A model generated the notes under the pieces. The model saw nothing but the letters and a program-made list of their open reading frames with translations. It ran no database searches and was not told the origin of the DNA. This document shows, piece by piece, positions 1 to 36,089 of a stretch of 36,089 bases of DNA. The position numbers were made by a program, and so were the translations under genes. The stretch comes from Sphingobacteriales bacterium (GTDB taxonomy: Bacteria; Bacteroidota; Bacteroidia; Sphingobacteriales; Sphingobacteriaceae), in the NCBI GenBank assembly GCA_004293485.1, contig RDYW01000051.1, positions 1 to 36,089 of the forward strand, in the 5' to 3' direction. Each line of letters starts with the position of its first letter. Position 1 is the first letter of the stretch.

Positions 1-1
1 C

Positions 2-121
2 TCCCTAACAGAAAACTATATAGACAATATGATAGAAAAACCAAAATGGGTAAATATAGAAAATATAAATAAATTATTCTATGTTAGTGCCATTACCCCC
101 AAAGGGGGAGTTTCGGCGTAA
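2..121 (+). CDS. possible 3' end of a gene cut by the window edge
   Basis: An open frame enters from the left edge and ends at a TAA at 119-121. The roughly 39 residues look protein-like (ENYIDNMIEKPKW, then NINKLFYVSAIT), but I recognise no family. The last ten or so codons lie inside the dispersed repeat that begins near 96, so the stop codon is supplied by repeat sequence; the gene may have been shortened by its insertion. A second frame, ending at the TAA at 70-72 with a lysine-rich tail, is an equally possible C-terminus. Neither can be decided without the sequence to the left. Confidence 0.22.
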   Translation, partial: SLTENYIDNMIEKPKWVNIENINKLFYVSAITPKGGVSA

Positions 122-150
122 AAAAAGGATGTCGCTTCCATCGTTAACGC
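96..150 (+). repeat. partial copy (right half) of MITE-like dispersed repeat
   Basis: It starts with a C5-AAA-G5 hairpin, continues with GTTTCGGCGTAAAAAAAGGA and ends with CATCGTTAACGC. The same ending occurs at 24477-24504 (+) and, reverse-complemented, at 8504-8532. The left half with GGGCGTTT seen in the other two copies is missing here. No open frame of its own. Confidence 0.6.
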
Positions 151-214
151 TCTAAAGTATTAATTAACATTTGTTTACATAAGTTTATTATAAGTTTCAA
201 AAATCGTATTAAGG

Positions 215-1645
215 TTAATACTTACTGTAAGCAGGTAGTTTTATAATAGGAAATGGATAATTTTCGCCAAGCCTTACGCCATATTTTAATAAATCGCTTT
301 CGCTTAAATGGTATAAGTCGTGTATTTTGTTGTGCGGTATTTTTTCTAATTGTGGTAGCCAATGTTTTACATATTCGGCCTTGGGGTCGTAATCTATAGC
401 TTGCTTTATGATGTTGAAATATCTATCCTCCCTAGGGTCGTTACCTACGCCAGCTATATAAGCCCAGTTTCCCCAATTGCTCGATGGGCTGTAATCTATA
501 AGTTTTTCTTCAAAATAGGCGGCCCCTAAAACCCAATTTACTTTTAAATCTTTAATTAAAAACGAAGCTACATTTTGGCGGCCACGGTTGCTCATAAAAC
601 CTGTTTGGTTAAGCTCAATCATATTGGCATCAATAAAGGGTATGCCTGTTTGCCCTTTTTTCCAAAGCGCAAATAATTCTAGTTGGTTAGGGGCAAGGTC
701 ATGAGTTTTGTTTTTAAAGCCAGTTTCTAAAAAATATTTGGTTCCATGTTTTTTAAACATAAACCTAAAATAATCACGCCATAGCAATTCAAAAATAAGC
801 CAGTAAGTACTTTCATTTGCACCTCGTTCGCTTTCGTAAGTTTTAATTTGCCAGTATATACTCCGTGGCGATAAACAACCAGCTGCTAGCCAAGGCGATA
901 GTTTCGACGAATAATCCATCCCTAGCAAGCCATTGCGGGTAAGTTTATATTTTTTTAACAGGTCGGTATCCCATAAATAATATTTTAACCGTTTTAAGCC
1001 CTCGCTTTCGCCACCTATAAAATTTGCATCAGCTATATCATCAGCGCAAGCTATAAAACCCAAACTAGCCAACAAGGGTAGGGTAGATGTTTCTAAATTA
1101 TGGGCTATATTTATTTTGGTAGGTGATTTAAAACAAGGCCTAACGGTACTTTCACGTTCTACTTTTTTGCGGAATGTGGTAAAAATATCGGGAATATCTT
1201 TTATCGGGAAGGGTAAATCTTCTTTATGATAAAAAGTATGGCCTATAAAATGTTTAAGGTTTATTTTTAATTTCCAAAGCGCATCCTCTACCAGCGTTGA
1301 TATTTCGGTTTCTTCCGATGCTACCTCGCGATGGTGGTAAACCACATCGGCATTATATTTTTGGGCAATTTGGGGTATAATTTCTTCGGGCTTACCTACA
1401 AGCACTAACAAATCGCCCCCTAATTTTTGCAAAGTATTTTTTAAATCGGCAACACTATCTAATATAAACTGTGCCCTTAAATGCCCAGTTTTTAAGGTGT
1501 TATAAGTTGTAGTTTGATAGTAGCGTGGGTCGAAAACATATACAGGGATAATGCTTGAGGCTTTTTCGCAAGCTTCTAATAAAATTTCGTTATCCTCGGT
1601 TCGTAAGTCGTTTCTAAACCAAACTAGAATATTTTTTTCACTCAT
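215..1645 (-). CDS. DASH-family cryptochrome / deoxyribodipyrimidine photolyase
   Basis: A 476-residue flavoprotein of the photolyase/cryptochrome family. The N-terminal alpha/beta antenna-binding domain opens with LVWFRNDLRTEDNE. The C-terminal FAD-binding helical domain carries the DASH signatures ELLWRDYFRFM, FMSNRGRQNVASF and SSNWGNWAYIAGVGNDPRED, followed by YFNIIKQA. DASH proteins repair cyclobutane dimers, mainly in single-stranded or looped DNA, and may also signal; the fold binds FAD and usually a folate or other antenna. Length is normal for the family. The ATG at 1645 is the only sensible start, directly before the conserved LVWFRNDLR. It lies 47 nt downstream of the DUF2256 gene on the same strand and is probably co-transcribed with it. 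Across the divergent region are pterin genes, which may serve its antenna or cofactor; that link is inference. The family is near certain, the exact repair or signalling role is not. Confidence 0.95.
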   Translation of the reverse strand: MSEKNILVWFRNDLRTEDNEILLEACEKASSIIPVYVFDPRYYQTTTYNTLKTGHLRAQFILDSVADLKNTLQKLGGDLLVLVGKPEEIIPQIAQKYNADVVYHHREVASEETEISTLVEDALWKLKINLKHFIGHTFYHKEDLPFPIKDIPDIFTTFRKKVERESTVRPCFKSPTKINIAHNLETSTLPLLASLGFIACADDIADANFIGGESEGLKRLKYYLWDTDLLKKYKLTRNGLLGMDYSSKLSPWLAAGCLSPRSIYWQIKTYESERGANESTYWLIFELLWRDYFRFMFKKHGTKYFLETGFKNKTHDLAPNQLELFALWKKGQTGIPFIDANMIELNQTGFMSNRGRQNVASFLIKDLKVNWVLGAAYFEEKLIDYSPSSNWGNWAYIAGVGNDPREDRYFNIIKQAIDYDPKAEYVKHWLPQLEKIPHNKIHDLYHLSESDLLKYGVRLGENYPFPIIKLPAYSKY

Positions 1646-1692
1646 AATTTATCAAATCTGTAATTTTAATTTCGTTTTAAACGATGTTTTTT

Positions 1693-1848
1693 CTAATTTT
1701 TTATTTTTCGGCATTTATTTGAACAAAATTTTACGTCATCCCAACATTTATCCCATTTTTTACGCCATGTAAAAGCCTTTTTACAATGCAAACAAATTTT
1801 GGAAGGTAAATTATTTTTTAAAATAGTTTTGCCTAATTTATTCCTCAC
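1693..1848 (-). CDS. DUF2256 family small zinc-ribbon-like protein
   Basis: A 51-residue protein found by reading the gap upstream of the photolyase on the minus strand. It contains KICLHCKKAFTWRKKW, then DKCWDDVKFCSNKC, with two CxxC/CxxxC pairs and the TWRKKW core typical of DUF2256, which presumably binds one zinc. No ATG is available in frame. GTG at 1848 is the only usual start codon that leaves the normal short N-terminal arm; the frame is open to about 1899. Function is unknown. From what I know of the family, DUF2256 genes commonly sit beside cryptochrome/photolyase genes, and here the stop codon is 47 nt before the photolyase start. Small size and GTG start make it easy to miss. Confidence 0.82.
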   Translation of the reverse strand: MRNKLGKTILKNNLPSKICLHCKKAFTWRKKWDKCWDDVKFCSNKCRKIKN

Positions 1849-1853
1849 TTTAG

Positions 1854-1883
1854 TTAAACAAAATTGAATTAAGCATTGTTTAA
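1854..1883. promoter_or_regulatory. 30-bp inverted repeat in the photolyase/pterin divergent region, candidate operator
   Basis: TTAAACA (1854-1860) and its exact reverse complement TGTTTAA (1877-1883) are separated by 16 nt; pairing extends one base inward to 8 bp. The site fills almost the whole 41-nt gap between the GTG of the DUF2256 gene and the ATG at 1890. A near match with the same spacing lies before the CarH-like regulator gene (28037-28066). Regulator binding is inferred, not shown. Confidence 0.35.
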
Positions 1884-1889
1884 AACTTA

Positions 1890-2177
1890 ATGAACAAAAT
1901 TATTAAACAATTTAACGAAAAAGAAATTGATAGAATAATTGAAATGGCTTGGGAAGATCGTACACCTTTTGAAGCTATTAAATATCAATTTAACCTAAAC
2001 GAAGCTAATGTAATTGCATTAATGCGTCATAAATTAAAGCCTAGTAGTTGGCGATTGTGGCGTGAAAGAGTGCACCAAACTTCATTAAAGCATTTAAAAA
2101 AACGAAGTTTGCAGGTGAATAGGTTTAAATGCAACTTGCAACGCAGTATAAGCTTTAACAAAATTAGCAAACGATGA
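1890..2177 (+). CDS. TIGR03643 family protein (photolyase-associated small protein)
   Basis: A 95-residue protein. Residues about 10-60 carry the family core: IDRIIEMAWEDRTPFEAI, then a helix-turn-helix-like stretch (FNLNEANVIALMRHKLKPSS) and WRLWRERV. The C-terminal 30 residues are very basic and extend beyond the roughly 70 residues usual for the family. The function is unknown. The pattern of acidic N-terminal helix, helix-turn-helix-like middle and basic tail would fit nucleic-acid binding, but that is inference. From family knowledge, members recur next to cryptochrome/photolyase and DUF2256 genes, as here. The ATG at 1890 is chosen because the EIDRIIEMAW core needs a short N-terminal arm; the leader must be very short because the palindrome at 1854-1883 lies immediately upstream. 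Confidence 0.8.
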   Translation: MNKIIKQFNEKEIDRIIEMAWEDRTPFEAIKYQFNLNEANVIALMRHKLKPSSWRLWRERVHQTSLKHLKKRSLQVNRFKCNLQRSISFNKISKR

Positions 2178-2184
2178 TAAAAAA

Positions 2185-2214
2185 TGTTTAACTTTTTTTA
2201 ATAAAAATTAAACA
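2185..2214. promoter_or_regulatory. second 23-bp-period TGTTTAA/TTAAACA pair, before the pterin operon
   Basis: TGTTTAA (2185-2191) and TTAAACA (2208-2214) are separated by 16 nt, the same spacing as at 1854-1883 but with half-sites in opposite order. A further GTTTAAACA lies at 2232-2240, directly before the PTPS start codon. Possibly an operator for the 2243-5313 gene run; the region is AT-rich, so chance is not excluded. Confidence 0.25.
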
Positions 2215-2242
2215 AAATAAATATTTTTGAGTTTAAACATAT

Positions 2243-2656
2243 ATGCAAAAAAAAGTAGCCGTTTTTAGAAAAGAACATTTTAACGCAGCCCACCGTTTAA
2301 ATACGCCAACGTGGAGCGACGAAAAAAATAAACAAATTTATGGCAAGTGTAACAATGCTAATTACCATGGCCATAATTACGAGTTAATTGTAAAAGTTAC
2401 GGGTGTACCCGATGCCACTACGGGTTATGTAATGGATATGAAAGTTTTATCAGATTTAATAACTAATAAAGTTACTAACCGTTTCGACCATAAAAACTTA
2501 AACTTAGATACCGAGGAGTTTAAAACCTTAAACCCCAGTGCCGAAAACATTGCCATTGTAATACACAATTTATTAAGACCTGAAATTGACCAAAACCTGG
2601 AACTGAAAGTTATTTTATATGAAACCGAACGAAACTTTGTTGAATACCCTGCCTAA
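2243..2656 (+). CDS. 6-pyruvoyl-tetrahydropterin synthase (PTPS-type, QueD superfamily)
   Basis: A 137-residue T-fold enzyme. Zinc ligands are H17, H42 and H44; the catalytic cysteine is C36 in GKCNNANYHGHNY; D82-H83 stand in FDHKNL; E127 in YETER would anchor the pterin. The Cys-to-HGH spacing is C-x5-HGH, as in animal and biopterin-pathway PTPS, whereas QueD has C-x3-HGH. From memory of rat PTPS (C42, D88, H89, E133), all four residues line up at a constant offset of six. The expected reaction is dihydroneopterin triphosphate to 6-pyruvoyl-tetrahydropterin. The next gene, FolE, makes that substrate and its start overlaps this gene by 38 nt, so the two are probably translationally coupled. 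No queC/queE genes lie near, which argues against queuosine. A 6-carboxytetrahydropterin synthase activity remains possible. Confidence 0.88.
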   Translation: MQKKVAVFRKEHFNAAHRLNTPTWSDEKNKQIYGKCNNANYHGHNYELIVKVTGVPDATTGYVMDMKVLSDLITNKVTNRFDHKNLNLDTEEFKTLNPSAENIAIVIHNLLRPEIDQNLELKVILYETERNFVEYPA

Positions 2657-3317
2657 CCAAAATACCGTGTATGAGCTTTTGATTGACAATATGGGCGATA
2701 ACCACGTAGCTACATCATACGATACACCGTTACGAGAAGATGCTTTTGAACTTGATGATGCCCTTAAAATTGAAATGATTGAAAAACATTTCAAAAGTAT
2801 TATGGAAATTTTAGGTTTAGATTTAACCGACGATAGCTTGCGTGGTACGCCCAAGCGTGTTGCAAAAATGTATGTGAAAGAAATTTTTAGTGGCTTAAAC
2901 CCTGCTAATAAACCCGAAGCCAAACTGTTTGATAATAAATACCAATATAACCAAATGTTGGTCGAAAAAAATATTACCCTTTACAGCAATTGCGAGCATC
3001 ATTTTGTACCCATAATAGGCAAAGCACATATTGCATATATTAGCAATGGTAAGGTAATTGGCTTATCAAAATTAAATAGAATTGTACAATATTACGCCAA
3101 GCGGCCACAAGTGCAAGAGCGTTTAACCATGCAAATAGCCAACGAACTAAAAAGCATTTTACAAACCGAAGATGTGGCAGTAGTAATTGATGCAACACAT
3201 TTATGTGTATCGTCTCGTGGGATAAAAGATATACAAAGCAGTACCATAACTGCCGAGTATGGTGGTAAATTTTTGGACGACCAAACCAGAAATGAGTTTT
3301 TAAAATTTATTAGTTAA
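2619..3317 (+). CDS. folE: GTP cyclohydrolase I
   Basis: A 232-residue FolE (type I). It converts GTP to 7,8-dihydroneopterin triphosphate, the entry step to folate and biopterin-type pterins. The zinc ligands are C125 and H128 (in NCEHH) and C196 (in HLCVSSRG). Other family blocks are DDSLRGTPKRVAKMY, GLSKLNRIVQYYAKRPQVQE and the C-terminal TITAEYGGKF. The start at 2619 lies inside the PTPS gene (38-nt overlap). The internal ATG at 2691, giving MGDNHVATS, is also plausible because MGDNH often lies near the N-terminus in Bacteroidota FolE. The SDR gene follows after only 5 nt. Position between PTPS and SDR suggests a dedicated pterin copy rather than the general folate gene; whether another folE exists elsewhere cannot be seen here. 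Confidence 0.95.
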   Translation: MKPNETLLNTLPNQNTVYELLIDNMGDNHVATSYDTPLREDAFELDDALKIEMIEKHFKSIMEILGLDLTDDSLRGTPKRVAKMYVKEIFSGLNPANKPEAKLFDNKYQYNQMLVEKNITLYSNCEHHFVPIIGKAHIAYISNGKVIGLSKLNRIVQYYAKRPQVQERLTMQIANELKSILQTEDVAVVIDATHLCVSSRGIKDIQSSTITAEYGGKFLDDQTRNEFLKFIS

Positions 3318-3322
3318 AAATT

Positions 3323-4021
3323 ATGAATTATTTAATTATTGGTGGGAGTTCGGGTATTGGCTTACAATTGGTAAAAAACTTATTAAGCCAAGGCCATACG
3401 GTTTATGCGGCTTCACGCCAAAAAAAAGAGTTACCCACCGAAGCAAATTTTATTGAATTAGATGTTTTGGGCGATGTTTCGGTATTAAAAACCCAACTGC
3501 CCGATGAGTTACACGGCCTAGCTTACTGCCCTGGAACTATAAATTTAAAACCATTTGGCAGGCTAACTGAAGATGATTTTTTAAACGACTACAAAACCAA
3601 TGTTATAGGCGCAGTAAAAGTTATACAGCAAGTTATCAACAAGTTAAAAACTGTAAATACATCGTCGATAGTACTGTTTAGTACCGTTGCGGCTAAAACA
3701 GGTATGGGTTTTCACGCATCGGTGGCAGCATCAAAAAGTGCTTTAGAGGGTTTGGTGATTTCGCTTGCGGCGGAGTTTGCAGCAAATAAAATCCGTGTAA
3801 ACGTAATTGCCCCATCGCTTACCAATACCCCATTAGCGGCCAACTTATTATCGAGTCCCGAGCGCATTGAGGCATCAGATAAGCGACATCCGCTAGGTAG
3901 AATTGGTACAGCAAACGAAGTTGCCGATGCCGCCGAGTTTTTATTAAGCGATAAAAGTAGCTGGATAACTGGCCAAGTTTTAGGTATTGATGGTGGGATG
4001 TCGAGTTTAAGAACTTTTTAA
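3323..4021 (+). CDS. SDR-family oxidoreductase-like protein with altered active site
   Basis: A 232-residue Rossmann-fold protein of the short-chain dehydrogenase family. It has the nucleotide-binding loop GGSSGIG (7-13), the NVIGAV helix (N93), the PS-NTP region and a C-terminal GIDGG. The usual Ser and Tyr of the catalytic tetrad are missing. In STVAAKTGMGFHASVAASK the position 13 before the tyrosine site is T121, the tyrosine site is V134, and only N93 and K138 remain; H131 lies nearby. It is packed between folE (5 nt) and the flavin reductase (3 nt), so it is surely in the operon. With FolE and PTPS, sepiapterin-reductase-like reduction of a pterin is the obvious guess. The missing catalytic residues argue for a changed mechanism or a binding or regulatory role. 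SDR genes of this general look are known to me from photolyase/folE light clusters. Confidence 0.85.
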   Translation: MNYLIIGGSSGIGLQLVKNLLSQGHTVYAASRQKKELPTEANFIELDVLGDVSVLKTQLPDELHGLAYCPGTINLKPFGRLTEDDFLNDYKTNVIGAVKVIQQVINKLKTVNTSSIVLFSTVAAKTGMGFHASVAASKSALEGLVISLAAEFAANKIRVNVIAPSLTNTPLAANLLSSPERIEASDKRHPLGRIGTANEVADAAEFLLSDKSSWITGQVLGIDGGMSSLRTF

Positions 4022-4024
4022 ATA

Positions 4025-4663
4025 ATGATACTATCCTCAACCGATATTTTAGCCATGGAGCAACGCTACCGAGCTACTTTTATGAACAGTATTTCGGGCT
4101 TTAAAAGCCTGCAAATGGTAGGTACAATTAGCACAAGCGGGCAAACCAATATTGCGCTCTTTAATTCTATATTCCATATCGGGGCAAACCCACCCTTAAT
4201 TGGTATGATATGTAGGCCCGATGGCGACCAGCATTCTACCTTTGATAATATCGAAAAAACAGGATTTTATACCTTAAATAATGTACAGCAAAACTGGTAC
4301 AAACAAGCACACCAAACTAGTGCAAGGTATGATTTAAACCAATCGGAATTTGAAACTTGTGGGTTTAATGAACAATATTTGCCCGATTTTAAAGCTCCAT
4401 TTGTACAACAAGCCAGCGTTAAATTGGGCTTACAATTACGCGAAATAAATGTTATTAAATTTAATGGCTCCCGAATTATAATAGGCGAAGTAAAACACAT
4501 AATTTTAGATAATGGTTTGGTTGCTACCGATGGCTTTGTAGATTTAGAAAAAGCACAATCAGTAACAGTTGCGGGCTTAGATAGCTACCACAGTACCCAA
4601 AAATTGGCTCGTTTAAAATATGCTAAACCCGAAAACCAAGTAGAAGAACTAATTGTTGATTAA
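4025..4663 (+). CDS. flavin reductase family protein (FMN-binding split barrel)
   Basis: A 212-residue protein of the flavin-reductase-like split-barrel family. Typical blocks are the N-terminal FMN-binding strand region GTISTSGQTNIALFNSIFHI, then PPLIGMICRP and FDNIEKTGFYTLNNV, and later GEVKHIILD. Members bind FMN and use NAD(P)H to reduce flavin or act as flavin-dependent oxidoreductases; the substrate cannot be told. The start ATG lies 3 nt after the SDR stop, and the TetR-like gene begins 14 nt after the stop codon. The neighbourhood contains a flavoprotein photoreceptor/photolyase and pterin synthesis, so supplying reduced flavin or working with a pterin are both reasonable, but this is inference. 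Confidence 0.85.
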   Translation: MILSSTDILAMEQRYRATFMNSISGFKSLQMVGTISTSGQTNIALFNSIFHIGANPPLIGMICRPDGDQHSTFDNIEKTGFYTLNNVQQNWYKQAHQTSARYDLNQSEFETCGFNEQYLPDFKAPFVQQASVKLGLQLREINVIKFNGSRIIIGEVKHIILDNGLVATDGFVDLEKAQSVTVAGLDSYHSTQKLARLKYAKPENQVEELIVD

Positions 4664-4677
4664 ATATATATAGGTTT

Positions 4678-5313
4678 ATGGAAACTAAAGAAATAATACA
4701 AAACGCTTACATTGATTATGTGTTAACGCATAATAAAAAACCAGCATCGGTTTATGTTTTTGCCAAAGATAATGCCATGTCAGAAGACGATTTTTATAAA
4801 TACTATGGCAATTTTGATGGTATTGAAACCGATATTTGGACTAATTTTTTTGAAAAAACCATTACTGAAATTAAGCTACAAGAAGTATGGCAAAATTATA
4901 GTGCCCGAGAAAAAGCATTATCATTTTTTTACAGTTTTTTTGAGTTACTAAAAACCAAAAGAAGTTTTGTAGTTTATAGTATGCAAAATTTTGGCAAAAG
5001 CCCATTAACCCCACAAGTTTTAAAACAAGCAAAACAACTATTTGAAACCCTAAGCATACAAATTATACAAGAAGGTTTAGAAAGTAACGAACTTGCCGAG
5101 CGTAAGTTTTTTAGCGATAAATATAAAAATGCGCTTTGGTTACAGTTAATGTTTGTTTTAAAATTTTGGCAAAAAGATAGTTCGGCAGGTTTCGAAAAAA
5201 CCGATGAAGCCATTGAAAAAGGTGTAAATGTAACTTTTGATTTGTTTCAGCGTAGCCCCATTGATAACTTATTTGATTACGGTAAATTTTTAACACAAAA
5301 TGCCTTTAAATAA
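4678..5313 (+). CDS. TetR-like transcriptional regulator
   Basis: A 211-residue, mostly helical protein. The first 50 residues follow the TetR helix-turn-helix plan: IIQNAYIDYVL, then VYVFAKDNAMSEDDFYKYYG, followed by a helix with an IW motif. The usual glycine of the first turn is absent, so the DNA-binding domain is divergent. The rest matches the C-terminal ligand-binding domain seen in Bacteroidota TetR proteins placed next to ABC1 kinases. The gene starts 14 nt after the flavin reductase and is probably the last gene of the operon. It may control the cluster through a small ligand. I am sure of the family at the superfamily level only. Confidence 0.72.
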   Translation: METKEIIQNAYIDYVLTHNKKPASVYVFAKDNAMSEDDFYKYYGNFDGIETDIWTNFFEKTITEIKLQEVWQNYSAREKALSFFYSFFELLKTKRSFVVYSMQNFGKSPLTPQVLKQAKQLFETLSIQIIQEGLESNELAERKFFSDKYKNALWLQLMFVLKFWQKDSSAGFEKTDEAIEKGVNVTFDLFQRSPIDNLFDYGKFLTQNAFK

Positions 5314-5322
5314 CAGATTTTT

Positions 5323-5365
5323 TTCGGGCTTTCGGGCAACGGGCTTCGGGCAACGGGCTTCGGGC
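5323..5365 (+). repeat. TTCGGGC/AACGGGC heptad tandem array
   Basis: Six GGGC-ending heptads in a row: TTCGGGC, an extra T, TTCGGGC, AACGGGC, TTCGGGC, AACGGGC, TTCGGGC. It begins 10 nt after the TetR stop codon and is markedly G-rich for this AT-rich region. The first 22 bases recur exactly at 22266-22287. Noncoding; role unknown. Confidence 0.7.
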
Positions 5366-5446
5366 TTTAGTTTGTATAAATTAAAAATATTACGAAATAA
5401 ATTATTTTTAAAATCAAAAAACTAACTACTACTCACTAACTATAAA

Positions 5447-6760
5447 ATGAACGAATTAAACAATATGCCCACCAGTAAAGTAGCCCGTTCGGCGAAGTTT
5501 GTAGGTACAGGTTTTAAAATTGGGGGCAACTATATTAAGCACTATTCAAAAAAAATATTTAACCCCGAACTTAGCAAAGATGAGTTAAATGAAGATAATG
5601 CAACAGATATTTACGCATCGTTAAGTGAATTAAAAGGCAGCGCATTAAAGGTAGCGCAAATGTTGAGTATGGATAAAAACATATTGCCAAAAGCCTACGT
5701 TGATAAATTTTCGCTATCGCAATACAACGCACCACCGCTAAGTGGCCCATTAATTGCTCAAACATTTCGTAAACATTTTGGTAAAAACCCCGAACAAATA
5801 TTTGATAAATTTAACCTAAAATCAAGCAATGCAGCATCGATAGGGCAGGTGCACCAAGCCGAGCTGGGTGGTAAAAAACTGGCGGTAAAAATACAATACC
5901 CAGGTGTGGGTGCTTCAATCTCATCAGATTTAAAACTCATAAAACCCTTTGCTTTTAGGCTATTGGGTATGAGCGAGAAAGAACTAGACGTATATATGCG
6001 TGAGGTAGAGGAACGATTGGTTGAAGAAACCGATTATGAGTTAGAAGTAAAACGTTCGATACAATTTTCGAATGCTTGTGCAGGGTTAGATAACTTGGTT
6101 TTTCCACAATACTACCCCGAATTATCGGGCAGTAGAATTATTACCATGGGCTGGATTGAAGGAATGCACTTGAAAGAATTTTTAGCTACCAACCCAACGC
6201 AAAAATTACGTAATACCATTGGCCAAGCACTTTGGGATTTTTACAATTACCAGCAACACGAAATGCGGGCGGTACACGCTGACCCACACCCGGGCAATTT
6301 TTTAATTACCCCCGAAGGTAAATTGGCTGTGATAGATTTTGGCTGTATAAAAGAATTGCCCGACGATTTTTATTACCCTTTTTTTGCTACCACATCCGAA
6401 GCATTAATGGGAAATAGGGAAGAAACCATTAAAGCATTTAGGCAGTTAGAAATGATACAGCCTAAAGATAACGAAGCACAAATAGCGTTTTACTACCAAA
6501 ATTACAAAGAAATGATTTCGCTATTTGCCGAACCTTATGTTGAAAGCCAATTTGATTTTAGCCAAACCGCTTTTTTTGATAGCCTTTACGCTTTTGGCGA
6601 AAAAATTGCTAAAATGCCCGAGTTTAAACAGGCTAGGGGAGTAAAGCATTTTATTTATGTAAACCGTACCAATTTTGGCTTGTACAATATTTTACACGAA
6701 CTTAAAGCAACTATTAAAACCGATACTTATAAACCACATGTACAATTAGAGTTTGCGTAG
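5447..6760 (+). CDS. ABC1/AarF/UbiB-family atypical kinase
   Basis: A 437-residue protein of the ABC1 (ADCK/UbiB) protein-kinase-like family, whose members act in membrane lipid and isoprenoid-quinone metabolism, often as ATPases. The N-terminal KxGQ-type motif is GSALKVAQMLSM (68-71 KVAQ, with Ala for the usual Gly). The alanine-rich loop is NAASIGQVH (128-136), the ATP lysine is K148 in LAVKIQYPG, the catalytic loop is HADPHPGN (277-284) and the metal-binding motif is IDFG (296-299). All are intact, so nucleotide binding is likely. No clear membrane segment is seen. It lies 133 nt after the TetR-like gene, with the heptad repeat between. Such kinases recur with this TetR and SDR neighbourhood in Bacteroidota. 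The substrate is unknown. Confidence 0.88.
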   Translation: MNELNNMPTSKVARSAKFVGTGFKIGGNYIKHYSKKIFNPELSKDELNEDNATDIYASLSELKGSALKVAQMLSMDKNILPKAYVDKFSLSQYNAPPLSGPLIAQTFRKHFGKNPEQIFDKFNLKSSNAASIGQVHQAELGGKKLAVKIQYPGVGASISSDLKLIKPFAFRLLGMSEKELDVYMREVEERLVEETDYELEVKRSIQFSNACAGLDNLVFPQYYPELSGSRIITMGWIEGMHLKEFLATNPTQKLRNTIGQALWDFYNYQQHEMRAVHADPHPGNFLITPEGKLAVIDFGCIKELPDDFYYPFFATTSEALMGNREETIKAFRQLEMIQPKDNEAQIAFYYQNYKEMISLFAEPYVESQFDFSQTAFFDSLYAFGEKIAKMPEFKQARGVKHFIYVNRTNFGLYNILHELKATIKTDTYKPHVQLEFA

Positions 6761-6766
6761 ATAACA

Positions 6767-6790
6767 AAAAATCGGCTTTAAAAATCCGAT
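6767..6790 (-). terminator. terminator of the arginine-deiminase-like gene
   Basis: On the minus strand ATCGG and CCGAT form a 5-bp stem that spans the TAA stop codon and is followed by T6. The stem is short, so this is a weak call; it separates two convergent genes. Confidence 0.45.
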
Positions 6791-8217
6791 CTATACAACG
6801 GTAAACTCATACAATGAAACCCTCCACGGGCTCTCGATAATTCGGCCGATGGCATGGTAATAAATGTGTTTTCTAAAGTTTCGGGGTTTAGGGTACCAGT
6901 TTCAAATTTGTGTAACAAATTTTTTACGTTAATAATTGTAAAACCTTTGTTTTCAAATGCCTTAATAGTGTGTTCGTTTCTATCGTAACCTATCACTACA
7001 CCTTCTTTTAAAGCCAGTACGTTGCAACTATCTGTCCATTGTTCGCGTAAATCGTGTGGAAATTGTTGATTTCCAGAGTAAATAAATTCGGTTTTTTGGC
7101 TACTACCCAAATCGTTTTCGCTTACGTCGCATAATAAGGCTTCTACCGATTCAAACTTTTTTGTTGGTTGGTTAATGTCTGCAAAATACTGCGTTATTTC
7201 GGGTACATCGTATTTTTTTTGTTGCTCAAATGCTAAAAAAGGCGACGTATTGATAGGATAGTATTTGCCAATAGCATGTAATATTACCCACATATTTTTT
7301 TTAACTTGGGTAAAAACGGTATCAAGGTGCATGTAAGCCCGCTTATTGGGTATTTTTATTACCGATATTTTTTCAACCACTTTTTTTGCAAACAATATTT
7401 CGATAGTTTTTTTTGTGGCTAAGGCCGATGTTCGTTCGCTTAATCCTATGAGCAAATGGTTTTTACTCACCATCATTAAATCGCCGCACTCTATCGAACA
7501 GGGTTCTTCGGTATCGTGGTTAGTTTGTAAAAAATAGTGCATATTATCGGGTATTTCGATAATATTTTGCTTGTAATTAGTAAAATAAGGGTGGTTATAA
7601 AAAATATATTTAGCCAATAAAGTTTCGCGAGAGCGGGCTTTTTTTGCTGCTTTGTTTATTAAAATATGCTGGTTAATAACAATACCAATATCGCGGGTAA
7701 AAATTAAATTGGGTATAGGTGCAAATATCATTTCTTGATTTTTAAGCGTACCCGATATAAGTATTCGGGCCAGTTCGCCGGCTTCGGTTGCCAACAAAAC
7801 GCATTGCATTTGGTAACTTAAACCCTCGGTAGCACCTACGGCTGCAACAAGTTTTTGGCTTATGTTGCTATCTCTTAAAATATCCGACAACAAGTTTTGA
7901 AACTCAATAACACGGCCCGAGTTATGAAAATTAATATCATTAGGCTTAAAAAAACTACGGCTATCATCGTTATTTATTTCATTTAATTGTCCTTTTATTG
8001 TATCAATATCTAAAAAATAAAGCAACAATTTTATATAATAATCATATTCGCCTTTGCGTATGGTATCTAAATGTACAATATCTTCGAAAAGCCAATCTTG
8101 TGCCTTATCGGGTACTATTTTACCTAAGCCACCATCGGGGCTGTGTATAATTAGGCTGCGTAAAACACCAATTTCCGATGGTATATTTATCTTAAAATCC
8201 TTGTTGTTAACGTACAT
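6778..8217 (-). CDS. arginine-deiminase-like guanidino hydrolase
   Basis: A 479-residue member of the guanidine-modifying (penteine) superfamily, closest to arginine deiminase (arginine to citrulline plus ammonia). The N-terminal block EIGVLRSLIIHSPD is family-typical. Catalytic positions are visible: NLIFTRD (D176), IECGD (E243, D246), HLDTVF (H297, D299) and RGGFHCMSLPL with nucleophile C469. The usual EGGD motif reads ECGD here. It is longer than classical ArcA (about 410 residues), mainly through inserts between about 70 and 100 and between 300 and 400. No arcB or arcC lies nearby, so an arginine-fermentation operon is not indicated. Instead a CtlX-type hydrolase is divergent across a 560-nt gap, so the two may act in sequence on arginine and citrulline. 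Substrate is inferred from motifs only. Confidence 0.83.
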   Translation of the reverse strand: MYVNNKDFKINIPSEIGVLRSLIIHSPDGGLGKIVPDKAQDWLFEDIVHLDTIRKGEYDYYIKLLLYFLDIDTIKGQLNEINNDDSRSFFKPNDINFHNSGRVIEFQNLLSDILRDSNISQKLVAAVGATEGLSYQMQCVLLATEAGELARILISGTLKNQEMIFAPIPNLIFTRDIGIVINQHILINKAAKKARSRETLLAKYIFYNHPYFTNYKQNIIEIPDNMHYFLQTNHDTEEPCSIECGDLMMVSKNHLLIGLSERTSALATKKTIEILFAKKVVEKISVIKIPNKRAYMHLDTVFTQVKKNMWVILHAIGKYYPINTSPFLAFEQQKKYDVPEITQYFADINQPTKKFESVEALLCDVSENDLGSSQKTEFIYSGNQQFPHDLREQWTDSCNVLALKEGVVIGYDRNEHTIKAFENKGFTIINVKNLLHKFETGTLNPETLENTFITMPSAELSRARGGFHCMSLPLYRSDF

Positions 8218-8776
8218 AGTTTGCTTTTATAAAAAGGTAAAAATAATTTAAAACATGTAAACAAACAGCATGAATAAAAATTTGAAGCTATTAACCCAAA
8301 TCATAAAAAATCAAAAGCTTGTAAAACAGGTACTATACTTAAAATAGGAGTGCAAAAATAAGAATGGAAAATAAAATTATTGTTTTGAAAAGGTATTCGT
8401 TAGGCCATTAAAAAGCAAATAAAATCTACATTTTTATATGTTGTTGTTATCAACTGAGTTAGACTATTATTATTATTTTATCAAAATTTTACACATTTTT
8501 TTTGCGTTAACGATTGCAGCGGCATCCTTTTTTTTGCCAAAACTCACCCTTTGGGGGTTGGGGGGGCATAAAAACAAAAAAAGATACTTGCCTGCTGGCA
8601 AGCAGGTAGCGAAAAGCGTGTTACCTTGCCTACCGGCAGGCTGGAAACGCCCATATCAATCTTAAAATTTTATTTATTTAACGAACTAAGTTTTATTGGT
8701 TTATTTGCTTAAAAAAAGGTTTTGTTAATATTTTAATAAAAGATAACTAAACTTGCACAAAAGCAAAATAAAAAAA
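8218..8776. other. divergent intergenic region with repeat
   Basis: About 560 nt between the two guanidino-hydrolase genes. It contains the MITE-like repeat at 8504-8652 and otherwise AT-rich sequence that should hold both promoters. An open frame over the repeat (8438-8665) is judged spurious. I see no RNA gene. Confidence 0.6.
8504..8652 (-). repeat. full copy of MITE-like composite repeat
   Basis: Read on the minus strand it starts GGGCGTTTCC, carries a first palindromic block (8624-8644), then CCTGCTTGCCAGCAGGCAAG (8606-8587), a C/G-rich hairpin and AAAAAAAAGGATGCCGCTGC, and ends CGTTAACGC. About 30 nt around the central palindrome are identical to the copy at 24391-24504. The ends GGGCGTT and AACGC are imperfect inverted repeats. 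No coding capacity. Confidence 0.75.
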
Positions 8777-9682
8777 ATGTCTCATGTATTAATGATTAGG
8801 CCAGCAGCTTTTGGTTTTAATGTACAAACTGCTGATAACAACGCATTTCAAAACAAAAATGCGATACAAGATAATGTTCAACAAAATGCTTTGGTAGAGT
8901 TTGATAATTTTGTAGCCAAATTAAGGGCAGTTGATATAGATGTTATAGTAATTGAAGATAGTTTAAAACCACACACACCCGATGCTATTTTTCCTAATAA
9001 TTGGGTTTCGTTTCATGGTGATGGCTCGGTGTATGTGTACCCTATGCAAGCCCCAAACCGCAGGCTCGAAAGGCGAACCGATATAATAACCCAATTACAA
9101 AACCGCTTTATAGTTAATCAAATAAACGATTTAAGTAATTTCGAAAACCAAAACCAGTATTTAGAGGGTACAGGAAGCATGGTTTTAGATAGAACAAATA
9201 AGCTTGCTTATGCCTGCTTATCTGGCCGCACACATCCGCAGGTTTTAGAAATTTTTTGCGCCGAAAGTGGCTATCAAGCCATTACTTTTAATGCCGTTGA
9301 TGACCAAAATTTACCTATTTACCATACCAATGTATTAATGTGTGTAGCCGATAAGTTTGTAATTATTTGTTTAGATACAATAATCAGCGAAAGCGAAAAA
9401 AATAAACTTTTACAAAGTTTTAAAAATACACACAAAGAAATTATACCCATTTCGCTTGGGCAGATGAAGGATTTTGCAGGTAATATGCTAGAGATTAAGA
9501 ATAAACGAGGTGAAAATTATTTAATATTATCGCAAACAGCATTTAAAAGCCTTAGCAATAAGCAAATAGATAAAATAAGTACCTACGCTAAATTTTTATA
9601 TACCGATTTACATACTATTGAAGATAACGGCGGCGGAAGCGCAAGGTGTATGCTTGCTGAAGTGTGTTTACCGCTAAAATAA
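8777..9682 (+). CDS. ctlX: CtlX-type citrulline/arginine-utilising hydrolase
   Basis: A 301-residue protein of the guanidine-modifying superfamily, of the type annotated as citrulline utilization hydrolase CtlX. Conserved blocks are HVLMIRPAAFGFN at the start, DAIFPNNWVSFH, GTGSMVLDR, a histidine region YHTNVLM and a C-terminal GGGSARCMLAE holding the probable nucleophile cysteine. An upstream TTG at 8753 is in frame, but the ATG at 8777 is preferred because family members begin shortly before the LMIRP motif. It is divergent from the arginine-deiminase-like gene, which would supply citrulline; a two-step arginine route is a reasonable inference. The exact substrate and product are not settled by the sequence. 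Confidence 0.85.
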   Translation: MSHVLMIRPAAFGFNVQTADNNAFQNKNAIQDNVQQNALVEFDNFVAKLRAVDIDVIVIEDSLKPHTPDAIFPNNWVSFHGDGSVYVYPMQAPNRRLERRTDIITQLQNRFIVNQINDLSNFENQNQYLEGTGSMVLDRTNKLAYACLSGRTHPQVLEIFCAESGYQAITFNAVDDQNLPIYHTNVLMCVADKFVIICLDTIISESEKNKLLQSFKNTHKEIIPISLGQMKDFAGNMLEIKNKRGENYLILSQTAFKSLSNKQIDKISTYAKFLYTDLHTIEDNGGGSARCMLAEVCLPLK

Positions 9683-9749
9683 TTGGATTAACACTATTGG
9701 TATCTTTTTTTTTAATTTTACGTTATTACTTATTTTAGTAATTTTTTTA

Positions 9750-10511
9750 ATGGATAACCGCAACTACAAAATACCTAAAGAGGTAAACCAAATGATTTTT
9801 GGTTTAAGAGCCGTAATTGAAGCTATAAAAGATGGTAAAGATATCGAATCGTTGTTTATACAACGAGGTTTAACAGGCGAATTATATGGCGAACTTAAAG
9901 GCGTGTTACGCTCGTTTGATGTACCATCGCAACAAGTACCTATCGAAAAACTTAACCGCATTACTTTAAAAAACCACCAAGGCGTTATAGCCTTTATTTC
10001 GCCTATTACGTATCAAAAAATAGAAGATATTATCCCTCAAATATTTGAAAATGGCGAAGTGCCCTTAATTTTAGTGTTGGATGGTATTACCGATGTACGC
10101 AATTTTGGGGCCATTGTGCGAACTGCTGAATGTAGTGGTGTACATGCTATAGTAGTGCCTAAAAAAAACTCGGCACAAATAAACCCCGATGCCGTAAAAA
10201 CATCGGCTGGTGCGCTGTACAAAGTACCCATTTGTAGGCATGATAATTTATTAGGTATCCTTCGGTTTTTAAAAGACAGTGGCTTACAAATAATTGCTTG
10301 TACCGAAAAAACTGATGATTTAATTTATACGGCTGATTATACAGCACCATCAGCTATTATTATGGGTTCTGAAGATGAAGGTATAAGTTTCGAATTGATT
10401 AGAAATTCGGATTATCTTACCAAAATACCCATGAGTGGAACAATAGCATCGTTAAATGTATCGGTTTCGGCAGGTATTATTTTGTACGAAGCGGTAAGGC
10501 AACGTTTATAA
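9750..10511 (+). CDS. rlmB: 23S rRNA (guanosine-2'-O)-methyltransferase RlmB, SpoU/TrmH family
   Basis: A 253-residue SPOUT methyltransferase that modifies the ribose of G2251 (E. coli numbering) in the peptidyl-transferase loop of 23S rRNA using S-adenosylmethionine. The N-terminal substrate-binding domain starts at IFGLRAVIEAI. The knotted catalytic domain has motif 1 NFGAIVRTAECSGV, motif 2 IIMGSEDEGIS and motif 3 PMSGTIASLNVSVSAGI. Length is normal for the family. It begins 67 nt after ctlX and is followed by the insertion-sequence remnants, so it is probably the end of its transcript. TrmH-type tRNA methylation is less likely given the N-terminal domain. Confidence 0.93.
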   Translation: MDNRNYKIPKEVNQMIFGLRAVIEAIKDGKDIESLFIQRGLTGELYGELKGVLRSFDVPSQQVPIEKLNRITLKNHQGVIAFISPITYQKIEDIIPQIFENGEVPLILVLDGITDVRNFGAIVRTAECSGVHAIVVPKKNSAQINPDAVKTSAGALYKVPICRHDNLLGILRFLKDSGLQIIACTEKTDDLIYTADYTAPSAIIMGSEDEGISFELIRNSDYLTKIPMSGTIASLNVSVSAGIILYEAVRQRL

Positions 10512-10611
10512 TTATGCAACATTTTTTGGATTTTTAGTGTATAATTGTTTTAAAACGAGTAAGTTGTTACTTGTTGTATTATTTTGCCAAACTTTTATCA
10601 AACTGATATAT

Positions 10612-11617
10612 AACCTTAGTTCGATAATTATTTTCGATAAAATTATGTAATCAACTTTTTATTTTATATGTTTAATTATTTGAAATTCAAATATTTAATT
10701 AAATAAAAATGATGATTATATACGACAATATTAGCGATATTTTTTGCACTGTTGATGTATTTTGCAAGAATTTTGAATAAGCGACTAAAATCTTCATTAT
10801 TGGTAATAGTGCAGATAGACCCCCTAAAATGTTTAATAGCGTGGTTATCGCTATTCTTTTATGGTTTCAAATGAGTGGATTTAAATTTTTTAAGCACTAC
10901 TATATCTTTTATGTACAACTACATATGCAAGCTGAGTTTCCTGTAACGGTTTCCTATAATCGTTTTGTTGAGCTTAGCCAAAGCGTTATTTTACCTCTAA
11001 CTATCTTTTCAAAAACCTGTTGTTTAGGTACTTGTACGGGGATTTCTTTTGCTGACTCTACCCCCATACGTGTCTGTAAAACAAACGGATTAAAGCAAAT
11101 AAAGTATTTAAAGGCACAGCTACTGTGGATAAATGTACTATGGGTTGGTTTTATGGTTTCAAACTTCATATTGTGATAAATGATAAAGGGGAAATCATTA
11201 ATTTTATGATTAGCCAGGCAAATACAGAAGATAGAACGCCATTAAAAACAGAAGGATTTTTGAAAAAAATATTCGGTAAGCTTTTTGGTGATAAAGGTTA
11301 TATTTCTGAAAAACTTGTTCAAATACTTTTTAATGATGGCATACACCTCGTTACAGGAATACGTAACAAAATGAAAAACAGCTTGATGACTACGCATGAT
11401 AAAATTATGCTAAGAAAACGATCGGGTAATCGAAACTGTGAATAATGAACTTAAAAACATGTGCCAAATTGAACATTCAAGACATAGAACATTTATCAAT
11501 TTTATCGTAAACATCTTAGCTAGCTTGGCTGCGTACAGCTTTTTTCTTAAAAAACCATGAATAAAATACCAAACTGTTAAATCTAACCAATGGTACGCTT
11601 TTTAATTATCGAACTCA
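10612..11617 (+). mobile_element. decayed IS982-family insertion sequence
   Basis: An element of about 1.0 kb, the usual size of IS982-family elements. The left end reads AACCTTAGTTCGATAATTA (10613-10631) and the right end is its near-perfect inverse, TAATTATCGAACTCAGGTT (about 11598-11617). The transposase between them is broken by one stop and two frameshifts, so the copy is inactive. No convincing target duplication is visible, perhaps because the right flank is itself IS-derived. Confidence 0.75.
10709..11560 (+). pseudogene. IS982-family transposase, disrupted
   Basis: The reading can be stitched together from three frames. The first starts MMIIYDNISDIFCTVDVFC and meets TAA at 10778-10780. 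The same frame continues with FKFFKHYYIFYV, VSYNRFVEL and the catalytic-Asp region CTGISFADSTPIRVC. A frameshift near 11095-11102 moves into TMGWFYGFKLHIVINDKGE and LFGDKGYISEKL. A second frameshift near 11420-11430 moves into IETVNNELKNMCQIEHSRHR, ending in SFFLKKP and TGA at 11558-11560. These blocks match the DDE transposase of IS982 elements. With at least three disabling changes the gene cannot make an intact protein. No passenger gene is present. Confidence 0.85.
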
Positions 11618-11840
11618 GGTTATTAAACATTTTAGGAAGCTACGCGGCACTGTTACCAATAATGAAGTTTTTAGTAGTATTTTCAAAACACTTGCAAAAT
11701 TAATCAACATTACGAAAAATATGGTTAATTTAAAGTAGGTAATTATCTATATAAATATTTGAATTTTAAACACTTAAACATATAAAATAAAACGATGATT
11801 ATATAGTTTTATCAAAAATAATTAACCAACTAAGGATATT
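11618..11840 (-). mobile_element. inverted 5' fragment of a second IS982-family copy
   Basis: Read on the minus strand this stretch aligns along its length with the left part of the neighbouring element (about 10612-10850). Shared words include CTTCATTATTGGTAA, CCTAAAATGTTTAATA, TTTTATTTTATATGTTTAA and CCTTAGTT at the outer end. It covers the left end, leader and first ~40 codons of the transposase, all degenerate. It is more diverged than the adjacent copy and stops exactly where the right end of that copy begins. The following 11841-12038 is AT-rich with no recognised feature. Confidence 0.65.
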
Positions 11841-12038
11841 AATATTTTGTTAAAATAACACAAAATGTAATCAATATTTTATACGGTAAACTTCTTTGAA
11901 ATACTTAAAAATTTTGGTAAAAATTGAAAACCAAAAGCAATAATATTATCACATTAATTACATGCATCTAATTCCATAATTTGCTTATAATTGCAATAAA
12001 AATGTTTATCTGCACACCTTAATCAAATAACTTATACC

Positions 12039-13772
12039 ATGGCTTTAGAAACTACCATACAAAACAAAGTTAATCTTTGGCTAGCTGGCAATTACGATGC
12101 TGCTACCAAGCAAGAAATTACTAATTTGTTAAATATTAATGCAACTACACAACTTACCGATGCATTTTACAAAGATTTAGAATTTGGTACCGGTGGCTTG
12201 CGTGGTATTATGGGCGCTGGTAGTAACCGTATAAATAAATACACTATTGGTACGGCAACGCAAGGTTTATGTAATTTTTTAAAGGCTAAATATGCCAACC
12301 AAAAAATAAAAGTAGCCATAGCACACGATAGCCGAAACCAGTCGGATTTTATTGCCCGTACTACAGCCGAGGTTTTTTCGGCAAATGATATTTATGTTTA
12401 TTTTTTTAAAGCACTTAGGCCTACGCCTTTACTATCGTTTGCAGTACGCCATTTGGCTTGCCAAAGTGGGGTGGTAATTACGGCATCGCATAACCCCAAA
12501 GAGTATAATGGTTATAAGGCTTACGCCGAAGACGGTGGCCAATATGTAGCACCCGATGATAAAGCCGTAATGCATGAGGTTGGTAAAATTACTAACATCA
12601 ACGAAGTAAATTTTAATTTTAAAGAAGAAAATATCGAATTAATAGGCGAAGAGATTGATAAACTTTACCTCCAAAAAATTGCCTCTCTATCTGTATCTCC
12701 CGAAGCTATACAACATCAACACGATTTAAAAATAGTATTTTCGCCCATACATGGTACAGGCATTACGCTAGTGCCCAAAGCTTTAGAAATTTTTGGTTTT
12801 ACTAACGTGATTTTGGTTGATGAGCAAATTACACCCGATGGTAATTTTCCGACGGTAGTTTACCCTAACCCCGAAGAAAAAGAAGCCTTAACCTTTGCCT
12901 TAAAAAAAGCCCACGAAACCAATGCCGACTTGGTACTTGCCACCGACCCCGATGCCGACCGTGTAGGCATAGCTGTAAAAAACCTCGAAGGTAATTTTGA
13001 ACTGCTAAACGGCAATCAAACAGGCAGCCTGCTTGTAAATTATATGCTTAGTGCTTGGCAACAGCAAGCAAAATTTACAGGCAACGAATACATTGTAAAA
13101 ACCATTGTAACCTCGTACTTGATAGATAAAATTGCCGAAGCTAGTAAAGTAACTTGCTACAATACTTTAACAGGCTTTAAATATATAGGCCAAATAATTA
13201 CCGAACTGGCGGATAAAAAAACTTTTATTGTAGGTGGCGAAGAAAGTTATGGCTACCTAGTAGGCGATTTTGTACGCGATAAAGATGCCGTAGTTTCGTG
13301 TGCTTTTATAGCCGAAATGACAGCCTTTTATAAAAACCAAGGGAGCAGCTTGTACGAAGCATTAATAGATATGTATCTAAAGTATGGTTTTTACAAAGAA
13401 AAATTAGTATCGATAACCAAAACAGGTAAAACCGGTGCCGAAGAAATTGTAGCCATGATGGAGCGTTTTAGAAACAACCCACCCACAAGCCTTGGCGGTG
13501 CGCAAGTTATAAGCCTAAAAGATTATACCTTGCAACAAGAAACCAATTTATTAACGGGTAAAATAACAGCAATTGATTTACCAAAATCGGATGTTTTACA
13601 ATTTATTACCCACGATGGTAGCATTATATCGGCAAGGCCAAGTGGCACCGAACCTAAAATAAAATTTTATTGTAGCGTAAATACGGTGCTAAAAAGTAAA
13701 GATGATTTTGCTGCCACCGAATTACTATTAGAACAAAAAATTACAGCTATAATGCAAGATTTAAACCCATAG
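12039..13772 (+). CDS. phospho-sugar mutase (phosphoglucomutase/phosphomannomutase family)
   Basis: A 577-residue alpha-D-phosphohexomutase, which moves phosphate between C1 and C6 of a hexose phosphate (glucose or mannose) through a phosphoserine. Blocks in order: FGTGGLRGIMG near the N-terminus, the active-serine motif VVITASHNPKEYNGYK (about 147-160), the metal-binding ATDPDADR (about 303-310), the sugar-specificity loop GGEESYGYL (about 405) and the phosphate-binding RPSGTEPKIKFY (about 532). All catalytic elements are present. The length fits the long Bacteroidota/Firmicutes PgcA-like group rather than short ManB or GlmM. Start at the ATG 12039, after an AT-rich leader. Substrate preference cannot be fixed from sequence; galactokinase downstream fits entry of sugars into glucose-1-phosphate metabolism. 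Confidence 0.92.
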   Translation: MALETTIQNKVNLWLAGNYDAATKQEITNLLNINATTQLTDAFYKDLEFGTGGLRGIMGAGSNRINKYTIGTATQGLCNFLKAKYANQKIKVAIAHDSRNQSDFIARTTAEVFSANDIYVYFFKALRPTPLLSFAVRHLACQSGVVITASHNPKEYNGYKAYAEDGGQYVAPDDKAVMHEVGKITNINEVNFNFKEENIELIGEEIDKLYLQKIASLSVSPEAIQHQHDLKIVFSPIHGTGITLVPKALEIFGFTNVILVDEQITPDGNFPTVVYPNPEEKEALTFALKKAHETNADLVLATDPDADRVGIAVKNLEGNFELLNGNQTGSLLVNYMLSAWQQQAKFTGNEYIVKTIVTSYLIDKIAEASKVTCYNTLTGFKYIGQIITELADKKTFIVGGEESYGYLVGDFVRDKDAVVSCAFIAEMTAFYKNQGSSLYEALIDMYLKYGFYKEKLVSITKTGKTGAEEIVAMMERFRNNPPTSLGGAQVISLKDYTLQQETNLLTGKITAIDLPKSDVLQFITHDGSIISARPSGTEPKIKFYCSVNTVLKSKDDFAATELLLEQKITAIMQDLNP

Positions 13773-13984
13773 TTTTTACTTAAATAGGGTAAATACACAA
13801 GTGAATTAAAATTTAAAGTTAATAAGCATAACTATTTGATTATAAAACTTTTTTTTTAAAACATATGAGTAAAATTTCCTTTTTCGAGTTAAATAATTTT
13901 TATATCAATACTTAATTTTTTGTAAAAATTATTATGCTTTTAATTCCCTTATATTTTTTAGTACATTTATTTTTTAGCTTTAAT

Positions 13985-15688
13985 ATGCACCCAGTACCCA
14001 AACGTAAGAAAATAATTTTTTTAAGTTTTTTTACACTCATTAGTTTCGTTTTTTTTTCCTTTCGGGATGATTTGTTTCAGATAAGTAAAAACTTAGATAT
14101 TTTTGCTTCAATATATAAAGAGCTAAATATGAGTTATGTAGATGATGTAAATTCATCTACTATCATTAAAACAAGTATTGATGCTATGCTTCAAAATCTT
14201 GATCCTTACACCGAGTATGTACCCGAATCGGATGTAGAGGATTACAAAATGAAATATGTAAGTACACAGTACGGAGGTATAGGTGCTGGTGTATTTTACC
14301 GCAATAATAAGGTATATATTTCGGATGTTTTTGAAGGCTTTCCGGCACAAAAAGCCAATATCAAGCCCGGCGACGAACTTGTTTCGATTGATGGCGTTGC
14401 CCTGCAAGGTAAAAAAAGCGAGCAAGTAAGTTTACTTTTAAAAGGCCCACGCGAAACAGCAGTAAAAATTATGATTTCCCGCGAGGGTAAAATTATCGAA
14501 AAAAACATTTTTAGAGCCGAAATAAATCAGCCTAACGTAAGCTATTTTGGTATGCTAGAAAACAATGTAGGGTACATTAAATTAGATAAATTTTTAGAAA
14601 ACTCAGCCCAAGAAGTTAAAAATGCGCTTATCGAAATAAAAAAAAATAACCCTAAAGGCTTAATACTCGATTTACGTTATAATGGTGGGGGAATATTGCA
14701 AGAGGCAGTAAAAATTGTAAACTTTTTTATAGCCAAAGATGTAGAAATAGTAGTACAAAAAGGTCGAAATACCGAAAAAAATATTCACTATAAAACATAC
14801 ACACAAGCCCTTGATGCTCAAATTCCTTTAATTATATTGGTAAATAATCGCTCGGCATCGGCATCCGAAATTGTAGCTGGTTCGCTACAAGATTTGGATA
14901 GAGCAGTTATTATAGGCCAACAAAGTTTTGGTAAAGGCCTTGTACAACAAACCTTTAACCTCCCTTACAATAGCTTGGTAAAAATTACAGTAGCCAAATA
15001 TTATACCCCTTCGGGGCGCTGCATACAAGCTTTAGATTATGCACACCGAAGCAAAGAGGGTGCGGTAAACAAATTTTCAGACTCGTTAAAAACCGAGTTT
15101 AAAACAAAAAATGGGCGTTCGGTGTACGATGGTAGTGGCATATATCCCGATATATATATACCTCGCTACACCTATCATCAAATTACTCAATCTTTACTTA
15201 GCAAGTATTTGCTATTTGATTATGCTTCAAATTATGTGCAAAAAAAACCTCAAATTGTAGCCGCCAAAAACTTTTATTTAAACGATGCCGAATACGCCAA
15301 CTTTGTAACATTTATAAACAACAAAGATTATAGTTATACCACCGAAACCGAAACCATGTTACAATCAATGGTAAAACAAGCCGAAAAAGAAAAAATTTAT
15401 ACCGAACTAAAAACTGAGTTAGATGCGCTTAAAACTAAAGTATATAGTGCTAAAAAAGACGACTTAAATCAATACAAACCCGAAATAAAAAGAATATTAG
15501 AAAGCGAAATTGTACAACGTTATTATTACGACAAAGGAAAATACGAACATGCTTTTCAGTACGACACCGAGTTAAAAGAAGCCCTAAAATTAGTAACCAA
15601 CAAAATTAGTTACGATGCCATTTTAAAAGGCGATAAACAGTATAAAGTAATAGGCAAGCCAGGCAAAATGCTGGTACAGGAAGATTAA
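13985..15688 (+). CDS. S41-family C-terminal processing peptidase
   Basis: A tail-specific serine protease of about 567 residues. The N-terminus MHPVPKRKKIIFLSFF followed by more hydrophobic residues is a signal anchor, so the enzyme works in the periplasm attached to the inner membrane or is released there. It has a PDZ domain (QYGGIGAGVFYR through PGDELVSIDG) and then the S41 core: LILDLRYNGGG, the serine motif NNRSASASEIVAGSL and the lysine motif QSFGKGLVQQ. The C-terminal 150 residues are helical and charged. I place the start at the ATG 13985, because the preceding in-frame residues from 13934 would make an odd doubled hydrophobic leader and because a TAcaTTTa box lies there; 13934 is the alternative. 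galK follows after 65 nt. Confidence 0.9.
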   Translation: MHPVPKRKKIIFLSFFTLISFVFFSFRDDLFQISKNLDIFASIYKELNMSYVDDVNSSTIIKTSIDAMLQNLDPYTEYVPESDVEDYKMKYVSTQYGGIGAGVFYRNNKVYISDVFEGFPAQKANIKPGDELVSIDGVALQGKKSEQVSLLLKGPRETAVKIMISREGKIIEKNIFRAEINQPNVSYFGMLENNVGYIKLDKFLENSAQEVKNALIEIKKNNPKGLILDLRYNGGGILQEAVKIVNFFIAKDVEIVVQKGRNTEKNIHYKTYTQALDAQIPLIILVNNRSASASEIVAGSLQDLDRAVIIGQQSFGKGLVQQTFNLPYNSLVKITVAKYYTPSGRCIQALDYAHRSKEGAVNKFSDSLKTEFKTKNGRSVYDGSGIYPDIYIPRYTYHQITQSLLSKYLLFDYASNYVQKKPQIVAAKNFYLNDAEYANFVTFINNKDYSYTTETETMLQSMVKQAEKEKIYTELKTELDALKTKVYSAKKDDLNQYKPEIKRILESEIVQRYYYDKGKYEHAFQYDTELKEALKLVTNKISYDAILKGDKQYKVIGKPGKMLVQED

Positions 15689-15753
15689 TTTTTGCAGATT
15701 TAATAACAAACACATATCCAAATTTTATTAAAAAACCATCCCCATTAAATCAA

Positions 15754-16911
15754 ATGATTAACAACTTAGAAAACACCGTTAAAAACACATTTATAGCTAA
15801 ATTTAATACTACACCCATTGTAGTATGCTCGCCAGGACGTATAAATTTAATAGGCGAACATACCGATTATAATATGGGTTTTGTATTGCCTGCAGCTATT
15901 GATAAAGCGATGTATATGGCTATAGCAAAGCAAGATAACGACAATATAAATTTATTTTCTTTGGATTTAAACGATAATTTTAGCACCTCAGTTTTACATT
16001 ATAGCAAAAGCGATAAACAATGGGCTAATTATATTATTGGTGTGGTAGATGAATTGCTTAAAATGGGTATAAAAGTTAGTGGATTTAGCCTAGTTTTTGC
16101 CGGCGATGTACCGCTTGGGGCTGGCTTATCATCATCGGCAGCATTAGAGTGTGCTACCGTTTTTGCTCTTAATACACTATTTGATATGCAACTTACCAAA
16201 CTTCAAATGGCACAAATAGCGCAACAAGCCGAGCGAGAGTATGTAGGTGTAAAATGCGGTATTATGGATCAGTTTGCCAGCATTTTTGGCAAAAAAAATC
16301 ATCTTATAAAACTCGATTGCCGCTCGTTGGCCTACGAATATGTACCTTTTAATTTAGTAGGCGTAAAAACTATATTGTTCGATTCGATGGTAAAACACTC
16401 CTTAGCATCATCCGAGTACAATATACGAAGCCAGCAATGCCAGCAAGGAGTTAACATTATTCAAAAAAAATACCCTGAAGTAAAAACCCTGAGAGATGCC
16501 AACTCACATATAGTAGAAGAATGTTTAGCTTTAGGCGATATAAAAATTTATAACCGGTGTAAATTTGTTGTAAACGAAATAGCCCGTTTACAATTAGCTT
16601 GCCAATACCTAACCGAAGGAAACTTGCTTGAATTTGGTAAAAAAATGTACGAAACCCACCAAGGCCTAAGCCAACTATACGAAGTAAGTTGCCCCGAACT
16701 TGATTTTATGGCTAACTGCGCCAAGCAACAGCCCAACATTATTGGTGCCCGTATGATGGGTGGGGGCTTTGGGGGTTGCATAATAGCCTTAATTAAGCAA
16801 GATGCTGTATCAGAAGTTATCGAAATAATGAAAAACGCTTACCAAACCCAAATGGGAAAACAATTAAAAGTTTACGAAGTAAATATCGAAGATGGAACAA
16901 GAGTGTTATAA
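15754..16911 (+). CDS. galK: galactokinase
   Basis: A 385-residue GHMP kinase that phosphorylates D-galactose at C1 (Leloir pathway). The galactokinase signature is GRINLIGEHTDYNMGFVLPAAI (about 29-50), with the catalytic Asp further on in VKCGIMDQFAS. The ATP-binding motif is LGAGLSSSAALE (about 122-133) and the C-terminal GHMP motif is MMGGGFGGCIIAL. Length is typical. No galT, galE or galactose transporter lies in the window, so the pathway is scattered. It may be co-transcribed with the S41 peptidase gene, 65 nt upstream. Confidence 0.96.
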   Translation: MINNLENTVKNTFIAKFNTTPIVVCSPGRINLIGEHTDYNMGFVLPAAIDKAMYMAIAKQDNDNINLFSLDLNDNFSTSVLHYSKSDKQWANYIIGVVDELLKMGIKVSGFSLVFAGDVPLGAGLSSSAALECATVFALNTLFDMQLTKLQMAQIAQQAEREYVGVKCGIMDQFASIFGKKNHLIKLDCRSLAYEYVPFNLVGVKTILFDSMVKHSLASSEYNIRSQQCQQGVNIIQKKYPEVKTLRDANSHIVEECLALGDIKIYNRCKFVVNEIARLQLACQYLTEGNLLEFGKKMYETHQGLSQLYEVSCPELDFMANCAKQQPNIIGARMMGGGFGGCIIALIKQDAVSEVIEIMKNAYQTQMGKQLKVYEVNIEDGTRVL

Positions 16912-17039
16912 TTAAAATTAACTGGGCTCGCAAATTAATACCGAAGTATATTTCAATTATTTCAAAATATTTTATCTTATTTTTTTTTGAATTATTGGTT
17001 TAAATTTTGTTATTTGTTTTTATACTAACATTAAACATA

Positions 17040-19535
17040 ATGAAACTACTAAAAAATATTACCTACATCTTATTTTTAAGCCTTTTGTGGGCAAATATTA
17101 CTTTTGCACAAAAAAAAACAGATAACCCAACATTAAAAATATACCGGGCTACGGCCACCAAAATAAACAACTTAATACACACCAAACTCGATGTAAGATT
17201 CGATTATAAAAAACAGTACTTATATGGCAAAGCCTGGATTACCCTGAAACCATATATTTACCCTACCGATTCGCTAACCCTAGATGCAAAAGGTATGGAT
17301 ATTAAAACTGTAGCTGTAGTTAAAACGGGTAAAAATATCCCACTTAAATATAGTTACGACAGCCTATTGTTAAAAATTAATTTAGATAAAACCTACAACA
17401 GTACCGATAGTTATACCATTTTCGTTAATTATACAGCCAAGCCCAACGAACTAAAAACAAAAGGAAGCCAAGCCATAACCGATGCCAAAGGCTTATATTT
17501 TATTAACCCCGATAGCACCCAAAAAGGCAAACCCGTACAAATATGGACGCAGGGCGAAACCGAAGCTTCATCGGTATGGTTCCCCACCATCGACAAGCCT
17601 AACCAAAAAACCACCCAAGAAATTACCCTTACCGTACCTTCAAAATACATTACTTTATCAAACGGAGCAATTATATCCCAAAAGAAAAACCCCGATGGCA
17701 CACGTAGCGATACCTGGAAAATGGATAAACCACATGCCCCTTATTTATTTATGATGGCCGTAGGAAATTTTAAAGTTTACCACGATAAATGGAAAAATAT
17801 ACCCGTTGATTATTATTTAGAGCCCGAATACGCCCCCTATGCTAAAGATATTTTTGGATTAACCCCCGAAATGATTGGTTTTTTTTCCTCAAAATTAGGT
17901 ATCGATTATCCTTGGAATAAATATGCCCAAATAGCTGTTCGCGATTATGTAAGCGGTGCTATGGAAAATACTACAGCTACCCTTCACGGGGATTTTGTAC
18001 ACCAAACCAAACGCGAACTTATTGATGGTAGCGCTGGCGAAGATGTAATAGCACACGAACTTTTTCACCAATGGTTTGGCGATTATGTAACCGCCGAAAG
18101 CTGGAGCAACCTTTCGGTAAACGAATCGTTTGCCGATTTAAGCGAAACCCTTTGGCTCGAGTATAAACATGGTAAAGATGCTGGCGACGAACATAATTTT
18201 GAAGCCATGCAAGCCTATTTAAACTCCGCACAAGCCAAAACCAAAAACCTTATTCGCTTTTATTATGCCGATAAAGAAGAAGTATTTGATGTGGTAACGT
18301 ATCAAAAAGGTGGCCGAATTTTAAATATGTTACGCACCTATTTAGGAAATACTGTTTTTTACAAAGGCCTAAACCATTACCTTACCCAAAATGCCTTGGG
18401 TAATGGCGAAGCACATCAATTACGCCTAGCTTTCGAAAAAGCAAGCGGTAAAGATTTAAACTGGTTTTTTAACCAATGGTATTATAGCCCTGGTCATCCC
18501 GATTTAAAGATAACCTATAAATGGGATGATGCAAGCAAAACACAAACCGTTTATTTAGCCCAAACACAAGATGAAGAAGCATTTAAACTACCCATGAAAA
18601 TAGATGTATATGTGGCTGGAAAAAAACAAACACACCCATATTTTATGACCTCAAAATTGGATTCGGTGGTTTTAAAACTTTCGGCAAAGCCCGATTTGGT
18701 AAACATTGATGCCGATAAAATTTTATTAGCAACTAAAAAAGATGATAAAACTATCGAGCAATTTGCGTTTCAATATGCCAATGCACCCCAGTACCTTGAT
18801 AGGCTCGAAGCATTAAAAGCAGCTAGCACTAAACTTGGTAACACCTTTGCCCAAAAAATATTGATGTTGGCTTTGGCCGATAAGTATGAAGGCCTAAGAC
18901 TAGCTGCCATACAAGCAATTGATTTAGAAAACCCCGAAATTAAAAATGCTACGCTACCCATTTTAATTGATATGGCTAAAAATGATAACAAAACCAAAGT
19001 AAAAGCTGCAGCCTTAGAAGTATTAGCTTCGTTAAACGATGTAGCTTATATTGAATTATTTAACAATGCCATAAAAGAACAATCTTATGCTGTACAAAGT
19101 GCTGGTTTAAAAGGAATAGCCGAACTTGATATTGATGCTGCATTTAAACTGGCTAAAAAGCTTGAAAACGAAAGCAAAGGGGCACTAAGCAATACTATTT
19201 CATCAATTTATGCCAATAAAGGCGACGAAAATAACTTTGAATTTGTAAACAAAGCTTTTGAAAAAGCTGGCGTACAACAAAAATTTAATACCGTAGGTGC
19301 TTTTGCTACCATGCTAGGTAAAATAAACGATGTACAAAATTTTAAAACTGGCCTAAACCAAATTAAAAAATTTACCATCGACAATAAAAAATATGGTATT
19401 GGAGCCTTTATGCAAAATATATTTAACAGTATTTTAAAAACCAAAACCGAAAATATAACTACCTCAGCAGTAACAAATGATAACCTTAAAGCACAAATTG
19501 AGTATTTAAAATCAACCATTGAGGCAACAAAATAA
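17040..19535 (+). CDS. secreted M1-family zinc aminopeptidase with C-terminal helical repeats
   Basis: A protein of about 831 residues. The N-terminus MKLLKNITYILFLSLLWANI followed by TFAQ is a signal peptide, so the start is set at the ATG 17040 and not the in-frame ATG at 17007. The M1 catalytic core has the substrate-recognition motif GAMEN (about 305) and the zinc site HELFHQW (about 338-344) with the third ligand E in NESFADLSE 18 residues later. The C-terminal quarter (from about residue 560) is built of helical HEAT-like repeats, ending in a plain helix. It removes N-terminal amino acids from peptides, here probably in the periplasm or at the outer membrane. It stands alone between two noncoding gaps. 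Confidence 0.93.
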   Translation: MKLLKNITYILFLSLLWANITFAQKKTDNPTLKIYRATATKINNLIHTKLDVRFDYKKQYLYGKAWITLKPYIYPTDSLTLDAKGMDIKTVAVVKTGKNIPLKYSYDSLLLKINLDKTYNSTDSYTIFVNYTAKPNELKTKGSQAITDAKGLYFINPDSTQKGKPVQIWTQGETEASSVWFPTIDKPNQKTTQEITLTVPSKYITLSNGAIISQKKNPDGTRSDTWKMDKPHAPYLFMMAVGNFKVYHDKWKNIPVDYYLEPEYAPYAKDIFGLTPEMIGFFSSKLGIDYPWNKYAQIAVRDYVSGAMENTTATLHGDFVHQTKRELIDGSAGEDVIAHELFHQWFGDYVTAESWSNLSVNESFADLSETLWLEYKHGKDAGDEHNFEAMQAYLNSAQAKTKNLIRFYYADKEEVFDVVTYQKGGRILNMLRTYLGNTVFYKGLNHYLTQNALGNGEAHQLRLAFEKASGKDLNWFFNQWYYSPGHPDLKITYKWDDASKTQTVYLAQTQDEEAFKLPMKIDVYVAGKKQTHPYFMTSKLDSVVLKLSAKPDLVNIDADKILLATKKDDKTIEQFAFQYANAPQYLDRLEALKAASTKLGNTFAQKILMLALADKYEGLRLAAIQAIDLENPEIKNATLPILIDMAKNDNKTKVKAAALEVLASLNDVAYIELFNNAIKEQSYAVQSAGLKGIAELDIDAAFKLAKKLENESKGALSNTISSIYANKGDENNFEFVNKAFEKAGVQQKFNTVGAFATMLGKINDVQNFKTGLNQIKKFTIDNKKYGIGAFMQNIFNSILKTKTENITTSAVTNDNLKAQIEYLKSTIEATK

Positions 19536-19853
19536 ATAAAAAGTAGTATAGTAAGGGTAATTACTTTACCATAAGCCTTAATTATTTAAATTATATTAAG
19601 CCAGAAATCAAATTTATTATTTTAACAACATGCTATAAATCAACAGAATAAAATTTATCATATTGATTTAGTTTGTATAAATCTTTGTATTATTTAACTT
19701 AATTTAAGGCCGTAAATTTTAGTTTGTTTAATTTTAAACAACACATCATTTTTTTTATTGATTTATAAATATTTTAATTTTTAAAATATTTTTAATTATC
19801 ATTGGCAATATTTAGCAATATCCAACCAACTAAATAAACCAATTAATAACAAA
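19536..19853. other. intergenic region before ompA-like gene
   Basis: About 320 nt of very AT-rich sequence. It must hold the promoter of the OmpA gene; two near matches to the TAnnTTTG box occur (around 19679-19686 and 19720-19727), neither perfect. I see no open frame, hairpin of note or RNA gene. Confidence 0.5.
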
Positions 19854-21221
19854 ATGAAAAAAAAATTACTCCAAAAATTAACTACTTTGGCTCTAGTAGG
19901 GCTAGGTAGCCCATTATTTGCACAAACTCCAGCTACACCCGAGCCTGCAAATACAATTAAAACCGACAAAACTTCTAGCATTTTTAGAACCATGTCGTTC
20001 GGTATAAATGCAGGAACTTTATTTGGTACTTCGGTAGTAAGTACCCGAGGTGATTTTTCAAATTATTCTTTTAAACCTGGTTATGGGTTTTTCTTAAAAA
20101 AGCAAGTAGGGCATACTTTAGGCTTTCAAGCCGATTTTTTAGCAGGAACTTTAAGAGGCTCTAACTCAGGTCGTACTATTACCACCCCTTGGACATACGA
20201 TACCGATTTAAACTGGTCGGCAAGTTTTTCTACCACTATCACCTTTGGTAACATTAGCTTTTTACACCAAAAAAGTGCCTTCTTACCTTATGGTACTATC
20301 GGTGCTGGTATTATCGATTATTCAAGTGTTTTAACATCAAAAGCTAACGTAAAATCAAAAGCCGAAACTGGTAGAATGTTGTTTATACCCATTTCTATAG
20401 GTACTAAAATTGTTTTATCATCGGTTATTAACCTAGATTTAGGATACAAAATTGGTTTTGTAGATGCCGATAACTTTGATGCCTACAGAAACTCAACTCA
20501 AAAAGATAACTTCTCTTATGGATATGCAGGTTTAGAGTTTATTTTAGGAAAAAAATCAAGACCAGCACTAGGAAAATACAACCCTATTACAGGCATTACC
20601 CAAAAAATGAACGAAAAGTATGATGATTTAAAAAAGCAAATGGATAGCGAAAAAGCTGCTATTGCTGATGAAAATGCCCGCATACAAGCCGAAAATGCCA
20701 AATTAATGGAGGAGCAGAAAAAATTTATGACCGACTCTGATAATGATGGTGTTTCAGATTATTTTGATAAATGCCCAGCTACGCCTACAACTACAAAAGT
20801 AGATGGCGCTGGTTGCCCTTTACCATCGTTCGTAATTAACAAACCTGCCGACGTTAAAGTTTTTATTAGCGAAGCCGATAGAAATATTGTAAAAGAAGCG
20901 ATTAAAAACCTTGAATTTGATTTAGCTAAAGCAACTATACGCCCAGTATCGTTCGAAAGTTTAGATAAAGTAGCCAACCTAATAGTTGCTAAAAATTTCA
21001 GCTTAAAACTTGCAGGACATACAGATAGCGACGGTAGCAATGCTGCTAATTTATCTTTATCAAAAAACCGAGCCGAAGCTATTAAAACCTATTTGGTAAG
21101 CAAAGGTGCTAATCCATCTCGTATTGAAGCTACCGGATACGGCGAAACACAACCTATTGCAAGCAACAAAACAGCAAAAGGTAAACAAACAAATCGCAGG
21201 GTTGAGTTTACTATATACTAG
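19854..21221 (+). CDS. OmpA-family outer-membrane protein with TSP3-type linker
   Basis: A 455-residue outer-membrane protein. A signal peptide (MKKKLLQKLTTLALVGLGSP, cut after LFAQ) leads into a beta-barrel-like domain of about 200 residues rich in alternating aromatic strands. A short charged coiled-coil stretch (about 245-285) follows, then one thrombospondin-type-3 calcium-binding repeat (DSDNDGVSDYFDKCP, about 290-305). The C-terminal OmpA domain that binds peptidoglycan includes LAGHTDSDGSNAANLSLSKN and GYGETQPIASN. It ties the outer membrane to the cell wall. A strong terminator follows at 21250-21286, so it is a single-gene unit. Confidence 0.93.
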   Translation: MKKKLLQKLTTLALVGLGSPLFAQTPATPEPANTIKTDKTSSIFRTMSFGINAGTLFGTSVVSTRGDFSNYSFKPGYGFFLKKQVGHTLGFQADFLAGTLRGSNSGRTITTPWTYDTDLNWSASFSTTITFGNISFLHQKSAFLPYGTIGAGIIDYSSVLTSKANVKSKAETGRMLFIPISIGTKIVLSSVINLDLGYKIGFVDADNFDAYRNSTQKDNFSYGYAGLEFILGKKSRPALGKYNPITGITQKMNEKYDDLKKQMDSEKAAIADENARIQAENAKLMEEQKKFMTDSDNDGVSDYFDKCPATPTTTKVDGAGCPLPSFVINKPADVKVFISEADRNIVKEAIKNLEFDLAKATIRPVSFESLDKVANLIVAKNFSLKLAGHTDSDGSNAANLSLSKNRAEAIKTYLVSKGANPSRIEATGYGETQPIASNKTAKGKQTNRRVEFTIY

Positions 21222-21249
21222 TACAAATAGTAAAAAAATACTATGTTTT

Positions 21250-21286
21250 AAAGGCTGCCTTTTATTTAAAGGCAGCCTTTTTTTTA
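21250..21286 (+). terminator. rho-independent terminator after ompA-like gene
   Basis: AAAGGCTGCCTTT and AAAGGCAGCCTTT form a 13-bp perfect stem with a 5-nt loop, followed by a T run. It lies 29 nt after the stop codon. Confidence 0.9.
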
Positions 21287-21372
21287 TATATGTTTTGCCA
21301 AACAAAGTACTTACTTAGTAAAATAAAACTAATTTTAAAACAATGTAAATGTAATTTTACACCCTAAAAATT

Positions 21373-21380
21373 TAGCTTTG
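21373..21380 (+). promoter_or_regulatory. promoter -7 box for the deacetylase gene
   Basis: TAGCTTTG matches the Bacteroidota -7 consensus TAnnTTTG and lies 21 nt before the ATG. No clear TTG at the -33 position is seen. Confidence 0.5.
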
Positions 21381-21401
21381 TAACCTTATTAAACACAATA
21401 C

Positions 21402-22259
21402 ATGAAAAAATTATCAAGCCTTTTAATCATCACTGTTTTTACACTAAGTAACTGTACGCCAAACAAAATAAAAAGCAACCACACAAGCAACAGCCCCAAA
21501 TGGGTAAAAACCGAAAAGCCAAACCAAAATCAAAACAAAAATATTGCCAATGCGGCCACTATTTTAGCCCGTAAACAAGTGCCTGTTTTGTGTTACCACC
21601 AAATACGAAACTGGACAGCTAACGACTCAAAATCGGCAAAAGATTACATTACCCCTGTCGAAACTTTTAAACAACACATAAAAATGCTTGCCGATAGTGG
21701 TTACCACAGCATACAACCAAACCAATTGTACAATTACTTAGCTTACGGCAATGCCCTACCTGCAAAGCCAGTAATGATAACTTTTGACGACACCGACCTC
21801 GACCAATACACCATCGGTGCAGCCACCTTAAAGCAATACGGTTATAAAGGTGTGTATTTTGTGATGACGGTTTCTATAGGCAAGCGTGGCAGGTTTAAAT
21901 ACATGGATAAAGCACAAATTAAAGAACTATCCGACCTAGGAAACACCATTGGCAGCCACACCTACGACCATCAAAACGTAAAAAAATATCAAGCTGAGGA
22001 TTGGGTAAAACAAATAGAAAAACCTACCAAAACCCTCGAAACTATTACAGGCAAAAAAATAAATCATTTTGCATACCCTTTTGGCTTATGGAACCCACAA
22101 GCCATCCCCGAGCTAAAAAAACGAGGCTTTAAAGATGCTTACATTTTATCAACCAAACGCGACCCAGTCGACCCACTATTTACCATTAGGCGTATCATAG
22201 CAAGCGGTTATTGGAGCGCAAAAACATTACACAGTAGTATGATAAATAGTTTTGATTAG
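21402..22259 (+). CDS. lipoprotein polysaccharide deacetylase (NodB-like, CE4)
   Basis: A 285-residue exported protein. The N-terminus MKKLSSLLIITVFTLSNC has a lipobox LSNC with C18 as the lipidated residue, so it is anchored in a membrane. The NodB homology domain follows: PVLCYHQI, the catalytic motif MITFDDTDLDQY (TFDD), the zinc-histidine motif IGSHTYDHQNV and the late FAYPFGLWN. Members remove acetyl groups from N-acetylated sugars in peptidoglycan or surface polysaccharide. The substrate is not visible. No further gene of this pathway is adjacent; the stop is followed at once by the heptad repeat at 22266. Confidence 0.88.
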   Translation: MKKLSSLLIITVFTLSNCTPNKIKSNHTSNSPKWVKTEKPNQNQNKNIANAATILARKQVPVLCYHQIRNWTANDSKSAKDYITPVETFKQHIKMLADSGYHSIQPNQLYNYLAYGNALPAKPVMITFDDTDLDQYTIGAATLKQYGYKGVYFVMTVSIGKRGRFKYMDKAQIKELSDLGNTIGSHTYDHQNVKKYQAEDWVKQIEKPTKTLETITGKKINHFAYPFGLWNPQAIPELKKRGFKDAYILSTKRDPVDPLFTIRRIIASGYWSAKTLHSSMINSFD

Positions 22260-22265
22260 GAGCGC

Positions 22266-22287
22266 TTCGGGCTTTCGGGCAACGGGC
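22266..22287 (+). repeat. second copy of the GGGC heptad repeat
   Basis: 22 bases identical to the start of the array at 5323-5365 (TTCGGGC, T, TTCGGGC, AACGGGC). Like that copy it lies a few bases after a stop codon, here 7 nt. Confidence 0.65.
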
Positions 22288-22394
22288 GTTGATCCAAAAA
22301 ATTAAGCTATTTTTTATAAATCAAAAATATCCATTAAATAGTTAAAGCTCGTTCTTAAATCATAAATCAAACATCCAAAATCACAAATATCTAA

Positions 22395-23369
22395 ATGATT
22401 GCCGTAACCATTATTACAGGTTTTTTAGGTGCAGGTAAAACCACCTTTTTAAACCAAATAATTAAACAAAACTCCAGCAAAAAATTTGCCATTATCGAAA
22501 ACGAATTTGGCGAAATTAATATTGATAGCCAGCTGGTTATAAGCACTAACCAAAATATATTTGAACTTAGCAACGGGTGTATTTGTTGTAGCCTTAACGG
22601 CGATTTATCATCCTTACTTAATAAATTAGTAACAAGCGACTACAATTTCGACCATTTAATTATCGAAACTACAGGTATTGCCGATCCTTCGGCCGTTGCA
22701 GCCGTATTTTTAAGCGATTATAATATACAAACTGTTTTTAAACTCGATGGCGTAATTTGTTTGGTTGATACGCAAAATGTACTAAACATTTTAGGAGTCG
22801 AAGAGGTAGCATCCAAGCAAATTGCATTTGCCGATTTTTTACTATATAACAAAGCTTCCACAGTCTCCGAAACTTTAAAAACCGAAATTAGTAAAACCGT
22901 AAAAACAATTAATCCCTTTGCGGAGATGGCTTTTTGCGATTTTTCGGAAACTCAAACCCCTGATTTGCTAGACCTACAAGCGTACCAAAACAAAAAAGCA
23001 TCTTTTATGCTTAGCATACACCCAACCCAAAAACAAACCTATTTTTTTGCTCAACAACACAGCCACAACCACATTGTATCGCAAGGATACCGGATAACCG
23101 AAAGCCTAGATTTACTTAAAATACGCCATTATTTTACCGTAATGCTTTTTATTCAAGGAGCTTACTTTTACCGGATTAAAGGATTATTAAACATCGAAGG
23201 CTATGATAAGCGCTTGATTATACAATCGGTTAAAGGTGCACCAGTATTTACCGAAGGCGAGGCTTGGCAAGCAGGCGAAAACCGCGAAACCTTAATTGTA
23301 TTTATAGGCAAAAGCCTAAAACGAGAAATTTTAGAAAAAAGTTTAAAACAATGTATCTACAAACCATAG
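22395..23369 (+). CDS. CobW/YjiA (COG0523) family GTPase, putative metal chaperone
   Basis: A 324-residue G3E GTPase. The P-loop is GFLGAGKTTFL (9-19), followed by IIENEFGEINID, the metal-binding CxCC motif GCICC (61-65) and the G-motif ETTGIADP; the C-terminal CobW_C domain is present. A histidine-rich stretch (QQHSHNH, about 220) could add metal ligands. Members deliver metals, mostly zinc, or serve cobalamin synthesis. No cobalamin genes or Zur-type genes lie near, so which metal is served is unknown. Whether it could relate to the cobalamin-dependent regulator at 27120 is only a thought. The gene stands alone with 130-150 nt on either side. Confidence 0.87.
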   Translation: MIAVTIITGFLGAGKTTFLNQIIKQNSSKKFAIIENEFGEINIDSQLVISTNQNIFELSNGCICCSLNGDLSSLLNKLVTSDYNFDHLIIETTGIADPSAVAAVFLSDYNIQTVFKLDGVICLVDTQNVLNILGVEEVASKQIAFADFLLYNKASTVSETLKTEISKTVKTINPFAEMAFCDFSETQTPDLLDLQAYQNKKASFMLSIHPTQKQTYFFAQQHSHNHIVSQGYRITESLDLLKIRHYFTVMLFIQGAYFYRIKGLLNIEGYDKRLIIQSVKGAPVFTEGEAWQAGENRETLIVFIGKSLKREILEKSLKQCIYKP

Positions 23370-23515
23370 ATTAACAAAATGTTATATAAATGTAATTAAC
23401 CTTGCCGATTTTAGTGTGATTTCAGAAAATAAAAATAAATATTTAAAAAAGCTTAGTGTAATTTGTACAATAACAAGATTTTACTAATTTTCGCCTCTAA
23501 ATTAATTTTTTAACA

Positions 23516-24370
23516 ATGATAATAGTTGCCGACGGAGGTTCAACCAAAACAAACTGGTGCCTGATAGACGATACAGGTAAAAAAGTGCTATTTAATACCG
23601 AAGGGTACAACCCTTTTTTTATGGATAGCGATAGTATATTTTTATCGATGCACAAAAGCATACCCGTAGATTTGCCATTAGGTAAAATTACCGAAGTAAA
23701 TTACTACGGAGCTGGCGTACACAACGATGAAAAAGCTAGCATTGTTAGCGATGCTTTAAAACGTTTTTTTACCAATGCTAAAGTAAATGTAGGCCACGAT
23801 TTATTGGCCGCCGCCCGAGCATTGCTTGGTAACCAAGAAGGTTTTGCCGCCATACTAGGCACCGGAACCAATACCTGCATATACGATGGTAGCGATATTT
23901 CGTTTAATATCGATTCGCTAGCTTACATATTAGGCGATGAAGGTAGCGGCTGCCACATAGGCAAAAAACTATTGGGCGATTACCTGCGTGGCTATATGCC
24001 ACAAAACGTACGCGAAATATTTTGGGAAACCTATAAACTTACCCACGATGATATATACGACAACGTGTACCTAAAACCCAAGCCAAACCGTTTTTGTGCA
24101 AGTTTTAGCAAATTTGTTTACGATGTAAATGTAAATATGGAATACTCTAGGGGCATTGTACACTCCTCGTTTACCGATTTTTTTAAAAACCTAGTAAGCC
24201 ATTATCCTAACTATAAAGACTATTCATTTAACTGCATTGGCTCGGTAGCTTACAATTTTAGAAACGTACTAGAAGAAGTTGCCCAACAATTTGATATGAA
24301 AATGGGTAAAATAATTCGTTCGCCGATAGACGATTTGGTAAAATTTCATATCGAGCAATACAACAAATAA
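23516..24370 (+). CDS. BadF/N-acetylglucosamine-kinase-type sugar kinase
   Basis: A 284-residue member of the ASKHA (actin-like ATPase) fold, BadF/BadG type, which Bacteroidota genomes usually carry as N-acetylglucosamine kinase. The phosphate-1 motif ADGGSTKTNWCLID is at the N-terminus; the phosphate-2 region AAILGTGTNTCIYDG is near residue 117. LGDEGSGCHIGKKLLGDY gives the typical glycine-rich helix near 141-158. It would phosphorylate an amino sugar, perhaps in cell-wall recycling. The substrate is an inference from family; the fold assignment is firm. Confidence 0.82.
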   Translation: MIIVADGGSTKTNWCLIDDTGKKVLFNTEGYNPFFMDSDSIFLSMHKSIPVDLPLGKITEVNYYGAGVHNDEKASIVSDALKRFFTNAKVNVGHDLLAAARALLGNQEGFAAILGTGTNTCIYDGSDISFNIDSLAYILGDEGSGCHIGKKLLGDYLRGYMPQNVREIFWETYKLTHDDIYDNVYLKPKPNRFCASFSKFVYDVNVNMEYSRGIVHSSFTDFFKNLVSHYPNYKDYSFNCIGSVAYNFRNVLEEVAQQFDMKMGKIIRSPIDDLVKFHIEQYNK

Positions 24371-24390
24371 TAAACTAAACATTTTTGTTT

Positions 24391-24504
24391 GGGCGTTTAT
24401 ATACGCTGTACGCTACCTGCTTGCCAGCAGGCAAGTATCTTTTTTCTCCCAAATTTTTGGTGTTTAAAAGGGAGAAAAAAGGATGCCGCTACCATCGTTA
24501 ACGC
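24391..24504 (+). repeat. full copy of MITE-like composite repeat
   Basis: It begins GGGCGTTTAT, holds the palindromic core CCTGCTTGCCAGCAGGCAAG (24416-24435), then an imperfect hairpin of TCTCCC and GGGAGA arms, then AAAAAAGGATGCCGCTACCA, and ends CGTTAACGC. Same order of parts as the minus-strand copy at 8504-8652; the right end matches 96-150. It begins 20 nt after the kinase stop. Confidence 0.75.
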
Positions 24505-24533
24505 ACCTAAAATCGTATTAACTACGTTTAACT

Positions 24534-24577
24534 AACAACAAAAAAGCTCCAAAATTCTTTGGAGCTTTTTTGTTGTT
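24534..24577 (+). terminator. strong hairpin terminator
   Basis: AACAACAAAAAAGCTCCAAA and TTTGGAGCTTTTTTGTTGTT form a 20-bp perfect stem around a 4-nt ATTC loop. The A/T-rich lower arms make it usable in both directions. It separates the sugar-kinase gene and repeat from mutS2. Confidence 0.9.
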
Positions 24578-24660
24578 AAAACAAGTATTAACCAACCAAA
24601 AACACAAATAATTAATAAATTTGTTAAAAAAATAAATCCCAAAGCACAAGCCAATAAAGC

Positions 24661-27024
24661 ATGATCTATCCCGAAAACGCCCTCGAAAAACTAGGCTTTA
24701 CCGAAATAAAACAATTAATAAAAAACCATTGCATTAGCCAAATGGGGCATAACATGGTTGATAAAATTGGGTTTATAAGCAATTACGACCAAATTTTAAA
24801 GTTTTTACAACAAACCGCCGAGTTTAAAAATATTTTAACTTCGCAAGAAGCCCTGCCTATCCAAAGTTTTTATGATATTAAAATACTAGCCGATAAAGCC
24901 CGTGTTGAAGGCGTTTTTTTATCCGAAGACGAATTTTATCAAGTACATACTTCGTTATTAACCGTATTTGCCGTAATTAGCTATTTCGAGCAACGCAAAG
25001 GCGTTTATCCTACCTTAGAAGCCTTATTTGAAAACCTTGCTATCGAAAAAGCCATTCTAAAAAATATCGAAACCGTTATTGATGAAAAAGGAAAAATAAA
25101 ACCCAACGCATCTAAACAATTGGCCGATTTAATAGGCGCAATTGCCAAAGCCGAAAACGAAGCCCGCAAAAAAATAGATCAAATTTATAAAAACGCCCAA
25201 AGCAATAATTGGCTTGCCGATGGAAGCTTAACAGTGCGTGAAGGCCGAATTTGCATCCCACTTTTATCCGAAAACAAACGAAAAATAAAAGGATTTATAC
25301 ACGATGAATCGGCATCAGGGCAAACCGTTTACATAGAACCCGAAGAGGTTTTTAGTTTAAATAACCTGGTGCGTGATTTGGAGTTTGATAAAAGGCGTGA
25401 AATTATACGCATCTTAACCAATCTTACCGATAAACTACGCCCTTATGTGCCTATTTTAATTGCCTATCATTGCTTTTTAACCAAGTTGGATTTTGTGCGG
25501 GCAAAAGCACTTTTTGCCATCGTAATAGCTGCCGAAATGCCCATTTTAAGTAAGCAACCCATCATTAAATTATTTAATGCCCAGCACCCATTATTATTTT
25601 TAGCACATAAAAAAGCGGGCAAACTAGTAGTGCCATTAAATATTTTGATAAACGATGGCAGCCGCATTGTACTTATATCGGGGCCCAATGCGGGCGGTAA
25701 ATCGGTAGCTATGAAAACTATTGGCTTACTGCAAATTATGGTGCAAGCGGGCTTATTAATTCCAGCAGCTTCGCAATCAGAAGTGGGTGTTTTTAAACAG
25801 CTTTTTGCCGATATTGGCGATGACCAATCTATCGAAAGCGACCTAAGTACTTACAGTGCACATTTATCTAAAATGAAACATTTTACCACATTTGCCAATG
25901 ATAAAACCTTGCTACTTATTGATGAATTTGGCACCGGCACCGACCCACTTTTTGGTGGCCCCATTGCCGAAGCAGTGCTTGAAGTAGTAAACAAAAAAAA
26001 AGCTTACGGGGTAATTACCACCCATTACAGCAACCTTAAACTATTTGCCAACAATACCCCAGGGCTCGAAAACGCATCTATGGTTTTTGATAACCTAAAC
26101 CTGCAGCCTATGTACATGCTTGAGATGGGAAAACCAGGCAGTTCTTACGCTTTTGAAATAGCACAAAAAATAGGCTTATCGCAACATATTATCGACCTAG
26201 CCAAAAATAAAATAGGTGTACAGCAACGTAAAATGGATACCATGCTGATTGATTTAGAACGAGATAAAAAAGAAATTATTGATAAAAAAATAAGCCTCGA
26301 TAAACAACAACGCCTTTATAAAGAGCTATTAGAAGCCAACGAAAAACAAAAATTATACTATGCCGAAAATAAACGTAACCTAATTAGAGACGCCAAACTT
26401 GAAGCGCAAACAATTATAAAAAATGCTAATAAACTGGTAGAAAACACCATTGCCGAGATAAAAGAAACCAAAGCCGATAAACAAACTACGCAAACATTAA
26501 GGGCAAACTTATCCGCCGAACTCCGTAACAACGAAATAAAACCCGAAACTGCAAAACCCGCCCCAGCCGAAAATGATTTTAAAGAAGGCGATTGGGTTAA
26601 AATGATTGATACTGGCAATATTGCCCAAGTGCTTGAAGTGGCTAAAAACAATGTAGTGCTGGCTTTTGGCGATTTACGGTCGGTAGTAAAACTTAACCGT
26701 ATACAAAAAATAGCCAACAATGAAGTGCCCAAAGAGGTAAAACGATTTGCCAAAATGGGACATACCGAATCGGCAGCCAGTTTTTCGGTTGAAATAGATT
26801 TACGTGGACAGCGTGGCGATGATGCTATTTACGAACTCGAAAAATATTTTGATAAAGCATTAATGTTTGGTATCTCTAACTTTAAAATTATACATGGCAA
26901 AGGCGATGGTATATTGCGAAAATTAATTAGAAATTATTTAAAAAATTATATACAAGTACAACGCCTCGAAGATGAACACGCCGATAGGGGTGGCGATGGG
27001 ATTACTTATGTTTACCTTGGGTAA
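24661..27024 (+). CDS. mutS2: MutS2 family ATPase/endonuclease
   Basis: A 787-residue MutS2. The N-terminal half has the MutS core/lever helices but no mismatch-recognition domain, which sets it apart from MutS. The ATPase has Walker A GPNAGGKSVAMK (from about 341) and Walker B LLLIDEFGTGTDP (about 419-431), followed by TTHYSNLK. A long charged coiled coil spans about 520-620. The C-terminal Smr nuclease domain (about 710-787) carries IDLRGQRGDDA and the loop HGKGDGILR. MutS2 suppresses recombination in some bacteria and rescues collided ribosomes in others. All key residues are present. Single-gene unit after a strong terminator. Confidence 0.95.
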   Translation: MIYPENALEKLGFTEIKQLIKNHCISQMGHNMVDKIGFISNYDQILKFLQQTAEFKNILTSQEALPIQSFYDIKILADKARVEGVFLSEDEFYQVHTSLLTVFAVISYFEQRKGVYPTLEALFENLAIEKAILKNIETVIDEKGKIKPNASKQLADLIGAIAKAENEARKKIDQIYKNAQSNNWLADGSLTVREGRICIPLLSENKRKIKGFIHDESASGQTVYIEPEEVFSLNNLVRDLEFDKRREIIRILTNLTDKLRPYVPILIAYHCFLTKLDFVRAKALFAIVIAAEMPILSKQPIIKLFNAQHPLLFLAHKKAGKLVVPLNILINDGSRIVLISGPNAGGKSVAMKTIGLLQIMVQAGLLIPAASQSEVGVFKQLFADIGDDQSIESDLSTYSAHLSKMKHFTTFANDKTLLLIDEFGTGTDPLFGGPIAEAVLEVVNKKKAYGVITTHYSNLKLFANNTPGLENASMVFDNLNLQPMYMLEMGKPGSSYAFEIAQKIGLSQHIIDLAKNKIGVQQRKMDTMLIDLERDKKEIIDKKISLDKQQRLYKELLEANEKQKLYYAENKRNLIRDAKLEAQTIIKNANKLVENTIAEIKETKADKQTTQTLRANLSAELRNNEIKPETAKPAPAENDFKEGDWVKMIDTGNIAQVLEVAKNNVVLAFGDLRSVVKLNRIQKIANNEVPKEVKRFAKMGHTESAASFSVEIDLRGQRGDDAIYELEKYFDKALMFGISNFKIIHGKGDGILRKLIRNYLKNYIQVQRLEDEHADRGGDGITYVYLG

Positions 27025-27119
27025 TAATTTAAAAATTATATCCTTACATATTCAAAACTATTTTATATTTTTTTTATGCGTCATTTAAATATTTTAAACT
27101 TAACTTTTGGCAAAATCAA

Positions 27120-28007
27120 TTAATCGCAAACACGTTCGATACTTTGTTTAAACGAAAACATATTATTTATTACCGTTAAGTTGGGCTTATCGGGCAATTG
27201 TAGGTTATGTATAAGTGCCCCAGCAATAAGCAATTTTGTATTGCCCAAGCTTTCTAATATTTTATCAATTAAAGTTAAGGTATCCCAGTTGGGGTTATTT
27301 ACAGTAAGGGCCGTTAAGGCATAGTCGGGTTCAAAATAAGTAGTAGCTTGTTTAAGACTTTCGAAAGGTAAATTTTGCCCCAAATACAATACCTTGTGTC
27401 CGTTAAGTTTAAGTAAGTACTGGGTGTATAATAAACCTACTTGGTGGGTTTCGCTAGGAGGTAAAAAAAGCAAATATTTTTTTTGAAGTACGTTTTTTTT
27501 GTGTTTTAACAATGCATTTTCGGCTATCAAACGTTGTTCAATTTTATGTGTTGCAAAGTGTTCGTGGGCAATATTTATGGCACCTACTTGCCACATAAAG
27601 CCTACTTTTCGCATAAACGGAAAAATAATTGTTTCGATAGTTTGCTGCACTCCTAAAGTTAAAATGCAGTTTTCAAAAATTTCATCAAATTCGGTCTCAT
27701 CCATTTTTAACATCGCGTTTGATAAACTTTGTACCTGAACGTTTACGTTATAATGGTCGAGTTGTAAATTTTTTACAATCTCACACAATTCATTCGAGCT
27801 AAATTCGGCTATTTTACTTATTTTATATCCGTTTTCAATTAATGTCGAAATATTTAAAAATAAACACAAATCATTATCATCGTAATAGCGTATATTGGTA
27901 GGAGTACGCTTGGGGCTAATTATATTGTAGCGTTGTTCCCAAATACGAATTGAGTGAGCCTTTATACCTGTAAGGTTTTCGATATCGCTTATAGAGAAAG
28001 TTTTCAA
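27120..28007 (-). CDS. CarH/LitR-like MerR regulator with B12-binding photosensor domain
   Basis: A 295-residue regulator. Residues 1-70 are a MerR winged helix (FSISDIENLTGIKAHSIRIW, then YYDDNDL). Residues about 90-165 are the helical-bundle domain with the CarH signature W-x9-EH: W139, E149 and H150 in MWQVGAINIAHEH. Residues about 175-290 are a B12-binding Rossmann domain with the lower-ligand motif ETHQVG (E186, H188, G191). In CarH/LitR proteins adenosylcobalamin holds the repressor tetramer on DNA in the dark, and light breaks it. Every residue needed for light sensing that I can check is present. Such regulators control carotenoid, photolyase and folE genes in other bacteria; no carotenoid genes are in view, but the photolyase/pterin cluster is 20 kb away. 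It is divergent from tadA across 103 nt that holds a candidate operator. Confidence 0.88.
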   Translation of the reverse strand: MKTFSISDIENLTGIKAHSIRIWEQRYNIISPKRTPTNIRYYDDNDLCLFLNISTLIENGYKISKIAEFSSNELCEIVKNLQLDHYNVNVQVQSLSNAMLKMDETEFDEIFENCILTLGVQQTIETIIFPFMRKVGFMWQVGAINIAHEHFATHKIEQRLIAENALLKHKKNVLQKKYLLFLPPSETHQVGLLYTQYLLKLNGHKVLYLGQNLPFESLKQATTYFEPDYALTALTVNNPNWDTLTLIDKILESLGNTKLLIAGALIHNLQLPDKPNLTVINNMFSFKQSIERVCD

Positions 28008-28036
28008 ATTATATTAGCTTTTTAATTGATATAAAC

Positions 28037-28066
28037 TTTAACAGTATTATGTATAATTTTGTTTTA
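28037..28066. promoter_or_regulatory. candidate operator overlapping the tadA -7 box
   Basis: TTTAACA (28037-28043) and TGTTTTA (28060-28066) are separated by 16 nt. Each half differs by one base from the perfect inverted pair at 1854-1883, with identical spacing. A TAnnTTTG -7 box (TAATTTTG, 28054-28061) for tadA overlaps it. Autoregulation by the CarH-like protein is a reasonable guess; binding is not shown. Confidence 0.35.
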
Positions 28067-28110
28067 AAAAATATTGCCTCATCTTAATTTAACATTAAAA
28101 TTAAAAAAAC

Positions 28111-28584
28111 ATGAAGTATGTAAACTTCGAAGAACAAATTTTGCCTACCCAACACGATTTTTTTATGCGAGAGGCATTAAAAGAAGCCCATTTGGCTTTT
28201 GAGGCCGATGAAATACCCATAGGTGCCATAATTGTAACTAATGGGCGTATTATAGGTCGCGGGCACAACCTTACCCAACGCTTAAACGATGTTACAGCCC
28301 ATGCCGAAATGCAAGCTTTTACAGCCGCTACCAATTATTTAGGTGCCAAATATTTATTAGATTGTTCGTTATATGTTACCCTCGAACCCTGTATAATGTG
28401 TGCAGGTGCAGCATTTTGGACACAAATTAGCCAAATTGTATTTGGTGCTTATGACCCTCAGCGGGGATTTAAGCGTTTACAAAGCTCAGTTTTACACCCC
28501 AAAACTACCCTAATAGGTGGTGTTTTACAAAACGAATGTAGTGAGCTAATTAAAAGTTTTTTTCAAAAAAAACGAAAATCATAA
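28111..28584 (+). CDS. tadA: tRNA-specific adenosine deaminase
   Basis: A 157-residue zinc deaminase that converts the wobble adenosine A34 of arginine tRNA(ACG) to inosine. The catalytic motif is TAHAEMQAF (zinc histidine plus proton-shuttling Glu), and the zinc cysteines are in PCIMCAGA. The EIPIGAIIV block and the C-terminal GVLQNEC region are typical of TadA and not of guanine deaminase or dCMP deaminase. An internal ATG at residue 19 (FFMREAL) could be the start, but the upstream ATG leaves normal length and is kept. Divergent from the CarH-like gene. Confidence 0.92.
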   Translation: MKYVNFEEQILPTQHDFFMREALKEAHLAFEADEIPIGAIIVTNGRIIGRGHNLTQRLNDVTAHAEMQAFTAATNYLGAKYLLDCSLYVTLEPCIMCAGAAFWTQISQIVFGAYDPQRGFKRLQSSVLHPKTTLIGGVLQNECSELIKSFFQKKRKS

Positions 28585-28616
28585 CATTTAATCAAACATT
28601 TTTAAAAGGCTTAAGT

Positions 28617-28624
28617 TATATTTG
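28617..28624 (+). promoter_or_regulatory. promoter -7 box for sodA
   Basis: TATATTTG fits the Bacteroidota consensus TAnnTTTG, 36 nt before the sodA ATG. No clear TTG at -33. Confidence 0.55.
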
Positions 28625-28660
28625 TACTTCAATTTTTAATCAAAATAATAAAATAATACT

Positions 28661-29269
28661 ATGGCATTTGAACTACCCGCGTTACCCTACGCAACCAACG
28701 CATTAGAACCCTCCATTGATACTGCTACTATGGAAATACACCACAGTAAGCACCACGCAGCTTACGTTACTAATTTAAACAAAGCTCTCGAAGGTAAACA
28801 AGAAGCAAACAACAGTATCGAAGATATTTGTAAAAATATTTCACAATATTCACCTGCTGTACGAAACAATGGGGGAGGGCATTATAACCATTCGCTATTT
28901 TGGTCAATTATGGGTGTAAATGCTGGCGGAAACCCTACAGGCGAACTTGCTATAGCTATTGATGCTGCATTTGGTTCATTCGATAATTTTAAAACCAAAT
29001 TTGCCGAAGCTGGTGCCACACGTTTTGGTTCTGGTTGGGCATGGTTAATTGTAGAGCTCGATGGTAAACTTGCAGTTACAACTACCCCAAACCAAGATAA
29101 CCCTTTAATGGATATTGCCGAAGTAAAAGGTACCCCAATTTTAGGGATGGATGTATGGGAACATGCTTATTACTTAAAATACCAAAACCGCCGCCCCGAT
29201 TATATGGCAGCATTTTTTAATGTGGTAAACTGGGATGCAGTAGCTGCAAAATATGCCCAAGCGATATAA
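28661..29269 (+). CDS. sodA: superoxide dismutase, Fe/Mn family
   Basis: A 202-residue enzyme that turns superoxide into oxygen and hydrogen peroxide. Metal ligands are visible in [13 protein letters not shown] (first His), [13 protein letters not shown] (second His) and [12 protein letters not shown] (Asp and third His). [11 protein letters not shown] together with the late TTPNQDNP, which carries the glutamine typical of manganese enzymes, points to manganese use, though cambialistic behaviour is possible. No signal peptide, so cytoplasmic. It has its own promoter box and terminator. Its presence beside a light-sensing regulator fits photo-oxidative stress, but nothing in the sequence shows shared control. 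Confidence 0.96.
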
Positions 29270-29287
29270 AAGCATTTTTTTATTTTC

Positions 29288-29324
29288 AAAAAGTGGTGTA
29301 AGTAACAATATACCACTTTTTTTT
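29288..29324 (+). terminator. terminator after sodA
   Basis: AAAAAGTGGT and ACCACTTTTT form a 10-bp stem with a 14-nt loop, followed by more T. It lies 18 nt after the sodA stop. Confidence 0.75.
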
Positions 29325-29500
29325 CGACTGTATAAAATACTTACCTTTTTATTGTTTTGGTTTTTTTTGAAGGTTTAAAATTTAATATATAAACAACTAA
29401 TTTTAAAAATGTATAAATCAACCTTATAAAGTTACTTTTATAGGAAGAATTGGCAAAAAAGTGATTTTAGCAAGCAACAATTAATAAAAGTTGTAAACTA

Positions 29501-29531
29501 TTGCTAGTTTTAATATTTTAACTTACATTTG
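29501..29531 (+). promoter_or_regulatory. promoter of rpsO
   Basis: A TTG (29501-29503) at -33 and TACATTTG (29524-29531) at -7 are 20 nt apart, the normal layout for the Bacteroidota housekeeping sigma factor. This predicts a leader of about 40 nt before rpsO. The rest of the 308-nt gap between sodA and rpsO, apart from the sodA terminator, shows nothing. Confidence 0.65.
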
Positions 29532-29577
29532 CAATCTTATTAAAAAAAATTATTAACGCTTTAGTATTATTCAGGTA

Positions 29578-29862
29578 ATGTATTTAAGTACAGAAAAAAA
29601 ACAAGAAATTTTTAAACTTCATGGCGAAGTAGAAACCAACACCGGGTCGGCCGAAGGACAAGTAGCTTTATTTACTTACCGCATAGCGCACCTTACCGAG
29701 CATTTGAAAAAAAACAGAAAAGATTTTTCAACCCAATTATCTTTACAAAAACTAGTAGGTAAACGTAGGGCTTTGTTAGCCTACCTATTCAAAAAAGATA
29801 TTATTCGCTACCGTAATATCATAAAAGCCCTAGGTTTAAGAGACATTATAAAATCGATATAG
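29578..29862 (+). CDS. rpsO: 30S ribosomal protein S15
   Basis: A 94-residue S15, which binds the central domain of 16S rRNA early in 30S assembly. The family blocks are TGSAEGQVALFTYRIAHLTEHL, KKNRKDFSTQ and LVGKRRALLAYL. The C-terminal tail (GLRDIIKSI) is a few residues longer than the common 89-residue form. S15 often represses its own translation through its leader in other bacteria; I see no clear fold in the 40-nt leader. pnp, its usual neighbour, is absent. Confidence 0.96.
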   Translation: MYLSTEKKQEIFKLHGEVETNTGSAEGQVALFTYRIAHLTEHLKKNRKDFSTQLSLQKLVGKRRALLAYLFKKDIIRYRNIIKALGLRDIIKSI

Positions 29863-29882
29863 TTTTAATATACAAAAATACT

Positions 29883-29917
29883 AAGCCCGTTACTTAAATG
29901 TTTCGGGCTTTTTTTAT
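29883..29917 (+). terminator. terminator after rpsO
   Basis: AAGCCCG and CGGGCTT pair around a 14-nt loop, followed by a T run, 20 nt after the stop codon. Confidence 0.75.
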
Positions 29918-30083
29918 GAGCAAACAATCCTAAACCTTAAATACCCAATCAACAATTCTAAATATTGGATTTGTTAATAATTATAAAATGTGTACAAATA
30001 AATAATACCACAAGTATAAAAATATAAAATACTATCACTTATTTTTATAAACCAAATAAATGGTTGCTTTAATTTGTAATTTT

Positions 30084-30557
30084 ATGATTTGGAGAAAATT
30101 TAACGGAGAGGTAATAAATACTCCTATTATTGCCGAAGTAGAAGAAACTATTGAAAAAGAAACCTTAGCTGGTAACAAGCTAAAAGTGTGTATAGGTACT
30201 GATTCGCAAGTAAAAGGAGTGGTTACCGATTTTGCAACTGTAATTGTTTTTTTGCGAGAAAAAAAAGGAGGGTTTATGTACATTCACCAAGAAAGTAGTT
30301 CGCAAAAAATGAGCATTAAAGAGCGAATGCTTACCGAGGTACAAAAATCTATCGAATGCGCCTATTCGCTGTGCGATTTATTGGATTTATACGATGTTGA
30401 CCTAGAGGTACATGCAGATATTAATACTAACCCTATGTTTAAATCAAACGCTGCACTCCACGAAGCCATGGGTTATATTTTAAGTATGGGTTTTGTGTTT
30501 AAAGCTAAGCCCGAAGCGTTTGCAAGTTCGTACTGTGCAAATAAAATGGTGCAATAA
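30084..30557 (+). CDS. RNase H-like YkuK family protein (DUF458)
   Basis: About 157 residues. The start is set at the ATG 30084 because relatives begin near IWRKFNGE; an in-frame ATG at 30060 would add eight residues. The fold resembles RNase H: an aspartate in the first strand (VCIGTDSQVKG), a second acidic helix (IECAYSLCDLLDLYD) and DLEVHADINTNP. YkuK-type proteins are conserved but not well characterised; a nuclease or tRNA/RNA-related role is only inferred from the fold. The TAA stop is inside the bidirectional terminator shared with amt. Confidence 0.75.
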   Translation: MIWRKFNGEVINTPIIAEVEETIEKETLAGNKLKVCIGTDSQVKGVVTDFATVIVFLREKKGGFMYIHQESSSQKMSIKERMLTEVQKSIECAYSLCDLLDLYDVDLEVHADINTNPMFKSNAALHEAMGYILSMGFVFKAKPEAFASSYCANKMVQ

Positions 30558-30596
30558 AAAAGGCTGTTCAATTAATCGAACAGCCTTTTTTATTGC
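30551..30596. terminator. bidirectional terminator between ykuK-like gene and amt
   Basis: GCAATAAAAAAGGCTGTTC and GAACAGCCTTTTTTATTGC form a perfect 19-bp stem with an 8-nt loop. The left arm contains the end and stop codon of the + strand gene. T runs exist on both strands, so it can end transcripts from both convergent genes. Confidence 0.92.
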
Positions 30597-30610
30597 ATTG
30601 AAACAAAAAT

Positions 30611-31978
30611 TTATATAGAAATAAACTCCTCTTTGCTCATAACCGAACCTTGCGAATATTTTTCGTTATGTTGCGATTCATCCAATCCTAGTTCTTCATC
30701 GGCCAACGAAACCCTAATAGGATCAATAATATTTATAACTTTAAAAATAAGGTAAGATACAACAAAGCTGTAAGTTACAGCAATGCCCAAAGTTTTAATT
30801 TGTACGATAAAAAAATCTAAATTCCCATAAAACCAGCCATCGTTACCTACTCCGTTTACCATTTTGGTGGCAAAAATACCCGTCATAATTACACCTACCA
30901 TACCACCTAAACCGTGGCAAGGGAAAACATCTAAAGTATCATCTAAGCTTGTTTTATGCTTTAAAGTTACTGCTAGGTTTGAAATAACTGCGGCCACTAC
31001 ACCTATAAAAATACTTTGTGGTATAGCTACAAACCCTGCTGCTGGAGTAATAGCTACTAAACCCACAACGGCACCTATACAAAAACCTACTACCGAAGGT
31101 TTTTTACCACGCATTACATCAAAAAACATCCACGATAAACCTGCAGCCGCTGCCGCAGTATTTGTGGTAGAAAATGCCGAAACCGCTAAACCATTGGCAC
31201 CCAAAGCCGAACCAGCATTAAAGCCAAACCAACCAAACCACAGTAAGCCTGTACCTATTAATACATAAGGGATATTGGCTGGCGGAATTTCGCGGTTTTC
31301 GATATGTACTTTACGGCGTTTTAATACCATGGCACCAGCCAAAGCAGCCATACCAGCCGAAATATGTACTACTGTACCACCAGCAAAATCTAAAGCCCCC
31401 ATTTTAAATAAAAATCCTTCGGGGTGCCATGTCCAGTGTGCCAAAGGGGCATATACCAATAAGCTAAAAAATACAATAAATAAAATGTAAGATGTAAATT
31501 TAATACGCTCTGCCACGGCACCTACTACTAGGCCTGGCGTAATAATGGCAAACATTAATTGGTACATCGAAAACAACGACCGAGGGATGGTTGGAGCAAG
31601 CCCCCATGGCTCGGCCGAAGCTACATCTTTAAAAAATAAATGTGTAAAAGGGTTACCTATAAACCCGTTTATCGATTCGCCAAAACAAAGGCTATATCCT
31701 ACTATTACCCATAATACACTTACCACTCCTGCGGCAGCTACACTTTTTATCATGGTAGAAATTACATTTTTACGGTGTACCATACCCCCATAAAAAAAAG
31801 CTAAACCTGGGGTCATAATAAAAACTAAGGCGGTAGCTACCAATATCCAAGTAACATCGGCAGGGTTATACTTAGTTTCATTGGCAAAGTTGGGTAAAGT
31901 AGGTACAAATATTGCAAATACAGCAACAATTACTAATATTCCGAACGGAATAATTCTTTTTAAAGAAAGTGTTTTCAT
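30611..31978 (-). CDS. amt: ammonium transporter (Amt/Rh family)
   Basis: A polytopic inner-membrane protein of about 455 residues with 11-12 hydrophobic helices. It takes up ammonium. The pore's twin histidines are in DFAGGTVVHISAG and in FPCHGLGGMVGV; the signature ALVFIMTPGLAFFYGGMV is near the N-terminus. The cytoplasmic C-terminal tail (DEELGLDESQHNEKYS) carries the conserved region that normally contacts GlnK. The start is placed at the ATG 31978 (MKTLSLKRIIP), since the in-frame upstream extension to 32065 is unlike family N-termini. No glnK is adjacent, which is unusual for bacteria but common in Bacteroidota. Divergent from the SRPBCC gene across 115 nt. Confidence 0.94.
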   Translation of the reverse strand: MKTLSLKRIIPFGILVIVAVFAIFVPTLPNFANETKYNPADVTWILVATALVFIMTPGLAFFYGGMVHRKNVISTMIKSVAAAGVVSVLWVIVGYSLCFGESINGFIGNPFTHLFFKDVASAEPWGLAPTIPRSLFSMYQLMFAIITPGLVVGAVAERIKFTSYILFIVFFSLLVYAPLAHWTWHPEGFLFKMGALDFAGGTVVHISAGMAALAGAMVLKRRKVHIENREIPPANIPYVLIGTGLLWFGWFGFNAGSALGANGLAVSAFSTTNTAAAAAGLSWMFFDVMRGKKPSVVGFCIGAVVGLVAITPAAGFVAIPQSIFIGVVAAVISNLAVTLKHKTSLDDTLDVFPCHGLGGMVGVIMTGIFATKMVNGVGNDGWFYGNLDFFIVQIKTLGIAVTYSFVVSYLIFKVINIIDPIRVSLADEELGLDESQHNEKYSQGSVMSKEEFISI

Positions 31979-32093
31979 TTTAAAATTTGGATTATTATTT
32001 GGATTAATGGTATAAAAGTAAAATAATATATCTATAAATTGAAAATACTTTGATATAAATAACACAATGGTGTATGAAAATTGTTAATAATGA

Positions 32094-32564
32094 ATGAAAA
32101 CTTATACTAAACTATTCGAACAAAAATTACCCATAACCCTGCCTCAGGCTTGGGATTTTTTTTCTTCACCTTTAAACTTATCTAAAATTACTCCCCAATC
32201 AATGAATTTTGTAATTACATCTGATTATACCGAAGATACTAAAATGTATGCTGGTATGATTATAACTTACAAAGTTTCGCCCTTATGGGGGATTAAAATG
32301 AATTGGATGACCGAAATTACACATGTAAAACCTGGCGAATATTTTATTGACGAACAACGCTTCGGTCCTTTTGCAATATGGCATCACGAGCATCACTTTA
32401 AAGCCATTGATGGTGGTGTATTAATGACTGATAAACTGATTTATGGGGTACCTTTCGGGATTATTGGGCAAATAGCAAACGCTGTTGTGGTAGAAAACCA
32501 AACCAACGAAATATTTAACTATCGCGAAAAAGCGGTAGAACAAATGTTTGGGGTATTGCGTTAG
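32094..32564 (+). CDS. SRPBCC (START/Bet v1-like) family protein
   Basis: A 156-residue protein with the helix-grip fold of the SRPBCC superfamily, which binds hydrophobic ligands in a central cavity. Visible blocks are LPITLPQAWDFFSSPLNLSK at the start, then ITPQSMNF, EITHVKPGEYFIDEQRFGPF and WHHEHHFK. The many histidines in IWHHEHHFK are a notable feature. No signal peptide, so cytoplasmic. The ligand is unknown. Proteins of this type recur in photolyase/light-regulated gene sets of other bacteria, which makes it a possible outlying member of the light module; that is inference. Short leader, own promoter, terminator at 32587. Confidence 0.8.
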   Translation: MKTYTKLFEQKLPITLPQAWDFFSSPLNLSKITPQSMNFVITSDYTEDTKMYAGMIITYKVSPLWGIKMNWMTEITHVKPGEYFIDEQRFGPFAIWHHEHHFKAIDGGVLMTDKLIYGVPFGIIGQIANAVVVENQTNEIFNYREKAVEQMFGVLR

Positions 32565-32586
32565 GATGTTAGATTTTGATAAAAAC

Positions 32587-32623
32587 AAAAAAACCTCGAC
32601 ATTTTTTAGTCGAGGTTTTTTTT
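32587..32623. terminator. bidirectional terminator between SRPBCC gene and TonB receptor gene
   Basis: AAAAAAACCTCGAC and GTCGAGGTTTTTTT form a 14-bp stem around an 8-nt loop with A and T runs outside. It lies between convergent genes and can serve both. Confidence 0.9.
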
Positions 32624-32641
32624 ATTAACAAAAATGTATAC

Positions 32642-35600
32642 CTAATTAAAAATGTAGCGGATGCCAAATTGGCCTGACCAAGCCGAACCAAAAGGCGATG
32701 TTTGATAGCCTAAACCATTAGCTGGGGCTCTGAAAGTATAACCTCCAGCTGGCAAAGCAGGCGTAGTAAGGGCAACTAGTTGAGTAGCTTGGTTAGTTAC
32801 AAAATATTGCCTTCCCCACTCTTTATTTAACAAATTACCTACATTAAAAATATCAAAAGTTAATTGTAACTTATTTTTAGTTCCTTTTACTATACCACCT
32901 AAATCTTGGCTAATTCTTATATCAAATTGGTGTTGGAACGGGGTGATGGCGCCATTTCGTTCAGTATATTCACCTCTTTTTGTTTTTAAATAAGGGTCAT
33001 TTTCAATAAATGCATTTAATGCATCCCATTGTTGGGCTGGTGTTTGTGCGGGTAAATTACCTGATGCTTGTAACGGTAACAATTTAATTTGTGTAATATC
33101 TTTGGGAACAAAAAATAAATCATTCGAAAATCTTCCATCACCATTTAAATCTCCATTATACAAGTAGGTAAAACGTTGGCCTGATGTACCTGCATAAAAC
33201 AACGAAATGCCTGTTACAAAAAGCTTATTTTTATCATAAGCAATATTGTAGTTTAAACTTCCAATAACACGGTGCCTAGTTTGATAATTTGAAGTAGAAA
33301 GGTTGGGGTTATTAGGGCTGTTAACCGTTTGCACAAACTCCCAGTTAGATAAAGCTGTACTACTAGCTCCATCGTTTACTGATTTTGCTTCGCTATTGGT
33401 ATATGCTACCATGGTTGATAAACCAAAATTAAATTCTTTCTTTAATTGCGCAGTTATGTTATAGGTATAGCCTTTATTTGTGTTTTGTAATAATAAAACG
33501 TTTGTAAAGTTAGCATTACTTACTTTAGTTGTTGCTGGTGTACCACCAAAAAAAGTTCTATCATCGGCACCACCTGTTAGACCTGGTAAAATTTTATTGG
33601 TGCTTTCTTTCATATTTATATCGCTGTAAACAACGTTATTTATGGTTTTAGAATAAATACCTTCTAAAGTACCAATAATACCATAAGGTAATTTAAAATC
33701 GGCGGCCAAGTTGCTTCTAAAAACTTGAGGGATTTTAAAATTTTCGCTTACTAAATTAATTTCGGCTCGGTTAGTTCCTGCACCTGCATTACCTTGTGTG
33801 TTAGGGTTTGGGTTAAAAGCCAATACACCTGGTGCGGTACCCAATACATCAACAGTACTAAACAACATACCGCTGTTGCCATATTGGTTAGATAACCATA
33901 CAAAAGGTACACGCCCTGTAAATAAACCAGTTCCACCACGTACTTGTATGCTACGGTCGCCCATTACATCGTAATTAAAGCCTAATCTTGGAGATAATAA
34001 AGGTTTAGAACTTGGTGTTCTATCAGTTTTATAACCTGGGAAATATTTAGCAACAGAATCGTTTGCTAATGGTTTGTCGCCAAATACAGGTATATCCATA
34101 CGTAACCCAGCAGTAACTTTTAAGCCTTTTATTACTTCAAATTCATCTTGTGCATAAAAACCTAATTGGGCTGCACTAAATTTAGCTGATGGCCTCGTGT
34201 TGTTGGGGTCTCTAGAAATGGTAGCTTGTACTTGTCTTGGCTCTAAATTAGTAGGCCCATTGTTTAAATACTCATTTAAATTATTAAAAGTCCAACGGCC
34301 AGCTACGTTATTAATAAATAAATTGTTAAATTTAAAAAACTCGTTATGTGTACCAACAGTAACTAAGTGCTTACCCAAATTTATTTTTACGTTATCGGTA
34401 AATTCTAAAATAGATTGATTTAAACCATTTGCTACCGAACTTCTTTGAGACCCAAATACGGCAGTGTTAGCAGCTATACCTCCAATATTATTTATGGTAA
34501 CCATTGGAAATAAATCACCATTAATTTTTCGAGCATCATCCACTTTGGTGTAACCTAAAATTAAATTATTAGATATTTTTTCTGAAAGTTTAGAACGTAA
34601 CTCAATAACCCCAACGTGTTGCTTATTGGTAAACCTAAAACCATTATTTGCAAAATTAAATTCAGTTTGCGACCTGGTTAAGTTTTCGTCAAAAGCATCA
34701 ATATAATTATACCTAGCTGTTAATTGATTTTTACTATTTATATTCCAATCTAATTTAGTAAAAAATTTATTATTATTTCTTAGTAAATCTTGGCTTTTAG
34801 TTCCACCTACATCGTAACCATATCTTGCTAAAGTAGAATTTGAAATTAATCTGGCTAAACTATCGTTTATTGCAGCACCCGTTTCGCCAACGTTATTTGC
34901 TAATGGTGCTGCCCTACGCCCTAATTCGGCATTTACAAAAAAGAATAATTTGTTTTTTAATATCGGGCCACCTAATCTAAAACCATATTGGTTATCTGTA
35001 AAATCGGCAACTCTGGCATCGGTTAAAACGTTTTTACCTGACACATTTTGGTTTCTGCCAAAAAAGTATGCTGAACCTTCAAATTTATTAGTTCCAGAAC
35101 GCGTAATGGCATTTACACCTGCACCAGTAAAGTTACCTAACGATACATCGTAAGGGGCTAAAACTACTTGTATTTCTTGAATAGCATCTAATGATATAGG
35201 TTGTGTACCAGCTGAGCCACCTGGTGCACCACTACCTGATAAGCCAAAAACATCGTTATTAACCGCACCATCAATGGTAATATTGTTAAACCTATTGTTA
35301 ACTCCACCAAACGAGTTACCATTTGCCTGTGGCGTTAAACGTGTAAAATCTTGTAATGAACGGTTAATAGTAGGTAATTTTTCAATTTGGTCTTTACTTA
35401 TGTTGGTTGCAGCTCCGGTGCGTTTGCTGTTTAACAAGTAATCTTTTTTGCTTTTTACTACAACTTCCGAGAGTTGTGTGCCTGATTGTGTTAGTATAAA
35501 ATCAAAAATCGAAGTTTCGCCTAATTTGATGTAAATATCTGATAGTTTTGCTGCATCGTACCCTATATAGCTGGCCTCGATGGTGTATGGCCCACCAACA

Positions 35601-35818
35601 CGCATATTGGCAATACTAAATTTACCATCTGAACTAGTTACCGAACTGTATATTGTACCGGTAGGTTGGTGAGTAATCTTTAAGGTTGAACCCGCAAGTG
35701 TTAGTTTATTAATATCTAAAACTTTACCAGCCATACTACTGGTGGTAACTTGGGCGTTTGTTGTAATGCTTGCCATTATTAAAACGGAAAACAAAAGTTT
35801 TGTAAAAATTTTTACCAT
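32642..35818 (-). CDS. TonB-dependent outer-membrane receptor with carboxypeptidase-regulatory-like domain (Oar/SusC type)
   Basis: About 1058 residues. The start is set at the ATG 35818, giving the signal peptide MVKIFTKLLFSVLIMASITT cut before QVTTSS; the in-frame ATG at 35881 would put a poor leader in front and lies upstream of the -7 box. An N-terminal CarboxypepD_reg-like beta-sandwich of about 80 residues is followed by a plug domain (IEKLPTINRSLQDFTRLTPQ) and a long beta-barrel with many aromatic strands, ending in FGIRYIFN with the usual final aromatic pair. Such receptors take up large substrates using energy from TonB. No SusD partner lies adjacent, so it resembles the Oar-like group more than a SusCD pair; the substrate is unknown. 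A TAnnTTTG promoter box lies upstream at 35848-35841. Confidence 0.92.
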   Translation of the reverse strand: MVKIFTKLLFSVLIMASITTNAQVTTSSMAGKVLDINKLTLAGSTLKITHQPTGTIYSSVTSSDGKFSIANMRVGGPYTIEASYIGYDAAKLSDIYIKLGETSIFDFILTQSGTQLSEVVVKSKKDYLLNSKRTGAATNISKDQIEKLPTINRSLQDFTRLTPQANGNSFGGVNNRFNNITIDGAVNNDVFGLSGSGAPGGSAGTQPISLDAIQEIQVVLAPYDVSLGNFTGAGVNAITRSGTNKFEGSAYFFGRNQNVSGKNVLTDARVADFTDNQYGFRLGGPILKNKLFFFVNAELGRRAAPLANNVGETGAAINDSLARLISNSTLARYGYDVGGTKSQDLLRNNNKFFTKLDWNINSKNQLTARYNYIDAFDENLTRSQTEFNFANNGFRFTNKQHVGVIELRSKLSEKISNNLILGYTKVDDARKINGDLFPMVTINNIGGIAANTAVFGSQRSSVANGLNQSILEFTDNVKINLGKHLVTVGTHNEFFKFNNLFINNVAGRWTFNNLNEYLNNGPTNLEPRQVQATISRDPNNTRPSAKFSAAQLGFYAQDEFEVIKGLKVTAGLRMDIPVFGDKPLANDSVAKYFPGYKTDRTPSSKPLLSPRLGFNYDVMGDRSIQVRGGTGLFTGRVPFVWLSNQYGNSGMLFSTVDVLGTAPGVLAFNPNPNTQGNAGAGTNRAEINLVSENFKIPQVFRSNLAADFKLPYGIIGTLEGIYSKTINNVVYSDINMKESTNKILPGLTGGADDRTFFGGTPATTKVSNANFTNVLLLQNTNKGYTYNITAQLKKEFNFGLSTMVAYTNSEAKSVNDGASSTALSNWEFVQTVNSPNNPNLSTSNYQTRHRVIGSLNYNIAYDKNKLFVTGISLFYAGTSGQRFTYLYNGDLNGDGRFSNDLFFVPKDITQIKLLPLQASGNLPAQTPAQQWDALNAFIENDPYLKTKRGEYTERNGAITPFQHQFDIRISQDLGGIVKGTKNKLQLTFDIFNVGNLLNKEWGRQYFVTNQATQLVALTTPALPAGGYTFRAPANGLGYQTSPFGSAWSGQFGIRYIFN

Positions 35819-35840
35819 AATTATATTTGTTAGTGTATTA

Positions 35841-35848
35841 CAAAGGTA
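35841..35848 (-). promoter_or_regulatory. promoter -7 box of the TonB-dependent receptor
   Basis: On the minus strand TACCTTTG matches TAnnTTTG exactly and lies 22 nt before the ATG at 35818, which supports that start. A TTAAACA/TGTTAA palindrome (35874-35886) lies further upstream. Confidence 0.6.
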
Positions 35849-36022
35849 ACATGTTGTTCGTAACCTTAAAGTCTTAAACATGTTAAATTAATATTAAATA
35901 ATTATAAAATTAATGTAAACTAAAGATGTTTGCGCTTTAAATAGCTTGTGGGAATATTTATTAATTTATACCATAATATTATCAAGTTTATGATTTGTAA
36001 GTTCAATTGATAAGTGCAACAG

Positions 36023-36083
36023 GCATAAATCCTATGGGAACAAAGTTGAGCGTAGCGAAACGAAGTTCCCATAGGATTTATGC
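36023..36083. repeat. perfect 19-bp inverted repeat at the window edge
   Basis: GCATAAATCCTATGGGAAC (36023-36041) and its exact complement GTTCCCATAGGATTTATGC (36065-36083) surround a 23-nt spacer with GAGCGTAGCGAAACG. There is no T run, so it is not a normal terminator. It looks like a REP- or MITE-type intergenic hairpin; the window ends 6 nt later, so its full extent is unknown. Confidence 0.7.
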
Positions 36084-36089
36084 TGACAA

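Follow-up and report, generated by a model that had tools for sequence, protein, structure and literature searches.

Why should the gene for a DASH-family cryptochrome/photolyase lie among genes related to pterin and flavin metabolism in a member of the Sphingobacteriaceae? The question is raised by nine genes near one end of the window, i.e., the whole stretch of 36,089 nucleotides analyzed here (contig RDYW01000051.1 of a Sphingobacteriales bacterium), which an initial annotation had interpreted as a possible light module with its own cofactor pathway. The answer that we favor, and consider reasonably probable, is that the cluster is a variant, found in Bacteroidota, of the LitR/RpoE light-stress regulons already known, and that one of its arms supplies pterin.

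Gene Content and Layout of the Cluster

All nine genes are open frames at the places and on the strands initially annotated, and family models back eight of the nine labels, with the ninth protein, the SDR, being SDR-like by Pfam:

215..1645, minus strand: DASH-family cryptochrome/photolyase (TIGR02765, 560 bits, above the cut-off of 317)
1693..1848, minus strand: DUF2256 small protein (PF10013, 69 bits)
1890..2177, plus strand: DUF2805/TIGR03643 small protein (PF10985, 117 bits)
2243..2656, plus strand: PTPS-like (6-pyruvoyl-tetrahydropterin synthase) protein (PF01242, 108 bits)
2619..3317, plus strand: FolE, GTP cyclohydrolase I of a separate "light-type" lineage (TIGR00063/NF006824 above cut-off; tree; context)
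3323..4021, plus strand: SDR-fold protein (PF13561 and PF00106 above cut-off)
4025..4663, plus strand: flavin-reductase-like split-barrel protein, FlvR (PF01613; 3fge_A, E = 3e-62)
4678..5313, plus strand: TetR-type regulator (PF17931, TetR C-terminal domain, 150 bits)
5447..6760, plus strand: ABC1/UbiB-type atypical kinase (PF03109, 174 bits)

The DUF2256 and DUF2805 genes diverge from a gap of 41 nt. To the right, 65 nt separate DUF2805 from PTPS, and 133 nt separate TetR from ABC1; between PTPS and TetR, the distances of −38 (an overlap of PTPS with FolE), 5, 3 and 14 nt agree with the tight spacing of 14 nt or less that had been reported for this run.

The closest solved chain to the DASH protein was 6kii_A (E = 8.6e-162). 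No NCBIfam model matched the SDR at its cut-off among the best 25 of 216 matches, and no solved relative of the TetR protein was found at E = 0.1. In DUF2256, which may bind zinc, Cys pairs were conserved across an alignment of 12 rows; one of these rows (L031) was in the wrong frame, and the alignment was not taken into later analysis. The predicted structure of DUF2805 was a weak helix-turn-helix-like model (pLDDT 78.6) with a basic tail; since Foldseek returned nothing at E = 0.001 or better, and VIA-align gave a Z of 4.5 at most, to GcrA, we do not assign this protein to a fold family.

Conservation and Co-Occurrence

The order from DASH to ABC1 is kept in 10 of the 14 other same-genus genomes with DUF2805, in one of which the DASH gene is cut by a contig end; among the remainder, one region stops at a contig end after FlvR, and the order is different in three (G003, G012 and G017). 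Genomes G008, G013 and G014 carry the complete set. Just past DASH, a CarH/LitR-like B12 regulator gene and an iron–sulfur photolyase gene are present in half of the same-genus regions (7 of 14), and the three genes occur together in L037, L042, L045–L047, L050 and L054.

When counted by genus (43 genera), DUF2805 co-occurred with DUF2256 in 11 genera compared to 3.3 expected (p = 1.4e-8) and with the iron–sulfur photolyase in 10 compared to 3.6 expected (p = 8e-6). Likewise, light-type FolE was found with DUF2805 in eight genera (p = 0.009) and with the CarH-like regulator in nine (p = 0.016). Co-occurrence across genomes is therefore above chance, and DUF2256 and DUF2805/TIGR03643, two uncharacterized families, are placed firmly in a photolyase context; a functional study tying either of them to photolyase was not found in the accessible part of the open-licence literature. 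A photolyase annotation was sought near the DUF2805 genes of Pseudoalteromonas and Nostoc and near an SDR gene on a Spirosoma plasmid, and none was present in these stretches.

A Separate, Light-Linked FolE Lineage

In these genomes, the usual FolE belongs to a different lineage from that of the cluster FolE, with a split supported at 100/100 in the tree. The Cys-Glu-His-His motif and second Cys of the cluster FolE, which we take to be the zinc ligands, align with those of the E. coli enzyme, as expected for a GTP cyclohydrolase I; FolE2 is a different enzyme family. With genes picked without regard to light, a light or carotenoid gene was found within 8 kb in 18 of 31 light-type loci and in none of the 20 usual-type loci examined out of 50 (p = 1e-5). 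Outside the genus, the corresponding values were 5/13 and 0/13 (p = 0.04). The other 13 of the 31 light-type loci had no light or carotenoid gene nearby, and several carried an ECF sigma gene instead.

Within the genus, light-type FolE is mostly a second copy. In 8 of the 29 genomes carrying it, however, it is the sole FolE that was detected (G000, G037, G040, G045, G046, G050, G052 and G057, our own genome among them, all at least 95% complete). Outside the genus, such sole-FolE genomes contain four of the five light-linked loci. Unless another copy was missed, the light-type enzyme must also make folate there. Of the dedicated pathway initially proposed, a separate, light-linked FolE lineage is thus retained, whereas a fully dedicated FolE is not. 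The locus has the appearance of a light-response cluster, in agreement with the module first suggested.

A CarH/LitR-Like Regulator and a Putative Operator

The cluster is probably switched on by light via a vitamin B12-type sensor. A candidate for this role is encoded in the window 20 kb from the cluster, beyond the coordinates of the initial annotation, by a gene separate from that of the cluster's TetR; its orthologue adjoins the cluster in relatives. The relevant features are as follows:

1854..1883, strandless: putative operator, a perfect 8-bp inverted repeat (TTAAACAA / TTGTTTAA) in the promoter region shared by the divergent DUF2256 and DUF2805 genes
27120..28007, minus strand: CarH/LitR-like MerR plus B12-binding regulator (PF13411, PF02607; CarH 5c8d, E = 2.4e-19)
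28039..28064, minus strand: AAACA-N16-TGTTA, an imperfect copy of the putative operator, preceding the CarH-like gene

As in CarH, Trp-x9-Glu-His (WQVGAINIAHEH in the window protein) and the ligand His were present in all 26 CarH-like homologues aligned (those longer than 200 aa, one shorter row having been dropped). The CarH B12 motif ExHx2G-x41-SxV/T-x22-27-GG is only partly present in the window protein, in which ETHQVG is retained, TAL stands for SxV/T at offset 40 and Gly-Ala replaces Gly-Gly, and for this reason we use the name CarH/LitR-like. In addition, the position of Thermus CarH His132 (described in PMC10442372) is occupied by Gln.

The core of the putative operator, AAACA-N16-TGTTT, lies at 1856–1881. 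The repeat was detected in 41 of 295 upstream regions of module genes compared to 12 of 1140 others, the in-genus figure being circular because some of the regions from which the pattern was derived are also included in the 41/295. Outside the genus, it was found in 13 of 205 compared to 9 of 1015 regions, and over the range of spacings 4–30 the count peaked at 15. No enrichment was observed genome-wide (29 + 31 matches versus 47 + 51 for a reversed control), and the same held for the count in the window, with 3 matches compared to 2.2 expected. The motif was associated with the presence of the CarH-like gene over 27 genomes (p = 0.007), an association that was not significant outside the genus (p = 0.49). 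Judged by eye, one of the arms (TAGTTAAACAA) agrees with the CarH consensus of 11 bp, nAnnTnnACAn, in an inverted arrangement, whereas CarH operators are tandem direct repeats.

These data also bear on a broader explanation, in which the cluster would respond to photo-oxidative or envelope stress in general, with TetR or an ECF sigma factor as mediator and light as just one cue. In line with it, TetR and ABC1 travel together (18 and 19, respectively, among 80 named DUF2805 loci), an ECF sigma gene is located within 8 kb in 10 of 38 light-type FolE loci, and RpoE controls folE2 in Rhodobacter according to the available description (PMC7074977). We regard this explanation as possible but rather unlikely, given that a spacing-specific repeat is found at the DUF2805, DUF2256, photolyase and CarH-like promoters and that the ECF model used detected no sigma gene in any of the relatives' 26 DUF2805 regions.

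PTPS, a Tyrosine-Less SDR and Possible Uses of the Pterin

Among solved chains, PTPS was closest to the rat enzyme (1b66, E = 5e-27), with which its Cys-x5-His-Gly-His, Asp-His and Tyr-Glu-Thr motifs align. It scored above the Pfam cut-off and below those of the NCBIfam PTPS models (79.8 bits on TIGR00039, cut-off 125.5). Cys-x5-His-Gly-His was considered as a mark of a biopterin-specific PTPS and discarded, because the other PTPS of the same genome carries it too; the earlier label "biopterin-type" is therefore upheld by similarity but not by motif.

In the SDR, the Tyr of YxxxK is replaced by Val, and a His is conserved seven residues before the Lys. At the Tyr position, 38 of 44 distinct rows carried Ile or Val. 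The six rows that keep Tyr were L161, L217, L224, L276, L156 and a Pseudoalteromonas SDR added by hand; the latter, which adjoins a flavin reductase, was rejected as a relative because it is a different, Tyr-bearing SDR. Since the catalytic Tyr of classical SDRs is missing, we also rejected an assignment as sepiapterin reductase, a name that did not appear among the best 60 of 260 solved chains matching the protein. Tyr-less SDRs were seen beside iron–sulfur photolyases in Bacteroidota and Alphaproteobacteria, and in Mesorhizobium terrae a relative lies near an ECF sigma/ChrR pair.

Light-type FolE, PTPS and the Tyr-less SDR might form a light-induced pterin branch leading neither to folate nor to animal-type BH4, at least in the genus of the window, whose members usually have a second FolE; its product would serve photolyases/cryptochromes or shield the cell. 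We consider this unlikely. If the branch exists, the Tyr-less SDR would be a protein of a new kind, either a photolyase-linked enzyme or one that binds pterin.

In the model of the initial annotation, a dedicated, biopterin-like cofactor would be the product of the operon and might act as antenna or electron donor for the DASH protein. The similarity to rat PTPS and the separate FolE lineage are consistent with this proposal, as is the presence of DASH in 14, and of light-type FolE plus PTPS in 12, of the 26 DUF2805 regions of relatives. Nevertheless, four Winogradskyella loci have light-type FolE and no PTPS in the stretch read, and in L153 and L154 light-type FolE accompanies CarH-like and carotenoid-pathway genes, with no DASH in the stretch. 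In Winogradskyella aurantiaca IMCC20180 and W. vincentii 2Y89, light-type FolE and DASH are both present, again with no PTPS in the stretch. Moreover, G012 and G017, and probably G010 (same flanking genes, short contig), have the PTPS-FolE-SDR-FlvR-TetR-ABC1 block at a distance from DASH. Because some sister clusters lack PTPS, and because the block of pterin genes can be located away from DASH, a DASH-specific pterin is not supported. The sole-FolE genomes, the missing catalytic Tyr and the fact that DASH proteins bind methenyltetrahydrofolate likewise argue against it, and we judge it distinctly improbable.

FolE, PTPS and SDR together are the animal BH4 gene set, so the cluster might supply tetrahydrobiopterin to a phenylalanine hydroxylase, its placement here being due to chance. 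A PF00351 match was indeed obtained in 7 of the 16 genus members with the PTPS-FolE-SDR block; it was absent in our own genome and in eight other block-bearing members, light-type FolE occurred with PF00351 in 5 genera compared to 5.1 expected, and this FolE is linked to light genes instead, all of which makes a hydroxylase as pterin user very unlikely. Finally, that the neighborhood is kept by common descent only, without shared function, is hardly credible and in large part refuted, for although much of the conservation falls inside one genus, members of the same gene families reappear, differently arranged, in other bacterial families and in other phyla (L033, L039, L040, L240 and L244; Acinetobacter, Vibrio, Mesorhizobium and Methylobacterium plasmids).

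A Model for Light-Dependent Expression

Under the preferred reading, that of a Bacteroidota light-stress regulon, the CarH/LitR-like B12 regulator (27120–28007) would bind the inverted repeats in the dark and repress both the divergent DUF2256–DUF2805 promoter and its own gene. Light would release the regulator and allow expression of two units which, judging from gene spacing, may comprise DUF2256-DASH leftward and DUF2805-PTPS-FolE-SDR-flavin reductase-TetR, possibly with ABC1, rightward. UV-damaged DNA would then be repaired by DASH, along with an iron–sulfur photolyase and one further photolyase encoded elsewhere in the genome. At the same time, more reduced flavin would become available, and more pterin would be made via the FolE of the light-linked lineage. 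Most likely, the pterin would serve to enlarge the reduced-folate/pterin pool of light-exposed cells, as photolyase antenna, antioxidant or both. The model builds on features that are directly established: the identities of the genes and their conserved order, the separate FolE lineage with its tie to light genes, the repeat with its specific spacing, and the lack of the catalytic Tyr in the SDR.

Comparison with Known Light and Photo-Oxidative Systems

Light responses of a similar sort are known in other bacteria; the version described here, its likely control site and the Tyr-less SDR look new. In the available descriptions of Pseudomonas and Rhodobacter, folE or folE2, photolyase and SDR genes are induced by light or singlet oxygen (PMC9758184, PMC7074977). 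The LitR-type clusters with photolyase, folE, SDR and cryptochrome genes cited for Pseudomonas in the initial annotation match the account in PMC9758184, in which LitR (PplR/PmlR) is, as here, a MerR regulator with a B12 domain, and photolyase, CryB, SDR and FolE are light-induced. A repressor site precedes the first gene in Pseudomonas, with a putative counterpart here. The systems differ, according to that account, in the partners of FolE (FolM and FolX there, PTPS here), in the operator (TGTACA-N12-TGTACA compared to AAACA-N15/16-TGTTT, with AAACA-N16-TGTTT in the 41-nt gap) and in a furan fatty acid synthase gene, which belongs to the LitR regulon and was not encountered in the genes that we read.

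CarH, the carotenoid switch of Myxococcus, Thermus and Bacillus, shares the MerR plus B12-binding architecture, Trp-x9-Glu-His and the ligand His. Thermus CarH is described as binding direct repeats (PMC8156234), whereas those found here are inverted; the SxV/T, GG and His132 positions are altered, and photolyase and pterin genes would be controlled in place of carotenoid targets.

In the singlet-oxygen regulon of Rhodobacter RpoE–ChrR, photolyase, folE2 and, weakly, an SDR gene are induced together, the same kinds of gene as here; control is exerted by a sigma/anti-sigma pair, the cyclohydrolase under RpoE is FolE2, and PTPS is not mentioned in the description consulted (PMC7074977). A photolyase cluster is also enriched in proteorhodopsin-bearing marine Flavobacteriia, where, as here, photolyase and related genes are clustered in Bacteroidota; its description does not name the related genes, and "pterin" and "cyclohydrolase" have 0 occurrences in the main text (PMC5932025).

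Photolyase, a GTP cyclohydrolase and an SDR are combined under LitR in Pseudomonas, under RpoE–ChrR in Rhodobacter and probably under the CarH-like regulator here, and this recurrence under different control suggests an extra need for pterin in light-exposed bacteria. Three parts of the Bacteroidota version can be removed singly, namely its FolE of a light-linked lineage, its candidate operator and its atypical SDR.

Gene set and order within the genus

In the source genome (2.2 Mb in 89 contigs, 95.5% complete), of which the window is contig C56, gene calls, family models and gap measurement confirmed the nine genes of the initial annotation and their gaps. The PTPS and FolE reading frames share 38 nt in the window and, judged by coordinates, do so identically in the related stretch L045, an arrangement compatible with translational coupling. 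DUF2805 was present in 27 of 60 related genomes, and the surroundings of 26 DUF2805 regions were examined (own genome excluded, some ending at contig edges), 14 of them from the genus of the window. The order DASH-DUF2256, divergent from DUF2805-PTPS-FolE-SDR-FlvR-TetR-ABC1, was kept in 10 of these 14, counting L041, whose DASH gene is interrupted by the contig end. Elsewhere in the genus, the contig stops after the flavin reductase-like gene FlvR (L051), only DASH-DUF2256 and the divergent DUF2805 are retained (L037, L042), or DUF2805-PTPS-FolE-SDR-TetR-ABC1 is retained (L053).

Another member of the genus, G002, gave no DUF2805, DUF2256 or CarH-like match; at its stretch L171 (G002:C1:2760034-2777894) a DASH-labelled photolyase faces PTPS, with no adjoining FolE. 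The DASH proteins of several sister genomes (L045, L046, L050) comprise 435-447 aa versus 476 aa in the window, and end about 30 residues earlier at the C-terminus, where the family-search match continues across a stop. Two further features were recorded in the window:

5320-5366, between TetR and ABC1: short tandem repeat of cgggcttcgggcaa-like units, identified by eye
6778-9682: two more genes, by reading, for putative amidino-hydrolase (arginine deiminase/DDAH-like) proteins

A separate FolE lineage

The initial annotation proposed that the operon makes a dedicated pterin, and for FolE this held in part. A branch with 100/100 support separates the FolE tree into 39 rows of the light type and 34 of the usual type. 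Among the 31 light-type loci located in the 60 genomes by family search alone, 18 (own locus added) lay no more than 8 kb from a photolyase, CarH-like, DUF2256, DUF2805, crtB or crtI gene, compared with none of the 20 usual-type loci examined out of 50 intact ones (one stretch being just 4.4 kb); PTPS was near the usual-type gene in all 20. Outside the genus, such a context was found for 5/13 light-type and 0/13 usual-type genes (p 0.04), and with the loci found via DUF2805 added, for 25/38 and 1/21, respectively.

The dedicated role did not hold throughout: of the 29 genomes carrying light-type FolE, 20 also have an intact usual FolE, G014 has a broken one, and in eight the light-type gene was the only FolE found. 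Apart from the own genome (G000), these are seven genomes from outside the genus, 98-100% complete. Since the usual FolE lies at a contig edge in the close relative G016, its absence from the own genome is likely an assembly gap. Four of the five light-linked FolE loci outside the genus are in genomes without a usual FolE, and where the light-type gene is the sole copy among light or carotenoid genes, it fits a general folate and pterin supply.

An ECF sigma gene often lies alongside the remaining light-type loci. In L158, L162-L165 and L170 (from G037, G028, G044, G029, G001 and G003), FolE occurs with an ECF sigma factor and no photolyase nearby, and four of these loci also encode a short protein (about 128 aa). 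L153 and L154 (G040, G045) combine FolE with CarH-like, ECF sigma, Idi and PTPS genes, L153 also with crtI and crtB. At G014:C1:2996442-2996968, the usual-type FolE appears as two overlapping pieces with an apparently broken frame, the cluster FolE being intact.

Co-occurrence of the families

At the 80 top-ranking named DUF2805 loci (from at least 580), several sharing one genus (four Winogradskyella), the stretch held DUF2256 in at least 38, iron-sulfur photolyase in at least 31, SDR in at least 24, flavin reductase in at least 22, ABC1 in at least 19, TetR in at least 18, DASH in at least 17, PTPS in at least 11 and light-type FolE in at least 10 cases, all lower bounds because some stretches end at contig edges. 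Chance-level co-occurrence had been named beforehand as the outcome that would speak against a module; the 60 genomes fall into 43 genera, among which DUF2805 was instead found wherever DUF2256 was (11 genera, p 1.4e-8) and in 10/12 iron-sulfur photolyase genera (p 8e-6). It was not associated with phenylalanine hydroxylase in these 43 genera (4 observed, 5.1 expected). Both small proteins, TIGR03643 and DUF2256, accompany photolyase in Gammaproteobacteria also.

On plasmid p1AsACE of Acinetobacter schindleri (L319, 6001-7931), TIGR03643, DUF2256 and iron-sulfur photolyase genes adjoin each other, with lipocalin, desaturase, FAD-oxidoreductase and DUF1365 genes among the neighbours. On a Vibrio fortis plasmid (L318, 2222-7681), photolyase is directly followed by a gene of the flavin reductase-like family, and TIGR03643 lies at a distance of about 3 kb.

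Candidate operator and CarH-like regulator

Within the 41-nt divergent gap between DUF2256 and DUF2805 lies an inverted repeat with perfectly matching arms, TTAAACAA-N14-TTGTTTAA. Its core, AAACA-N15/16-TGTTT, was found in 41/295 upstream regions of module genes and 12/1140 others, a figure partly circular because the pattern was taken from divergent regions, mostly of the genus; control spacings gave 1 to 5 matches in each set. When regions from the genus were dropped, along with those on the DUF2256 side of divergent pairs, the core remained in 13/205 module and 9/1015 other regions, the 13 including two pattern-defining regions (L230, L259), some pairs of sides of one site, and the apparently close relatives L225 and L227. 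Among spacings 4-30 outside the genus, 15 stood out (12 module, 7 other; next best 4 and 4, at spacing 11). The window has two repeat sites, in the divergent gap and upstream of the CarH-like gene; the count is not above chance (3 matches versus 2.2 expected), but the locations are unusual. The loose pattern was not enriched across the whole own genome. The CarH-like regulator is the putative binding protein of this candidate operator.

The CarH/LitR-like regulator at 27120-28007 (reverse strand), 20 kb from the cluster, is an orthologue of the gene flanking DASH in relatives, with 78-84% identity to G004, G006 and G016 and 55-62% to other cluster-bearing members of the genus. Seven regions (L037, L042, L045, L046, L047, L050, L054) carry a CarH-like regulator and an iron-sulfur photolyase (PF04244), both beyond DASH. 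In the own genome, contig C72 carries the iron-sulfur photolyase, close to phytoene synthase and lycopene cyclase genes, and contig C9 a further photolyase. Trp-x9-Glu-His and the cobalt-ligand His are both present in the window's regulator, but the B12 motif as published is incomplete. In Thermus CarH, His132 is reported to be important for disassembly on illumination (PMC10442372); since this position is Gln in the window protein, as in 21/26 homologues (own row included), and His in one (L173), its switching chemistry may differ. The Thermus operator consists of direct repeats, whereas the window candidate is an inverted repeat, and MerR proteins are described as generally binding pseudopalindromes (PMC8156234).

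An SDR without the catalytic-motif tyrosine

The window SDR has Val in place of the YxxxK tyrosine and a conserved His seven residues ahead of the Lys. This tyrosine-less pattern occurs in 38 of 44 distinct rows, and Tyr is kept in six. One exception, in L161 (G027), adjoins light-type FolE, flavin reductase and CarH-like genes, so a Tyr-bearing SDR can fill the same place. Given the Val, the evidence does not favour a simple sepiapterin-reductase reaction; a different residue may serve in catalysis, or the protein may be no redox enzyme. Tyrosine-less relatives also occur on plasmids: in Mesorhizobium terrae and Methylobacterium bullatum they lie near or directly beside iron-sulfur photolyase, the Mesorhizobium locus also holding an ECF sigma/ChrR pair.

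Tyrosine-less SDR relatives in Alphaproteobacteria, adjoining or close to an iron-sulfur photolyase
L322, 7953-8675: SDR, with an ECF sigma/ChrR pair
L323, 7935-8711: SDR, with DUF2256

Proposed working and comparison with known systems

In the dark, repression would cover the regulator gene as well as the two divergent units; light would lift it, and the photolyases would be expressed along with the pterin genes, the flavin reductase and accessory proteins. The flavin reductase-like protein, close to the solved structure 3fge, could hold flavin reduced for the photolyases. FolE would commit GTP to pterins; with PTPS, flux could exit the folate route, and without it need not. Because the Winogradskyella stretches lack PTPS and light-type FolE is sometimes the sole FolE, we favour a general pterin and folate supply over the DASH-specific cofactor initially suggested. 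Shielding against light is a possible pterin role by analogy with cyanobacteria, whose pterins appear, according to a review, to act in light protection (PMC13259868).

Among the open-licence papers listed, none was found by title or start of abstract to treat a Bacteroidota photolyase cluster with FolE and PTPS; for proteorhodopsin-bearing Flavobacteriia, a photolyase cluster is mentioned, with pterin genes absent from the main text (PMC5932025). In Rhodobacter, folE2 and photolyase are reported as singlet-oxygen-induced, with SDR weakly induced (PMC7074977). Light induction of FolE together with photolyase and SDR has already been published for Pseudomonas LitR (PMC9758184).
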